Assembly (NCBI GenBank): GCA_028687995.1 | Contig: JAQTZA010000002.1 | Span: 124,001 to 188,000 of the forward strand | DNA: 64,000 bases | Direction: 5' to 3' | Source of the DNA: Bacteroidales bacterium | GTDB lineage: Bacteria; Bacteroidota; Bacteroidia; Bacteroidales; UBA7332 | In this document: piece after piece, positions 1-64,000 of the stretch | How the letters are laid out: each line of letters opens with the position of its first letter | How positions within the stretch are numbered: position 1 is the stretch's first letter | Notes under the pieces: model-generated | Told to the model about the DNA's origin: nothing | The model's input: the letters and a program-made list of their open reading frames with translations, nothing else | The model's database searches: none | Position numbers and translations under genes: made by a program

Positions 1-1073
1 GATGACTCTTCTGCATCAAGCGCCTCTTTCCAACGTTCGCGCTGCGTGAGGCTGCCAGATAGCACTTTACCATGAAAATGGAACATTTCGTCCACAAACG
101 GCTTGCTCAGCTCTTCGGCAAGTGACGTGATGTAGTTCCACTTCATGTAGGCTTTCAAGTTGGTAATCGGAGTGGTTTTCAGCAATGAATTGAGCTGCAC
201 GAAAAATTCGGGTTGACCAACAATCACCGAATCAACGGTTTTAACGCCCATTGTGGCGAAATAGGTTTGCCAATCGATTGACGGAGCCAATTTCGACAGT
301 TGAGCTACTGTCATTTTGTGGTAATTGCTGTTTGGGTCGCGTAGTTCTTCGAGTTTACGAGATTTGGTGGCGAGTTGTGTTTCCAACTTCATGATTTGCT
401 GTGCCTGAATGGTAGCATCAGCCGCTTTCGTGCCAGCTAATTGAAGTGTTCGCGAAATGTGCGCCACATACTCCTTACGGATGTTTGCACTGCGGGCATC
501 GGTGTTGAAATAGTAGTCGCGGTCGGGTAATCCGATTCCGCCCTGACCGATGTATAGTGCTATTTTCTCGCTATTTTTCATGTCCTGACCAATGCCAATG
601 CCGAAAAACGTTTCGTTGAGATAAGTTTGATAGTTCGCCGACAGTTGCAATACGTTCTTCGCATCTGCAAGCGCATCTATCTTTTTTAATTCGGGCAAAA
701 GAGGCGATGCGCCCAGTTTCTCGATGGCAACGGTATCCATTGCCGAAGCATAGAAATCGCCAATCTTTTGCAATGCCGTGCCTTTCGGTGCATCTTTTTG
801 CTCTGCAGCACTTACACTGATCTCTTTTAGGCGGTTGTAGGTCTCTTCTTGCACCACGTGGGCGATACTCCAACTGCTTTCGGAAGATGGTATTGGATTT
901 TCTTTGATCCAACGTCCGTTGGCAAACTGAAAAAAGTCGTTCGCTGGATTAACCGTAGTGTCGATGTGACTGACTAAAATATCTTCTTGTGGTGCTTTGG
1001 GGGCGCGGTTGCAACCTACAAAGGCGACAACCGTGAGGGTCAAGGCTAGCTGACCGATTCGGATTTTTCTCAT
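1..1073 (-). CDS. M13-family (neprilysin/PepO-like) metallopeptidase, lipoprotein, 3' part truncated by window edge
   Basis: Own reverse-strand translation from ATG at 1073: MRKIRIGQLALTLTVVAFVGCNRAPK...VNPANDFFQFANGRWIKENPIPSSESSWSI...GLPDRDYYF...; lipobox VGC and the M13 N-terminal motif (DFFxFANGxW). Not listed in the ORF track because it runs off the window. Confidence 0.9.
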   Translation of the reverse strand, partial: MRKIRIGQLALTLTVVAFVGCNRAPKAPQEDILVSHIDTTVNPANDFFQFANGRWIKENPIPSSESSWSIAHVVQEETYNRLKEISVSAAEQKDAPKGTALQKIGDFYASAMDTVAIEKLGASPLLPELKKIDALADAKNVLQLSANYQTYLNETFFGIGIGQDMKNSEKIALYIGQGGIGLPDRDYYFNTDARSANIRKEYVAHISRTLQLAGTKAADATIQAQQIMKLETQLATKSRKLEELRDPNSNYHKMTVAQLSKLAPSIDWQTYFATMGVKTVDSVIVGQPEFFVQLNSLLKTTPITNLKAYMKWNYITSLAEELSKPFVDEMFHFHGKVLSGSLTQRERWKEALDAEES

Positions 1074-1170
1074 AAAAAGTGGAATTACATACGTTCTCTA
1101 AAATGCTTCGTGTGCCTCTTTTGCACCGACGAGCAAAGATAAATTTTTATCTTGAGAAAATGGGTATTGA

Positions 1171-1296
1171 GCGGAAATAGATCAATTTTCTGCGGACTGC
1201 TACATATCTTTAGCGGACGGAATCGGATTTGTTGCGGACGGATGAGAATTGATTGCGGACGGATGAGAATTGATTGCGGACGGCTTCGGGTCTATT
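1171..1296. repeat. Six-unit 21-bp degenerate tandem repeat, each unit starting GCGGA(C)
   Basis: GCGGA occurs at 1171, 1192, 1213, 1234, 1255 and 1276, exactly 21 bp apart; units 4 and 5 are identical (GCGGACGGATGAGAATTGATT). Confidence 0.9.
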
Positions 1297-1320
1297 TCCA
1301 CCGATAGAAAGCAAATAATA

Positions 1321-1353
1321 AGTGAGGGTGTGACTTAAAGTCACGCCCTCACT
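1321..1353. terminator. Long perfect-arm hairpin (AGTGAGGG...CCCTCACT)
   Basis: AGTGAGGGTGTGACTTAAAGTCACGCCCTCACT inverted repeat. Confidence 0.6.
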
Positions 1354-1420
1354 AAGAGTTCAGCAAATTCCATTTTGAGAAAGAATATCATCTTATATCT
1401 GTATGAATAGGATTTTTTTT

Positions 1421-1592
1421 TGAATCCGAAGGATTCATATTTTTATAGAAAAAAACCACACCAAAATATACGACTCCGAAGGAGTCGAACAACCTACACC
1501 GTTGCATTGTGCTATAAATATTTGATTCCTTCGGAATCGGTGTTGGCATTATAAATCTACCTACAGCATTATAAACCTGCCTGCCGCAGGCA
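1421..1592. repeat. Cluster of short palindromes (REP-like) plus a 20-bp direct repeat
   Basis: TGAATCC-GAA-GGATTCA (1421-1437), CGACTCC-GAA-GGAGTCG (1471-1487), GATTCC-TTC-GGAATC (1524-1538), direct repeat GCATTATAAAyCTrCCTrCm (1546-1585), TGCCTGC-C-GCAGGCA (1578-1592). Confidence 0.7.
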
Positions 1593-1610
1593 TGTGCTCA
1601 TAGTAATGAA

Positions 1611-1634
1611 AAGGCGGATTACAAAATCCGCCTT
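1611..1634. terminator. Hairpin AAGGCGGATT-ACAA-AATCCGCCTT
   Basis: Perfect 10-bp stem with 4-nt loop. Confidence 0.55.
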
Positions 1635-1695
1635 AACCAACATCATTTTTCTACGGTTTTATATCCGTGGGGACGAGTGATTTTTTGTATCCAAA

Positions 1696-1729
1696 AAAAG
1701 GTCAGCCTCATTCCGAAGCTGACCTTTTA
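1696..1729 (-). terminator. Rho-independent terminator of the ilv operon
   Basis: AAAAGGTCAGC...GCTGACCTTTT stem immediately downstream of the ilvC stop. Confidence 0.7.
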
Positions 1730-1750
1730 GTTTATTGAGAAATCGGTAGA

Positions 1751-3229
1751 TTAACCTACGATTTTTTTCATGTCTGTCATTGCTTGACGAAGCTCTGCAC
1801 CGATGATTTCGATTGGGTGGTAACGCAATTCGTCGTTCACTGCAATTAATGCTTGGTTGTCAACGCCGTTTCCTTTGCCTTCGCCATACGCTTTACCGAT
1901 CACGTTGGTGTCTATTTTCTTCATAAAGTCAGCCAACAGCGGTTTGCAAGCGTGGTCGAACAAATAGCAACCGTATTCGGCAGTATCAGAGATCACACGG
2001 TTCATTTCGTACAGTTTTTTGCGTGCAATGGTGTTTGCAATCAGTGGAGTTTCGTGGAGTGACTCGTAGTAAGCAGACTCTTCTTTGATTCCCGCTTCGG
2101 TCATGGTTTCGAATGCCAATTCTACGCCGGCTTTCACCATCGCTACCATCAACACACCGTTGTCGAAGTACTCTTGTTCTGAGATTTCAACGTCTCCAGC
2201 AGGAGTTTTTTCGAAGGCAGTTTCGCCAGTCGCTTTACGCCAAGTCAAGAGGTTGATATCGTCGTTTGCCCAGTCTTTCATCATGGTAGATGAGAATTCG
2301 CCAGACATAATGTCGTCCATGTGTTTTTGGAACAATGGGCGCATGATTGTTTTCAACTCTTCGGCCAAACCAAATGCTTTTATTTTAGCAGGATTCGACA
2401 AACGATCCATCATGTTGGTGATTCCACCGTATTTCAACGCTTCGGTGATGGTTTCCCATCCGTATTGAATCAATTTTGAAGCATAGCCAGCGTCGATGCC
2501 TTTTTCGATCATTTTGTCGAAACAAAGAATAGACCCTGTTTGAAGCATTCCGCAAAGAATGGTTTGCTCGCCCATTAAGTCAGATTTCACCTCGGCTACG
2601 AAAGAAGAGTGAAGACATCCTGCACGGTCGCCACCAGTAGCAACAGCATACGCTTTCGCTTGTGCCCAACCTTTACCTTCGGGGTCGTTTTCTGGGTGAA
2701 CAGCCAACAAGGTAGGCACACCGAAACCACGCACATACTCTGCACGTACTTCCGAACCTGGACATTTTGGCGCTACCATAATCACAGTAATATCTTTACG
2801 GATTTGCGTTCCCTCTTCTACGATGTTGAACCCGTGAGAATAAGAGAGCGTAGATCCTTGTTTCATCAACGGCATAACTGTTGCAACTACAGATGTGTGT
2901 TGTTTGTCTGGTGCAAGGTTGATCACCAAATCAGCAGTTGGAATCAATTGCTCGAATGTACCCACTTTGAAACCGTTTTCGGTAGCGTTTACAAAAGAGG
3001 CTCTTTTGCCATCGATAGCTTCTTGACGCAAAGCGTAAGAGATGTCTAACCCAGAATCTCTCATGTTTAAACCTTGGTTCAAACCTTGAGCACCGCAACC
3101 AACGATTACGATTTTTTTACCTTTTAGCGCAGTAACGCCATCAGCAAATTCACTTTTGTCCATGAATTCGCAAACTCCCAATTGATTCAATTGCTCTCTT
3201 AAAGGAAGCGTGTTGAAATAATTTGCCAT
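1751..3229 (-). CDS. ilvC: Ketol-acid reductoisomerase (long, class II form)
   Basis: 492 aa; [24 protein letters not shown] Rossmann motif and [13 protein letters not shown]-terminal duplicated IlvC domain. Confidence 0.97.
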
Positions 3230-3243
3230 TTTTTTATTTATTT

Positions 3244-3296
3244 AGTCGTTTATTTGTATAGTCGTTTATTCATTCACTCGTTTACTTGTAACTCGT
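3244..3296. repeat. 16-bp degenerate tandem repeat in the ilvH-ilvC spacer
   Basis: AGTCGTTTATTTGTAT / AGTCGTTTATTCATTC / ACTCGTTTACTTGTAA, followed by ACTCGT. Confidence 0.7.
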
Positions 3297-3303
3297 AACT
3301 AAT

Positions 3304-3831
3304 TTACTGTTTTGCCATTCTTTCTTGCAAAAATTTGCTCAAAATCTCTGACGATGATTTGGTGATTGCAATACGTCCAGAGCGAACAAACTGCATTACT
3401 CCAAATGGTTTGAGAGCTTCGAAAAACGCTTGCGTCTCTTCTGAATGTCCTGTCAGTTGCAATACTGCAAATTGACGTGTCATTTCGAGGAGTTGTGCGT
3501 TGTATTTGCGCACCAATTGCTCCAAGTCAGGATAGTCTAACAACGCATCGGTTGGTACTTTGTAGAGGGCAACCTCTTGATAAATAATCTCGTCATCGGT
3601 GTATGAAAATGCTTTCACTACTTCCACGCGTTTCTCAATTTGCTTCACCACTTTAGCAATGGAATCAGCCGTTGAGTAGGTCGTCAACGTGAATTTATGT
3701 ATGCCTTCAATCGAAGAAGCAGAAACGGTTAATGTTTCGATGTTCATCTGTCTGCGGGTGAAAATATTCGACACCTGACTCAACAAGCCCGGGTGATTTT
3801 CGGAGAAGATGATTAATGTATATAGTTCCAT
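3304..3831 (-). CDS. ilvH: Acetolactate synthase small (regulatory) subunit
   Basis: 175 aa ACT-domain protein: YTLIIFSENHPGLLSQVSNIFTRRQMNIETLTVS; between ilvB and ilvC. Confidence 0.95.
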   Translation of the reverse strand: MELYTLIIFSENHPGLLSQVSNIFTRRQMNIETLTVSASSIEGIHKFTLTTYSTADSIAKVVKQIEKRVEVVKAFSYTDDEIIYQEVALYKVPTDALLDYPDLEQLVRKYNAQLLEMTRQFAVLQLTGHSEETQAFFEALKPFGVMQFVRSGRIAITKSSSEILSKFLQERMAKQ

Positions 3832-3847
3832 AATTTTTTATTGTTTT

Positions 3848-5548
3848 TTATTTATCTCCCATAATCATATTCGAAATGCTTGCTCCAGTTGGAACCATCG
3901 GATAAACCATACCTTTAGTCTCCACATTTACCTCGAGCAAGTAAGCTTCGTCGTCGCTCAACATTTCGGCAATGGCTGCATCCAAATCTTCGCGGTTCGA
4001 AACCAATTGACCTTTAATTCCATACGCTTTCGCAATCATAATGAAATCAGGATTAACCATGTGCGTTTCAGAATAACGTTCGCTGAAGAAGAGTTCTTGC
4101 CATTGACGCACCATTCCAAGGAAGTGGTTGTTGAGGATAATCATCTTCACACCCGTTTTTTCTTGCATAATGGTTCCCAATTCTTGAATGGTCATCTGCA
4201 TTCCACCATCACCTGCAAACATACATACTGTGCGTTCAGGTGCTCCGATTTTAGCTCCAATGGCAGCAGGAAGTCCGAATCCCATCGTTCCCAAACCGCC
4301 AGAAGTGACCATACTGCGCGATTGAGTGTAGTTGAAGTAGCGGGCAGCCATCATCTGATTTTGACCTACATCGGTTACTACAACCGCTTTGTTTTCAGTT
4401 AATTCCGAAATCTTACGGATAACTTCACCCATCGTGATATCTGTTCCTTTTGGTTGAAGTTCAGGTATAATAACCTTTTCTGCCTCAATCTTATTTAACT
4501 CTTCAAACGAAGCAATCCATTCGGTATGTGTAGTAGCGTTCAGTTTCTCAGTAACCAATGCGAGCGTCTCTTTTGCATTACCCAAAACAGCTACATCAGC
4601 TTTTACATTTTTGTTGATTTCGGCAGGGTCGATATCGAAATGAACGATTTTGCACTGTTTTGCATACGTGCTCAAATCACTCGTAACGCGGTCGTCGAAA
4701 CGCATTCCAATCGCGATTAATACGTCGCATTCGTTGGTTTTAAGATTCGGTGCGAGGTTTCCGTGCATACCAAGCATACCTTTGTTTAACGGATGCTCAG
4801 TTGGCAATGCTGATGAACCCAATAGCGTCCATCCTGCAGGAATATTTGCTTTTTCAAGAAATGCTGCCAACTCTTTTTCTGCACTACCTAAGATAACACC
4901 TTGACCAACCAATGCAAATGGTTTCTTTGCTGAATTAATTAAAGCAGCTGCATCTTCAATGGCTTGTGGTTCAATCGCAGGAGTTGGAATAAAGCTGCGA
5001 ATAAAGTTGCACTTTTCGTATTTATATTCAAATTTCTGGATTTGAGCATTTTTTGCAAAGTCAATCACAACAGGGCCTGGACGACCTTCGCGAGCAATGT
5101 AGAATGCACGTGAAATTGCCCAAGGAATCTCCTCCGGTTTGCGGATTTGATAGCTCCATTTGGTGATTGGTTGCGTGATACCGATTACGTCTGTCTCTTG
5201 GAAAGCATCCGTACCTAAAAGAGCTGCACCTACTTGTCCGATAATAACCACCATCGGTGTGCTATCAATCATTGCATCGGCAATACCAGTGATGGCATTG
5301 GTTGCTGCAGGACCTGATGTGACCAAACAAACGCCAGTTTTTCCGCTAACACGAGCGTAGCCCTGTGCTGCATGAGTTGCACCTTGTTCGTGACGAACGA
5401 GTACGTGACGAATCGTGTCGTGATGGTCGTGAAGTGCGTCGTAAACTGGCATGATTGCACCGCCAGGATATCCGAACATGGTATCAACGCCTTCTTCTAT
5501 AAGTGAACGCATCAAAGCTTCTGCGCCTGTAATTAATTCTGTGCTCAT
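3848..5548 (-). CDS. ilvB: Acetolactate synthase large subunit
   Basis: 566 aa ThDP enzyme: ITGAEALMRSLIEEGVDTMFGYPGGAIMPVYDAL, GDGGMQMTIQELGT. Confidence 0.97.
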   Translation of the reverse strand: MSTELITGAEALMRSLIEEGVDTMFGYPGGAIMPVYDALHDHHDTIRHVLVRHEQGATHAAQGYARVSGKTGVCLVTSGPAATNAITGIADAMIDSTPMVVIIGQVGAALLGTDAFQETDVIGITQPITKWSYQIRKPEEIPWAISRAFYIAREGRPGPVVIDFAKNAQIQKFEYKYEKCNFIRSFIPTPAIEPQAIEDAAALINSAKKPFALVGQGVILGSAEKELAAFLEKANIPAGWTLLGSSALPTEHPLNKGMLGMHGNLAPNLKTNECDVLIAIGMRFDDRVTSDLSTYAKQCKIVHFDIDPAEINKNVKADVAVLGNAKETLALVTEKLNATTHTEWIASFEELNKIEAEKVIIPELQPKGTDITMGEVIRKISELTENKAVVVTDVGQNQMMAARYFNYTQSRSMVTSGGLGTMGFGLPAAIGAKIGAPERTVCMFAGDGGMQMTIQELGTIMQEKTGVKMIILNNHFLGMVRQWQELFFSERYSETHMVNPDFIMIAKAYGIKGQLVSNREDLDAAIAEMLSDDEAYLLEVNVETKGMVYPMVPTGASISNMIMGDK

Positions 5549-5562
5549 CGTTTATTCAAGTT

Positions 5563-5646
5563 AAGGCCTCCCCCGACCCCTCCAATGGAGGGGAGTGTGC
5601 CTGAGTGAATTATTTTGTTAGCCCCCTTTGGGGGTTGGGGGCTTTT
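5563..5646. repeat. GC-rich double-palindrome intergenic element between ilvD and ilvB
   Basis: GGCCTCCCCCGACCCCTCCAATGGAGGGG ... AGCCCCCTTTGGGGGTTGGGGGCTTTT; strikingly GC-rich in an AT-rich context. Confidence 0.75.
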
Positions 5647-5651
5647 GTCTT

Positions 5652-7481
5652 TTAATCAATTAATCTGACTGCTCCTAAATCTGCTGAACTGACCATGCTA
5701 GCATAAGCTTTTAGCGCTTTCGATATGTAGCGTTCGCGTCCTTCGGCTTTAAAGGCTTCGTTGCCTTTGGCAATTTCTGCAGCACGTCTGTCTTCTAATT
5801 CGGCTTCGCTGACCAACACATTGATGCTGCGTTCTGGAATGTTGATTTCAATTACGTCTCCATCTTTGAGCAAGCCAATATTTCCACCGGCAGCTGCTTC
5901 GGGAGAAACGTGTCCGATGGATAAACCAGAAGTTCCACCAGAGAATCGTCCGTCGGTAATTAACGCACACTCTTTGCCCAAATGTTTCGATTTGATGTAC
6001 GAAGTTGGGTAGAGCATTTCTTGCATTCCCGGTCCACCTTTTGGTCCTTCGTGTGTGATAACCACCACATCGCCTGAGACTACTTTGTCTCTCAAAATAC
6101 CATCGCAAGCAGCATCCTGAGAATTAAAAACTTTAGCTGTTCCTTTAAAAATAAATATCTTTTCATCGACACCTGCGGTTTTTACCACGCAGCCGTTTTG
6201 AGCTATATTTCCAAACAGAATTGCGAGTCCGCCATCTTTCGAGTAAGCATTTTCGATGCTACGGATACACCCTTTTTCGCGGTCAGTGTCTAATTCTTTG
6301 TAATACTCTTCTTGCGAACCCATCACCAGGTTGAAGCGGTGAGCTGGTGCGCTTTTCCATTTGATTTCTGCCTCTTTCGAAAGATTTCCTTCTGACAGGC
6401 TATATTTGTCAATCGCTTGTTTCAATGTCAATCCATCGGCTCGTTTCACGTTAGTGTCAAGTAATCCACCTTTTGCTAATTCACCCAGAATGGAGAGGAT
6501 TCCTCCCGCACGGTTTACCTCTTGAATGTGGTAATGTGAGTTTGGTGCAACTTTACAAAGAACAGGAGTTTTACGCGAAAGTTGATCGATATCGCTCATT
6601 GTGAAATCGACACCAGCCTCGTGAGCAATAGCCAAAATGTGCAAAACTGTATTCGTTGAACCGCCCATTGCGATATCTAACGTCATGGAATTCATAAAGA
6701 CCTGACGTGTGGCAATTGTGCGTGGCAAAACAGAATCGTCGCCATCTTGGTAATATTTGTATGCGTTTTCTACGATTAGTTTCGCAGCATCAGAGAACAA
6801 TCTTTTACGGTTGGCGTGAGTGGCCACAATTGTTCCATTGCCAGGAAGAGCCAATCCAAGGGCTTCGTTAAGACAGTTCATCGAGTTTGCGGTAAACATT
6901 CCCGAGCAAGAGCCACACGTAGGACAAGCTGCTGCTTCTACTTTCGCTATTTGCGCATCGCTGATTGAGCTGTCGGCTGCTTCTACCATGGCATCAACCA
7001 AATCGAGTGAACGACCATCGAGTTCGCCAGCTTCCATTGGGCCACCAGAAACAAAGATGGCAGGAATATTCAAACGCATGGCTGCCATCAACATTCCCGG
7101 AGTGATTTTGTCACAATTCGAGATGCAAACCATGGCATCCGCTTTGTGTGCATTCACCATGTATTCAACGCTATCTGCAATCAAATCGCGCGATGGGAGC
7201 GAATACAACATTCCGTCGTGTCCCATGGCAATTCCGTCGTCGATGGCGATCGTGTTGAATTCGGCTGCAAAACAGCCTAATTTTTCGATTTCTGCCTTTA
7301 CCTGTTGTCCTATATCGTGAAGGTGAACGTGACCAGGAACGAACTGGGTGAATGAGTTCACAATGGCAATAATTGGTTTGCCTAATTGCTCGTCAGTCAT
7401 ACCGTTGGCTTTCCAAAGAGCACGCGCTCCTGCCATCCGTCTGCCCTGTGTGCTGGTTGCACTTCTGAATGATTTTGCCAT
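5652..7481 (-). CDS. ilvD: Dihydroxy-acid dehydratase
   Basis: 609 aa: [47 protein letters not shown]. Confidence 0.97.
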
Positions 7482-7544
7482 ATATATTTGTTTAAAAAAG
7501 CCTGAGTAAAATTGTCTGCAAAAGTAGTGATTATTTATGAAAAA

Positions 7545-7570
7545 AGCCTTTCTCTGTTGGGAGAAAGGCT
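7545..7570 (-). terminator. Attenuator terminator upstream of ilvD
   Basis: RNA AGCCUUUCUC-CCAACA-GAGAAAGGCU followed by UUUUUC. Confidence 0.9.
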
Positions 7571-7594
7571 ATCTGATATTTTAATATCGATGTT

Positions 7595-7664
7595 CAACTA
7601 CATACCTTTCTCACTTGCCCTCGTTCACCACGACGACCACACTGACTAAAGATGTAAGTAGTTG
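7595..7664 (-). promoter_or_regulatory. ilv attenuator protector/antiterminator segments
   Basis: Segment 1 (7654-7664) pairs 10 of 11 with segment 2 (7595-7605); GAGAAAGG (7605-7612) is complementary to CCUUUCUC of the terminator 5' arm (7561-7568). Confidence 0.85.
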
Positions 7665-7673
7665 ACTTTTCAT
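7611..7673 (-). CDS. ilv operon leader peptide, MKSQLLTSLVSVVVVVNEGK
   Basis: 20 codons, ATG...TGA; 3 Leu and 6 Val codons, including five consecutive Val; precedes a terminator and ilvD. Confidence 0.88.
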   Translation of the reverse strand: MKSQLLTSLVSVVVVVNEGK

Positions 7674-7693
7674 TTTTGTTCTTATTTGAGTGG

Positions 7694-7726
7694 CAAAGTT
7701 AAAGATAAATTCTATTTATACAAAAA
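7694..7726 (-). promoter_or_regulatory. Bacteroidetes-type promoter for the ilv leader/operon
   Basis: Minus strand TTTTTG - 19 nt - TAACTTTG, matching -33 TTG / -7 TAnnTTTG, just upstream of the leader ATG. Confidence 0.75.
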
Positions 7727-7830
7727 TTTTATAAGAAAAATATGCAAAAAAACTTGAAATTGAAAGATAATATGATGTTTTAATGCTGTTTTATCAAAAA
7801 GTATGGCAGAATAGGTGCAAAAACAAAAAA

Positions 7831-7853
7831 ACGACTCACATCATGCAAGTCGT
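7831..7853 (-). terminator. Terminator of the tRNA-Val gene
   Basis: ACGACT-N11-AGTCGT followed by TTTTTTG on the minus strand. Confidence 0.65.
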
Positions 7854-7863
7854 ATTTTGATTG

Positions 7864-7938
7864 TGGGACGTACTGGATTCGAACCAGTGACCCCTACCTT
7901 GTCGAGGTAGTGCTCTAAACCAGCTGAGCTAACATCCC
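7864..7938 (-). tRNA. tRNA-Val (anticodon GAC)
   Basis: GGGATGT/ACGTCCC acceptor stem, D arm GCTCAGCTGGTTTAGAGC, anticodon arm CTACC-TCGACAA-GGTAG, T arm ACTGG-TTCGAAT-CCAGT. Confidence 0.93.
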
Positions 7939-8017
7939 GATTGGGAGTGCAAAAGTAAGGAAATATTATTCAATTGCAAATTTCAAATTAAGATTTACGA
8001 GAATTTGAGCACACTTT

Positions 8018-9127
8018 TTATATCAAAATATATGTTCCGCCAGGGAAACAGCGTACAACTCCTTTAAATTCAAGCTCCAGCAAAATAGATGAAAGGCGAT
8101 AGACGGGAATGTCGCTCTCAATACTCAAAATATTAATCTGCTTCGGTTCGTTTGTGTGTAGAAAACCTGTCACTCGTTTTTCATCGGCGGATAGCTCTAC
8201 AAAGAGCGGTTTTTGAATCGATTTTGAGCTCTTGAGCTTCGAATTCCATCCCATCAGCTCTTCAAAATCTTCTGCTTTTTGAATCAGAGCGGCTTTGTTT
8301 TTGTATATCAGCCGATTGCAGCCCTGTGAGGCTGAATCTGTGGCTCGCCCGGGGAAAGCAAACACATCTCTGTCGTACGAATTGGCAATTTCGGCGGTGA
8401 TAAGCGCACCACCACGCTCGGCAGATTCAATAACAATCAACGCATCAGCCATACCGGCCACAATGCGGTTTCGCATCACGAAGTTCTGCCGGTCGGGATT
8501 CGTTTCGCTGTTGTATTCGGTCAACAAACCTCCGTTGGCAACCATCTCAACTGCTGTTTTTCGGTGAACTGCTGGATAGATGCGATCCAATCCGTGCGCT
8601 ACCACGCCGATGGTCGGGAGACCGTTTTTGAGCGCTGCACGATGAGCACAAATATCAACGCCGTGTGCCAATCCGCTCACCACCAATAATTCTGGATATT
8701 TCTGAGAAAGCTCTTCAACGAAATCTTCGCACATCGATTTTCCATAATCCGTTGCATTTCGAGTACCGACTATACTGATAATTTTTTCGGCATTTAGATT
8801 TGCGTTTCCTTTATAGAACAGTAGGAGCGGAGCGTCGATGCAGTCGATCAATCTCTTGGGATAATTTTCATCAGAAAGCGTTAAAGCTTCAATTCGGTTT
8901 TTCTCAATAAACTCAAGCTCTTTCTCAGCACGGGGGAACGAGTCGCATTTCTTCAACTCTTCAATGGCGCCACTTCCTATTCCTGGTATTCGAAGAAGAT
9001 TCGCAGGCTTTTCTTTGAAAATTGCACTACAACTTCCTGTGTGTTGAATCAGATTTCGGGCGGTGATTGTACCAATTCCTTTTACTTGCAGCAGAGCTAT
9101 GAGGTGAAACAGTTCGTCTCTATCCAT
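8018..9127 (-). CDS. dprA: DNA-processing protein DprA
   Basis: 369 aa with SIVGTRNATDYG, VVSGLAHGVDICAHRAAL, NFVMRNRIVAGMADALIVIES. Confidence 0.95.
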   Translation of the reverse strand: MDRDELFHLIALLQVKGIGTITARNLIQHTGSCSAIFKEKPANLLRIPGIGSGAIEELKKCDSFPRAEKELEFIEKNRIEALTLSDENYPKRLIDCIDAPLLLFYKGNANLNAEKIISIVGTRNATDYGKSMCEDFVEELSQKYPELLVVSGLAHGVDICAHRAALKNGLPTIGVVAHGLDRIYPAVHRKTAVEMVANGGLLTEYNSETNPDRQNFVMRNRIVAGMADALIVIESAERGGALITAEIANSYDRDVFAFPGRATDSASQGCNRLIYKNKAALIQKAEDFEELMGWNSKLKSSKSIQKPLFVELSADEKRVTGFLHTNEPKQINILSIESDIPVYRLSSILLELEFKGVVRCFPGGTYILI

Positions 9128-9145
9128 AAGAATCGCAGGCTTGGA

Positions 9146-9544
9146 TTAGAGGTATTTGGCAAAAATGGTGTCGAAAAATTCTCCGCGAGAAAGTTTTCCA
9201 TCTACTAAACAGACGGTTTCTACTTTCCCTTTCACAGAAACAACGCCGTCGGACAATCGAAAAATATCTTGAAGGAAAACATATTTAATTCCTTCCTTTT
9301 TTACTGTGAGTTTACACACAAACTCTTCACCACCTCGCAATGGCGTTTTGTATTGAATATCGATGCGGGCAACCACAGGATCAATCCCTTGATTGTGCAA
9401 ATCAATGAAATCAACTCCATTGGCAGCAAGAAATTCGTGACGTGTATGCTCTAAGTAGTTTTGGTAAACAGCGTTATTCACAATTCCCTGACTATCGCAT
9501 TCGTAGTCGCGTACTTTCATCACCAATTCGTATATGTAGTTCAT
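9146..9544 (-). CDS. Acyl-CoA thioesterase, YbgC/4HBT hot-dog family
   Basis: 132 aa: VRDYECDSQGIVNNAVYQNYLEHTRHEFL. Confidence 0.88.
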   Translation of the reverse strand: MNYIYELVMKVRDYECDSQGIVNNAVYQNYLEHTRHEFLAANGVDFIDLHNQGIDPVVARIDIQYKTPLRGGEEFVCKLTVKKEGIKYVFLQDIFRLSDGVVSVKGKVETVCLVDGKLSRGEFFDTIFAKYL

Positions 9545-9684
9545 TTTCTTACAGTTTCAAATATTAATGTTGAATCGATTTTAAACAAAAAACAAAGATA
9601 TATGTTTTGTTTGTATAGAAAATAGATGCTGCCGAATTTTAGTGATTTCTTCTTCATTTATTTCTCTCAATAGACACTGTATTT

Positions 9685-10833
9685 ATGCTTAAGAATAGAA
9701 TAGAAAAAACACTTTATAATCCTGCTATTGGGCTTTTCCCAATATTGTTAGTCATTTTTTTAATTTATAAAATACCAGTTCATAGAGCCGTCGATATTGG
9801 CCTGTCTGTTGGTTCTGTGATGTTAATCGGATTTCTTTACCTAACGGGAAAACGTGTTTTTCAAGCATTCTTATTCACTGCAATGTTGACTCTATTACTT
9901 TTTAATATGGTCATGCTTTTAATCCCGGAACATGTTATAGAGAATTTTTCGTTTATTCTGCTGGAGTCAGTTTTTGTGGTTAATATTTATGTAATCAAAA
10001 AATATGAGGATCGAATTCATTCATTTTTGGATAATAATTTAAAAATTGGAATCAAAATACATCTGAAGCCTGCCTTGCAGCTGTTTTTTTTCGTCTCTAA
10101 GGTTTTGATTTATTGCATTCCTTTTCATTTACTTTTACTTTTAATTTTTAGGCAATTTCCATCTGCACCGTTCCATGCTGCATTTTTGATTGGGTTTCAA
10201 CTATTATTCCCATTTGCGATAATTGCAATTGGTGTTATTGAGTTGTTGAATATGAACTGGATAGGTTCACAAATTAAGAGTGAACGTTATTTGCCGATTG
10301 TAGATGCAAATTCACGAGTCATAGGACACATTGCATTGAGCGAAAGTTTGACTTTCGAAAAGAAATTTTTACATCCTGTCGTGAGAGTTATATTCAAACA
10401 TAACAGAAAACTCTATTTGAGGATGCGCCCCGAATCTTTTTATTATGAAATTGGGAAAATGTGTCTTCCCATTGAAGATTATGTGAATTATGGTGAAAAT
10501 ATCGAAGATGCCGCTAAGCGGTTGGTCTATCGTTATCTTGGTAAGACGAAATTAGCGCCTCATTTTTTATTGAAATATGCTCATGAAGCCGATGGCCGTA
10601 AATCTTTGAATTATCTCTTTATTGTTGATTTTGACAAGGAGAAGACACCAAATTCGAGGTTGTTAGAGGGTGGAAAATGGTGGACAGAACAACAGATTGT
10701 GGAAAATCTACAGAAAAATTATTTTAGTTCTGCATTTGAGTCTGAATTTGAGTATATCCAAACGATTGTGTTAATGGCTGAAGGGTTTGGTGTTCCTATT
10801 GGTATGTATTCAGATAAAAATAAACACGTATAA
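9685..10833 (+). CDS. Multi-TM protein with C-terminal degenerate Nudix-like domain
   Basis: 382 aa; several hydrophobic helices, then HPVVRVIFKHNRKLYLRMRP...GENIEDAAKRLVYRYLG resembling a Nudix fold with a non-canonical box. Confidence 0.6.
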   Translation: MLKNRIEKTLYNPAIGLFPILLVIFLIYKIPVHRAVDIGLSVGSVMLIGFLYLTGKRVFQAFLFTAMLTLLLFNMVMLLIPEHVIENFSFILLESVFVVNIYVIKKYEDRIHSFLDNNLKIGIKIHLKPALQLFFFVSKVLIYCIPFHLLLLLIFRQFPSAPFHAAFLIGFQLLFPFAIIAIGVIELLNMNWIGSQIKSERYLPIVDANSRVIGHIALSESLTFEKKFLHPVVRVIFKHNRKLYLRMRPESFYYEIGKMCLPIEDYVNYGENIEDAAKRLVYRYLGKTKLAPHFLLKYAHEADGRKSLNYLFIVDFDKEKTPNSRLLEGGKWWTEQQIVENLQKNYFSSAFESEFEYIQTIVLMAEGFGVPIGMYSDKNKHV

Positions 10834-10922
10834 ATTCTTCTTTACTCATTTATGAAATAAGTTTATGACTCTTTGAATCAATAATTTAACATAAATGATA
10901 TTCTTTTCTAAATGAATTTTTT

Positions 10923-10956
10923 TATCTTTGTATAAATCACTTTCGTAGGTGATTTA
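10923..10956 (+). promoter_or_regulatory. Promoter -7 box with adjacent palindrome
   Basis: TATCTTTG (10923-10930), then TAAATCAC-N8-GTGATTTA (10933-10956), upstream of the reductase at 11017. Confidence 0.55.
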
Positions 10957-11016
10957 TCGTTTGCTTGTCCTTCATCTTTCGTATAGGTTTTTCTTCTACC
11001 TTAATATATTCGAATT

Positions 11017-11610
11017 ATGAAACACTTAATTATCTATTGTCATCCAAGTAAAAAGAGTTTTTGCAATGATATTTTGCAACGCCTTTTGATCGAACTCAAC
11101 AGTGTGAATGCCGAGATTCGAACTCGTGATTTGTATGAACTGAATTTTAACCCAATTCTATCCAAAAGTGATTTGAAAGAGATGGAAAAAGGTCAGTTTT
11201 CACCAGATGTACGCGAAGAGCATAATCATATTTTATGGGCAGATGTGATTACATTTATCTATCCAATTTGGTGGACTGGAATGCCCGCTTTGCTAAAAGG
11301 TTATATTGATCGAACTTTTTGCTATGATTTTGCTTTTTGCCCTACGGGCGACGGGTTGATTGGGATGTTATCTTCTAAAAAGGTGAATATTGTCAATACT
11401 ATGCGAGCGTCGGAGGATTTATATAGAGGAAATGGAATGATCTATTCGATGCAAAAAACAGTAGATGAAGGGATTTTTGAGTTCTGTGGCATGAAAGTGT
11501 TGAAGCATCTTTATTTTTGCACGGTACCTACATCTGAAACGTTCAACAGAGAAGTTATGCTTTCTCAAATAGGTGAATTAGTGGGACAATCACATTCGAT
11601 TTGGTATTAA
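11017..11610 (+). CDS. NAD(P)H dehydrogenase (quinone)/flavodoxin-like fold reductase
   Basis: 197 aa: MKHLIIYCHPSKKSFCNDIL, WADVITFIYPIWWTGMPALLKGYIDRTF. Confidence 0.92.
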   Translation: MKHLIIYCHPSKKSFCNDILQRLLIELNSVNAEIRTRDLYELNFNPILSKSDLKEMEKGQFSPDVREEHNHILWADVITFIYPIWWTGMPALLKGYIDRTFCYDFAFCPTGDGLIGMLSSKKVNIVNTMRASEDLYRGNGMIYSMQKTVDEGIFEFCGMKVLKHLYFCTVPTSETFNREVMLSQIGELVGQSHSIWY

Positions 11611-11634
11611 ACATCTGATTTTTTATCCAAAAAA

Positions 11635-11666
11635 AGAGAGTAGTAAGACAAATCTTACTACTCTCT
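11635..11666. terminator. Bidirectional terminator between convergent genes
   Basis: AGAGAGTAGTAAGA-CAAA-TCTTACTACTCTCT perfect stem. Confidence 0.8.
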
Positions 11667-11689
11667 AAAATTGATAGTCTTCACATATC

Positions 11690-14245
11690 CTAGATCCAGC
11701 GTACGTAGCAGAAATCTTGACGGTGAGGTAGATCTTCGTGTTTAGGAAACATGCGGAATGCATATTTGTATTCACCTGAATTTTGAATCTTATTGATTAG
11801 TTGGAAATGGTGTAGATTGCCTTCTATTTTAGATAATTTGAATTCATTTACACTCACTACTTTTTGTTTGCCATCTTCGAGTCCAAGAATGACAGCTTCC
11901 ACACCAATTTGATTATCAAGACCTTTAAGGTCAAGTACCACTTCGATGGTGTAATCTTCATTTACAGCAGCTAATCTTGAGAGTTCTTCTTGAGAAGTAA
12001 TAGAAATCACCTCAATAGAATCCCATTTAGAAACCACATTGTCTTTCCAAGTAGCAAGTGTATGAGCCTTGTCATAATTATTAGCTTTCAGCGAAGTTGA
12101 TCTTTTCTTTAATTTGCTGTAAAAACGAGCGATATAATCATCCAACATTCGTTTTGTGGTGTAATCTGGAGCAATTTGAGTAAAAGAGTTTTTGATAAAT
12201 TGAATCCACTCAGGAGAAAATCCTTTACTATTTTTAGCATAGTAAAGTGGTATAATTTCGTTCTCCAACATGGCATAAATAGTTGCTGCATCCAATTGAT
12301 CTTGATGTCCTTGATCTTGATATGTTCTGTGCTCAGTCAATGCCCAACCAGCATTTTTTCTATAACCTTCATACCACCAACCATCTTTTACTGAGAAGTT
12401 AAGTACTCCATTCATTTCGGCTTTTTCACCAGATGTTCCTGATGCTTCAAGCGGACGGGTAGGGGTATTTAACCAAATATCTACACCCGACACCAAACGT
12501 TTCGCCAATAGCATGTCGTAGTTTTCTAGGAAAATAACTTTTCCTAAAAATTCGGGACGACGCGAAATCTCAACGATGTGTTTAATCAATGCCTGACCAC
12601 CGCCATCGGCAGGGTGAGCTTTACCTGTGAAGAAAAACAACACAGGGAATTTCTCGTTATTTACAATTTTAGATAATCTCTCAAGATCTGTAAATAAAAG
12701 GTGGGCACGTTTGTAGGTCGCAAAACGACGACCAAAACCGATAATCAATGCATTTGGGTTGATATTGTCCATAATGGAAACCACTTTCGAAGGATCTCCT
12801 TGATTTTTCAACCACTGATCTTTGAATTGATCACGAATGTAATTAATTAGCTTATTTTTTAGATTGGTTCTGACTTTCCAGATTTTATCATCCGCAATTT
12901 TTTGGATAGGTTCCCATAATTTTTCGTTCGATTGATCTTTCCAAAATTCTGAAGGAAATTCATTTTTGAAAAATTCTTGCCATTCTGCAGCAGCCCAAGT
13001 TGGCATGTGTACTCCGTTTGTTACATACCCAACGTGCAACTCTTCAGGGAAATAACCTTTCCAAATAGGATTGAACATTTCTTGCGAAACTCGTCCGTGC
13101 AATTCACTTACTCCATTCACCTCTTGGCAAGTATTACAAGCAAAAACACTCATCGAGAATTTTTCATCTGAACCCGGATGTTCACGTCCCATGTCGATGA
13201 AATCTTGCCACGAAATTCCTAGTTTTTGTGGGAAATGACCCATGTACTTGCTGAACAAGCCTTCGTCGAAACTATCGTGACCGGCTGGAACAGGTGTGTG
13301 AACAGTATAAAGTGAAGAAGAACGAACCAATTCCAACGCTACTGAGAAATCAAGTTTTTCGATTTCAATATAATCTGCCAAACGTTGAGCATTAATCAAT
13401 GCTGCGTGACCTTCATTGCAGTGGTAAACCTCTTTTTTTATTCCAAGTTTGTTTAGAAGCAAGATGCCTCCAACGCCCAATAAATATTCTTGTTTCATGC
13501 GGTTTTCCCAATCACCACCATACAATTGGTGTGTAATTGATCTGTCCCATTCGCTATTCAAGGTTAAATCAGTATCCATCAAATAGAGACTGATGCGTCC
13601 AACGTTCACTTTCCAAATGTATGAGTAAACGATGCGATCGGGGAACGGAACTTCCAGAATCGCGGGAGTGCCATTTGCTTCCATTACTTGCTCTACCGGC
13701 TGATGAGCAAAGTTTTGAGCTTCGTAGTTCGCTACTTGTTGACCTTCCATCGAGAGTCCTTGCGTGAAATAGCCATAGCGATACATAAACCCAACCGCTG
13801 TCAAGTCGATATTGCAATCACTGGCTTCTTTCAAATAGTCACCTGCAAGAACACCTAATCCTCCAGAATAAATCTTCAATACATTCGTCATTCCATATTC
13901 CATGCTGAAATAGGCGATCGTAGGGTTTTTCTTGTTGGGTTTTTCGTTTACATATTCTTTAAACTCTGTGTAAACAGCGTCCATTCTCGACAAAAATGCT
14001 TTGTCTTTTTTAAGCTCATTTAATCTGTCGTACCCTACCAGTTCCAATAATAATACTGGATTGTGTTGAGTTTTCGTCCAAATTTTTGGATCAATTGACG
14101 CAAACATACGTTTTGCTTCATAATTCCAAACCCACCATATATTTTTTGCAATTTCTGATAGTTTTGACAACTCACTAGGGAGATGCGATTTTACTGTAAT
14201 ATCTCTCCACACTGGAGAATTGGTGTTGCTAACTTGTACTTTCAT
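11690..14245 (-). CDS. glgP: Alpha-glucan (glycogen) phosphorylase, GT35
   Basis: 851 aa: [53 protein letters not shown] near the C-terminal catalytic region. Confidence 0.92.
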
Positions 14246-14287
14246 AAACTGAGAAATTTAATTTATAATTCGATTTAATTTCCAATC

Positions 14288-15928
14288 TTATGCATTTTTA
14301 TTTTTCAATGCAATGTGATAGGCTTGTGTGTAATATTTTATAAAATGATCCCAATCGGCTTCCAATGCTATTGCAAATGCATTGTCACGAATGGTTTTCA
14401 TCTCTTTGTCTGTCATATTGACTAATTTCATTAAGTCTTCTCGAATGCCTTCAGCTACTTCTATTTGATTGTAATCTGTCCGATTGATGACAGATACTCC
14501 ACTTTCGATGTTTGTAGATCCGCTTGTTTTGTTTGCCCAAACTCCAAAACCAGATAAGGAAGTTGTAATAGTTGGTATAGAGAATGCGACACTTTCGAGA
14601 GGTGTATATCCCCATGGTTCGTAATACGATGGAAAGACGGTAGCATCCATGCCAATTAATAAATCATAATACGATTCTTTGAAAATGGCATCAGAACCTG
14701 TTAGATAAATTGGAATAAAAATTAGTTTCACCTTACTCGATTTCTCATTGTTGAAATTGAGCCATTTCATCTGATTGACTACCAAATCTTGCTCCATATT
14801 ATGAAGCCAATGGGTAATATAAGGTTGATCTAGCGGCTTTTTTGTTTTGTCTTTGCCCACACATCGATCAGATAAATCCTGACGTGCTTCAAAAACATGG
14901 CCAGGGACCATCACAAAGGCGCATACCTCTTTTTTTAGTTTGTCTGACTCTTTCATTCGGTTCAAAGCATCGATATATAAATCGATCCCTTTGTTTTTAT
15001 ATTCGTATCGTCCACTCGTGGCAACGAAGAATGCATCTTCTTTTGGTTTGCTTCCAGTCAATTTTTCTACGATAGTAGCCAATTGATGTCGGGCATGTTC
15101 CCTTTTCAATTTGAAATTACCGCTTTTGGGGACAAAATCTCTTTCAAAACCGTTAGGAGTAACCACATAGACAGTTTTATCCAGTAGTTTTTCACATTCA
15201 ACAGCAGTGATATCACTTACTGTAGTGAAGCAATCTACAAATCGAGCCGTCTGTTTCTCTAGAGAATGTTTAGCCACCATATTTAATCGGTGAGCCATCT
15301 CATCTCCATTATAAGAATTCAAATTATCGTAAAGAGGAAGATGATTTCCTGCAATGGAACGTCCTATAGATGTGGCATGTGTGGTGAAAACCGTACCAAT
15401 CATGGGTAGCTTTTTCTGTACATGCAGTGCTCCCATTCCGGTTGTCCATTCATTGAAATGAGCGATTACTTTTTGCGATTCTCCACCGATAAATTTGTAT
15501 AGACTTTCCATTACCAAAGCTGATGCATACGCAAAAATACATGCTTCATCATAATCGCCGTATCCATGAAGCGATTCTATCTGATACCACTCCCACATAT
15601 CGGCGTAAAGCTGATTTTTGTGTTCGAAAAATGGCTCAAAATCGACCAAAATAGCAATAGGTTTACCTGGGATGTCCCATCTACCTATTTTTACGTTTAA
15701 GCCTTCTTGTTCTGCTTGTTTCTTCCAAGCTTGTAAGGGTGTTTTAGTTTCAATGAAGAAAGGATTTGAAGAATCTGACCAAACATCAGGACCAATAAAT
15801 ATGATTTTATCTTTGTGGCTTTTTTGTAATGTTTTTGCTCTTGTGGATAAAACTGTATAAATACCTCCGATTTTATTGCAAACCTCCCAACTGACTTCAA
15901 AAATATAGTCGGGTGAAATATATTCCAT
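14288..15928 (-). CDS. Glycogen synthase, GT3 (eukaryote-like) type
   Basis: 546 aa: YIFEVSWEVCNKIGGIYTVLSTRAKTL, FPSYYEPWGYTPLES; GT3 hallmark N-terminus. Confidence 0.88.
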   Translation of the reverse strand: MEYISPDYIFEVSWEVCNKIGGIYTVLSTRAKTLQKSHKDKIIFIGPDVWSDSSNPFFIETKTPLQAWKKQAEQEGLNVKIGRWDIPGKPIAILVDFEPFFEHKNQLYADMWEWYQIESLHGYGDYDEACIFAYASALVMESLYKFIGGESQKVIAHFNEWTTGMGALHVQKKLPMIGTVFTTHATSIGRSIAGNHLPLYDNLNSYNGDEMAHRLNMVAKHSLEKQTARFVDCFTTVSDITAVECEKLLDKTVYVVTPNGFERDFVPKSGNFKLKREHARHQLATIVEKLTGSKPKEDAFFVATSGRYEYKNKGIDLYIDALNRMKESDKLKKEVCAFVMVPGHVFEARQDLSDRCVGKDKTKKPLDQPYITHWLHNMEQDLVVNQMKWLNFNNEKSSKVKLIFIPIYLTGSDAIFKESYYDLLIGMDATVFPSYYEPWGYTPLESVAFSIPTITTSLSGFGVWANKTSGSTNIESGVSVINRTDYNQIEVAEGIREDLMKLVNMTDKEMKTIRDNAFAIALEADWDHFIKYYTQAYHIALKNKNA

Positions 15929-16298
15929 TCGTTATATGTTTATTTCGTTACTCTAATTCAATATTTTGCACAAAAATACGAAAAATAAGCGAGCTAACAT
16001 CTTTGGATAACAAATTACTAAAATTACAAATTGGTTAAAATATGCCCATTTGTTGATTTTATGGGCGGTTTATGTAGATTATTTATTTCTTAATTTAGAA
16101 AATATTACATTTTTGACAACATTTTGATTGCTTTTAAAGCAAAGATGCTTCTAATTGTTTGTTGCTCAAAATAAATTCAGACGAAATGTAGAATCAAATG
16201 GATGAATTGATTCCACTATTTGTAGAAAAAAAGAATTGTATTCAGTTTGAAATATATGCACTATATTTGTTACATATTAAACTTAATTAATCAATATT

Positions 16299-16583
16299 AT
16301 GGCAAATAAAAGGACAATGAAAAAGGCAGTTCATCAGGTAACTGCAGCGCTTTTTACAGAGTGTATTATGTTTAGAGAGTTAATTCCAGGTACTGATACC
16401 GAGAAGGCAAACTTAATATTGGATGAGATTTTGAAATTTCAAGAGGAATTTATCAGTAGAATAAATAATTACAGTGGTAAAGAGAATCCCAAAGTTGTAC
16501 GCATCTATTTTAACAAACTATCACAAGATGTAGTAGAAGAGGCGCAAAAGCTTTTTCAGAAAATAAATGAGACCAAAAAATGA
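16299..16583 (+). CDS. Small conserved-type hypothetical protein
   Basis: 94 aa; ATGA overlap with the following acyltransferase suggests real translation; upstream TATATTTG box. Confidence 0.7.
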   Translation: MANKRTMKKAVHQVTAALFTECIMFRELIPGTDTEKANLILDEILKFQEEFISRINNYSGKENPKVVRIYFNKLSQDVVEEAQKLFQKINETKK

Positions 16584-17131
16584 AACGGTTTCTGAGTAAG
16601 CATATTTTGCGATTGGCTGGATGGAAATCAGATATTTCTGTAGAAATACCCGAAAAATGTGTGATATGTGTAGCACCTCATACCAGTAATTGGGATTTTA
16701 TTATCGGTAAGTTATTTTACGTCTCTATCGGAAAAGAAGCATCTTTTCTGATCAAAGATAGTTGGTTCTTTTTTCCACTAAATTATCTTTTCCACTCAAT
16801 GGGTGGTGTTCCTGTCGATAGAAGCAAAAGTGGAGAACTTACCCAACAGATGGCTGATTTGTTTTTGAGCAAGAGTCGATTTCAATTAGCCATCACACCC
16901 GAGGGGACTCGCAAACTTAGCCCACAGTGGAAGAAAGGGTTTTATTATATTGCTCTAAAATCAAAGGTTCCAATTGTGTTAGCAACGTTCGATTATGAAA
17001 AAAAAATAGTAGGAATCAATAGAATATTCGAACCTACAGGGGATGAAGATGCCGATTTAAAAGAAATTAAATTGTATTATAGAAACGTAACAGCTTGTCA
17101 TCCTGAGAAATTCTCAATTGGCGAAATTTAA
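16580..17131 (+). CDS. 1-acyl-sn-glycerol-3-phosphate acyltransferase-like
   Basis: 183 aa: APHTSNWDFIIGK (related to HxxxxD), GGVPVDRSK, ITPEGTRK. Confidence 0.9.
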   Translation: MKRFLSKHILRLAGWKSDISVEIPEKCVICVAPHTSNWDFIIGKLFYVSIGKEASFLIKDSWFFFPLNYLFHSMGGVPVDRSKSGELTQQMADLFLSKSRFQLAITPEGTRKLSPQWKKGFYYIALKSKVPIVLATFDYEKKIVGINRIFEPTGDEDADLKEIKLYYRNVTACHPEKFSIGEI

Positions 17132-17167
17132 ATTGTCTATTTGAATTTCGCTCAACTTTTTTAGTTT

Positions 17168-17947
17168 ATGGATAAATTAAGAGTGACATTGGTTCAATAC
17201 GATATTCAATGGGAAACTCCATTGAAAAATCTCGAAAAGTTGAACGCCAAACTTCAGGACCTGAAAGGTCAAAGCGATTTGGCGGTACTTCCTGAAATGT
17301 TTTCTACGGGATTCTCAATGAATCCTGAAGAATTTGCCGAAGAAATGACTGGAAGTACGATGAATCGACTGAAATACCTGTCGTCAGCGTATGACATCGC
17401 ATTAGTAGGGAGTTTTATGGTCAAGGAAGGAGATCAATTCTTTAATCGTGGGTTTTTTGTAGAACCTACTGGCCAAATCTCTATTTACGATAAACGACAT
17501 TTATTCAGAATGGGTGATGAACCTAAACATTATACCGCTGGAAACCAAAAAAAAATAGTACAATATAAAGGCTGGAATATTAATCTACTCGTTTGCTACG
17601 ATTTGCGCTTCCCCGTTTGGGCGCGGAATCGCAATAATGAATACGATTTGTTGATATATGTAGCGAATTGGCCAGCTGCGAGGGCGAAGGTTTGGGATAT
17701 TTTGCTATCTGCCAGAGCCATTGAGAATATGTGTTATGTTTGTGGCGTGAATCGGCTTGGCGTAGACGGTTTAGGTATTAAGTATAGCGGAAATTCAAGA
17801 CTCATTAACCCTCGGGGTGATGATGTGCTAGCTTTGGCTGAAAAAGAAACGGAAGAAACTATTGAAATTTCATTGATAGAATTACAAAATCTAAGGCAGA
17901 AATTCCCAGTGTGGAAAGATGCTGATATTTTTGATGTTCAGATGTAA
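17168..17947 (+). CDS. Nitrilase-family amidohydrolase (omega-amidase-like)
   Basis: 259 aa: LAVLPEMFSTGFSMN, YDKRHLFRMGDE, LLVCYDLRFPVWAR (Glu-Lys-Cys triad). Confidence 0.92.
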   Translation: MDKLRVTLVQYDIQWETPLKNLEKLNAKLQDLKGQSDLAVLPEMFSTGFSMNPEEFAEEMTGSTMNRLKYLSSAYDIALVGSFMVKEGDQFFNRGFFVEPTGQISIYDKRHLFRMGDEPKHYTAGNQKKIVQYKGWNINLLVCYDLRFPVWARNRNNEYDLLIYVANWPAARAKVWDILLSARAIENMCYVCGVNRLGVDGLGIKYSGNSRLINPRGDDVLALAEKETEETIEISLIELQNLRQKFPVWKDADIFDVQM

Positions 17948-17962
17948 ATCTGCAAATACAAC

Positions 17963-17988
17963 AAGGAGGCGTGCAATGCACGCCTCCT
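17963..17988. terminator. Bidirectional terminator
   Basis: AAGGAGGCGTGCA/TGCACGCCTCCTT between convergent genes. Confidence 0.75.
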
Positions 17989-17992
17989 TTGT

Positions 17993-18550
17993 TTATCCTT
18001 CCATTCCTGAAACTAATTGAATAATTTCCATCCCTTTTAAAATTGCTTTCTCATTCATTGGGAGCAATCTATGATGTCGTTCGGGTAGTGATTTCTTCAA
18101 TCCAAGAAGTACGTTATGTAGGGTTACAATTGGTTTAATCTTCAAATATCCACCTAAAATAATCATATTGAATGCCTTGGTATTGTCCATTGCCATTGCA
18201 GCATCCATAGCTTCCATTTTATAGATATTGATATCTTTTCGGGTAGGCGGTTTATGCATCCCGTAACTGTCATAGATAAGAATTCCACCTGGTTTCACCT
18301 GAGATTCGAATTTATCCATCGATTGCTGATTCAGAATGATGGCTGTATCGAAACTGTTTAAAACTGGTGAGCTGACGCGATTATCGCTGATAATGACAGA
18401 TACATTGGCTGTTCCTCCACGTTGTTCGGGGCCATAAGAGGGCATCCAACTCACCTCTTTATCTTCCATTAGTCCGGAGTATGCCAGAATTTTACCCATG
18501 GAAAGGACACCCTGTCCACCAAAACCTGCTATGATTAATTCTTCAGTCAT
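17993..18550 (-). CDS. korC: 2-oxoacid:ferredoxin oxidoreductase, gamma subunit
   Basis: 185 aa: EELIIAGFGGQGVLSMGKILAYSG...MPSYGPEQRGGTANVSVIIS. Confidence 0.92.
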   Translation of the reverse strand: MTEELIIAGFGGQGVLSMGKILAYSGLMEDKEVSWMPSYGPEQRGGTANVSVIISDNRVSSPVLNSFDTAIILNQQSMDKFESQVKPGGILIYDSYGMHKPPTRKDINIYKMEAMDAAMAMDNTKAFNMIILGGYLKIKPIVTLHNVLLGLKKSLPERHHRLLPMNEKAILKGMEIIQLVSGMEG

Positions 18551-18602
18551 ATTTTAAAAGTAGTAAGTCGTAACATAAAATCTTTTTGATTCTCTGACTA
18601 AA

Positions 18603-19364
18603 TTATTTGTTATCTTTCAAATCTCCAAGTGGATAGTGTAAAAACATATTGTCCCTCATCCAATCATTTGCTTCCTGAGGAGTCATTTTCCATCCGGCAC
18701 TACAGCTCGAAACAACTTCAACCATCGATGTACCTTTATTTTGCATCGAATATTCAAACGCTTTGCGAATTGCTTTTTTTGTTTTGTTGACAGCTGGCAT
18801 TGTATGAACGGCTTGACGAGTCACATAACAAACGCCATCTAATTGAGCAACTAGATCAGCCATCTTAAGAGGAAAACCTGCACGAGCCATATCTCTACCA
18901 TCAGGCGATGTCGAAGATTTCATTCCCAATAATGTAGTAGGAGCCATTTGACCGCCTGTCATTCCATAAATCCCATTATTGATGGAGATAATCGCTATAT
19001 TTTCACCACGATTGCAGGCATGTATCGTTTCTCCGGTACCAATAGCTGCTAAGTCTCCATCACCTTGATAGGTGAAGACCATTTTCTCTGGATTTAATCG
19101 CTTAATTGCTGTGGCAACAGCCGGAGCACGACCGTGAGCAGCCTCTTGCCAGTCAATATCCAGATATTCGTAAATGAAAACAGCACAACCTACAGGAGCA
19201 ACCCCGATGGTCGTGTTTTCTAATCCCATTTCTTCAATTACTTCTGCAACTAGTTTATGCACCACACCATGACTACAGCCAGGGCAATAGTGCATATCGT
19301 TGTCATTGAGTAGTTTTGGTTTTTTATAAACCAAATTTTCTACTTTAATCATATTTGTTGTCAT
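18603..19364 (-). CDS. korB: 2-oxoacid:ferredoxin oxidoreductase, beta (TPP) subunit
   Basis: 253 aa: MHYCPGCSHGVVHKL, GDGDLAAIGTGE, NNGIYGMTGGQMAPTT. Confidence 0.94.
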   Translation of the reverse strand: MTTNMIKVENLVYKKPKLLNDNDMHYCPGCSHGVVHKLVAEVIEEMGLENTTIGVAPVGCAVFIYEYLDIDWQEAAHGRAPAVATAIKRLNPEKMVFTYQGDGDLAAIGTGETIHACNRGENIAIISINNGIYGMTGGQMAPTTLLGMKSSTSPDGRDMARAGFPLKMADLVAQLDGVCYVTRQAVHTMPAVNKTKKAIRKAFEYSMQNKGTSMVEVVSSCSAGWKMTPQEANDWMRDNMFLHYPLGDLKDNK

Positions 19365-19401
19365 AGTCAGAATCGTTTTTAGAATAATTGATCGTTCAGT
19401 T

Positions 19402-19572
19402 TTACATAAAGAATTTCATGAAATAATGAATCAATCGTACCACAATGGCTGCACCTGCACTATACAAAAAAAGTGTGTGATCTGTGCCGGAAATAAAATA
19501 TGAGAAAGCAGCGACAGCCGCAAGCGCATAGAATATAATCAATAAATAACGTGCAATTTTATCTTGAGACAT
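19402..19572 (-). CDS. 56-aa two-helix membrane protein inside the kor operon
   Basis: Own translation MSQDKIARYLLIIFYALAAVAAFSYFISGTDHTLFLYSAGAAIVVRLIHYFMKFFM*; fills the korA-korB gap in the same orientation; below the ORF-track length cutoff. Confidence 0.75.
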   Translation of the reverse strand: MSQDKIARYLLIIFYALAAVAAFSYFISGTDHTLFLYSAGAAIVVRLIHYFMKFFM

Positions 19573-19582
19573 GATGATTCAA

Positions 19583-20662
19583 TTATAATACTTTCTCTTT
19601 GAAGGCAACCAAAACTTCGTCAGGGGTAGGTACTATTCCACCCAAACGACCGTAATGTTCTACTTTTACTTTGCCATTTACCGAAAGACGTACATCTTCC
19701 ACCATTTGTCCGGCATTCATTTCTACTGTAAGCATTCCTTTTACTTTGTCTGCATATTGACTTAGGATTTTAGAGGGGAATGGCCAAAGAGTAATAGGGC
19801 GAATAAGTCCAACTTTGATGCCTTCGGCACGAGCTAACTCTAATGTTTTTTGGCAAATACGAGCGCACGAGCCAAATGCAACCAACAAATATTCGGCATC
19901 TTCACATTCGATCTCTTCGTACCGAACTTCAGCCGCTTCAATTGCTCTATATTTTGCCTGAAGATGGAGGTTGTGATCTTCCATAATGCTTGCTTCAAGC
20001 TCTAAAGTGGTTAGAACTCTAGGTTTTCCACCTACTGGTTTTCCGAGCGTAGCCCACGGTGTTTGAGCTTCTATTTCTTCGTTGGTGAGCCGTTTTTGTT
20101 GAGATGGAAGTACTACTTTCTCCATCATCTGACCGATAATTCCATCTGCCAAAAGAGCCGCTGGAGTGCGGTATTTGAATGCTAAATCAAATCCTAACGC
20201 CACAAAATCAGCCATTTCCTGTACAGATGCCGGTGCCAAAGTGATTAGCTTATAATCGCCATGTCCACCACCTTTTACTGTCTGAAAATAGTCGGATTGA
20301 CTTGGTTGTATTGTTCCTAATCCAGGACCTCCACGCATAATGTTTATTAATAAGCAGGGGAGTTCTCCTCCAGCTATATAAGAAATGCCTTCTTGTTTTA
20401 GACTCATTCCAGGACTTGACGAAGATGTCATCACTCGTTTGCCACATCCGGCACCGCCATATACCATGTTAATGGCGGCAATTTCGCTTTCGGCTTGCAA
20501 TACAATCATACCAGTTGTATCCCACGGATGGAGATCCATTAATGTTTCTAAAATTTCTGATTGGGGAGTTATTGGGTATCCAAAGTATCCATCTACACCA
20601 TAAAGTATGGCTGCATGTGCGATGGCTTCGTTCCCTTTCATGAGTTGAACGTTTTCCTTCAT
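19583..20662 (-). CDS. korA: 2-oxoacid:ferredoxin oxidoreductase, alpha subunit
   Basis: 359 aa: MKGNEAIAHAAILYGVDGYFGYPITPQSEI, TSSSSPGMSLKQEGISY. Confidence 0.94.
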   Translation of the reverse strand: MKENVQLMKGNEAIAHAAILYGVDGYFGYPITPQSEILETLMDLHPWDTTGMIVLQAESEIAAINMVYGGAGCGKRVMTSSSSPGMSLKQEGISYIAGGELPCLLINIMRGGPGLGTIQPSQSDYFQTVKGGGHGDYKLITLAPASVQEMADFVALGFDLAFKYRTPAALLADGIIGQMMEKVVLPSQQKRLTNEEIEAQTPWATLGKPVGGKPRVLTTLELEASIMEDHNLHLQAKYRAIEAAEVRYEEIECEDAEYLLVAFGSCARICQKTLELARAEGIKVGLIRPITLWPFPSKILSQYADKVKGMLTVEMNAGQMVEDVRLSVNGKVKVEHYGRLGGIVPTPDEVLVAFKEKVL

Positions 20663-20727
20663 TGTTTTTCTTTTCAGATTACTAGTACATTAAACAATTC
20701 TTTTCTGTATTAGTTCTTCGTTATGGT

Positions 20728-20955
20728 TCAGGGTTTGCTTCTATAAACATCAATACAGCCATCTGGACAGACGCTGCCACAGGCTGCACAGCCAATGCAC
20801 TCTTCGGCCTGTTTCATATATGCAAAATGGTAACCTCTATTATTGACTTCTTTGCCTTGTAAATCTAAAACATTGGTAGGACATGCTACTACACATAGAT
20901 TGCACCCTTTGCAACGTTCAGTATTTACGACCACAGTTCCTCTGCTTTTTGCCAT
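20728..20955 (-). CDS. korD: 2-oxoacid:ferredoxin oxidoreductase, 4Fe-4S (delta) subunit
   Basis: 75 aa with two clusters CKGCNLCVVACP and CIGCAACGSVCP. Confidence 0.92.
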   Translation of the reverse strand: MAKSRGTVVVNTERCKGCNLCVVACPTNVLDLQGKEVNNRGYHFAYMKQAEECIGCAACGSVCPDGCIDVYRSKP

Positions 20956-21183
20956 AAATTACACGTTTGAATAGATTGCAAATTTACAGTTTTTCATTAG
21001 GAAATTGAGATGTTTTCTAAATAAATATCCAGTTGAAAGCATAAAACTTCCGATTTGTTTCTGAAAAAACTCAAAAAACGAGTAAAAAAAGTTATTCTGT
21101 AGGAATGTGCGCAGATTTTAAGAATATGGTTCTCTTTAAAATTATTCTAAATAAAGAATGCAAGAATATAAAGATCGGTCGGG

Positions 21184-22590
21184 TTAATCTAGTTGTCTTT
21201 TATTTGTAAAATGAAGTAATGCTCTTTTACCAAAAATAAGTAGGAAAACACTTGCCGAAATGAGTGCTATGCCAGATAATACGAATATATTACTAATCTT
21301 TTGATTGATAACCCATCCTATAACAAGCAGTGCAACTGCAAAATAGGATTCTTTATTGATTCGAATGGGTACGATTTTTCGTGAATCAATTAAACGAAAA
21401 ATCGTAAGAAATAGATATGAAATGATCAGTGTATAGGTAATACCCATTATTCCTAATAGTTTAATCAAAGCGAAGTTTAGTATAATCGATAGAATAGTGG
21501 TAGATATTATGGAAGGAAGTGCTTTTCTGGATTTTTTAGAACATTGATATAATGTATCTAAGAAGAAAGCTAATGCATAAAATACTACAGATACGAGCAT
21601 CGGATAAATGTAGATTATACCAGCATGATAGTTCTTATCAACGATAAATGGATAAACCGACTTTGTCCCAAATCCTATAATCATGACCGCTAGAGATAAT
21701 CCAAGAAAATATTGGTTAAAAACCTTTGAGAAAAAATAATCTCGGTCATCGGAATTGTAATATTTTATAGCTAATTCTTGCCAAGTTTGGTAGAAGATAA
21801 ATGAAAATGTAAGTAATATGCTAGAGAATTTAACTACAATAGCAAATAATCCATTCTGATCAATTCCTAGATATTTATTAATAAATATTCTGCTTAAGTT
21901 TTCAATGAGCCAAAATAGAATGAAATTCGGCAGTAGCGGTAGCGCATATCTAAGCATGCTTTTATCTATAGATGACTTTATTCCTTTCGTTTTTATGACA
22001 CTTTGAATGTAGTGTATTTTGTAGTTAATCAATATAATACAGGCTAATCTGGAGATGATATTTGCAAAAAATACGGCTCTAATATCTGCCTTGAAAAAGA
22101 CAAAAAGCACAATGCTTGTAGATGCAATTATGAATGTATTAAGTATTCCAGATGCAACAAATAGTTTGGTTTCTCCTATTCCTCGAGCTATTTGAATAAC
22201 AATTTCATAAATTAATATGGAAAGATAAGTAACATAAACCCATCCAAAATAAGGTATTGGATGAATTAATTGAATTGTAAAAATGGCTATTGTTGAGTAA
22301 AAAACACCATTTATGATATTCTTTATAGTGTATTTTATTACTGAGTCTTTTACACTTGAATATTGAGGATCAATCAAAAACCGGATTGCACCCTCTCTTG
22401 TATTCATTGTAAATATTGGTGAAACAAGATATATGATTACGAGACTCAGGTCATAAAAACCCATCTCGCTTGGCGAGATATAAAAGCTAAAAATGGGGAA
22501 AAGTATCGTGCTGATAATTTTAGACCCCAAATTTCCAATGGTATAGATATAAAGTCCATTTAAAAAAGCTTTTTCTCTTTTTTGAGTCAT
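21184..22590 (-). CDS. Polysaccharide flippase (Wzx-like/MATE-fold)
   Basis: 468 aa polytopic: FLNGLYIYTIGNLGSKIISTILFPIFSFYISPSEMGFYDL. Confidence 0.88.
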   Translation of the reverse strand: MTQKREKAFLNGLYIYTIGNLGSKIISTILFPIFSFYISPSEMGFYDLSLVIIYLVSPIFTMNTREGAIRFLIDPQYSSVKDSVIKYTIKNIINGVFYSTIAIFTIQLIHPIPYFGWVYVTYLSILIYEIVIQIARGIGETKLFVASGILNTFIIASTSIVLFVFFKADIRAVFFANIISRLACIILINYKIHYIQSVIKTKGIKSSIDKSMLRYALPLLPNFILFWLIENLSRIFINKYLGIDQNGLFAIVVKFSSILLTFSFIFYQTWQELAIKYYNSDDRDYFFSKVFNQYFLGLSLAVMIIGFGTKSVYPFIVDKNYHAGIIYIYPMLVSVVFYALAFFLDTLYQCSKKSRKALPSIISTTILSIILNFALIKLLGIMGITYTLIISYLFLTIFRLIDSRKIVPIRINKESYFAVALLVIGWVINQKISNIFVLSGIALISASVFLLIFGKRALLHFTNKRQLD

Positions 22591-22669
22591 AAGAACGCCA
22601 TGTGGTCAATAGAAATCGGATTTAGATAGAATAGCTCTCCTAAATTGTTATTTTTTAGTGAGAATCAAA

Positions 22670-24163
22670 TTACAGAATTCCTGATTTCTTGATATTAAAA
22701 GCAAATCCTGAGTTATTCCCGATTACGGTTTCTCCACGATCAAATGCACCCGAAAATGTAAAACTCCATCCTTTCGCATTTCGAGGGCTAAAGGTGATTT
22801 CGGTCAGTGTCGATAATTGATTTTGTATAGTAATGAAAGGTATATCCATGGAACCAAAATTTCTTGACCATGTGGTCAACATTCTGCCACTTAGCATTTT
22901 ATTTGCTTTCCATGAAAAAGCAGAATGAATTGCTTGAATTCGGTTATTATAATGCCATAGATCTTTGGTTTGATTATAGACAGGCGAAGTAAGAAGCGGA
23001 TTTCCTAAATTTATGCCATTGTGTGCCCAACCTTCAGAAAAAGCATGGTTGTTGTAATAATTATCACTTCCGGTTGCTTGGGTTTTAATAGGAGATGTAG
23101 GTTCATCATCCGGAGCCCAATGGATAGGACCACTTTGATTTGTAGTTTGAATGTACTCTATTACGATACCTGTAATGCCTCTCGTTGATTTGTTTTTATA
23201 CTCAATACCCCATAGTCCGTCAAGCCCATTTTCTTTTGCCATGCCTGAGAAGTCTTCAAAATAGTTTTCAAGATAGCCGCTTATTTCAAAGTCTTTTTTT
23301 CTAAACGTAGCTCTCACATGTTCACTTCCCAAAGAATTTCCATACATGTATTCTTGATCTTCTAACACACTTGATTTGTCACCTGGTAGTGGAAAAAGTA
23401 CCATAAGATAATTTTTTAGGCTTGGATCTGATTTCTTTATTGTTATAATCTGAGGATTGGAGGTATCAAAGAGGTAGTGGTCACTTCCAAATTCGGTATT
23501 AGTTTCAATTGCGATATCAAAGCGCCAAGGTGAATCTTTTATATCATATTGAAATGCAATATCTTTGTGGTGATACAAAATATTTTGGTTATATGGCTTG
23601 AATGTGGTTGCCATTTTTTTCTGAAATGTATTATCGGTAAACCAACCATAAGAAAATCCTGCATTTATTTTGAGTTGACCATGCATCAACCAAGGGAAAG
23701 AGATGTAATCGATAGACCCTAATCGAATTTGAGGAATAGGACGGGCATTGCCCGAATAAGCCATACCACCTGATGTCAGTAGATTGTTTTTCAATAAAGC
23801 ATATTTTTCTTTGCACCCTGCTGATATTTGTAGTTTCCGATAGCTGAAATCGACATAAGCTTGATGCAGAAAATAGTCATTTCCAGCTGAAATTTTATCC
23901 GCAATTTCGATGCCCATTTGATACGAAATGTCTTTTTTTAGAGTTTTTTGATTGAAAAAGCCAATCTTAAACAGTCCATTGTTGTTGTCTATTGAGGTTA
24001 TTCCTTGTCGATTGCTTGTCAACCAAAAGGGCGCATAATTTCCATTGCTTAGTTGAACCTCATATTCAATATTATAGCTTAATTGTGCCTGAATAGCAGC
24101 GGTAGAGAAAAATGAAAATATAATTAGAATTGAGAATGTATAACAAGAGAATATCTGTTTCAT
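22670..24163 (-). CDS. Capsule assembly Wzi-family outer-membrane protein
   Basis: 497 aa with signal peptide: YNIEYEVQLSNGNYAPFWLTSNRQGITS; beta-barrel character; within the EPS locus. Confidence 0.82.
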   Translation of the reverse strand: MKQIFSCYTFSILIIFSFFSTAAIQAQLSYNIEYEVQLSNGNYAPFWLTSNRQGITSIDNNNGLFKIGFFNQKTLKKDISYQMGIEIADKISAGNDYFLHQAYVDFSYRKLQISAGCKEKYALLKNNLLTSGGMAYSGNARPIPQIRLGSIDYISFPWLMHGQLKINAGFSYGWFTDNTFQKKMATTFKPYNQNILYHHKDIAFQYDIKDSPWRFDIAIETNTEFGSDHYLFDTSNPQIITIKKSDPSLKNYLMVLFPLPGDKSSVLEDQEYMYGNSLGSEHVRATFRKKDFEISGYLENYFEDFSGMAKENGLDGLWGIEYKNKSTRGITGIVIEYIQTTNQSGPIHWAPDDEPTSPIKTQATGSDNYYNNHAFSEGWAHNGINLGNPLLTSPVYNQTKDLWHYNNRIQAIHSAFSWKANKMLSGRMLTTWSRNFGSMDIPFITIQNQLSTLTEITFSPRNAKGWSFTFSGAFDRGETVIGNNSGFAFNIKKSGIL

Positions 24164-24219
24164 TAAGTGTATATTAATTTAATGCAGCTTGAAACTAAAT
24201 TTCTGAGAGAGTGATCATT

Positions 24220-24630
24220 TCAATACTTTCGGAAAGAAAGTGTTGAGACTTTATTTTTAAGGCAAAGTCTTTTGTGAGATAAATCGATTATTTTGAAGGT
24301 TTGTATCGAATCAGCCCATTGAAAATAATTCCAAAGTTTGTCTCGACTTCCATATTTTGAATCAGGAAATCCGATAGTTAGTGAGTCTTGATCTTGTTGG
24401 AATGTGCCAAATACGCTAACGACAGAAGTCTTGTGCGTAATGTTTTGCATTACAAAGACTAGATTGTCGAAGTTATAGAAGATGGAGTCTACGGATTTTG
24501 TAATGCCATTAGTTTCGATTGACCGAAGTTGCCATTTGCCTCGAAGATCGGAGTTGTAATTGTCGGAGCAGCTTGTATCTAGAAATAAAAAAAAAGTAGT
24601 AACGAACAGAAAAAGTATGATTTTATTCAT
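24220..24630 (-). CDS. Lipocalin-like lipoprotein
   Basis: 136 aa: LDTSC lipobox, DLRGKWQLRSIE. Confidence 0.65.
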   Translation of the reverse strand: MNKIILFLFVTTFFLFLDTSCSDNYNSDLRGKWQLRSIETNGITKSVDSIFYNFDNLVFVMQNITHKTSVVSVFGTFQQDQDSLTIGFPDSKYGSRDKLWNYFQWADSIQTFKIIDLSHKRLCLKNKVSTLSFRKY

Positions 24631-24642
24631 TAGATCGCTTTT

Positions 24643-25779
24643 TTATTCTTTTATTCCAAACTTCTCTTTGTATTTGTTGGTGACATATTCGCGAACGCTT
24701 TCAATAAAGCGGTCTTCGTCGTATTGTTCAGCATGTTTGCGAATAAACTGAGGGTCAAAATTGAGTTTTTCTGTTGTTTTAATTGCGTTTATAAGATCCT
24801 CTTTCGTCTGATTTTCGAAGAAAAATGCAGTTGCCGTTTTACTATCTCCTTTGAACGGGATTGTGGTGTAGGTAACCCCGCCTTTGCCATAAGCAATTAC
24901 AGGTCTTCCAGACGCATTAGCTTCAATAGGGGTGAGTCCGTAATCTTCTTGTTGGGGAAATATCAAGGCTTTGCAATTGGCGTAAAGGTCCGCAATTTCG
25001 GCTGAAGATAGACTATCTTTGATCTGGATATTATTCTTTGCCATATTTTCGCAGATCTCTTTTTGCGATCCCTTACCTACAATAATAAGTTTTCGATCAG
25101 GCATCTCGTTGAATGCTTCTATGACCATGTCTACTTTTTTGTAAGCTTCGAAACGTGAAACTACAAGATAGTAATCTTCTGTTGGTTTCTCTGCTACGAA
25201 AAAGTTTTTACATTGAATTGAGGCTGGAATTACTGTAACTTCATTGTTCGTATTGTACGAGTTTTTAATAATCTCTTTAATGTGAGGCGTATTAGTGATA
25301 AACCACTGTATTTTTTGAGCAGCTTTATAGTCAATTGATCGAAGTTTTTTCACAACTGTATTATAAAGCCATTTTTTGACCCCTTTTGATTCAACTACTT
25401 CTCTATAGCTTTCAGGGAAAAATGCTAAACGGAATGGATAATGACAGAAAGCTACAAATAAATTTTTTTGATTCGTTTTGACATATTTAGCACATGTAGT
25501 TGTTGAAATGAATACAACATCATATTCACTAAGGTCAATTTTCTTCATTGCCCAAATGCTGAATGGAAAGAAAAAGCGCTTAAGCATTTTTTCGTTTCTC
25601 ACAAAGTAAGAAAGCCAACTGGTACGAACATCACAGGAATTATAGTCGTCGTAAGTGTTTTTCGGATTGTAGCAGCTGGTGTATATTGGTGCATTAGGGA
25701 AAGCCTTGTGCATTAACAATGTTACTTGTTCTGCACCGCCGCGTCTAACTAATTCATCATGGACTAAGGCTATTTTCAT
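24643..25779 (-). CDS. GT4-family glycosyltransferase
   Basis: 378 aa: KIALVHDELVRRGGAEQVT, ALIFPQQEDYGLTPIEANASGRPVIAYGKGG. Confidence 0.92.
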   Translation of the reverse strand: MKIALVHDELVRRGGAEQVTLLMHKAFPNAPIYTSCYNPKNTYDDYNSCDVRTSWLSYFVRNEKMLKRFFFPFSIWAMKKIDLSEYDVVFISTTTCAKYVKTNQKNLFVAFCHYPFRLAFFPESYREVVESKGVKKWLYNTVVKKLRSIDYKAAQKIQWFITNTPHIKEIIKNSYNTNNEVTVIPASIQCKNFFVAEKPTEDYYLVVSRFEAYKKVDMVIEAFNEMPDRKLIIVGKGSQKEICENMAKNNIQIKDSLSSAEIADLYANCKALIFPQQEDYGLTPIEANASGRPVIAYGKGGVTYTTIPFKGDSKTATAFFFENQTKEDLINAIKTTEKLNFDPQFIRKHAEQYDEDRFIESVREYVTNKYKEKFGIKE

Positions 25780-26185
25780 AAATAGTGTAGTGCGTGTGTT
25801 TTAAATTATTTAATAGATTTAGAGCTAATGTAGTGAAATAATCTACCATCTTGCTTAATTAATGTAAATATAAAATATTTTCATTAACAATCAAAGCAGT
25901 TTGATAATTATTCTAATCTATATGATTTTATATCCGATGCTCACACATGTTTTCTTTAATGATTGCAAAATTAGCTAATTTATCTTAGGTGTATTGAAAT
26001 AAAATCCAATAAAAAAGCAATTGAATTCTGAAAAAATATATATATTAACATTATTGTGTAGTCTATCATTTGAATAACGAAGCATTTCAAAATTTATTAT
26101 ATAAAGACAAAAATAAACTATAAATAAAACTTAAGCAAGTTATATTAATTTTTCAATTTTTTTTAAGATTAAAAGAATTTATGCT

Positions 26186-27250
26186 TTAAATACATTCATC
26201 GACTATTACCTGAATACATGCTTCAGCAGATCTGTCCCAAGAATAAATAGTTAAAAGTTTATGTATAGCTTTTTTTTGTTTGATATTTAGGCCATCTTCA
26301 AGAATTATTTTATTAATCGATTGGGCAATAGAGAATTTATCATGTGGATTGAAGTATGATAGAGTATTTGAGTATATTTCCCTAAATACAGGTATATCTG
26401 ATGCTAGTACAGGACAATAGTTTGAAAGAGCTTCTAATATTGGAATACCAAATCCTTCATAAAATGAAGGGTAAATAAAGGCCACGGCATTTCGATAGAG
26501 TATCTGAAGTTCAATATCTGATTGGCGTCCTAAAAACTCAATTCGATTGTCAAATGCTTCTAGATTAACAGTTTTGAAAGATTTCGATTTTCCTCCAATG
26601 ATTTTGAGTTTCAATTGTTTATCTGCAACATAGTCAAAAGATTTAATGAGTGTTTCTAGGTTCTTTCGGGGATCTTGTGAGCCGACAAATAAGATATAGC
26701 GTTCTGTCTTGTCATTTTTTTTCGGGGTAAGTATGAGAGGTAAAGATGTCGCATTATAAAGTATGTTTATTTTTTTGTTTTGCAAGGAATAGTATTTTGT
26801 AAGCTCTTTTTTCATAGTATTACTAACGGTGAAAAATCGTATTGATGTTTTAATTATAATGGGTATAAGAAGTTTATAAAACAATCTAAATCTTTTTTTG
26901 TGCCAAGTTTTGTTCTCAAGGAAGGCCAAATCATGAATTGTGACTATTTTGCGAGTATGAAAAATGGGTGCAGTGTTGCAAAAATTAACCAATAAATCTG
27001 TAGTTTTCAGGTGAAATGGTAGTTCACATTGTTCCCAAAGATGCCCTGTTTTCTTTCCAACAATCACTGCTTTTAATTCTTCAGATATGGTATTATGTAA
27101 TATGTTATGTGGGGCAAAAAAAATAAGTGTATTCTCGTCAAAACGTTGTCTCAGACGAAGTGAAATTTCTATTGCAAACCGCTGCACACCCGTTATTTCT
27201 TGAGTGAGAAATCGCGCATTTACAATTATTCTAGTTTTATTATTTTCCAC
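26186..27250 (-). CDS. GT4-family glycosyltransferase
   Basis: 354 aa: AFIYPSFYEGFGIPILEALSNYCPVLASDIPVFREI. Confidence 0.92.
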   Translation of the reverse strand: MENNKTRIIVNARFLTQEITGVQRFAIEISLRLRQRFDENTLIFFAPHNILHNTISEELKAVIVGKKTGHLWEQCELPFHLKTTDLLVNFCNTAPIFHTRKIVTIHDLAFLENKTWHKKRFRLFYKLLIPIIIKTSIRFFTVSNTMKKELTKYYSLQNKKINILYNATSLPLILTPKKNDKTERYILFVGSQDPRKNLETLIKSFDYVADKQLKLKIIGGKSKSFKTVNLEAFDNRIEFLGRQSDIELQILYRNAVAFIYPSFYEGFGIPILEALSNYCPVLASDIPVFREIYSNTLSYFNPHDKFSIAQSINKIILEDGLNIKQKKAIHKLLTIYSWDRSAEACIQVIVDECI

Positions 27251-27265
27251 CTATATGTTCTATTT

Positions 27266-28525
27266 TCAAGATTTTAATTCTGAAATATCAGATAAAATAT
27301 GCGACGATTCAATATCTGGTTCCGATTCTTCAAGTACAGCATCTGAAGAAAAAAGTTCAAGCGCTCGATCTGGCAAAATGCAAAGGGAGATAATAAACCA
27401 TGTGATTAGTATTGGTGTTGTTTCTTGAAGCACCGGAAATATGGTAGCATAGACAATCCATGCTGATGAAAAAAGTAAAATTCTCTTGTCCATTGTTTTA
27501 AAAATAAAGTGATAAAGAAACCATCCCACTAAAATAAATCCAATTATCCCAAAGCTATTAATTAATGCTAATGATGAGTTTTCGAAGCAAAGCCAATTAT
27601 CGGACCGTGGTGAAAAAGATTCTCCTCCTAACCCGATAAAGAAATTCTCAATCGCGCCTTGTATGCCTAATGTCAATAAAAGTAGTCGCTCTATATCAGA
27701 CTCAGAAGCATTACCATCGCTATATAATGCTGATTTAATAACCTGAATGATTATAACAATAATAAATACAATAATTATCGTAAAATTCAGTCCTTTTTTT
27801 AACTTGAAAAAATAAGTATACACAAAATAGACGCCAGAAACCGCAACCAATAGTATTCCGGCTCTAGTATTGCAAGCAACTAAAGTATAAACAGTAGATA
27901 ATAGAAATATTGTTTTTAAAGGTTTCGTGAGCCTTTTGTTCGTAAATACAAGAAGCATCACAAACCAAGTGTATTGACTTAAGGCCATAGGGCTTACAAA
28001 ATAATAGCGCATGCGTATTACATCGTCGCGTAGTAGTGTGAAGCCTTCTTCCTCAATAGCGAATGTATTTTCATACCCACCTGTTGATTCGAAGAATAGT
28101 ATCCATATTGCACACAACACCATTAAACACGCAATAGTGATAATGTCTTTGTCGTAGTCTTTAATCTTAATAAATCGTAAATAAAGTACCATCGGCAGTC
28201 CCATAATCAGCCATGTGAAATATTCGAAATACCATTCACCATGAATTATTTGCAGCAGAAACGTGAATGATATAAGACTTATATATACAAGTATTGGTTT
28301 TATTCTTACTAGGTATTTTGCCCCTAAAAAGAAACACAAAATATAGGCAAGATCTTTCCAATAGGTTATTGCTCTAAACCCAAAAATCTTTACTATAAGT
28401 AGATTCGCAGGCATAAATATGAAGTAAATTCTTAGCAGAGTGTATAAGAATTTGCTTGGCGTAGCTTCTGCTGAATCAGAGAAGTAAGCTTCATTATTAT
28501 TGGTTATATCTTCCTCATTTGTCAT
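27266..28525 (-). CDS. O-antigen/EPS polymerase-like (Wzy) membrane protein
   Basis: 419 aa polytopic with a large periplasmic-loop pattern, NTRAGILLVAVSGVYFVY; GT neighbours. Confidence 0.75.
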   Translation of the reverse strand: MTNEEDITNNNEAYFSDSAEATPSKFLYTLLRIYFIFMPANLLIVKIFGFRAITYWKDLAYILCFFLGAKYLVRIKPILVYISLISFTFLLQIIHGEWYFEYFTWLIMGLPMVLYLRFIKIKDYDKDIITIACLMVLCAIWILFFESTGGYENTFAIEEEGFTLLRDDVIRMRYYFVSPMALSQYTWFVMLLVFTNKRLTKPLKTIFLLSTVYTLVACNTRAGILLVAVSGVYFVYTYFFKLKKGLNFTIIIVFIIVIIIQVIKSALYSDGNASESDIERLLLLTLGIQGAIENFFIGLGGESFSPRSDNWLCFENSSLALINSFGIIGFILVGWFLYHFIFKTMDKRILLFSSAWIVYATIFPVLQETTPILITWFIISLCILPDRALELFSSDAVLEESEPDIESSHILSDISELKS

Positions 28526-28546
28526 TCAACTGTGGCGTTTTCGAGA

Positions 28547-29665
28547 TTATGTGTGATTTTTTTTGATAGTACTTTGCAATTGGTTACCTGATTCAAAAAA
28601 ACGATAGAGTTCATCAATATTTTCGGATTCAATTGGGAGAGGAAGATTTTTTTTGTGAAAATCTGAATGAATGCTTTCCAATATTTCTTTTTCATATTGA
28701 TCTTTATTCGTTGGGTCAATGTACTGTGCATATTGTCCACCTGATTCTCTAAGTTCTTCAATATCAGATGTTATGACTGGTGTTCCACAGTAAATAGCTT
28801 CACGAACAGGTATTCCAAAACCCTCATATATTGATGGAAAAAGAAATGTTGTGGCACCGTTGTAGATATATGGTAAATCTTCATCTGGTACATATCCTAG
28901 TCTGATTATGTTTTGGCTGTATAATTGACAAAGTCGAATTACCTCTTTGTTTTGCCAGCCTTTAGAACCAACAATAACTAGTCTATGTTCGCCCAACTTA
29001 TTTTGATTCAGTAAATTAACAAATGAATCGAGTGTGAATGAAAGATTCTTTCGGGGTTCAAGAGTGCCAACAGTAAGTAAATATGGGAAATTTATGTTGT
29101 ATTTCTTTAATACATTTACCACAGCTTCTCGTTCATAGAGTCCAAAGTGACTTTCTATAGGAGGATTGATAACAATATTTGTCTTTTTCTGAAAATATAG
29201 ATTCACTTTATTTTTGGTGCCGTGTGAATTGCAAATCACAAAGTCAGATTTCTGAGTATCATGTTTCAAAAAAAGCAAATGAGAAATATAATGAAAAAAG
29301 CCCATTGTTTTTGGCGCAATTTTGTAATTGAGATCGTGTACTACAAGAGCTGTTTTTACGCTACTTTGTAGGTGTGGTAGAAATCCTGTGCCTGAAAAAT
29401 AGAAATTGATGTTGTCTTTTTCAATCATTTTACCAGCTTTCAGTTTCAACCATACGATTGGTTTCATTTTTCGGCCTAATGATTGATCTTCTCTCATTAT
29501 TACACGTGTCTTAATGTCATTTGGAACAACAATTTCTCCATTTGAATAGATATAGAATTGCGCTTCAGGAAAGCGTTCTAACAATAGATACAGCAAAGAA
29601 AGCACGTATTTTCCAATGCCACTAGGGTTTGAGCGAAATGGAAGCCCATCAATTCCAATTTTCAT
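28547..29665 (-). CDS. GT4-family glycosyltransferase
   Basis: 372 aa: KIGIDGLPFRSNPSGIGKYV, TFLFPSIYEGFGIPVREAIYCGTPVITSD. Confidence 0.92.
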   Translation of the reverse strand: MKIGIDGLPFRSNPSGIGKYVLSLLYLLLERFPEAQFYIYSNGEIVVPNDIKTRVIMREDQSLGRKMKPIVWLKLKAGKMIEKDNINFYFSGTGFLPHLQSSVKTALVVHDLNYKIAPKTMGFFHYISHLLFLKHDTQKSDFVICNSHGTKNKVNLYFQKKTNIVINPPIESHFGLYEREAVVNVLKKYNINFPYLLTVGTLEPRKNLSFTLDSFVNLLNQNKLGEHRLVIVGSKGWQNKEVIRLCQLYSQNIIRLGYVPDEDLPYIYNGATTFLFPSIYEGFGIPVREAIYCGTPVITSDIEELRESGGQYAQYIDPTNKDQYEKEILESIHSDFHKKNLPLPIESENIDELYRFFESGNQLQSTIKKNHT

Positions 29666-30891
29666 TTTCTAAGTCGTGGCATTAAGAAGGTTTGTTTTTC
29701 GAAAGAGGAATAAGTCGTCATAAACCGCATCAAAAGATAGTAAATTTTAATACCAACGACCTTTTTCAAAATCTGGAGCAGTTTGAGCATTTTATCGCGT
29801 TTGGCATCAACGTTGTTAACCCCTTTCCTTAGCGCATAATACTTACCCTCTTTGTCGAAAATCATCAACTTGTTGGATGTCAATAGATGATAGAATGTGC
29901 CATTATTGATGTCAAAAGGGTTTTCAAATACCTGTCCCTCGCTTAATAATGCACGAAAAAGGCGTCGTTGATATTGTAGTATGTATATGCCGTTGTTGTA
30001 TTGATTGTATTTGTATTTTAACACAGACAGGTTTTCGAAGTGATTGTTTTTCAAGTCATCTACATACTCCGAAAATAGTCGGCATAATTCAGGACGATTG
30101 TGTAAATTAAACTTTGTTTGTTTACGAGCGATGTTGCTATAGGTCTCAGGATCTAAACCCGAAAAATGATAAATAACGAGGTCTTCATTATTAACCAAAT
30201 AGCTAAAACCATTATCCGAGATTGTTCGCTCATGCAGGTTCCAAAAAGCTACATTTAAGCCTGGATGGCGTAGGATTTTTACGTTATCGCCATAGAGTGC
30301 TGGTAGGAAATCCATCCATCGCTGGTCAACATGTAGCGCGTCATTTTTGTCGACATAGCATTGGTTTGCAAGTTTGGTTTTCCACCATTCAATCATTTGG
30401 CGACCAATAACATTGTTTTTCAGTCCGAAAAAACCCAAATTGTAAATTCCTACAAAAAGGAGCTCTTCTTCTGTCGTAGCACCTTGATAATCTACGTATG
30501 GTTCGAGTATGTGTGGTGTTAATAGAGCTGTAGTATTGTCGAGTTCGTCAAACAAAAAATCGAGTGAATTGTAAACAACCATATCTGGATCAAGATACAG
30601 TATCTTTTCGTATCTTTTCTCATTCAAAAGCCAATCAAAGAAGAACGGTTTCACAGAAGTGCTGAATTCAATTACATTGTATTTGAATGCGAGTGTCGAA
30701 AAGTTCGGTATATTCTTTAGACTTTTAGATTCTATCACCTCAAAATCGTCGCAATAGATGTTTGAATCGCCTATTTCATCAGATAAGAGAATATAAAAAT
30801 CAGTAGTTGGACTATGTTTTTTTACTGAATATCCCAATGTTTTGGCTTGTGCTAAATAGTTTTTTGCACATATTGTGAAAATAACATTCAT
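29662..30891 (-). CDS. Glycosyltransferase with GT-A/GT8-like DxD motif
   Basis: 409 aa: MNVIFTICAKNYLAQAKTLGYSVKK, ILYLDPDMVVYN. Confidence 0.75.
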   Translation of the reverse strand: MNVIFTICAKNYLAQAKTLGYSVKKHSPTTDFYILLSDEIGDSNIYCDDFEVIESKSLKNIPNFSTLAFKYNVIEFSTSVKPFFFDWLLNEKRYEKILYLDPDMVVYNSLDFLFDELDNTTALLTPHILEPYVDYQGATTEEELLFVGIYNLGFFGLKNNVIGRQMIEWWKTKLANQCYVDKNDALHVDQRWMDFLPALYGDNVKILRHPGLNVAFWNLHERTISDNGFSYLVNNEDLVIYHFSGLDPETYSNIARKQTKFNLHNRPELCRLFSEYVDDLKNNHFENLSVLKYKYNQYNNGIYILQYQRRLFRALLSEGQVFENPFDINNGTFYHLLTSNKLMIFDKEGKYYALRKGVNNVDAKRDKMLKLLQILKKVVGIKIYYLLMRFMTTYSSFEKQTFLMPRLRK

Positions 30892-30893
30892 CT

Positions 30894-31469
30894 TTATTCT
30901 ATGATTTTTATCAATTTGCCTGGAATACCTCCAATTACAGAGTTTCTAGGAAAACTTTTTGTTACTACTGTATTTGCTCCAATAATTGAATTTTCACCAA
31001 TTCTCACATTTGGTAAAATGGCTACACCTTCGCCTATCCACACATTATCCTCAATTATCACTTCACCCTTAGAATGAACTTTTCGTTCAGAGGGTGAAAT
31101 CAAGATGTCATCTTTAGTGGTATCTCCGTGCGAATGATCGGTAATAAATACTTTACTTGCAATTAATACTCCATTGCCAATTACTATTCGGTTGATACAT
31201 CCAATGTGACAGTCAAAATTGATCGAAACATTATTCCCAATCTCGATTTTTGGATTAAACTGAACACCATTGTGGCGAGTAAATGCTTCAATGCGAAAAC
31301 CACTAAAGGAAGAAAAATTATCTCCAATACTTATTCTTTCACCACCCAAAACTCGCATTGGATATTCAATCTGAAAGTTTCTCCCAACGTTTGCAATCCC
31401 TAGCTTTATGATTTGGGAGTATATGCAATTGGATATAGATCGAAATCGATTGATTATTTTTATTACCAT
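30894..31469 (-). CDS. Hexapeptide-repeat (LbetaH) O-acetyltransferase
   Basis: 191 aa: IEIGNNVSINFDCHIGCINRIVIGNGVLIASKVFITDHSHGD...IGEGVAILPNVRIGENSIIGANTVV. Confidence 0.92.
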   Translation of the reverse strand: MVIKIINRFRSISNCIYSQIIKLGIANVGRNFQIEYPMRVLGGERISIGDNFSSFSGFRIEAFTRHNGVQFNPKIEIGNNVSINFDCHIGCINRIVIGNGVLIASKVFITDHSHGDTTKDDILISPSERKVHSKGEVIIEDNVWIGEGVAILPNVRIGENSIIGANTVVTKSFPRNSVIGGIPGKLIKIIE

Positions 31470-32962
31470 ACAGACTTTTTGAGTTTAATTCGATTGATAA
31501 TAAAAGATGGTAAATAGTTTTTGAAAAATAGGATGACGAAGAACGTAGTATAAATAAGGATTAAAACAGATTGAAAAGAAAATGAAACTGTGGTGCCAAA
31601 GTTTTCGCTGACCAGGTATTTCACAATCAAAACTAATGACGAAATAATTGTGAATTTAATGATATTGGTTTTGTATATTAGTTCACTCCATTTCACATCT
31701 CTTTTGAGTTGATAATTTTTTAAGATAATAACCGCACCGACCAAAATGGCAGTTAACCAAGCAATTATAACGCCAACTCCTCCCCAGAAAAAGCCAAATA
31801 TAACGCCAAATAGGAGGTTGACAGCCCCAATAGACAATTGCGAAATCATCAAAATATTCATCCGTCCATCAGCCAAATTCGAAAAATAAGCTGGTGAAGT
31901 CAGCAAATTGATAAAAGTAGCAAGTGCAAGCAAGAAAACTGCTGCATTGAAGATAGGCTCAATATGACCAATCCAAAGCAAAGAGGCTATATTGCTTATT
32001 AATATTAAAGATGTCATGAAAAATAGGGTAAACATATAGACAAAATGGAAAGTTTTTTTGTAAAAATCGAACCAAACAGTCCAGCTTTCCTTCCCTTTTT
32101 CTATTAATACAGGGATGAGACTCTGATTAGCACTCACCACTACACCTTTTACCTGCGATATTAACCTTGAAGCCATTTCGTAATAACCAGTAAAGGCCAA
32201 ACCTCCAAATTTTGCTAAAAGCAATTTTGTGATTGGATCGTAAAACATTGCAGTAATAGACAATACTTGAAACTTCATTCCATAAGAAAAGATTTCTTTA
32301 AAAATGGAATTGCTCCAATTCCAACTGAATGGATTGTATCCAATTTGCTTAACAACAATTACGAAACAGAATACTAAACTGAAGAGCGATTGAATTACTT
32401 GTGATAATGCCACACCTCGTAGGCCTATATATGGTGTAAATAGTAAAGTTCCACCAAGAAGGATTAACGCGGAAATAGTGTAAATAATACTTCGCAAGTA
32501 GTTTTTCTGCAAACCATCGAGAACAGAGGCATAAACGCCAGTTATTGCATTAATAACGAGGCAAATTAGTGAATATGGAACAAGCATTAATGCAGTATCG
32601 ATCTGATTCTTATGAACTACATATTTTAGTATTAATTCTGCAAATGGGTATAAACAGAGAGCAAAAATGATAAACAAAGATGCTAAAAAAACGACAGATG
32701 TGAACACAAGCTGCTTCATCTTCTCCTTTTGAAAATCGACAGCATAAAGTGCTACATAGCGAATGACAGATGTTGAAATACCAAAGTTTGCTAGGTTGGC
32801 TAATGAAGTTGTTGCTAAAACGACCGACCAAACTCCTAATACTTCAATTTTAAGTGTTGCAAGGAGGTATTTGTAGAGAAAGAAATAGACTATTCCAATC
32901 ACTATAACTTGAAGTCCGGAGCTAATTACATTTATTGATATTTTCTTATTTTTTGCTTCCAA
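31463..32962 (-). CDS. Oligosaccharide flippase (Wzx)
   Basis: 499 aa polytopic: VIGIVYFFLYKYLLATLKIEVLGVWSVVLATTSLANLANFGIS. Confidence 0.88.
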   Translation of the reverse strand: MEAKNKKISINVISSGLQVIVIGIVYFFLYKYLLATLKIEVLGVWSVVLATTSLANLANFGISTSVIRYVALYAVDFQKEKMKQLVFTSVVFLASLFIIFALCLYPFAELILKYVVHKNQIDTALMLVPYSLICLVINAITGVYASVLDGLQKNYLRSIIYTISALILLGGTLLFTPYIGLRGVALSQVIQSLFSLVFCFVIVVKQIGYNPFSWNWSNSIFKEIFSYGMKFQVLSITAMFYDPITKLLLAKFGGLAFTGYYEMASRLISQVKGVVVSANQSLIPVLIEKGKESWTVWFDFYKKTFHFVYMFTLFFMTSLILISNIASLLWIGHIEPIFNAAVFLLALATFINLLTSPAYFSNLADGRMNILMISQLSIGAVNLLFGVIFGFFWGGVGVIIAWLTAILVGAVIILKNYQLKRDVKWSELIYKTNIIKFTIISSLVLIVKYLVSENFGTTVSFSFQSVLILIYTTFFVILFFKNYLPSFIINRIKLKKSVW

Positions 32963-32992
32963 TTGTGATTGTTCGTAAGAAAAGGTTGATTA

Positions 32993-34063
32993 CTAATTAC
33001 GAATTTTTTGCATTATTTGTTCTTTGAAATAGAGCAGAAGCGCAAGAGTAATTGACGAAAATAATCCGAATAGAGTCCCCACCAAAAGCCCAATATACCA
33101 TTTTATTTCCAACTTCTTAAGAGGAAGTATTGGTTTGTCGATTATCTGAATAAGGGGCGTTTCTTTCGAAAGACTGTACTTCAACATCTCCATATTTTTC
33201 TTCATTTCAATGTACGCATTCATCGAAACCTGAATGTCAGTCTGTTTTTTCATCAAACCCACCATACTCGATTGTTTAACCAAATTCATCATATTGTCGG
33301 CAATGGATGCTCTTGCAGAAAGTGCGTTATCGTAGGCTTTTTTCACTGAGTCTGTTTGCTGTTTTAGTAGTAAGTAGTTTGTGCGCGAAACCTTTGTTTT
33401 TGTGTCGATATAAAAATCAGAAGTGTATTTTATTAGAAGTTCAACAAATAACTTTGATAACATTTCATTGCGTGAGGTAAAAGAAACATCACCAATATTT
33501 AGTTTCTTGCTTCTTTTTTCTGCAGTCATCATACGCTTTATTACTACTTGATGTACTTCATTAATGATACTATCTTGGACACGTGAAAGATTACCTTTAA
33601 CATACTCGGGGTCAAATCTTACTTCACGAACCTCTTTCTTTTTATCTGTAGCATATTTTTCGTACAAACCGTAGCTTCGAAAATAAAGACTCATCAAATT
33701 GTCTGTATGACCGTCGATTTGGATCGGGGATAGCAACACCTTTCGAATAATATAATTTGAGCCAAAAAGCTCGTATAAATTATCGCCACCGAAAGCACCA
33801 CCAGATCCTGCTCCCAACGAAATGCCAAATTGACTAGCTAATCCAGAGATTCCTCCAGCTGTTTCGCTATCTTCAATAGCAAAACTAAGTGAAGCAATAT
33901 ATTTGGGGTGATAGAGTTGCGATGCAACGAATCCCAACGCAGAACCCCCTATAACAATAACAATGATAAGCAATTTGTTGTTAAAATAGTAGTTGGTAAA
34001 GGTTCTGATATTCCGTACTATTTCTTTTAGAGGGAACTCCTCTTTTTTATCTTGTTTGGTCAT
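32993..34063 (-). CDS. Chain-length determinant protein (Wzz family)
   Basis: 356 aa, two flanking TMs and a C-terminal Pro-rich TM2 region (IDKPILPLKKLEIKWYIGLLVGTLFGLFSS). Confidence 0.88.
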   Translation of the reverse strand: MTKQDKKEEFPLKEIVRNIRTFTNYYFNNKLLIIVIVIGGSALGFVASQLYHPKYIASLSFAIEDSETAGGISGLASQFGISLGAGSGGAFGGDNLYELFGSNYIIRKVLLSPIQIDGHTDNLMSLYFRSYGLYEKYATDKKKEVREVRFDPEYVKGNLSRVQDSIINEVHQVVIKRMMTAEKRSKKLNIGDVSFTSRNEMLSKLFVELLIKYTSDFYIDTKTKVSRTNYLLLKQQTDSVKKAYDNALSARASIADNMMNLVKQSSMVGLMKKQTDIQVSMNAYIEMKKNMEMLKYSLSKETPLIQIIDKPILPLKKLEIKWYIGLLVGTLFGLFSSITLALLLYFKEQIMQKIRN

Positions 34064-34102
34064 ATTTAAAACCTATTTTGAAGAATTATAATCTTAGAAA
34101 TC

Positions 34103-36589
34103 TTAATATTTAAACAATGTAACGATGATAGCAGCAACCGAAACAATACTAGATGTCACACTAATGGTTTCTGCTGTTGTCATTCCTTTCTTTTCCGCTT
34201 CTTCTGGTATCACAATTCTTGAGCCTGGTTTCACTTTTGGATAATGTTTAAACCATAAGAAACTTTTGACCGTTTGTACCGATCCGTTTGCTTGAATAAT
34301 ATACGATCTTTTGATGAGTGCATTTGAGCCATATCCACCAGATGCATCAACGTAGTCAGTGAATGAGAGTCTTTTGTCGTAACGAACCGTGTTGGGTCTT
34401 AATACTTCTCCTGTTACTTTTACTGTTTCAAGGTATTTCGGAATGTAAAGTTCATCACCTGCTTCTAATTTGAGGTCATATTCAGATCCCGGTTGTTTAA
34501 GGATTTTCTCTAAATTAATCCCCACAATATCAGATTCTGCCATCAACTCTTTCTTTACTTTTACTGAGTCAGCCGATTCAGATTGTTTTTTTAATTTTGA
34601 TGATAAATTGTTTGCAACTTGAGTGAGAAGTTTTTTCTCAGTCTCTTTTTTCTCGAGTTTTCGAATTAAGAATGCACCAGAAAGATAAGCGTATGATGTG
34701 ACGCCACCAGCTTTATAAACCAAATCTGATATTTTTTGATTTTTTGACATCAAGATGTAAACTCCGGGAGCTCTTACTTCGCCATCTATACTTACCTCTT
34801 TTGCCTCTTCATATCCAAATATAGGCCTTACAATTACACGATCTTCACGTTGAAGTTTAAACGAGGATGCCTTGTCGTTCATAGCCAAGTCTCTATTTAC
34901 ATTGATCTTATATGATTCGGCTTTGACAACATTATCATTCAGTAGTTTTTCATCAGAAATTTGACGAAAAACTTCAATTTCATTGATATTGGCCTTCGAT
35001 TTTACCCCATTGCCTAATAGTAATAAGTCTTTTAAAGACATTCCTTCCGCAAAAGGGTATTTGTCTGGCGTTACAACTTCACCTGAAAGATATACAAAAT
35101 CCTCTTCTTTCATATCTAGAACAGAACTTATCACAATACTATCTTCTCTTTGTAGCTGTAATGATTCTTTACCACTTAGAACGTTTTTTGGTGAGAATGA
35201 ACTCATTTGAGGCAATCCAGAATCACTTTTTCGGAAGATTAAAGCTCTAGACGTAAATGCATTTTCCCTTAATCCTTCAGCTTTCCTTATCAAATCTGCG
35301 GCTGTCATACCTGATGTTAATGCGTAAGCACCAGGTCTATAGATAGAGCCGGTAATTTGAACTCGATTTTCAAATCGATTCAAAAGTTTACCTACCAAAT
35401 ATTCATCTCCTGCTTCTGTTTTAAAAACTTTATAATCAGTATGAGCAACATCTACCACACATTTCTCCTTTAGTGTATTTCTATTTGCAGTAATACGTTC
35501 TCTATAAGCTTTGTCGGAGAATCCTCCAGCAAATTCTAATAAACTACTAAGCGTTTCTCCCACTTTCATTTCAAAAATAGCAGGTGTTTTTACCTCTCCG
35601 GAAAGAGTGACTCTATTTCTGTAAGGTAATACCTTTATTGCGTCTTGATCTTGCAGACGTAAATTGGTCTGTTTTCCAAAAACAATAAAATCATACAAAT
35701 CGACAGTGGCTATTACTTTGCTATTTCTGATTACTTGTACTTCACGAAATGAACCATTTTCTTTAGGTCCACCAGATTGATATAAAGCATTAAATACGGT
35801 TGCTAAAGATGGAATTGTATATGAGCCTGGATAAACAACTTCGCCAATCACAGTTACAGTAATGCTTCTTATGTCACCTAATGCGATGCTTACAAACGTA
35901 TTTTTGCTATTTATACCACCATAGATTTTTGAGAGTTTTGCTGTAATGACTTTTTTTGCTTCATCAATAGATAATCCTCCCACTGTAACCAATCCAACAT
36001 TTGGTATTCGGATGTTACCTTCTGGAGAGACAAACACCTTTTGACTTATTTCAGACATGCCATAAACGTCGATTAATAGCTCGTCATCAGGTCCAAGTAT
36101 GTAATTGGTTGGAGTAGCTAATCGGAGGTTTGGTTCAAAACTTAAATTTACGTCTTTGAATATTTCACTTCCAAAAACTTTCAATTTCGCAGATTTAATG
36201 GAGTCCAATTTTGAAAAATAGGCATCATAGTAGCGTTGCATTTCAGAATCCATCTCCAATGCTTTCCCTTTTTCATCAACAAACGAATTCGATTTCTCTG
36301 TATTCAATAATTCAGTTGATTTACGTTTTTTGACACCCCCCTTTTCATTGTTATATTTTACAATGCGTTTTTTTAATTTCGCAATATCATCTTGCTTCAT
36401 TCCTTGAGCGGAGGCGTATTTGTCAATTTGATTAACCGAAACACCTTCTGATTGCATTTTGCTCATCAATTGTTCTATTTGAGAATCATCAATGTTGTCA
36501 ATATTCATGCTTTTGAGTAAACTAAGTGATTGAGCATGAGTAGCAATAGAACAAATCGCAATTAAGTAGATAAATAATATTTTTTTCAT
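34103..36589 (-). CDS. SLBB-domain polysaccharide export protein (Wza-like)
   Basis: 828 aa with signal peptide; YILGPDDELLIDVYGMSEISQKVFVSPEGNIRIPNVGLVTVGGLSIDEAKKVI and repeated SLBB units (VTGSIYRPGAYAL, LSGEVVTPDKYPF, IDGEVRAPGVYIL). Confidence 0.92.
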   Translation of the reverse strand: MKKILFIYLIAICSIATHAQSLSLLKSMNIDNIDDSQIEQLMSKMQSEGVSVNQIDKYASAQGMKQDDIAKLKKRIVKYNNEKGGVKKRKSTELLNTEKSNSFVDEKGKALEMDSEMQRYYDAYFSKLDSIKSAKLKVFGSEIFKDVNLSFEPNLRLATPTNYILGPDDELLIDVYGMSEISQKVFVSPEGNIRIPNVGLVTVGGLSIDEAKKVITAKLSKIYGGINSKNTFVSIALGDIRSITVTVIGEVVYPGSYTIPSLATVFNALYQSGGPKENGSFREVQVIRNSKVIATVDLYDFIVFGKQTNLRLQDQDAIKVLPYRNRVTLSGEVKTPAIFEMKVGETLSSLLEFAGGFSDKAYRERITANRNTLKEKCVVDVAHTDYKVFKTEAGDEYLVGKLLNRFENRVQITGSIYRPGAYALTSGMTAADLIRKAEGLRENAFTSRALIFRKSDSGLPQMSSFSPKNVLSGKESLQLQREDSIVISSVLDMKEEDFVYLSGEVVTPDKYPFAEGMSLKDLLLLGNGVKSKANINEIEVFRQISDEKLLNDNVVKAESYKINVNRDLAMNDKASSFKLQREDRVIVRPIFGYEEAKEVSIDGEVRAPGVYILMSKNQKISDLVYKAGGVTSYAYLSGAFLIRKLEKKETEKKLLTQVANNLSSKLKKQSESADSVKVKKELMAESDIVGINLEKILKQPGSEYDLKLEAGDELYIPKYLETVKVTGEVLRPNTVRYDKRLSFTDYVDASGGYGSNALIKRSYIIQANGSVQTVKSFLWFKHYPKVKPGSRIVIPEEAEKKGMTTAETISVTSSIVSVAAIIVTLFKY

Positions 36590-36795
36590 ATAACAAATGA
36601 GTTTTGTTTTCCGAATTGGTCTTTGAAATTGTTAATAATAGTGGTTTATATACATCGTTTTTTTTCGAACCCAAAGGTAGCAAAAAATGCGAGAATATGA
36701 TGTTTAGCGATTTAGAATCAAATTTATTTGTAAAATAATTATGCAATTCTGTAAATGTATGTTAATAACGTTTGAGTAAGCCTGTTTCGTATATA

Positions 36796-36840
36796 TTTCA
36801 TAAAAAAAGCCCCGATTTCTCGAGGCATTTTTTATGAAAT
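36796..36840 (-). terminator. Terminator downstream of the OmpA-TSP3 gene
   Basis: ATTTCATAAAAAAaGCCCCG...CGAGGCaTTTTTTATGAAAT extended inverted repeat. Confidence 0.75.
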
Positions 36841-36851
36841 AGGAATTCTTA

Positions 36852-38363
36852 TTAGAATTCTACAATAAATTCTACTCTACGGTTTTGTGCACGACCAGCT
36901 GCAGTTGCATTATCTGCCACTGGAGTTGTATCACCGTGACCAATAGCAACCATGCGTGATGCTTCTACACCTTTATCAGTAAGGTATTTCATGACAGCAT
37001 CAGCACGTTGTTGTGAAAGTACTTGATTTGCCTCAGGTTTACCTTGACTATCAGTATGTCCATTGATATTCAATTTGTATGCTGGATTCATTTTCATGAT
37101 TTCAGCAATGTTGTCGAGGATTGCATTTGAAGATTTTTTAATAACATCTTTTCCGCTTTCGAATTGAATGCCTTGAAGCGCTTTTTTGAAAACTTCTTTA
37201 ACCTCTTTTTTAATTTCTGGGCAACCTTTATTTGCTTTTGTACCCTTAACATCAGGACATTTGTCTACATTATCTGCGATACCATCTCCATCGCTATCAG
37301 GACAACCATTCATCTCTTTTGTTCCTTTTGCATTTGGACACTTGTCGAGGTAATCAGCAATTCCATCACCATCTGTATCAATTGGGCATCCTTTTTTATC
37401 GACTTTTACATTTGCAGGTGTGTTTGGACAAGCATCATCTTTGTCTGCTATACCATCTTTGTCACTATCTGGGCAACCGCCAAGGTTTGCAAGACCTTTT
37501 TCATTTGGACATTTGTCCATGTAATCTACAACTCCATCACCATCCGTATCAACTGGGCAGCCAGTAGAAGTTACTTTTACATCAACTGGTGTATTCGGAC
37601 ATTTATCTAAATAGTCAGCAACTCCGTCGCCATCAGAGTCAACTGGGCAACCGCCAATAGTTACGCTTACTCCAGCGGGTGTTCCTGGACATAAATCTAA
37701 TCTGTCAATTACACCATCTTTATCGGTATCTTTTGGCTTACCAAAGGCAAAAGAGATTGAAATAGATTGTTTTAAGAAATTGTCATTCTTGCCATCTATA
37801 TATTTTTGTGGTTTTGAAGTTGAGGTGTTTTTTATTGGATAATCTCTAACATCTGTAAAATTGAGATTGTATAGAGCTTGATATTGTAACGAAATTGTTT
37901 TGGTTAGTTTTAGTTTAAGTCCTAACCCGATAGGCATAATTGCATTTCCACCTTTCATTCCAGCCGGTTCAAATTTTGAGAAATAACCATAGCCAAGTCC
38001 ACCAACTAAAAATGGCGAAAGTTTTGCATTTTCTTTAAGAATGAAGTCGTTGTCAAATTTGAATTTAAATAACATGCTTAAATCGAGTAACTGTCCTGTA
38101 AAGTGAGCTTGACTATTCCATCCAGCCCATCTTCCATAGGTGCTATAAAGGCCTAAATCAAAAGATTTACTCAGATATCTGTTGATGCCAACTCCTCCAA
38201 ACATGTAAGGGTCATGATTGAATTTGAAAATTTGGTTGTCAAGATCTCCATAATACTCATTTTTCCCAAGTTGAAAATCTAACGCCCACTTGTTATCAAC
38301 ATTCTGTGCAGTAAATGGTAATGCAGAACACAGCAGTAGTGCAAATAAAATTAATTTTTTCAT
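36852..38363 (-). CDS. OmpA-family protein with thrombospondin type-3 repeats
   Basis: Start moved to MKKLILFALLLCSALPFTAQ (signal peptide); repeated DxDxDGxxDxxDxCP; C-terminal NINGHTDSQGKPEANQVLSQQRADAVMKYL. Confidence 0.93.
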   Translation of the reverse strand: MKKLILFALLLCSALPFTAQNVDNKWALDFQLGKNEYYGDLDNQIFKFNHDPYMFGGVGINRYLSKSFDLGLYSTYGRWAGWNSQAHFTGQLLDLSMLFKFKFDNDFILKENAKLSPFLVGGLGYGYFSKFEPAGMKGGNAIMPIGLGLKLKLTKTISLQYQALYNLNFTDVRDYPIKNTSTSKPQKYIDGKNDNFLKQSISISFAFGKPKDTDKDGVIDRLDLCPGTPAGVSVTIGGCPVDSDGDGVADYLDKCPNTPVDVKVTSTGCPVDTDGDGVVDYMDKCPNEKGLANLGGCPDSDKDGIADKDDACPNTPANVKVDKKGCPIDTDGDGIADYLDKCPNAKGTKEMNGCPDSDGDGIADNVDKCPDVKGTKANKGCPEIKKEVKEVFKKALQGIQFESGKDVIKKSSNAILDNIAEIMKMNPAYKLNINGHTDSQGKPEANQVLSQQRADAVMKYLTDKGVEASRMVAIGHGDTTPVADNATAAGRAQNRRVEFIVEF

Positions 38364-38469
38364 AATGATGGTTTTAAGGTGGATAAGTGATTCACAATTT
38401 GTTATTTTAAACAAACAAATATACAATTAAGTTTAAATTATATGAATTATTTAAGGAAATATTCAACAA

Positions 38470-38503
38470 AAAAGGTGTAATTTCTGAAATTACACCTTTT
38501 AGT
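38470..38503 (-). terminator. Terminator downstream of spt
   Basis: AAAAGGTGTAATTTC/GAAATTACACCTTTT. Confidence 0.75.
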
Positions 38504-38522
38504 TTAGAATAAGTAGCTTGAT

Positions 38523-39710
38523 TTATCGAATAATATCTAATTGTCTAAAGCATTTTTCTATTTTTTCAAAAGCAAAATCTAACTGTGCTTTAGTATGAGT
38601 TGCCATTAAAGAGAAACGAATGAGTGTGTCACTTGGTGCAACTCCTGGTGATACAACTGGATTTACAAAAATACCTTCCTCGAAGAGTAAATGTGTTACT
38701 AAAAAAGTTTTATCATTGTCTCTTACATAAAGAGGAATGATAGGTGTAGTAGTATGACCAATTTCGCATCCAATCCTTCTAAAACCATCCAATGCATAAT
38801 GCGTCAATTCCCACAGATTTGCGATTCGTTCTGGTTCAGATTGCATGATGTCTAAAGCAGCCATAGCCGCTGCTGTTGCTGCAGGAGTAATACTAGCGCT
38901 AAAGATATAGGAGCGAGAATTATGTCTAAGATAGTTTGCAGTAATAGCATCGGTTGCAATAAATCCTCCCAAAGAGGCAAATGATTTGCTGAAAGTTCCC
39001 ATGATTAAATCAACATCATCTGTTACACCATCAGCATGACATAATCCTTGTCCATTTTTGCCAAATACACCCAAGCTATGAGCTTCATCAACCATCACTG
39101 CTGCATCATATTTTTTCGCTAAAGCTGCTATATCTTTTAACGGTGCCTGATCGCCCTCCATACTGAAGACGCCGTCTACCACAATTAATTTTACTTTATC
39201 AGCTTCGCATTTTTGCAATGTTTTCTCTAAAGAATCCATGTCATTATGCTTGAATTTTAGAGTGTTTGAAAAAGAAAGCCTTTTTCCTTCAATAATGGAT
39301 GCATGGTCAAATTCATCCCATATCAAATAGTCTTGTCTACCTGTTAAGCAAGACACAACTCCAGCATTTACTTGAAATCCAGTTGAGTACACAATAGCCT
39401 CTTCTTTACCAACAAATTTTGCCAAACGGTTCTCCAGTTCTATGTGGATGTCTAAAGTCCCATTCAAAAACCTTGAGCCAGCGCAACCAGTTCCATATTT
39501 TTTTATGGCAGCAATGGCGGCTTCCTTAATTTTAGGGTGGTTTGTTAGCCCAAGATAGCTATTTGAGCCAAACATCAATACTTTCTTGCCGTTGATCATT
39601 ACTTCTGTGTCCTGATCGCTTTCAATTGTTCTAAAATAAGGATAGAGACCTAATGCTTTTACTCTTTGAGGAGCATCGTACTCGGCTAACTTTTGTTGAA
39701 GTAATTTCAT
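38523..39710 (-). CDS. spt: Serine palmitoyltransferase-like alpha-oxoamine synthase
   Basis: 395 aa: YPYFRTIESDQDTEVMINGKKVLMFGSNSYLGLTNHPKIKEAAIAAIKKYGTGCAGSRFLNGTLD; resembles Bacteroides SPT more than BioF/Kbl (recalled similarity, not searched). Confidence 0.85.
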   Translation of the reverse strand: MKLLQQKLAEYDAPQRVKALGLYPYFRTIESDQDTEVMINGKKVLMFGSNSYLGLTNHPKIKEAAIAAIKKYGTGCAGSRFLNGTLDIHIELENRLAKFVGKEEAIVYSTGFQVNAGVVSCLTGRQDYLIWDEFDHASIIEGKRLSFSNTLKFKHNDMDSLEKTLQKCEADKVKLIVVDGVFSMEGDQAPLKDIAALAKKYDAAVMVDEAHSLGVFGKNGQGLCHADGVTDDVDLIMGTFSKSFASLGGFIATDAITANYLRHNSRSYIFSASITPAATAAAMAALDIMQSEPERIANLWELTHYALDGFRRIGCEIGHTTTPIIPLYVRDNDKTFLVTHLLFEEGIFVNPVVSPGVAPSDTLIRFSLMATHTKAQLDFAFEKIEKCFRQLDIIR

Positions 39711-40057
39711 ACAATTCTTAAGGTAGAGTTAGTTTACTGCAATTTTTTTTGAGATGAGCAGATTTAATAATCTGTTCTTAAAAGACCGGCAAAATTAGTC
39801 AAAAAAATGATAAAACTGTTTTTTTGATTAAAATTATAAGAAAATTGCAAGTCAGTTAGCTTGTAATATTATTAGCTATTTGATATTAAATACAACAAAT
39901 CGGTCAATTAATATAATGATAAATAACAATTTTAGATAACCATATAATTTGGAGGTCAAAAACGCCGACTATTTTTTATTTTGAAAATGAGTGCAATACC
40001 AGAATACTAAATCATTGATGTTGTCGTTATATAATCATGTTAAACATATAAATGCCT

Positions 40058-40225
40058 ATGAAAAAAAGATTTACACTAAAAGAAAATGTCAAACACCGAG
40101 TACCCAACCGTAAAAATCAAGAAAATCCAACACAAACAACCCTTAACTTTTTGCAGCAATTTGCTCGGGTGTATGAGGTCGAAAAATGTAAAAATGACTC
40201 AATCGTAGAGTTTTATCTCAATTAA
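40058..40225 (+). CDS. Small basic hypothetical protein
   Basis: Own translation MKKRFTLKENVKHRVPNRKNQENPTQTTLNFLQQFARVYEVEKCKNDSIVEFYLN*; followed directly by a strong terminator. Confidence 0.6.
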   Translation: MKKRFTLKENVKHRVPNRKNQENPTQTTLNFLQQFARVYEVEKCKNDSIVEFYLN

Positions 40226-40226
40226 A

Positions 40227-40251
40227 AGCAGCGCTAAGCTGCTTTTTTTTA
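40227..40251 (+). terminator. Rho-independent terminator
   Basis: AGCAGCGCTAAGCTGCTTTTTTTT. Confidence 0.85.
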
Positions 40252-40327
40252 TTTTATACTTTTATAATATTTTGCTCTCAAAAAAAATATCTATCTTTGC
40301 CCACATTGTAATCCAGAGATAGCAAAA

Positions 40328-40756
40328 ATGGATAATTTGATCTGCCATGAAGGAATAGTTGAAGCTTTAAATAGCGAGACTGTTTTCGTAAGAATAATAC
40401 AAGTGTCGGCTTGCTCGTCATGCCATGCAAAAGGGGCTTGTTCTACCTCCGATATTTCAGAAAAGCTTATTGAAATTCGTCAATCGGATGAGAAATTCTC
40501 AATCGGAGAGAGAGTAACTATTGAAGGAAGTTCATCCATCGCAAGTAGTGCAGTTCTTTTGGCCTTTGTCATTCCGTTTGTTTTGATTATTCTGACCTTA
40601 GCTTTATCAACTCACTTTTTTCAGAGCGAAGTCCTTTCGGCTCTACTATCCATTTTAATATTAATTCCTTATTATAGTGTACTCTATTTCAGAAACGATG
40701 TTCTGAAAAAAACATTTGCATTTAGACTTAAACATATAAATAGTTCAGTTCAATGA
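40328..40756 (+). CDS. RseC/MucC-family (SoxR-reducing) protein
   Basis: 142 aa; ACSSCHAKGACSTSDISEK, two TMs; upstream of rnf; TATCTTTG box upstream. Confidence 0.85.
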   Translation: MDNLICHEGIVEALNSETVFVRIIQVSACSSCHAKGACSTSDISEKLIEIRQSDEKFSIGERVTIEGSSSIASSAVLLAFVIPFVLIILTLALSTHFFQSEVLSALLSILILIPYYSVLYFRNDVLKKTFAFRLKHINSSVQ

Positions 40757-41607
40757 ATGTAATTTTAATTTCAGTGATTCTACTGGCAGTTGTGGGAGGA
40801 GTAAGTGCGCTTATTCTTTATTTTGTTGCTCAGAAGTTTCATGTGTTGGAAGATGCTCGTATCGATGTTGTGCAGGAGATATTGCCTGCGGCAAATTGTG
40901 GTGGGTGTGGATATCCTGGTTGTCGTGGTTTTGCTGAAGCGTGTGTGAAAGCTGATACGCTCGAAGGTTTGTATTGTCCGGTGGGTGGCAGTGAAGTGAT
41001 GTCGAAAGTTGGATCTATTTTGGGTCGAGAGGCAGCACAAACGGTTCCGATGGTGGCTGTAGTGCGTTGTCAAGGCGATTGTGATAAACGTCCGCAGACT
41101 AATGAATATGATGGACCGACAAATTGCTCCATAGCTACATCATTATATGGTGGCGATACAGATTGTTCGTATGGCTGCTTGGGGCATGGCGATTGCGTGG
41201 TTGTGTGTGGATTTGATGCCATAAAAATGAATCCGGAAACACGATTGCCGGAAGTCGATGAAGATAAATGCACAGGTTGCAATGCTTGTGTGAAGGCTTG
41301 TCCAAAAGTAATTATAGAATTGCGAAAAAAAGGACCTCGTTCAAGACGAATTTATGTGGGATGTGTGAGCAAAGATAAAGGAGCTCAGACTAAAAATGCT
41401 TGTGCCGTTGGTTGTATTGGCTGTAGCAAATGTTTCAAAGTTTGTGAATTTGATGCGATAACGATTACAAATAATTTGGCGTATATCGATCCGAATAAGT
41501 GCAAACTCTGTCGTAAATGTCCGGAAGTTTGTCCAACCAATGCCATTGTAGAGTTGAATTGTCCTCCCAGAAAGAAAAAAGAAGAGGACGTAATTTCAAA
41601 TGATTAA
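40753..41607 (+). CDS. rnfB: Electron transport complex RnfB
   Basis: 284 aa; EILPAANCGGCGYPGCRGFAEAC plus several CxxCxxCxxxC clusters; overlaps rseC by ATGA. Confidence 0.95.
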   Translation: MNVILISVILLAVVGGVSALILYFVAQKFHVLEDARIDVVQEILPAANCGGCGYPGCRGFAEACVKADTLEGLYCPVGGSEVMSKVGSILGREAAQTVPMVAVVRCQGDCDKRPQTNEYDGPTNCSIATSLYGGDTDCSYGCLGHGDCVVVCGFDAIKMNPETRLPEVDEDKCTGCNACVKACPKVIIELRKKGPRSRRIYVGCVSKDKGAQTKNACAVGCIGCSKCFKVCEFDAITITNNLAYIDPNKCKLCRKCPEVCPTNAIVELNCPPRKKKEEDVISND

Positions 41608-41625
41608 TTAAACAGAATACGTTTT

Positions 41626-42951
41626 ATGCGTACATTCCGTATTGGCGGTGTTCATCCGCCCGAAAACAAATTATCTGCAGGTCAAATTATAGAGGAAATC
41701 GGTTTGCCCAAGCAGGTTATTATCCCTTTGGCTCAAAACTTAGGAGCGCCTTCAACTGCCATCGTCAACAAAGGAGATGAGGTAAAGGTGGGAACAATTA
41801 TTGGTCGTTCATCTGGCTTTGTTTCATCCAATTTACATTCATCAGTTTCAGGCAAAGTTGCCAAAGTAGACCAATCGTTGGATGCGAGTGGTTATCGAAG
41901 ACCTTCTGTATTTATTGATGTGATTGGTGACGAATGGGAAGAATCGATTGATCGATCTACCAATTTGAAAAATGAATGTGATTTGTCGGCTGAAGAAATT
42001 CTGAAAAAAATAGGAGAATTCGGAATCGTAGGCTTGGGTGGAGCCACATTCCCTACACAGGTTAAATTGATGCCGCTTCCGGGTAAAAAAGCTGAGATTT
42101 TAATTATTAATGCTGTTGAATGCGAACCTTATCTAACTTCTGATCATGCTTTGATGATGGAGAAATCAGATGAGATTATGGTTGGAATTCAAATTTTGAT
42201 GAAAGCCATCAACGTGACGCGGACGGTTATTGGTATTGAGAATAATAAACCCGATGCTATTGTTTTGATGACACAGAAAGCACTCAAATACAAAGGTGTT
42301 GAGGTGATGCAGCTCAAGGTTCAATATCCTCAAGGAGGTGAAAAACAGTTGATTGATGCTGTTATTCGACGTCAAGTGCCAAATGGAGCACTTCCAATAG
42401 CAACGGGTGCTATTGTACAGAATGTGGCAACCGCTTTTGCCGTTTATGAAGCTATACAGAAAAATAAGCCATTGATAGACCGAGTGGTAACGGTCACTGG
42501 GAAATCGATTGTGAAACCATCCAATTACAAAGCACGCATCGGAATACCTATGCAGATGCTGATGGATGCTGCTGGTGGATTGCCCGAAGATACAGGTAAA
42601 ATTATTTCAGGTGGCCCAATGATGGGTAAAGCCATTGTTTCGCTTGATATTCCGGTAGTGAAAGGGACTTCTGGTATTTTGGTGTTACCAGATTTTGAAT
42701 CGCAGCGTGCCAAAATGAAAAACTGCATCCGTTGTTCGAAATGTGTCTCCGTTTGTCCGATGGGTTTGGAGCCCTATTTGTTAGGGAGTATTGGCGAAAT
42801 GCAGCTTTGGGACAGGGCAGAAAAAGAGGATGTGATGAATTGCATCGAATGTGGTTGTTGTTCCTACACTTGTCCGTCTGGTAGACCATTGGTCGATTTT
42901 ATCCGTTTGGGTAAAACGAAAGTCAGTGCGATTATTCGCGCAAGAAAATAG
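41626..42951 (+). CDS. rnfC: Electron transport complex RnfC
   Basis: 441 aa; GIVGLGGATFPTQVKL, CIRCSKCVSVCPMGLEP, CIECGCCSYTCPSGRPL. Confidence 0.96.
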   Translation: MRTFRIGGVHPPENKLSAGQIIEEIGLPKQVIIPLAQNLGAPSTAIVNKGDEVKVGTIIGRSSGFVSSNLHSSVSGKVAKVDQSLDASGYRRPSVFIDVIGDEWEESIDRSTNLKNECDLSAEEILKKIGEFGIVGLGGATFPTQVKLMPLPGKKAEILIINAVECEPYLTSDHALMMEKSDEIMVGIQILMKAINVTRTVIGIENNKPDAIVLMTQKALKYKGVEVMQLKVQYPQGGEKQLIDAVIRRQVPNGALPIATGAIVQNVATAFAVYEAIQKNKPLIDRVVTVTGKSIVKPSNYKARIGIPMQMLMDAAGGLPEDTGKIISGGPMMGKAIVSLDIPVVKGTSGILVLPDFESQRAKMKNCIRCSKCVSVCPMGLEPYLLGSIGEMQLWDRAEKEDVMNCIECGCCSYTCPSGRPLVDFIRLGKTKVSAIIRARK

Positions 42952-42987
42952 ATTTTGAGAAAATTTATAGGATAATAAATATAAAAT

Positions 42988-43941
42988 ATGTCACGAAAAC
43001 TTTTTGTATCTCCATCGCCTCACGTGCACAGTGGAGATAGCGTGTCGAGCAATATGTATGGGGTGATTATCGCTCTTATACCTGCGTTCGTCGCTTCCAT
43101 CTATTTCTTTGGCTTGGGAGCACTAACGGTTACTTTCACTGCTGTTGCAGCCTGTCTTCTGTTCGAATTTCTGGTTCAGAAATACCTGATCAAAGGAGAA
43201 TTTACGCTCAATGATGGTTCAGCTTTGCTCACCGGTTTGTTGTTGTCGTTCAATCTACCCTCCAATTTGCCGTTGTGGATTGTAATAATAGGAGCATTTG
43301 TTTCTATTGTTATTGCCAAAATGTCGTTTGGTGGATTGGGTAATAATCTCTTTAATCCTGCATTGGTAGGACGTGTGTTTCTCTTGATTTCATTTCCTGC
43401 TCAGATGACTACATGGCCAGTGGGTGGAACGGCTGATCGTTTCACGACAGTGGATGTGGCTACAGGAGCAACTCATCTGATGCCACTGAAAGGCATGGGC
43501 GGCGATCTATTGACGTATGCCGATCTGTTTTTTGGAAAAATGGGAGGAAGTCTGGGAGAGGTAAGTGCTTTTGCATTGTTAATCGGTTTTGCCTTTATGC
43601 TTTGGCGAAAAATAATTACGTGGCACATCCCGGTTTCTATTTTTGCTTCGGTTGCGATATTTGCCCTTTTGCTGAAAGCTGATCCGATAGCTCATCTTTT
43701 TTCCGGGGGATTGATGTTAGGTGCCATTTTTATGGCGACCGACTATGTTTCATCACCCATGAGTAAGAGTGGAATGATTCTTTACGGCGTTTTGATTGGT
43801 TTTTTGACACTGCTCATTCGCAAATATGGCGCATATCCCGAAGGTGTTTCGTTTGCCATTTTGTTGATGAATTCCGTTACGCCTATTATTAATATGTATA
43901 TGAAACCGAAACGATTTGGGGAGGTAGTGAAGAATGGCTAA
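42988..43941 (+). CDS. rnfD: Electron transport complex RnfD
   Basis: 317 aa polytopic; VDVATGATHLMPLKG flavinylation-type motif. Confidence 0.95.
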   Translation: MSRKLFVSPSPHVHSGDSVSSNMYGVIIALIPAFVASIYFFGLGALTVTFTAVAACLLFEFLVQKYLIKGEFTLNDGSALLTGLLLSFNLPSNLPLWIVIIGAFVSIVIAKMSFGGLGNNLFNPALVGRVFLLISFPAQMTTWPVGGTADRFTTVDVATGATHLMPLKGMGGDLLTYADLFFGKMGGSLGEVSAFALLIGFAFMLWRKIITWHIPVSIFASVAIFALLLKADPIAHLFSGGLMLGAIFMATDYVSSPMSKSGMILYGVLIGFLTLLIRKYGAYPEGVSFAILLMNSVTPIINMYMKPKRFGEVVKNG

Positions 43942-44551
43942 GTTACAATCAACTTTTAAAAATATGTTTCTGGTTTTGGTCATCTTTACGGCTGTTGCAG
44001 CGGCTTTGCTGGCCATGGTCAATGAGGTAACAAAAGCGCCTATTGCGGCTTCTGAAAAAGCCAAACAAGAGAATGCGATCAAAGTAGTTTTGCCCGAATT
44101 CGATAATTCACCCACGGAAGAAAAATACCTTGCCAAAACGGTGGATGGTGATTCGTTGCTGGTTTTTCCTGCCAAAAAAGGAGGCAAATATGTAGGTTCG
44201 GCTGTTGCATCGACTACCAAAAAAGGATTCTCGGGATTGGTGAAAATTATGGTCGGATTCAATGCCGATGGTACATTGTATAACTATTCGGTTTTACATC
44301 ATGCCGAAACGCCTGGTTTGGGATCGAAGATACAGGATTGGTTTAGCGATAAATTGCGCCCTAGTAGTTGTGTGATTGGTAAAAATCCGGAGAAAGGATT
44401 GAAAGTGAGCAAAGATGGGGGAGAAGTGGATGCCATTACGGCGGCAACCATATCATCTCGGGCTTTTTTAGATGCCATAAACAGAGCCTATAGCACACTT
44501 AATCATTCTGTAAATGTGAGTGATACCATTTCTCTTCAAACGAATAATTGA
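43934..44551 (+). CDS. rnfG: Electron transport complex RnfG
   Basis: 205 aa; FMN-binding motif VDAITAATISSRAF. Confidence 0.95.
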   Translation: MAKLQSTFKNMFLVLVIFTAVAAALLAMVNEVTKAPIAASEKAKQENAIKVVLPEFDNSPTEEKYLAKTVDGDSLLVFPAKKGGKYVGSAVASTTKKGFSGLVKIMVGFNADGTLYNYSVLHHAETPGLGSKIQDWFSDKLRPSSCVIGKNPEKGLKVSKDGGEVDAITAATISSRAFLDAINRAYSTLNHSVNVSDTISLQTNN

Positions 44552-44563
44552 TAGGAGGTTATT

Positions 44564-45151
44564 ATGGAAAGATTCAAGATATTTTATAACGGAATCGTAA
44601 AAGAGAATCCGACGTTTGTGTTGCTATTAGGTATGTGCCCGACGTTGGGGACAACCTCATCGGCATTAAACGGTATGGGAATGGGATTGGCAACGGCTTT
44701 TGTGCTGATGGCATCGAATATGGCTATTTCATCCATCAAAGATTTTGTACCAGACAAAGTACGTATTCCTGTTTTCGTCGTTGTAATTGCAACGTTTGTT
44801 ACAGTTGTACAGTTTTTGATGCAAGCGTATATGCCGGCGTTGTACGCTAGTTTAGGGTTGTTTATCCCACTGATTGTGGTGAATTGCATTGTGCTAGGCC
44901 GGGCGGAATCGTATGCCGCTAAAAACGGTGTGATCAACTCTGGACTCGATGGGTTAGGTAGTGGGATGGGATTTACGTTGGCATTGACTATTTTGGGAGC
45001 GTTAAGAGAATTTCTGGGGACAGGTAAATTCTTTGGTTTGACTGCATTTCCTGAGAAATATGGTTCCCTAATTTTCGTGTTAGCACCGGGTGCATTTATC
45101 GTATTGGGTTACCTGATTGCATTGGTGAATCGATTGAAAAGTCGTGATTAA
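44564..45151 (+). CDS. rnfE: Electron transport complex RnfE
   Basis: 195 aa; NPTFVLLLGMCPTLGTTSSALNGMGMG. Confidence 0.95.
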   Translation: MERFKIFYNGIVKENPTFVLLLGMCPTLGTTSSALNGMGMGLATAFVLMASNMAISSIKDFVPDKVRIPVFVVVIATFVTVVQFLMQAYMPALYASLGLFIPLIVVNCIVLGRAESYAAKNGVINSGLDGLGSGMGFTLALTILGALREFLGTGKFFGLTAFPEKYGSLIFVLAPGAFIVLGYLIALVNRLKSRD

Positions 45152-45174
45152 TTAAAATTTAAACGAGATAGATT

Positions 45175-45777
45175 ATGTCGTACATTCTGATTTTCATTAC
45201 CGCCGTATTTGTCAATAATATCGTATTGGCACAGTTCTTGGGAATCTGTCCCTTTTTAGGAGTCTCCAACAAGACTGAGACAGCTATAGGCATGGGAGCA
45301 GCCGTTGCATTTGTAATGACGTTGGCAACCATTTTTACCTATTTGATTCAAAGCCTGTTGACCTACTTTGGGCTAGATTTTATGCAAACCATCACTTTTA
45401 TTTTGGTGATCGCTGCTTTGGTGCAAATGGTAGAGATTATTCTTAAAAAGGTTTCCCCTCCTTTGTACCAAGCGTTGGGCGTATTTTTACCCTTGATTAC
45501 TACAAATTGTGCGATTTTGGGTGTTGCTATTTTGGTGATTCAAAAGGAGTTGACGCTTTTTGAATCGGTGATTTTTGCATTCTCTACGGCCATCGGTTTT
45601 GGTGTTGCATTGGTGCTTTTCTCAGGGTTGAGAGAGCAAATGGCATTAACCAAAATACCGAAAGCGATGCGTGGTACTCCGATTGCTTTGATTGTAGCCG
45701 GCATGCTGGCAATGGCATTTATGGGATTTTCTGGTGTGGACAAGACATTGGCTATTCTGTGGGGGATTGCGAAATAG
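45175..45777 (+). CDS. rnfA: Electron transport complex RnfA
   Basis: 200 aa; NNIVLAQFLGICPFLGVSNK, LITTNCAILGVAI. Confidence 0.95.
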   Translation: MSYILIFITAVFVNNIVLAQFLGICPFLGVSNKTETAIGMGAAVAFVMTLATIFTYLIQSLLTYFGLDFMQTITFILVIAALVQMVEIILKKVSPPLYQALGVFLPLITTNCAILGVAILVIQKELTLFESVIFAFSTAIGFGVALVLFSGLREQMALTKIPKAMRGTPIALIVAGMLAMAFMGFSGVDKTLAILWGIAK

Positions 45778-45845
45778 AGAGACAGTGCATTCATTCCAGA
45801 TAGTTGTAATAATTTTCGTACTTTTACGGAAAATAATTCGAATAT

Positions 45846-46865
45846 ATGATTTCAAAAATAATTGCTGAAGATAAAATACAACAGGTCAAGAAATTAATTG
45901 ATCGTCACGACAAAATTGTAATTGTCACACATACATCACCCGATGGGGATGCAATAGGCTCTTCGTTGGGTCTTTTTCATTTTTTAGACGAGATAGATAA
46001 ACAAGTTTCGCTGATTGTTCCGAACGAATTTCCCGATTTTCTTCGTTGGATGAAAGGCGCAAATGATGTAGTCGTTTATGATAAATATACTGAGTTTGCG
46101 CAGCAATTAATTGACGAAGCAGAGGTTATTTTTTGCTTGGATTTTAATGGCAGAAAAAGGATCAGCACCATGGAGGCATCTATTGTGAATGCGAAGGCAA
46201 AAAAAGTGATGGTCGATCATCATCCTTATCCCGAAGATTTTTGCGACGTTACCATTTCTTATCCGCAGGTAAGCTCGACTGGTGAATTGATTTTTAGATT
46301 AATTTGTCGTTTAGGACAATTCGAGTCAATTAATCTAGCAAGCGCTGAGGCTCTTTACACAGCTATGATGACTGATACGGGTGCTTTTACCTATAATTCT
46401 GATAATCCTGAAATTTACACTATTATTTCTGAATTGATGAAATTGGGTGTGAAGAAAGATACGATTTATCAACACGTGTATCACAATTATTCAGCAGATC
46501 GCATGAAATTAATGGGTTTTTCACTTTCTGAAAAACTCAAAATCTATCCAGAACTTCACACAGCTATTATATCACTTTCGAAAGAAGAACTCGCAAAATA
46601 CAATGCCAAACGAGGAGATACCGAAGGATTTGTGAATATTCCTTTCTCTATTTCAGGGATTAAATGTTCCGTATTTTTCAGAGAAGATGAGGATAAAATT
46701 AAAATCTCGTTTCGTAGTAAAGGCAATCTAGCGGTCAATAGAATTTCAACCGACTATTTTGGAGGAGGTGGTCATACCAATGCTGCTGGAGGCGAATTCT
46801 TCGGAACAATGGATGAAGCAATCGCTCTTTTTGAAAAAGTGATGCCACATTACCTTGCACTGTAA
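45846..46865 (+). CDS. nrnA: DHH-family NrnA-like oligoribonuclease/pAp phosphatase
   Basis: 339 aa; THTSPDGDAIGSSLGL, VDHHPYPEDF, GGGHTNAAGGEF. Confidence 0.93.
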   Translation: MISKIIAEDKIQQVKKLIDRHDKIVIVTHTSPDGDAIGSSLGLFHFLDEIDKQVSLIVPNEFPDFLRWMKGANDVVVYDKYTEFAQQLIDEAEVIFCLDFNGRKRISTMEASIVNAKAKKVMVDHHPYPEDFCDVTISYPQVSSTGELIFRLICRLGQFESINLASAEALYTAMMTDTGAFTYNSDNPEIYTIISELMKLGVKKDTIYQHVYHNYSADRMKLMGFSLSEKLKIYPELHTAIISLSKEELAKYNAKRGDTEGFVNIPFSISGIKCSVFFREDEDKIKISFRSKGNLAVNRISTDYFGGGGHTNAAGGEFFGTMDEAIALFEKVMPHYLAL

Positions 46866-46968
46866 TGTGAATAAACTTTATAAGGATTGGGAATGCTTTT
46901 CCTTTTAACATTTTTAAAGTTGAATTCTCTGTCGCTTTGTATAACTTTGACCGCTTAAATAGACAAAT

Positions 46969-47535
46969 ATGCGCAAAATTTTTATTTTTCTGAATCTTTT
47001 ATTACTTGGTTCTATAATTTTTACTTCGTGTGATAACACCAAAACATACGCTCAACTTTTAGCAGAAGAGAAATCTGCAATTGCAAAATTGATTGCAGAT
47101 AGTTTTATTGTGATTCCTTTTAATAAAGACTCTCTTTACACAAAGCAAAATAAACACATCATGCAACTTTCAAATGGTCTCTACTTGGCCATTATCAGTA
47201 AAGGTAATATGCTTGATACTGCACGTCTCAATGTGACAAAAGTAACCTATCGTTTCAAAGGTCTAAGATTTGTGAATGATACAATTTATGAACAAAATAT
47301 CCATCTGACTTATCCAGCGGAGTTTATTTATGGGCAGCAATCGACCGATTATGGTTTGACTTTTGGCCCAACAAATATGGCTTGTGAGGCTGTGCAAACT
47401 CCACTTAAGTATGTGGGCAACGGAGGAGTCGTAAAACTAGTGATACCTTCAAAAATTAATTTCTCAAACTATCAACGCTCAGTACAGCCGATTTATATTC
47501 AAGAATTGAAATATACATTCTCGGTTCAGAATTAA
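46969..47535 (+). CDS. DUF4827-like lipoprotein
   Basis: 188 aa; SIIFTSCDNTKTYAQLLAEEKSAI lipobox. Confidence 0.75.
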   Translation: MRKIFIFLNLLLLGSIIFTSCDNTKTYAQLLAEEKSAIAKLIADSFIVIPFNKDSLYTKQNKHIMQLSNGLYLAIISKGNMLDTARLNVTKVTYRFKGLRFVNDTIYEQNIHLTYPAEFIYGQQSTDYGLTFGPTNMACEAVQTPLKYVGNGGVVKLVIPSKINFSNYQRSVQPIYIQELKYTFSVQN

Positions 47536-47554
47536 TTGATACCATAATTTGAAC

Positions 47555-47590
47555 AAAAACGGTACATCTCTGAAAAGTTGTGCCGTTTTT
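47555..47590 (+). terminator. Terminator
   Basis: AAAAACGGTACA...TGTGCCGTTTTT. Confidence 0.7.
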
Positions 47591-47639
47591 ATTTCTATTA
47601 GTTTCTTATCTTTGCAACTTAACTTAAACGTACAATAAA

Positions 47640-49025
47640 ATGACTTTAATTAAATCGATTTCGGGAATACGCGGTACAATTGGTGGCGTAGCAGGAGAGG
47701 GTTTGAATCCACTTGATATTGTGAAATTTACGGCTGCTTATGCTACTTTGATCCGTAAAATGAAAACTGGTAAAAATACCATTGTAGTCGGTCGTGATGC
47801 ACGCATTTCGGGCGAAATGGTGAATCAGGTTGTTGTTGGAACATTGATGGGGATGGGTTTTGATGTTTTAAATATTGGCCTTGCAACCACTCCAACAACT
47901 GAATTAGCCGTAACAATGGCTGGTGCAGCTGGTGGAGTTATTCTTACCGCCAGCCACAACCCTAAACAGTGGAATGCATTGAAATTGCTTAATGAAAAGG
48001 GCGAATTTCTAAATGCTGCTGAAGGTGAAACTATTTTGAAAATAGCCGAAGAGGAGTCATTCTCGTTTGTTTCTGTCGATGAATTAGGAAAAGTAACAGA
48101 AGATTTTTCTTTTGATAAAAAACATATTGAAAGTGTTTTGGCTTTAGATTTAGTAGATGTAGATGCCATTCGTAAAGCCGGTTTTAGCGTTGCAATTGAT
48201 TGTGTGAATTCTGTAGGAGGCGTCGTTTTACCTGAATTGTTGAAAGCATTAGGTGTGACCAAAATAGAAAAGCTATTTTGCGAACCAAATGGTCAGTTTC
48301 CTCATAATCCGGAACCACTTCCAGAACATTTGACTGATATTGCAGCTGTTCTGAAACAAGGCAAAGCAGATGTCGGTTTTGTAGTTGATCCCGATGTGGA
48401 CCGTTTGGCGATTATTTGTGAAAATGGCGATATGTTTGGCGAAGAGTACACGTTGGTTGCCATTTCAGATTACGTGTTGTCTAAAACTCCTGGAAATACA
48501 GTGTCTAATCTAAGCTCTACTCGTGCTTTGCGTGATGTCACCCGTAAACACGGACAAACATACGAAGCTGCCGCGGTAGGAGAGGTGAATGTCGTTGCGA
48601 AGATGAAAGCAACTCACTCAGTAATAGGTGGAGAGGGAAATGGTGGTGTTATATATCCTGCTAGTCATTACGGCCGTGATGCATTGGTAGGAATTGCGTT
48701 ATTCTTAACACAACTTGCAAAATCAGGGAAAAAAGTTACTGAATTGCGTGCACAATATCCACCCTATTTTATCGCGAAACAAAAAGTTGAATTGACTCCA
48801 AATATTGATGTTGATGCTATTCTGGAACAAATGAAAATTCAATATTCGCAATATGATGTAAATACAATTGACGGTGTGAAGATTGATTTCCCTGACAAAT
48901 GGGTGCATCTTCGCAAATCAAATACAGAAGCGATTATTCGCGTGTATGCTGAGGCTTCCACAATGGATTTGGCCGAAGAATTAGCTGCTGAGATTATGAA
49001 AGTGATTCGAGATTTAGCAAAATAG
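47640..49025 (+). CDS. glmM: Phosphoglucosamine mutase/phosphomannomutase
   Basis: 461 aa; SGIRGTIGG, LTASHNPKQWNALKLL, VDPDVDRLAI, GGEGNGGVIYP. Confidence 0.9.
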   Translation: MTLIKSISGIRGTIGGVAGEGLNPLDIVKFTAAYATLIRKMKTGKNTIVVGRDARISGEMVNQVVVGTLMGMGFDVLNIGLATTPTTELAVTMAGAAGGVILTASHNPKQWNALKLLNEKGEFLNAAEGETILKIAEEESFSFVSVDELGKVTEDFSFDKKHIESVLALDLVDVDAIRKAGFSVAIDCVNSVGGVVLPELLKALGVTKIEKLFCEPNGQFPHNPEPLPEHLTDIAAVLKQGKADVGFVVDPDVDRLAIICENGDMFGEEYTLVAISDYVLSKTPGNTVSNLSSTRALRDVTRKHGQTYEAAAVGEVNVVAKMKATHSVIGGEGNGGVIYPASHYGRDALVGIALFLTQLAKSGKKVTELRAQYPPYFIAKQKVELTPNIDVDAILEQMKIQYSQYDVNTIDGVKIDFPDKWVHLRKSNTEAIIRVYAEASTMDLAEELAAEIMKVIRDLAK

Positions 49026-49045
49026 ATGGCGGAATATTTAATCTA

Positions 49046-49081
49046 AAAGAGGCACGAATAAGAAAATATTCGTGCCTCTTT
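49046..49081. terminator. Bidirectional terminator
   Basis: AAAGAGGCACGAATA-AGAAAA-TATTCGTGCCTCTTT. Confidence 0.85.
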
Positions 49082-49090
49082 AGTGAATTC

Positions 49091-51043
49091 TTATTTGGTA
49101 GCTTTTACTTGAAAAAACTTCAAAGCTTCCATTTTTTTCTTATATACAATGTCGTTCGGCTTTATATTGCCAGCTTTCATGTAATTTTCACGAGCATTTT
49201 TTAAATCGTTTAAATTGCTATAAACATCTCCCAAAAGAAGGTATTCTTCATAATTCATTGGATTAAGAGTGATGCAATTGTTTGTTAATATGACTTTTGC
49301 ATCTTCATTTTTGCCAGTAAGTTGTAATAACAATGCTTTCATGTAGTAAAAATACCAATAAGGACTAGTCGTTAGAGCTTCGTTTGTGTAGGTTAGTGCA
49401 GTCTCAAAATCTTTGTCATCGGTTAAGAAATCTATTTGATATAGCTTCGGAAGGATGAATTTAGGATTGATTGTATTGGCACGTTTAAAATAAATTTCCG
49501 CACTATAGCGGTCATTTAATTTTAAATTTGTTTGAGCCATTAACAAATATAAAACTTCATTCGTATTCGATAATTTTTCCGCTTTTTCATAGTAGGTTTT
49601 GGCTTCTTGTAGTGTACCATTATTTTGAGCTTCAAACCCTTTTTGAATGAAACTCCAGAATTCATCATTTTTAGTTACATTGCTTGTCATCAATGATGTA
49701 AACAAATCCAAATTTAATAGTAATTCTTTATCTGTTATAGTCGCTTTACTTTGGCTAATATATTCTGTGAAAGAAGGTTTATCATTTTTGATAAGGCTAT
49801 TAAATCCTTTGAATAATAGAGCATAAGGTTGAGGTTCAGTCGCTTTGTTATTTTCAAGATTTGTTAAGACAGCCTCATTGAATAGTGCTTTATCTTTTTT
49901 GATGTTGTTGTTTAATAATTGGCAAATCACCTTAAAATTTCGATCCCAATTCATGTCAGATATCTCTTTGTAAATCGACTTGTAGCTTTTAATTTGAGAG
50001 ATTGGAATACTGTCGAAACTGCTGATAATTGATATCTTCTCAACAGAGGTAATTAATTTGGAAATCAATTCAACGTATATTCTGAAGCGATAATCTTGAT
50101 AGTTACCAGTTTCAAAAATGGAAAGATTTTGCTTTACGTAAAATTCGTCTGCCTCTTTTAGTTTTGCTTGGATCTTAGTGCTGAATGACGATAACATTGA
50201 ATTATTGGTTTTTGCGTCAAATTCAGTATTACGAGCCACATAGAAAGAATCCATTTGATGTAAATCGCTGAGGTATTGTGCTCCTAAAGTGTGAATGCTT
50301 GCTATTTGAGCTTCACTGCTCTCTTTTTTTAAGGCTTCTATTTCATTGGATAGCACTCGAATGAATGCATTGCCTGCCTGCAACGAAAGCTGATTGATAC
50401 TATCTGTCGCAGATTTATAGAATGCAAATTCACGGAGATAAACATTCTGGTTCTCTTTGCTCCAAAGTTTAGATAGAGAGGCAAATGATTGTGAGTAATT
50501 TTTCTGAGATGATTCGCCTTGCGATTTCTTAATCAGCTGAGTAAATATGTTGTAGTTTGGCCACAATGTTTGTGGTATTATCAAATCTTCAGAATCAAGT
50601 TCTTTAATTCTTATTTTGAATGCTTTTGTCAAATTTATTTCTGATTTAGAAAACGATACGATTGCGCCTGCAATGTCCTCACCAATCATGGTTGGTGTAG
50701 CAGAACTTGTAACGACTATCTTCTCACCTTGTATCAATTTCAACTCTTTCAATTTATTCTCAATATCTTTTGCGCTGAAGTACCATTTTTGTCCTTCACT
50801 CGGTTTGATAAAGAAAAAAAGTCTATTACTTTGGTTGAAGTTACTAGCTGATGGATTATTTAAACCGGTAGAGTCTGATAATTCAATTTGTATAGTTTTT
50901 GCCTTTCCTAGTCCTTTTGAGAAAATGATATCTATTTTCTGAGCATAAACTGAAGTATTGCAAAGAATTATAGACACGAAAGTCAACAAAGGAATCCATT
51001 TGTTAATCGTAATGTGTACGAATAATTTTTGAAGCAGTTTCAT
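49091..51043 (-). CDS. Secreted TPR-repeat protein
   Basis: Start moved to MKLLQKLFVHITINKWIPLLTFVSIILCNTSVYAQ (signal peptide); C-terminal TPR units. Confidence 0.8.
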   Translation of the reverse strand: MKLLQKLFVHITINKWIPLLTFVSIILCNTSVYAQKIDIIFSKGLGKAKTIQIELSDSTGLNNPSASNFNQSNRLFFFIKPSEGQKWYFSAKDIENKLKELKLIQGEKIVVTSSATPTMIGEDIAGAIVSFSKSEINLTKAFKIRIKELDSEDLIIPQTLWPNYNIFTQLIKKSQGESSQKNYSQSFASLSKLWSKENQNVYLREFAFYKSATDSINQLSLQAGNAFIRVLSNEIEALKKESSEAQIASIHTLGAQYLSDLHQMDSFYVARNTEFDAKTNNSMLSSFSTKIQAKLKEADEFYVKQNLSIFETGNYQDYRFRIYVELISKLITSVEKISIISSFDSIPISQIKSYKSIYKEISDMNWDRNFKVICQLLNNNIKKDKALFNEAVLTNLENNKATEPQPYALLFKGFNSLIKNDKPSFTEYISQSKATITDKELLLNLDLFTSLMTSNVTKNDEFWSFIQKGFEAQNNGTLQEAKTYYEKAEKLSNTNEVLYLLMAQTNLKLNDRYSAEIYFKRANTINPKFILPKLYQIDFLTDDKDFETALTYTNEALTTSPYWYFYYMKALLLQLTGKNEDAKVILTNNCITLNPMNYEEYLLLGDVYSNLNDLKNARENYMKAGNIKPNDIVYKKKMEALKFFQVKATK

Positions 51044-51186
51044 AGGGTATAGATATAAATATATAAGAGAAGTCGATAGGAAAGTTTTGTGTTCTATTTT
51101 ATCACATCTTTTTTGCAAATATACAGAACGGATACAAATAAAACAATAAAAATGTAAAATAATCTAAACAATAAGTTTAATAAATG

Positions 51187-51221
51187 AAAAAGGCTTCACA
51201 ATTAAATTTGTGAAGCCTTTT
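51187..51221 (-). terminator. Terminator of the sucCD operon
   Basis: AAAAGGCTTCACAA/TTGTGAAGCCTTTT. Confidence 0.85.
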
Positions 51222-51240
51222 AAGGATAATAATGGAAGAT

Positions 51241-52113
51241 CTATTTGCTTAGAAGTTCTTTCATTAATTTTGGAATATCAATTGGGAGGCGTGCTACAGG
51301 AACACCAATACTTTCGAATGCGGCAATTTTCTCTTCAGCACTGCCACTTCCGCTAGAGATGATCGCACCAGCATGTCCCATACGTTTGCCCGGAGGAGCT
51401 GTTTGACCAGCAATGAATGCAACTACTGGTTTGGTTACATGGTTTTTAATATATTGAGCAGCTCGCTCTTCAGCATCACCACCAATTTCTCCAATCAAGA
51501 CTATCGCTTCGGTTTCAGGGTCGTTCTGGAACATTTCGAGCAACTCTTCGTAGTATAATCCAGCAACTGGGTCGCCACCAATACCAACACAAGTGCTCTG
51601 TCCGAGTCCTGCTTGAGTTAAAAGGCTAACCATGAGGTAGGTAAGCGTCCCACTGCGACTCATCAAACCAATATTTCCCTTCTTGAAAATGTTTCCAGGA
51701 AGAATTCCAATCATTGATTCCCCGGGTGTAATAAGACCAGGGCAGTTTGCTCCAATTAGTTGAACCCCTTTTTTCTTGAGATATGCTGTAGCTTTCACCA
51801 TATCAAGTGTAGGAACTCCTTCAGAAATACAAATAACTAATTTAATACCTCCATCAGCTGCTTCTAAGATTGCATCTCCTGCGATTGGTGCAGGTATGAA
51901 TATAATTGAAACAGTAGCTCCAGTCGCTTTTACAGCATCTTCAACCGTATTAAACACAGGTATATCGTGAACAGTCTGTCCGCCTTTTCCCGGAGAAACT
52001 CCCGCTACGATGTTTGTGCCATAATCTTTCATTTTGCCAGTATGAAAACTTCCATCCCGACCTGTAATTCCTTGTACAAGGACTTTTGTATCTTTATTTA
52101 TTAAAATGCTCAT
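51241..52113 (-). CDS. sucD: Succinyl-CoA ligase, alpha subunit
   Basis: 290 aa; [35 protein letters not shown]. Confidence 0.96.
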
Positions 52114-52160
52114 GATTTGATGTTTAATTGATGTCGTTATTACTCTATGATAATTCGTAA

Positions 52161-53297
52161 TTACATTGCATTCACAAGGCGAATGGCCTCTTGAGCAGCT
52201 TCACTTAGTGAGCCAACAACAGGTAGATTCTGACTTGCAATAATTCGAAGTCCTTCCTCTGCATTGGTACCCGATAACCGAATCACAATGGGGATATCCA
52301 TTTTTAACTGTTCAAGAGCAGTTACAAGTCCTTTTGCAACATCATCACAACGAGTAATGCCACCAAAAATGTTAATCATAATCACTTTTACATTTTTGTC
52401 AGACGTCAACAAATTCATAGCATCAATTACCTTCTGAGGATTGGAGCTGCCACCAATATCTAAGAAGTTGGCAGGTTGACCACCAAAATGTTTGATTACA
52501 TCCATCGAAGCCATTGCAAGTCCTGCACCATTTACCATGCAGCCAATGTTTCCATCTAATCGGATATAGGTTAATCCACTTTCTTTCGCTTGAATCTCTT
52601 TCTTTTCATCTTCCGTTGGTTCGTTTAATGCTTCAATTTCCTTTTGGCGGAAGAGGGCATTGTCGTCGAAATTCATTTTGCCATCGAGGGCAAGTAGGTT
52701 TCCATCGTCTGTAATTACCAAAGGATTGATTTCAACTAAAGAAGAGTCTGTGTCTAAAAATATTTTATATAACTTTTGGAATAAATCTGCCCCTTGTTTT
52801 ACCAAAGAGAAGTCGTCAAAAAGTTGAAATGCAATTTTACGCGCCAAGAATGGTGCCATTCCTAATTCAGGGTCAATGGGAAATTTGAGTATTGCTTCTG
52901 GGTTGTCTTTTGCCACTTCCTCAATTTCAACTCCACCCTCTTTACTTGCCATGAATAGTACAGATTTGGTGTTTCTATCAATGGTCATACCAACGTAAAA
53001 TTCTTTATTGAATTTTACACCTTGTGCTACAAGTACTTTTTCTACGGTGTAGCCCTTAATATCCATTCCCAATATTTGATTTGCCGCATTTTTGGCGTCG
53101 TCAAGTGTGCGTGCTAATTTTACGCCACCTGCTTTTCCGCGACCACCTGCATGAACTTGAGCTTTAACAACGACAGGGTATCCGAGTCGTTCTGAGGCCG
53201 TGCAAACCTCATCTGTTGTGTAGCAAACTGTCTCTTTAGTTACTGGAATTGAGTAACGGGAGAAGATTTCTTTCGCTTGGAATTCGTGAATTTTCAT
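52161..53297 (-). CDS. sucC: Succinyl-CoA ligase, beta subunit
   Basis: 378 aa; [56 protein letters not shown]. Confidence 0.96.
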
Positions 53298-53458
53298 GTT
53301 TAATTTTCATTTTTTTTATACACAATACAAGTAGGAACGTTATTCTTTTTGCAAAGTACTACTTACCAGTTTTAGTATAATCTTGGTTTGATTAAGTTGT
53401 TTTAGAGTTGATTAAAGAAATATTTATTTATTATGAATATAAATAATAAAGAAAAAAA

Positions 53459-53488
53459 CAAAGATATGTATTCATGTAATATAAGCAA
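53459..53488 (-). promoter_or_regulatory. sucCD promoter (-33 TTG, 19 nt, -7 TATCTTTG)
   Basis: Exact Bacteroidetes promoter geometry on the minus strand; implies a 5' UTR of about 155 nt. Confidence 0.65.
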
Positions 53489-53693
53489 GGATTTTCGTGT
53501 TAAGAAGTTTTGATTTAGGCAATTTTTTATCAAAAAAACAAGTGCAATAGAAATTATACTTGAATTAATGATAAAAATCCTTTTAGATAGTATCGAACAG
53601 TAAATGGAAGGTCTAAAAAAGGCAGATGAAGACTGATTTTATTTCGATTTTATTTTAGATAGTGCCTAAAAAAGCAGTCTGAAATCGAATACA

Positions 53694-54347
53694 TTAAGAA
53701 AATTGTTTGATTCTAGCTTTCCACAGTTTTGGGAAATTGACTTTAATATATATTGCTTTATTCGGAATTTTAAGCTGTACCGGAACACCAAATTTCTTCA
53801 CAATTTCAAACTCACCCTTAAAATCTTTGAAATAAAAATCATATTGCGATTTACCTCTGTTGTTTACAATAAATGATAATCTCTCATTTGTTAGAATTAC
53901 TCGCCCTTTTTCAGTCCAATTTGAGGTTGATAGTACTGCGCTGTCACTCAGTATCTCTTCTTCATCTTGAAGCAGAAGCAAATTTGTATTTTTTCTAATT
54001 TCTGAGAAATATAGTTCCCAAGTAACTCCACAAATAATTGTACAAATAGAACTTATGAGAAGAAAATTATGTAACGAAGCACTCGTGAAAATTGAAAAAT
54101 TGAACTCAATTTTTTGAACAAAGATGAATGCTCCAACAAATAAGCCCAGAAACCAGAATCGTTTATTGAAAATCCAAAGAGGAGGCTTTAAGAATCCATT
54201 AGCCATGTATATAATTATAACACTAATGATTCCAATACCAATGAATTCTATAATTTCGTGGATTTCGAAATTGATGAAAAGTAAAATAAATATAAGTAAT
54301 ATGAATAGAAACACGGAACTTAGACCGTTAAAAATCTTCCTTTTCAT
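53694..54347 (-). CDS. Membrane protein with C-terminal GRAM/PH-like domain
   Basis: 218-aa ORF; about four hydrophobic helices, then EEILSDSAVLSTSNWTEKGRVILTNERLSFIV. ATG start taken at 54347. Confidence 0.6.
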   Translation of the reverse strand: MKRKIFNGLSSVFLFILLIFILLFINFEIHEIIEFIGIGIISVIIIYMANGFLKPPLWIFNKRFWFLGLFVGAFIFVQKIEFNFSIFTSASLHNFLLISSICTIICGVTWELYFSEIRKNTNLLLLQDEEEILSDSAVLSTSNWTEKGRVILTNERLSFIVNNRGKSQYDFYFKDFKGEFEIVKKFGVPVQLKIPNKAIYIKVNFPKLWKARIKQFS

Positions 54348-54464
54348 CAAGTAGTAAAATGTGTGTGTGACTTTTGTTACTACATGGTAACGAATAAAAA
54401 TTCCAATTATTGCATTAATTTTCGTATTTTTTCAAATGAAAATAAGTAATAATAGGTGTGACTG

Positions 54465-55592
54465 TTAATTCACTCTTATTTTCAACGGAATTCTAAGATT
54501 ATATGCAAACGTTGATACATAATTCAACCAATCTTTGGTCGATTCAAAACCCCATTTACTCCATCCGTTTCCTGCATAATATGAAAAATTGGTTTTGGGT
54601 TGGTATGTTGATAAAGAACAAAGGTGCTGTTTTTTGATAAAAATATTATCCCAGGGTTTTGACGAAATTACAGCTAGATATAGATTCCCATTTTGTTCGC
54701 TTTTTGGTTCAATGTAGATGGCATACCCTTTTTGTTTATTAATGATCACAGAATCAGTTGAATTTCGCATAATAATTCCAGCAACAACTGGAATCGAAGT
54801 TTTTAAGCCAATAAATTCTTCTTCAATTTTGTTGAATTGTGATCCGGCATCAAGCGAAATTGTTCGCGTTTCTGAAATCAATTTTCCGGCAACATTAAAA
54901 GGGGAATAGGTCAATCTAAAGGTTGTTCGAATAGGTCCATTATCAAGTGTTTCTTGTTTTATGAAATTAGACGCAAGCCAAAGAGAATCTTTCACGTAAG
55001 GTGCCATTGCTCCTGCACCAAGTGTTCGCCCGACTTTATAGAAATCTAGTCCATTGCCCCAATCAATATGGTATGAACCATTACCAGATAATTCCTTTTC
55101 GTAACGATCATTAATTATCATTTCGGATGTTCGTTTGCACCAAATATCAATTCCATTGCTTGGGCCATCGGTTTTAATAAGTGCAGGGCCATAAATTCTA
55201 AACGCTACACGGTCATTTTCCCATGCGTAATCATCTTTACGCTCCGGTACAAATCTGCCGAATGATTTTTTCGGATAGCTTTGAGGGATCCCTTTCTGAA
55301 TCATAAAAGTCAAGGACTGTTTTGCAGAAATTGAAACCTGAAATAGCAAGGCTTGAGGTGATTTTTTGCCTTTGTAAATGATTTGACTCGGAAATTCCTG
55401 TCCATCGGTATTAACTACAATTATGGGCTCATTCGATTTCAAGTGAAGATGTTTTGCAACCGTTTTCCATTCTATTTCTACAGTTTCGTTTGTTCGTAGT
55501 TGCGAAGAAGGGTTTTTTATTACTACTTCAAATGCGTTTGATGTAAAGAAGAAAGAAAAGAAAAAGAGAGAGAGGATTAAGTGTTTGTTCAT
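54465..55592 (-). CDS. DUF4861-like secreted protein
   Basis: 375 aa with signal peptide; WENDRVAFRIYGPAL...GNGLDFYKVGRTLGAGAMAPY; adjacent to kduD/kduI. Confidence 0.8.
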   Translation of the reverse strand: MNKHLILSLFFFSFFFTSNAFEVVIKNPSSQLRTNETVEIEWKTVAKHLHLKSNEPIIVVNTDGQEFPSQIIYKGKKSPQALLFQVSISAKQSLTFMIQKGIPQSYPKKSFGRFVPERKDDYAWENDRVAFRIYGPALIKTDGPSNGIDIWCKRTSEMIINDRYEKELSGNGSYHIDWGNGLDFYKVGRTLGAGAMAPYVKDSLWLASNFIKQETLDNGPIRTTFRLTYSPFNVAGKLISETRTISLDAGSQFNKIEEEFIGLKTSIPVVAGIIMRNSTDSVIINKQKGYAIYIEPKSEQNGNLYLAVISSKPWDNIFIKKQHLCSLSTYQPKTNFSYYAGNGWSKWGFESTKDWLNYVSTFAYNLRIPLKIRVN

Positions 55593-55677
55593 CGGAAATT
55601 TAATTTACAAGAGCAACAGTTGCGAAAAGTATGATCTACCACAAAAACACACATTCCCGCAACCGTAAGCCCTTTAT

Positions 55678-56463
55678 TTAACTAGGTAATTTGCCAATAT
55701 ATGCCAAAATTCCACCATCTACATATAATACATGGCCGTTTACGAAATCAGAAGCACGTGAAGAAAGGAAAATAGCAGGGCCTTGTAAATCTTCGGGTGT
55801 TCCCCATCTCTCTGCGGGTGTGCGACCTACAATAAATGTGTTGAATGGATGGCCAGGTTCGCGCAAAGGTGCTGTTTGGGAAGTAGCAATATATCCAGGA
55901 CCAATGCCATTTACCTGAATGTTGTGTTGTGCCCATTCGCAAGCAAGATTTTTGGTCAACATTTTTAGACCACCTTTAGCTGCGGCATAGGCTGAAACTG
56001 TTTCGCGACCTAATTCGCTCATCATCGAGCAGATATTGATGATTTTTCCAGATCCTTTTGCGATCATTCCAGGAGCTACTGCCTTCGAAACGATAAATGG
56101 CCCATTTAGGTCAATATCAATGACTTGTCGAAAATCAGCAGCCGACATTTCGATGGCTGGAATTCGTTTGATAATTCCTGCATTGTTTATCAAAATATCA
56201 ATAACGCCAACTTCTTCAGCTATTTTGGCAACAGCTGCATATACTGCGTCTTCGTTTGTAACATCAAAAAGATATCCTTTTGCATCAATGCCTTTTGATT
56301 TGTATTCTAATATCGCAGCATCGATACGATCTTGATTTAGGTCGTTGAATACAATAGTTGCGCCTGCACCAGCAAGTGCTTCAGCTAATGCCATACCTAT
56401 GCCATGTGTTGCACCGGTCACTAAGGCAATTTTGCCATTTAAATTAAAAAATTCTTCTAACAT
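55678..56463 (-). CDS. kduD: SDR-family 2-deoxy-D-gluconate 3-dehydrogenase/gluconate 5-dehydrogenase
   Basis: 261 aa; KIALVTGATHGIGMALAEALAGAGA, AYAAAKGGLKMLTKNLACEWAQHNIQVNGIGPGYI. Confidence 0.9.
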   Translation of the reverse strand: MLEEFFNLNGKIALVTGATHGIGMALAEALAGAGATIVFNDLNQDRIDAAILEYKSKGIDAKGYLFDVTNEDAVYAAVAKIAEEVGVIDILINNAGIIKRIPAIEMSAADFRQVIDIDLNGPFIVSKAVAPGMIAKGSGKIINICSMMSELGRETVSAYAAAKGGLKMLTKNLACEWAQHNIQVNGIGPGYIATSQTAPLREPGHPFNTFIVGRTPAERWGTPEDLQGPAIFLSSRASDFVNGHVLYVDGGILAYIGKLPS

Positions 56464-56504
56464 TTTCTTAAGTATTATGATATGAGTTTAATTTTTCAGA
56501 TAAA

Positions 56505-57347
56505 TTATCGTAGATCAGTATGTTTGTAAAAATCTTGATCTGAATAATCGAGATTTTCACCACCCATTCCCCAAATAAATACATAATTTGAAGTAGCCGC
56601 AGCAGAGTGAATAGACCACTCAGGGGAGAGAACTGCTTGGTCACCTTTCATCCAAATGTGGCGAGTTTCGGTTGGTTCTCCCATGAAGTGACAGACTGCT
56701 TGTCCTTCAGGGACTTCGAAGTAGAAATACGCTTCCATTCGTCTACTGTGAGTATGTGCTGGCATGGTATTCCAAACACTACCTACTTGCAATTCTGTCA
56801 TTCCCATTTGTAATTGACATGTTTCGAGTACTTCGCGTACCAACATTTTATTGATATTGCGATGATTAGCCGTTTTCAACGATCCTAATTCCATCACGAG
56901 TGCATCATTTTTGGTGATTTTTCGATCAGGACAGTTTTTATGTGCTGGTGTAGAGTTGAAATAAAATTTTGCAGGATTTGATTCATCTGCACTTGCAAAA
57001 GTGACTTCTCTATCTCCAGATCCTAAATAAAGTGCTTCTTTATAATCTAAATCGTAACTTATTCCTGCCACTTGTATAGTACCTTTTCCTCCAACATTAA
57101 AGATTCCTAATTCGCGACGATGCAAAAAGAATTTGGCTTTCAAAGGGTCGATAGCCTCCAACGATAAAACTTCATTTGTTGGTTGAGCGCCACCAACAAC
57201 CATACGATCATATAGACTATATACCATGTTTACCTCATTGGTCGTAAAGATGGTGTCAACTAAGTGTTCTTTCCTTAATCGAGCTGTGTCGTAATTTTTG
57301 GCATCCTGAGGATGAGATGCATAGCGCAATTCGTAATTTGTTTTCAT
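56505..57347 (-). CDS. kduI: 4-deoxy-L-threo-5-hexosulose-uronate ketol-isomerase
   Basis: 280 aa; WNTMPAHTHSRRMEAYFYFEVPEGQAVCHFMGEPTETRHIWM. Confidence 0.96.
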   Translation of the reverse strand: MKTNYELRYASHPQDAKNYDTARLRKEHLVDTIFTTNEVNMVYSLYDRMVVGGAQPTNEVLSLEAIDPLKAKFFLHRRELGIFNVGGKGTIQVAGISYDLDYKEALYLGSGDREVTFASADESNPAKFYFNSTPAHKNCPDRKITKNDALVMELGSLKTANHRNINKMLVREVLETCQLQMGMTELQVGSVWNTMPAHTHSRRMEAYFYFEVPEGQAVCHFMGEPTETRHIWMKGDQAVLSPEWSIHSAAATSNYVFIWGMGGENLDYSDQDFYKHTDLR

Positions 57348-57395
57348 ATCGTATATTTTGATTATTTCCTTGTTCTAAGTAGCTTTGTATTTGTT

Positions 57396-57420
57396 TGTGC
57401 AATCGGTTGCGCAAATATAG
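57396..57420 (-). promoter_or_regulatory. LacI-type operator overlapping the kduI promoter -7 box
   Basis: TTGTGCAATCGGTTGCGCAA (57396-57415), central CG palindrome; overlaps minus-strand TATATTTG (57413-57420). Confidence 0.65.
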
Positions 57421-57616
57421 CAATTAATTAATTTTACTTCCAAATATAATGACTCTTTTTTTAATTTATTTTCAAATTAAGATGCGTAGAAAAAGAAATT
57501 ATCCTTTTGTTTTTGTAATTTTTTATAGAATAACTGACAATTGATTTTAAAGTTGTAAAATCTTAAAATTATTCCATTATCTTTGAATGGAGCAACGGAA
57601 AGCTGAACAAATATTG

Positions 57617-60523
57617 ATGATGATGAATTTTATGTGCGTTAGATTGAGTAAATTATGTTTGAACTTGGCCTTATTCTTTGTATTGTGTACAACCACATCT
57701 TGTATTCAGAATGATTACGATTTGTCGAAAGGCCTTAATATTGAAATTATAGTTGGTGGTGATTCTCTTTCATTGCCTTTATGGAAAGACTCCATTTTAT
57801 TAAATTCCGTTCTCTCGGATACTTCTATCTTCAAGACGCTTGATGGCGATTTGTCGATTGTTCGGAAGGATTCGATGACAGTGAAAGTTGATACGATAAA
57901 ATCAGTTGTTTTCAACTTAACTCCACCGAAAATTGATAGTGTTGAGCTCTCATTTACTAGTGTTACTTTTAATCCCTTTCGGCTAAGTCCAATCAATCTA
58001 TCTTCTCCGCTTCCAATTCCCAATTTAGATGTAAGGCGATCTATCTTACCCATAAGTAATAGCAACGATTACACTTATCCTATTACCTTTACTGTTGATC
58101 CACAACTTTTACCTGTCAATGCAAGGAAAAGAAATAAAAAAGCGACTGTTGTCGAAATTGATACTATAACGATTGCTTCGGATAGTGTTATCAGTCAATC
58201 GATTTCTCTTGATTCATATCCATTGCAGTTGAAAAAAGTAAATACCATATTTTTGTCTAATAACTTGGTTCACGTTGTTTTCGATCGAACGAAGATGAAG
58301 GATTTGAATTTGCTCGATCGAACAGAAAAACTTGAACTGTTCAGAATCGACTTTCCATCTGAGTATAGAATTTCTAATCCGATTGGTCCAAACTGTCGAA
58401 TTGAAGGCAACTCATTTATCATCGAGAATGTATTTTTGGCAAAGCAGAATGAAAATGCAGAATATACTTTGCAAGTAGATCATATAGATTTGAGTAATAC
58501 TCTTCAGACTAACTACCTTGATTTTAAGAGAGATATTCCTTATTCGTTTATTTACAAGTTTAGGGGTACTACAGACGACCCACAAAGTCTTGTTGGGAAG
58601 CAAATAGAAATGATTATTGATGTAACATCTGCGCCAATAATCAGCGACTTGGCGCTTGAGACGAATACGATTAAAGTGGATGATAATGTGGGAAGCTCTC
58701 ATATTCATACATTTATAATGAATGCTCCAAAAGAAATTTTGTCAATTGGAGATGTTACATTCAAAAATGGAGCCTATCTCGATATTTTAATTTCCAAACC
58801 CGATATATCTCCTTTTTTATTTAATGCCGGCTATTGCGACATTCAATTGCCAAAGGCATTTCACTTCAAACGTAGATTGAATCTCGATCCTATAACCAAT
58901 GTATACCGTATTCCCTATTCTCAATTATTTCAAACACACAGATTATATTTATTAGGGGTAAGCATAAATCAAACCTTTCCTGATTCTGGTGGGGAAGTAT
59001 ATATCGATGATGATGTTAAATACTCTATTTCAGGATTTCAATTGGCTCCTGCAAATATCAGAACATCTCGAGTAGAGTTGATGAACAATTTGAGTTACAA
59101 TTTTTCATTTTCAACTAATTCTATAGAAACTGAAAATGCAAATATAACAACCAAAGAGACCACATTGGAAATTCCTGATAGAGAAATGGTGATATCATTA
59201 CATCGTTTTGTATCGAATGAGGTTGAGAAACTCTATAAAGCAGATATGGCTGCACCTGTAAAATTGGAACTTAGATTTGATTTGTCAGGAGTGCCGTCTA
59301 ATATTGATTCTCTTTTTTTTAGAAATTATACCATCAAAATGCCCTCTTTCCTAAGGTTTAAAGAGGGAAGTACAAATTCTAATAATGAAATTATTTTGAA
59401 TCGAGGTTTTAAGGTGAAAGAGGGATTTACTAAAATAGTAGAATTAGTACAACTCGATTTTGGAACAGAAGGAAATACTTTGGTTGATGGATATCTTGAT
59501 TTAGATGAGACTGTTGGGTTTTCAGGTTCAGTTTATATTAAGCAAACAAACATGAATTCTTCAGAACTATCCAATATAAAAGTGATACCAAGCGTTAATG
59601 TTGAGTTAGTTAAATTGGGACTCGTGGAAGGGAAATTCAATCCGAAATTGTCTGCAATCAAACAAAAAATAAATCTAGATTTGCCCTCTTATTTATTGAA
59701 TGATAGTGTGAAATTAGACATAAGTAATCCAGTTATTTTAGTAGATGCAGGCAATCCAATGGGTTTTCCAGTGAATGTCGATGTGCAAATGTCACCTAGG
59801 AGAAATGGCGCTATCCTTTCCAATGCTATTATTAATACAAATGTATTAATTGCCTGTGCTCAAATTCTTGGTATTCCGACATGGACTAAATTTGGATTGG
59901 CAGTAAATGTAGATGAAGTTCCCGGAGACTATCAACCGTTAGTTGTGCCGAGTTTAGCTAATTTACTGACAACAATACCCGATGAAATTGAGATGGCAAT
60001 GACGCCTACTGTTGTAGCAGATCACCATAAAGTTGATTTATTGGCTCAACAAAATAGTATGTTTATGAAATATGAGGTTCGGATACCCATGAAATTTGGT
60101 GCGAATTTCCGATTTTCATACAATAAATCTATCATAGGCCAGAAAGACAAATTGAATCGTCTTTTGCAATACACCAAAAAAATAAATATTGCAGCGACTA
60201 TCGGTAATACGATTCCTCTAACTCTAAAATTAGAATTAGTGCCTTTGGATACCCAGGGAAAAGTGTTAAAAGATATCACAATCTCAAATATTGAAAAAAT
60301 AAAAGCAGGAAATACTAACTTTGAAAGTCAAACTAAATTAGTTGTTGATGTGTTTGAAAAGGAAGGCTCAAATGCATTGATAAATTTGGATGGTTTTAAA
60401 GTCACCGTTTCTGCTAATAGAGATGCTACAACCGCTGGTCTTGCTATCAAGCAAACTCAATACTTTAAGCTTGATTTAAAAGTATTAGTACCCGAAGGTT
60501 TGAAGGTTGACTTGAATAAATAA
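57617..60523 (+). CDS. Large hypothetical lipoprotein, beta-rich
   Basis: About 968 aa; CTTTSC lipobox after a hydrophobic signal; ORF-track start at 57587 lies about on the predicted TSS, so a downstream Met is preferred. Confidence 0.75.
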   Translation: MMMNFMCVRLSKLCLNLALFFVLCTTTSCIQNDYDLSKGLNIEIIVGGDSLSLPLWKDSILLNSVLSDTSIFKTLDGDLSIVRKDSMTVKVDTIKSVVFNLTPPKIDSVELSFTSVTFNPFRLSPINLSSPLPIPNLDVRRSILPISNSNDYTYPITFTVDPQLLPVNARKRNKKATVVEIDTITIASDSVISQSISLDSYPLQLKKVNTIFLSNNLVHVVFDRTKMKDLNLLDRTEKLELFRIDFPSEYRISNPIGPNCRIEGNSFIIENVFLAKQNENAEYTLQVDHIDLSNTLQTNYLDFKRDIPYSFIYKFRGTTDDPQSLVGKQIEMIIDVTSAPIISDLALETNTIKVDDNVGSSHIHTFIMNAPKEILSIGDVTFKNGAYLDILISKPDISPFLFNAGYCDIQLPKAFHFKRRLNLDPITNVYRIPYSQLFQTHRLYLLGVSINQTFPDSGGEVYIDDDVKYSISGFQLAPANIRTSRVELMNNLSYNFSFSTNSIETENANITTKETTLEIPDREMVISLHRFVSNEVEKLYKADMAAPVKLELRFDLSGVPSNIDSLFFRNYTIKMPSFLRFKEGSTNSNNEIILNRGFKVKEGFTKIVELVQLDFGTEGNTLVDGYLDLDETVGFSGSVYIKQTNMNSSELSNIKVIPSVNVELVKLGLVEGKFNPKLSAIKQKINLDLPSYLLNDSVKLDISNPVILVDAGNPMGFPVNVDVQMSPRRNGAILSNAIINTNVLIACAQILGIPTWTKFGLAVNVDEVPGDYQPLVVPSLANLLTTIPDEIEMAMTPTVVADHHKVDLLAQQNSMFMKYEVRIPMKFGANFRFSYNKSIIGQKDKLNRLLQYTKKINIAATIGNTIPLTLKLELVPLDTQGKVLKDITISNIEKIKAGNTNFESQTKLVVDVFEKEGSNALINLDGFKVTVSANRDATTAGLAIKQTQYFKLDLKVLVPEGLKVDLNK

Positions 60524-60557
60524 CAGCTTATTATGTGTATACACAGATTCGAGAATT

Positions 60558-61985
60558 ATGAAGAAATATATCTTAGTTTGTATTGTTTTAATATATTGTA
60601 GCATAGCACCCGTCGTAAAAGCGCAGACTATGTCTTCACTCTATTTCTTGGATAAATGGAGCTTGAATCATCGTAGTAATGCAGCTTTTGCTCCTGAAAA
60701 TGGGTATGTTTCAATCCCATTTATGGGCAGTTCTCAATTTGCAGCCACATCCAATTTAGGGCTTTCCAGTTTTATTTTCCCAACCGAAAATCAGAATGTA
60801 ACCTTTATGAGTCAATCCGTTAGTAATGATGATTTTCTCAAAGGAATTGCTAAGAATAATTTTTTCTCTCAGGAGTCCAATAATAATTTTATTTCGTTTG
60901 GGTTTTATGGACAAAATAGTGGGTTCTGGTCATTCTCTATGTCATTGAAAGAACAATTCAATATGAATCTACCGTATGAATTGTTCCATCTGGCTAAAGT
61001 GGGCATGAATGGCGGAGTTAACCACTACGATTTGAGTAATATGTATGTGAAGAATACCTATTTTGGAGAAATGTCCATCGGTTATTCGAAAGATATTGAT
61101 GATCAGTTACGTCTAGGAGGGAAAGTGAAATTATTGGCTGGTTTTGTATCCACAAATATTAGTTACAGTAAATTCGATGTAGATTTGTCGGAGAAGGAGT
61201 GGCGTGCAAGTGCAAAGGGCGAATTTATGCTGAATTCAAGAACATTAAGTTTTGATAAAGACAATAAAGGTTATTTTGATTTCAATAGATCTCATTTCGA
61301 TTTAAAGGAGTTTAAACCATCTGGATATGGTATTTCAATAGATTTCGGAGCAGAATATAAGTTAGATGATCGTTGGAAGTTTGGTGCTAGTTTTAGTGAT
61401 TTAGGATTCATGACATGGCGTAGAAATTCATGGCAAAGAGGTGTTACCGATGCTGAGTTTTCCTTTAAAGGGTTCAGTAATATTGATTTAGCTAATATTG
61501 ATTTGACTAGTCAAATAGAAACATTGAAATCTGATGCAGAGAATTTAATACGATTTAAAGAGGAAAAAGGTGTCGATGAGTATAAATTGCAAGAACTAGC
61601 AGCAACATGGAATGTGAGTGGAGAGTATAATCTTTTTAGAAATGATAAGCAGGAGATTTCGTTGGGAACGTTATGGAATAATCGGTATATTGAAAATAAA
61701 CTCTTTACTGAATTGTTAACAGCAGTTACCTTGAAACCTTTTTGGTGGATGACATCTTCTATTACGTACCCAATATTAGGCAATAAACCAAAAGTATTGG
61801 GTTTTGCTCTCCTTTTTTCACCGAAATGGATTAATGTTTTTCTAGCCGCCGAAGGGTTGAATACAAAAATAAATAGACAGTTTTTACCAATAAATCCTTT
61901 CTATCTCAGTGTTCAAGCTGGAATCACAATTCCTCTTTCAACCAATGTCAAGTACAGGAGTAAAGTGAAAACAGAAAGACTCTAG
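60558..61985 (+). CDS. DUF5723-like outer-membrane protein
   Basis: 475 aa with signal peptide; SLYFLDKWSLNHRSNAAFAPENGYVSIPFMGSSQF. Confidence 0.78.
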   Translation: MKKYILVCIVLIYCSIAPVVKAQTMSSLYFLDKWSLNHRSNAAFAPENGYVSIPFMGSSQFAATSNLGLSSFIFPTENQNVTFMSQSVSNDDFLKGIAKNNFFSQESNNNFISFGFYGQNSGFWSFSMSLKEQFNMNLPYELFHLAKVGMNGGVNHYDLSNMYVKNTYFGEMSIGYSKDIDDQLRLGGKVKLLAGFVSTNISYSKFDVDLSEKEWRASAKGEFMLNSRTLSFDKDNKGYFDFNRSHFDLKEFKPSGYGISIDFGAEYKLDDRWKFGASFSDLGFMTWRRNSWQRGVTDAEFSFKGFSNIDLANIDLTSQIETLKSDAENLIRFKEEKGVDEYKLQELAATWNVSGEYNLFRNDKQEISLGTLWNNRYIENKLFTELLTAVTLKPFWWMTSSITYPILGNKPKVLGFALLFSPKWINVFLAAEGLNTKINRQFLPINPFYLSVQAGITIPLSTNVKYRSKVKTERL

Positions 61986-61990
61986 AAGTC

Positions 61991-62590
61991 TTATTTCAAC
62001 GATTTTATTATTGATGCAATATAGTCGAGCACTTCGTCTTTACCTTCGAATTTCTCAGCGGATGTGTTGAATATTGGAGGCAGTTCAAACCACGTTTCGA
62101 GTAGTTTAGCTTCAAAAGTTTTTCTGTTACTTTTCAAAATCCCTTTTCCCACTTTATCTGTTTTGGTAAGAATAATGGAGAATGGAACTCCGCATTCACC
62201 CAACCATTCCATGAATTCTAAATCTATTTTTTGTGGTTCCAATCGTGAATCAATCAACACAAAAAGATTGGTCAGCTGCTCGCGTTCGAGAATGTAGTTT
62301 TCGATGATCTCACGCAGTTTTTCACGACCATCTTTGCCACGCCGAGCATAGCCATATCCTGGTAAATCAACCAAATACCATTCATTGTTGATGATGAAGT
62401 GGTTGATCAACATCGTTTTTCCGGGAGTGGAAGATGTCATTGCCAATCCTTTGCGGTTGGTGAGCATATTGATAAGCGACGATTTACCTACATTCGAGCG
62501 ACCAATAAAGGCAAACTCGGGAAGATTTCCGTCAGGGCATTTCTTAACTTCGGTGTTACTGATGGCGAATTTCGCCTCTTTTATAATCAT
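61991..62590 (-). CDS. engB: Ribosome-biogenesis GTPase EngB/YsxC/YihA
   Basis: 199 aa; [46 protein letters not shown]. Confidence 0.96.
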
Positions 62591-64000
62591 AGGAGAAAAA
62601 TATTAGTCCGGCAAAGGTAATCAATCCGTTTATCATTAGTATCTCATACCCGAATTTATATCCCGTATAGCGTTGAATCGTGTAGTCGAGTGCATACGCC
62701 AACAGCGGCGAAGCGATGCAAATGTAAGGTGTGAATCGATCGCGTGTCATTCGTTTTGTGAGCATTCCAAAAGCGAATAATCCTAATAATGGACCATAAG
62801 TATATGCGGCGATGGTGTAGATGGCATCAATTACGCTTTTACTATTTATCTCTTTCACAATCAGAATAATAATGACGACTACAACAGTTATCAGGAAATG
62901 TGTCCAGATTCGAATTCGTTTTGCTTTCTCTGCCGGATATTGTTCTATATCCAGAATGTCGATACAGGTTGAAGTTGTGAGTGCTGCAATGGCCGAATCG
63001 GCACTGGCAAATGAAGCAGCAATGATTCCGAGTGTGAAAAATACCAATACCGGAGTACCCAACATTCCGTTTGTTGCAAACATAGGCAGAATTTGATCGC
63101 CCGATTCGGGAAGCACAGTTCCTGTTTGTTGAGCTAACATGAGTAACAAAACTCCTAAAGTGAGAAACAGTAGATTTATCGGTACGAAGGCAAAACCGTA
63201 GCTATACATATTTCGTTTCGCTTCTTTGAGTGAACGACAAGTGAGATTCTTTTGCATCATATCTTGGTCGAGACCAGTCATTACGATGGTGATAAATATG
63301 CCGCTAAAGAATTGCTTGAAGAAGTTTTGCTTCGATTGCCAGTCGTCGAACACAAAGATACGACTGTGTTCGTGAGTCGAAACAGCTTGTATAATGCCAT
63401 TGAAATCAAGATTCAAGTGCATCGAAATTTGGCGAATAAGCAATATAAGCATTGTAATCATACACAATGCCTGAAGGGTGTCAGTCCAAATAATGGTTTT
63501 GATGCCACTGCGAAAGGTGTAGAGGAAAATTAGCATCAGGTTGATAATCACATTCACATAAAATGGAATGCCCCACGGATCGTAAACAAAAGCTTGCAAA
63601 ATAATCGCCACCAGATAGATGCGAACAGCTGCGCCAATTGTCCGCGAAAGCAGGAAAAATGAAGCACCAGTTTTGTACGCTCGTTTGCCTATTCGCTCCC
63701 GAAGGTAGGTGTATATTGAGGTTAGATTTAATCGATAATAGAGTGGGAGCAACACGTTGGCGATAAAAAGATAGCCGACGAAAAATCCCAGTACCATTTG
63801 CATGTAGGTCATATCGATGCTGCGCACCATACCCGGCACCGAGATAAATGTAACGCCAGAAAGCGTCGTTCCAATCATCCCGAAAGCAATGATATACCAC
63901 CTTGATTGTTTGTCAGCAGTAAAGAAAGTACGATTGCCCGTCTTTCGGCCCGTGAGGTACGATACCGTAAGCAATACCGAAAAATAAGCAACAATGATAA
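62556..64000 (-). CDS. Sodium:solute symporter family transporter, 5' end beyond window
   Basis: Open frame continues to the window edge (...[35 protein letters not shown]); SSF topology. Confidence 0.9.

Follow-up and report, generated by a model that had tools for sequence, protein, structure and literature searches.

The ilvDBHC operon of this Bacteroidales bacterium is very probably controlled by a ribosome-mediated transcription attenuator, as judged from the comparison of ilvD upstream regions and from RNA folding. On the minus strand of the window, i.e., the whole 64,000-nt stretch of DNA analyzed here, we found in succession a promoter, a leader ORF, an antiterminator arm lying on the leader stop codon, a terminator, and the genes ilvD-ilvB-ilvH-ilvC. 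All sequence-testable defining features of a trp/ilv-type attenuator are present, namely an ORF with codons for the pathway products, a terminator, an antiterminator exclusive with it, and a protector helix over the control codons, while the block by a ribosome at the stop codon and its release upon stalling were recovered as geometry and calculation. The attenuator is real and of the classical kind; what is new is the example rather than the kind, and it has no entry in Rfam.

Promoter, leader ORF and operon layout

The leader ORF (MKSQLLTSLVSVVVVVNEGK; 7611–7673, minus strand, as are all features of the window described below) encodes 20 residues, including three Leu (codons 5, 6, and 9) and six Val (codons 10 and 12–16) but no Ile, with GTC and GTG as the only Val codons. 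Upstream of it lie a −7 element, TAACTTTG (7694–7701), which follows the Bacteroidetes motif TAnnTTTG and is kept in relatives, and, 19 nt from the latter, a −33 element seen in the sequence as TTTTTG (7721–7726) and judged against the Bacteroidetes promoter consensus. By its sequence, this is a good Bacteroidetes-type promoter, and the position of the motif would set the start of RNA polymerase ~15–20 nt upstream of the leader ATG. The first structural gene, ilvD (dihydroxy-acid dehydratase, 5652–7481), was identified from both its sequence and its relatives, and the names of ilvB (acetolactate synthase large subunit, 3848–5548), ilvH/ilvN (acetolactate synthase small subunit, 3304–3831), and ilvC (ketol-acid reductoisomerase, 1751–3229) are readings of the sequence.

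A further TAnnTTTG motif, TACTTTTG (7519–7526), is located between the terminator and ilvD, where it might act as an additional promoter from which transcription would bypass the attenuator, and motifs of this type also occur 3' of the terminator in both same-genus genomes. We do not claim an internal promoter at 7526–7519: the motif appears in 8 of 85 post-terminator spacers, which is not above chance, and its −33 element is poor.

Alternative RNA helices in the leader region

Segment 1 (CAACUACUUAC, 7654–7664), the 5' arm of the protector, overlaps the Leu5–Leu6 codons and pairs at 10 of 11 positions with segment 2b (GUAUGUAGUUG, 7595–7605), an interaction seen in the sequence and in the fold, favored by the swap test reported below, and reaching a shuffle p of ~0.01 in the window. 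Segment 2 (GAGAAAGG, 7605–7612), the antiterminator 5' arm, overlaps the leader stop codon UGA (7613–7611) and is perfectly complementary to segment 3 (CCUUUCUC, 7568–7561), which serves both as the antiterminator 3' arm and as the terminator 5' arm. A perfect 8-mer complement of this arm arose in ~0.5% of shuffles of the leader-region composition. Antiterminator and terminator are mutually exclusive, since segment 3 is common to both. The intrinsic terminator (7540–7570), evident from sequence, fold, and covariation, combines a hairpin at 7570–7545 with a six-U tract at 7545–7540, and a small hairpin (GAUAUUAAAAUAUC, 7575–7588), seen in the sequence and fold of the window, separates segments 2 and 3.

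The initial annotation had already described the minus-strand ORF at 7673–7611, the 10-of-11 pairing of 7654–7664 with 7595–7605, the full complementarity of 7605–7612 to the terminator 5' arm, a terminator at 7545–7570 ending in a U-tract, and the overlap of the antiterminator arm with the leader TGA. The ORF, the pairing, and the complementarity are all present as described, down to the base, and both the terminator and the overlap were confirmed. RNA folding, proposed there as a check, yielded a minimum free energy (MFE) of −43.2 kcal/mol (z = −5.74), a stability attained by none of 200 shuffles. In the MFE structure, the protector hairpin additionally pairs much of GAGAAAGG with leader bases near UCUUU, so that the antiterminator arm would be hidden directly.

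Conservation and covariation across Bacteroidales

At 110 Bacteroidales ilvD loci, we inspected the 420 nt upstream of the start codon. Branched-chain-rich leader candidates were found in 92, and 85 of these 92 had a terminator as well. The antiterminator arm was positioned on the leader stop codon in 75 of the 85, i.e., the stretch with the best complementarity to the terminator 5' arm begins at −5 to +3 of the stop-codon end. The outliers are mostly leaders with a stop codon some 20–30 nt further on, such that the ribosome would read through the antiterminator arm; in loci L003, L005, L006, and L048, with the leader stop ~20–30 nt past the arm, the latter would be translated, which leaves the logic unchanged and differs in the position of the stop. 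In 76 of 85 loci, the 60 nt preceding the leader ATG contained the promoter signature TAnnTTYG, whereas a control stretch contained it in 4 of 85. Whole genomes provided a second set of 95 ilvD loci, which overlaps with the first; 81 of these had a leader and terminator, and the pair was not detected in the other 14 upstream regions. Phylum-wide, ilvD upstream regions offered sparse candidates only; in five loci of other Bacteroidota (L119, L120, L122, L140, and L143), Ile/Val-rich short ORFs and terminators of different make precede ilvD. This comparison indicates that the attenuator is a deeply conserved family in Bacteroidales.

Covariation was counted on alignment A2, comprising 45 sequences. 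In the antiterminator helix (2:3), 92.2% of cells were paired and five pairs had changed on both sides, with a covariation score of 0.208 versus 0.131 in shuffled alignments (0/500) and at most 0.124 in slid controls. The terminator helix (3:4) was paired in 94.0% of cells, with eight pairs and a score of 0.321 versus 0.195 when shuffled (0/500). Arm variants included GAAUGG with CCAUUC, GGGAGGGCUG with CAGCCCUCC, and AAUCGGUA with UGCCGAUU. RNAalifold on A2 displayed the terminator alone, as expected for mutually exclusive helices, and the helices were therefore counted one at a time. In a swap test on 74 loci, native partners outperformed swapped ones for 2:3 (p = 3e-12), 3:4 (p = 2e-11), and 1:2 (p = 9e-11), values that are optimistic given that the sequences are related. 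The window's own 2:3 pair ranks poorly in this test because its arms are the commonest version in the order. Support for the protector (1:2), whose pairing register varies between loci, comes from the fold, the swap test, and footprint-constrained folding. The covariation search upstream of ilvD suggested in the initial annotation thus returned a conserved leader ORF together with covarying 2:3 and 3:4 helices.

Predicted switching by ribosome position

We folded the leader under the constraint of a simple ribosome footprint, on a transcript cut off short of the terminator 3' arm (segment 4). Without a ribosome, the antiterminator had a probability of 0.02. This value was 1.00 when the A site was placed at Leu5, Leu6, or Leu9, 0.98 at Val12 or Val13, and 0.47 at Val16 with the footprint used, and it fell to 0.00 with the ribosome at the stop codon. 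These calculations agree with the earlier proposal that a ribosome finishing the peptide would cover the antiterminator arm and that stalling would free it. With the full terminator present, the terminator beat the antiterminator at equilibrium in every ribosome state, so the switch would depend on co-transcriptional kinetics, that is, on what forms first. The classical attenuation model likewise assumes such kinetics.

On this basis, in an untranslated leader segment 1 would pair with segment 2, the antiterminator arm would be hidden, and the terminator would stop transcription. A shortage of charged Leu- or Val-tRNA is predicted to stall the ribosome at Leu5/6/9 or Val10–16, where it would keep segment 1 from protector pairing; GAGAAAGG could then pair with CCUUUCUC while the terminator 3' arm is still to be synthesized, and transcription would continue into ilvD. 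Under ample supply, the ribosome would reach the UGA at 7613–7611 and cover GAGAAAGG, and the terminator would form. We infer stalling, termination, and the amino-acid response in the cell from this model.

Alternative explanations

The strong hairpin and a tRNA gene upstream of the leader on the same strand would also suit a constitutive terminator beside a small ORF, which either limits ilvD or ends the upstream tRNA transcript with no amino-acid sensing. This reading is very improbable: the leaders abound in precisely those amino acids that the pathway produces, with biased codons, and the antiterminator arm covaries and keeps its place on the leader stop codon among relatives. A terminator serving the tRNA was rejected, as this gene has its own terminator-like hairpin and T-run (7853–7825) ahead of the leader promoter. 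Alternative helices with a terminator are also a hallmark of riboswitches, and the same helices could in principle belong to a ligand-binding riboswitch or to an attenuator governed by an RNA-binding repressor, the ORF being incidental. It is extremely unlikely that this is the case, since the leader varies in length and sequence among relatives yet keeps its Ile/Leu/Val content, no conserved aptamer-like core was seen beyond the arms, and ribosome position alone yields the switch in footprint-constrained folding. Identity with a riboswitch or a known Rfam leader was rejected, because the ilvD element matched no Rfam family at the gathering threshold, leader families and Bacteroid-trp included, and lax matches scored far below the gathering scores.

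Roles in trans, or an ORF that mainly boosts ilvD translation by reinitiation, have been proposed for some leader genes, the reinitiation described being over short distances (PMC4833913, PMC7298713). There is scarcely any chance that they account for this leader, whose stop codon is separated from the ilvD start by 129 nt that include the terminator, and whose peptide sequence is not conserved among relatives beyond its ILV content. Together, conservation, covariation, the swap test, the promoter, and footprint-constrained folding support the classical trp/ilv-type reading, which the initial annotation had also put forward.

Codon choice in the leaders

Codon usage in the 85 pooled leaders was compared with that of the ilvD genes they precede. 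Val is encoded in the leaders by GTC in 52% of cases (15% in ilvD) and by GTG in 36%; Leu by CTA in 23% (4% in ilvD) and by CTC in 26% (13% in ilvD); and Ile by ATT in 73% (42% in ilvD). In leuA leaders, CTA and ATT account for 33% and 77%, respectively. GTC is favored yet ATC is avoided, so a simple GC3 effect does not explain the direction of this bias. Such a pattern fits the view that particular synonymous codons are employed in attenuators, and the preference for GTC, CTA, and ATT would allow the selective-charging theory of attenuator codons to be tested outside Proteobacteria (PMC1183508).

Isoleucine route and the missing Ile codons

From the absence of Ile codons, the initial annotation had concluded that the leader senses Val and Leu only; this holds for the codons present, to which a likely reason can be added. 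Threonine deaminase (ilvA) was not above background in the genome (best score 55.9 bits versus a cut-off of 378.75), and the best match to the ilvA model is a gene of 312 residues whose sequence suggests a cysteine synthase. The gene closest to the (R)-citramalate synthase CimA scored 668 bits, not reaching the cut-off of 950 of the Leptospira model, and adjoins leuD in a leuA-leuC-...-leuD-cimA cluster. Upstream of leuA, this cluster has its own attenuator-like leader, MNALTTNILLLGIIILLRKSVGSEFSV (L111:1300–1491; G000:C26:215035–215181), with Leu and Ile codons, an antiterminator, and a terminator. The ilvD leader thus likely lacks Ile codons because the Ile-committing cimA-like gene belongs to a separately attenuated leu operon, and Ile is likely sensed there, through the Leu- and Ile-rich leader.

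Among relatives, Ile/Leu/Val codons total 65/92/14 in leuA leaders and 295/291/339 in ilvD leaders. In tests that were post hoc, devised after the first examples on partly the same genomes and with phylogeny only partly controlled, the mean Ile fraction of ilvD leaders was 0.25 where the genome had cimA but lacked a threonine-deaminase hit versus 0.45 where it had ilvA and no cimA; family means were 0.28 (cimA without ilvA, 27 families) versus 0.46 (ilvA only, 10 families; p = 0.003), and 0.45 for ilvD clusters containing ilvA or cimA (11 families) versus 0.29 for the others (34 families; p = 0.007); leuA leaders gave 0.43 with linked cimA (n = 11) versus 0.22 when unlinked (n = 5; p = 0.04). 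The leuA leader of genome G006 is a clear exception to the latter trend, and several ilvD leaders keep many Ile codons despite the presence of cimA and no ilvA being found. On balance, we lean slightly towards the view that the amino acids encoded in branched-chain leaders of Bacteroidales vary with how the cell commits to isoleucine and where it does so: with cimA in the leu operon, Ile codons would be frequent in the leu leader and become fewer in the ilvD leader, which has none in this genome, and with ilvA or cimA in the ilvD cluster, the ilvD leader would gain them. If true, leader codons are a readable record of pathway wiring, and a 20-codon ORF would provide a checkable prediction of it.

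Other attenuator-like leaders in the same genome

In the same genome, hisG is preceded by a leader, MKLYTSHHGHHHFLQ, and a terminator (minus strand, L144), with an antiterminator forming in the masked fold. The trp genes are likewise preceded by a leader, MNLTSVNKFWWWHLQLQQS, and a terminator (minus strand, L146, upstream of trpB); there, the geometry differs slightly, in that GTCGTGAG around the stop codon matches CTCACGAC of the loop and 3' arm of the terminator. The Rfam library returned no match to the his or trp leaders either, and its Bacteroid-trp model misses the trp leader. Beyond leuA, the low-scoring R1 hits at other places in the genome lacked an evident amino-acid operon downstream, except for one just upstream of trp. 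Given these candidates for leu, his, and trp, the organism appears to use attenuation as a general strategy.

Ribosome-mediated attenuation needs transcription-translation coupling, and Shine-Dalgarno sequences are little used in Bacteroidetes. The conserved ilvD attenuator and the leu, his, and trp candidates would offer a direct way to test coupling in such a phylum. Their leader peptides are so short that they escape usual gene calling, and the family is absent from Rfam.

Comparison with known systems

Two comparative surveys, by Vitreschak in 2004 and Lopatovskaya in 2010, reportedly may already predict some Bacteroidetes attenuators. Within the phylum, leader-peptide attenuation with short ORFs before amino-acid operons has been predicted in Flavobacterium psychrophilum (PMC9723704), and leader-like sORFs in 5'UTRs were noted in Bacteroides thetaiotaomicron (PMC7366714). 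These cases share with ours the phylum and the short ORFs in long 5'UTRs, but their main texts neither name ilvD nor show the switch (PMC9723704, PMC7366714). Bacteroid-trp RNA (RF01692, PMC2864571) is similarly a candidate cis-regulatory RNA of an amino-acid operon in Bacteroidetes, but it concerns Trp, and its Rfam model does not match the ilvD element. The ilvD (WRC-18-2) motif also lies upstream of ilvD, in some cases with terminators, but is a weak riboswitch candidate confined to Veillonella (PMC8632094). Actinobacterial ilvB leaders, including those of Corynebacterium, resemble the present element in having a short Ile/Val/Leu ORF and a terminator before an ilv operon, and differ from it in phylum, operon order, and RNA arrangement (PMC1262725, PMC11857589, PMC10272879). 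Changes of leader codons in Streptomyces coelicolor were without effect (PMC1262725).

The ilvGMEDA and leu operons are listed as attenuation-controlled (PMC1183508). The present element is like their E. coli leaders, ilvL and leuL, in its ribosome-mediated attenuation and in leader codons that match the pathway products. E. coli ilvL has Ile codons and the ilvGMEDA operon contains ilvA, whereas the operon described here lacks ilvA and its leader lacks Ile. The E. coli ilvBN attenuator encodes the leader peptide IvbL, in which Val and Leu codons occur but Ile codons do not. Both elements thus combine a multivalent Val/Leu leader devoid of Ile, protector, antiterminator, and terminator helices, and a terminator ahead of the structural genes; unlike ilvBN, the ilvDBHC element has a Bacteroidetes promoter, places its antiterminator arm on the leader stop codon, and precedes a different operon. 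By analogy of codon content, the attenuator of ilvDBHC is nearest to the E. coli ilvBN leader.
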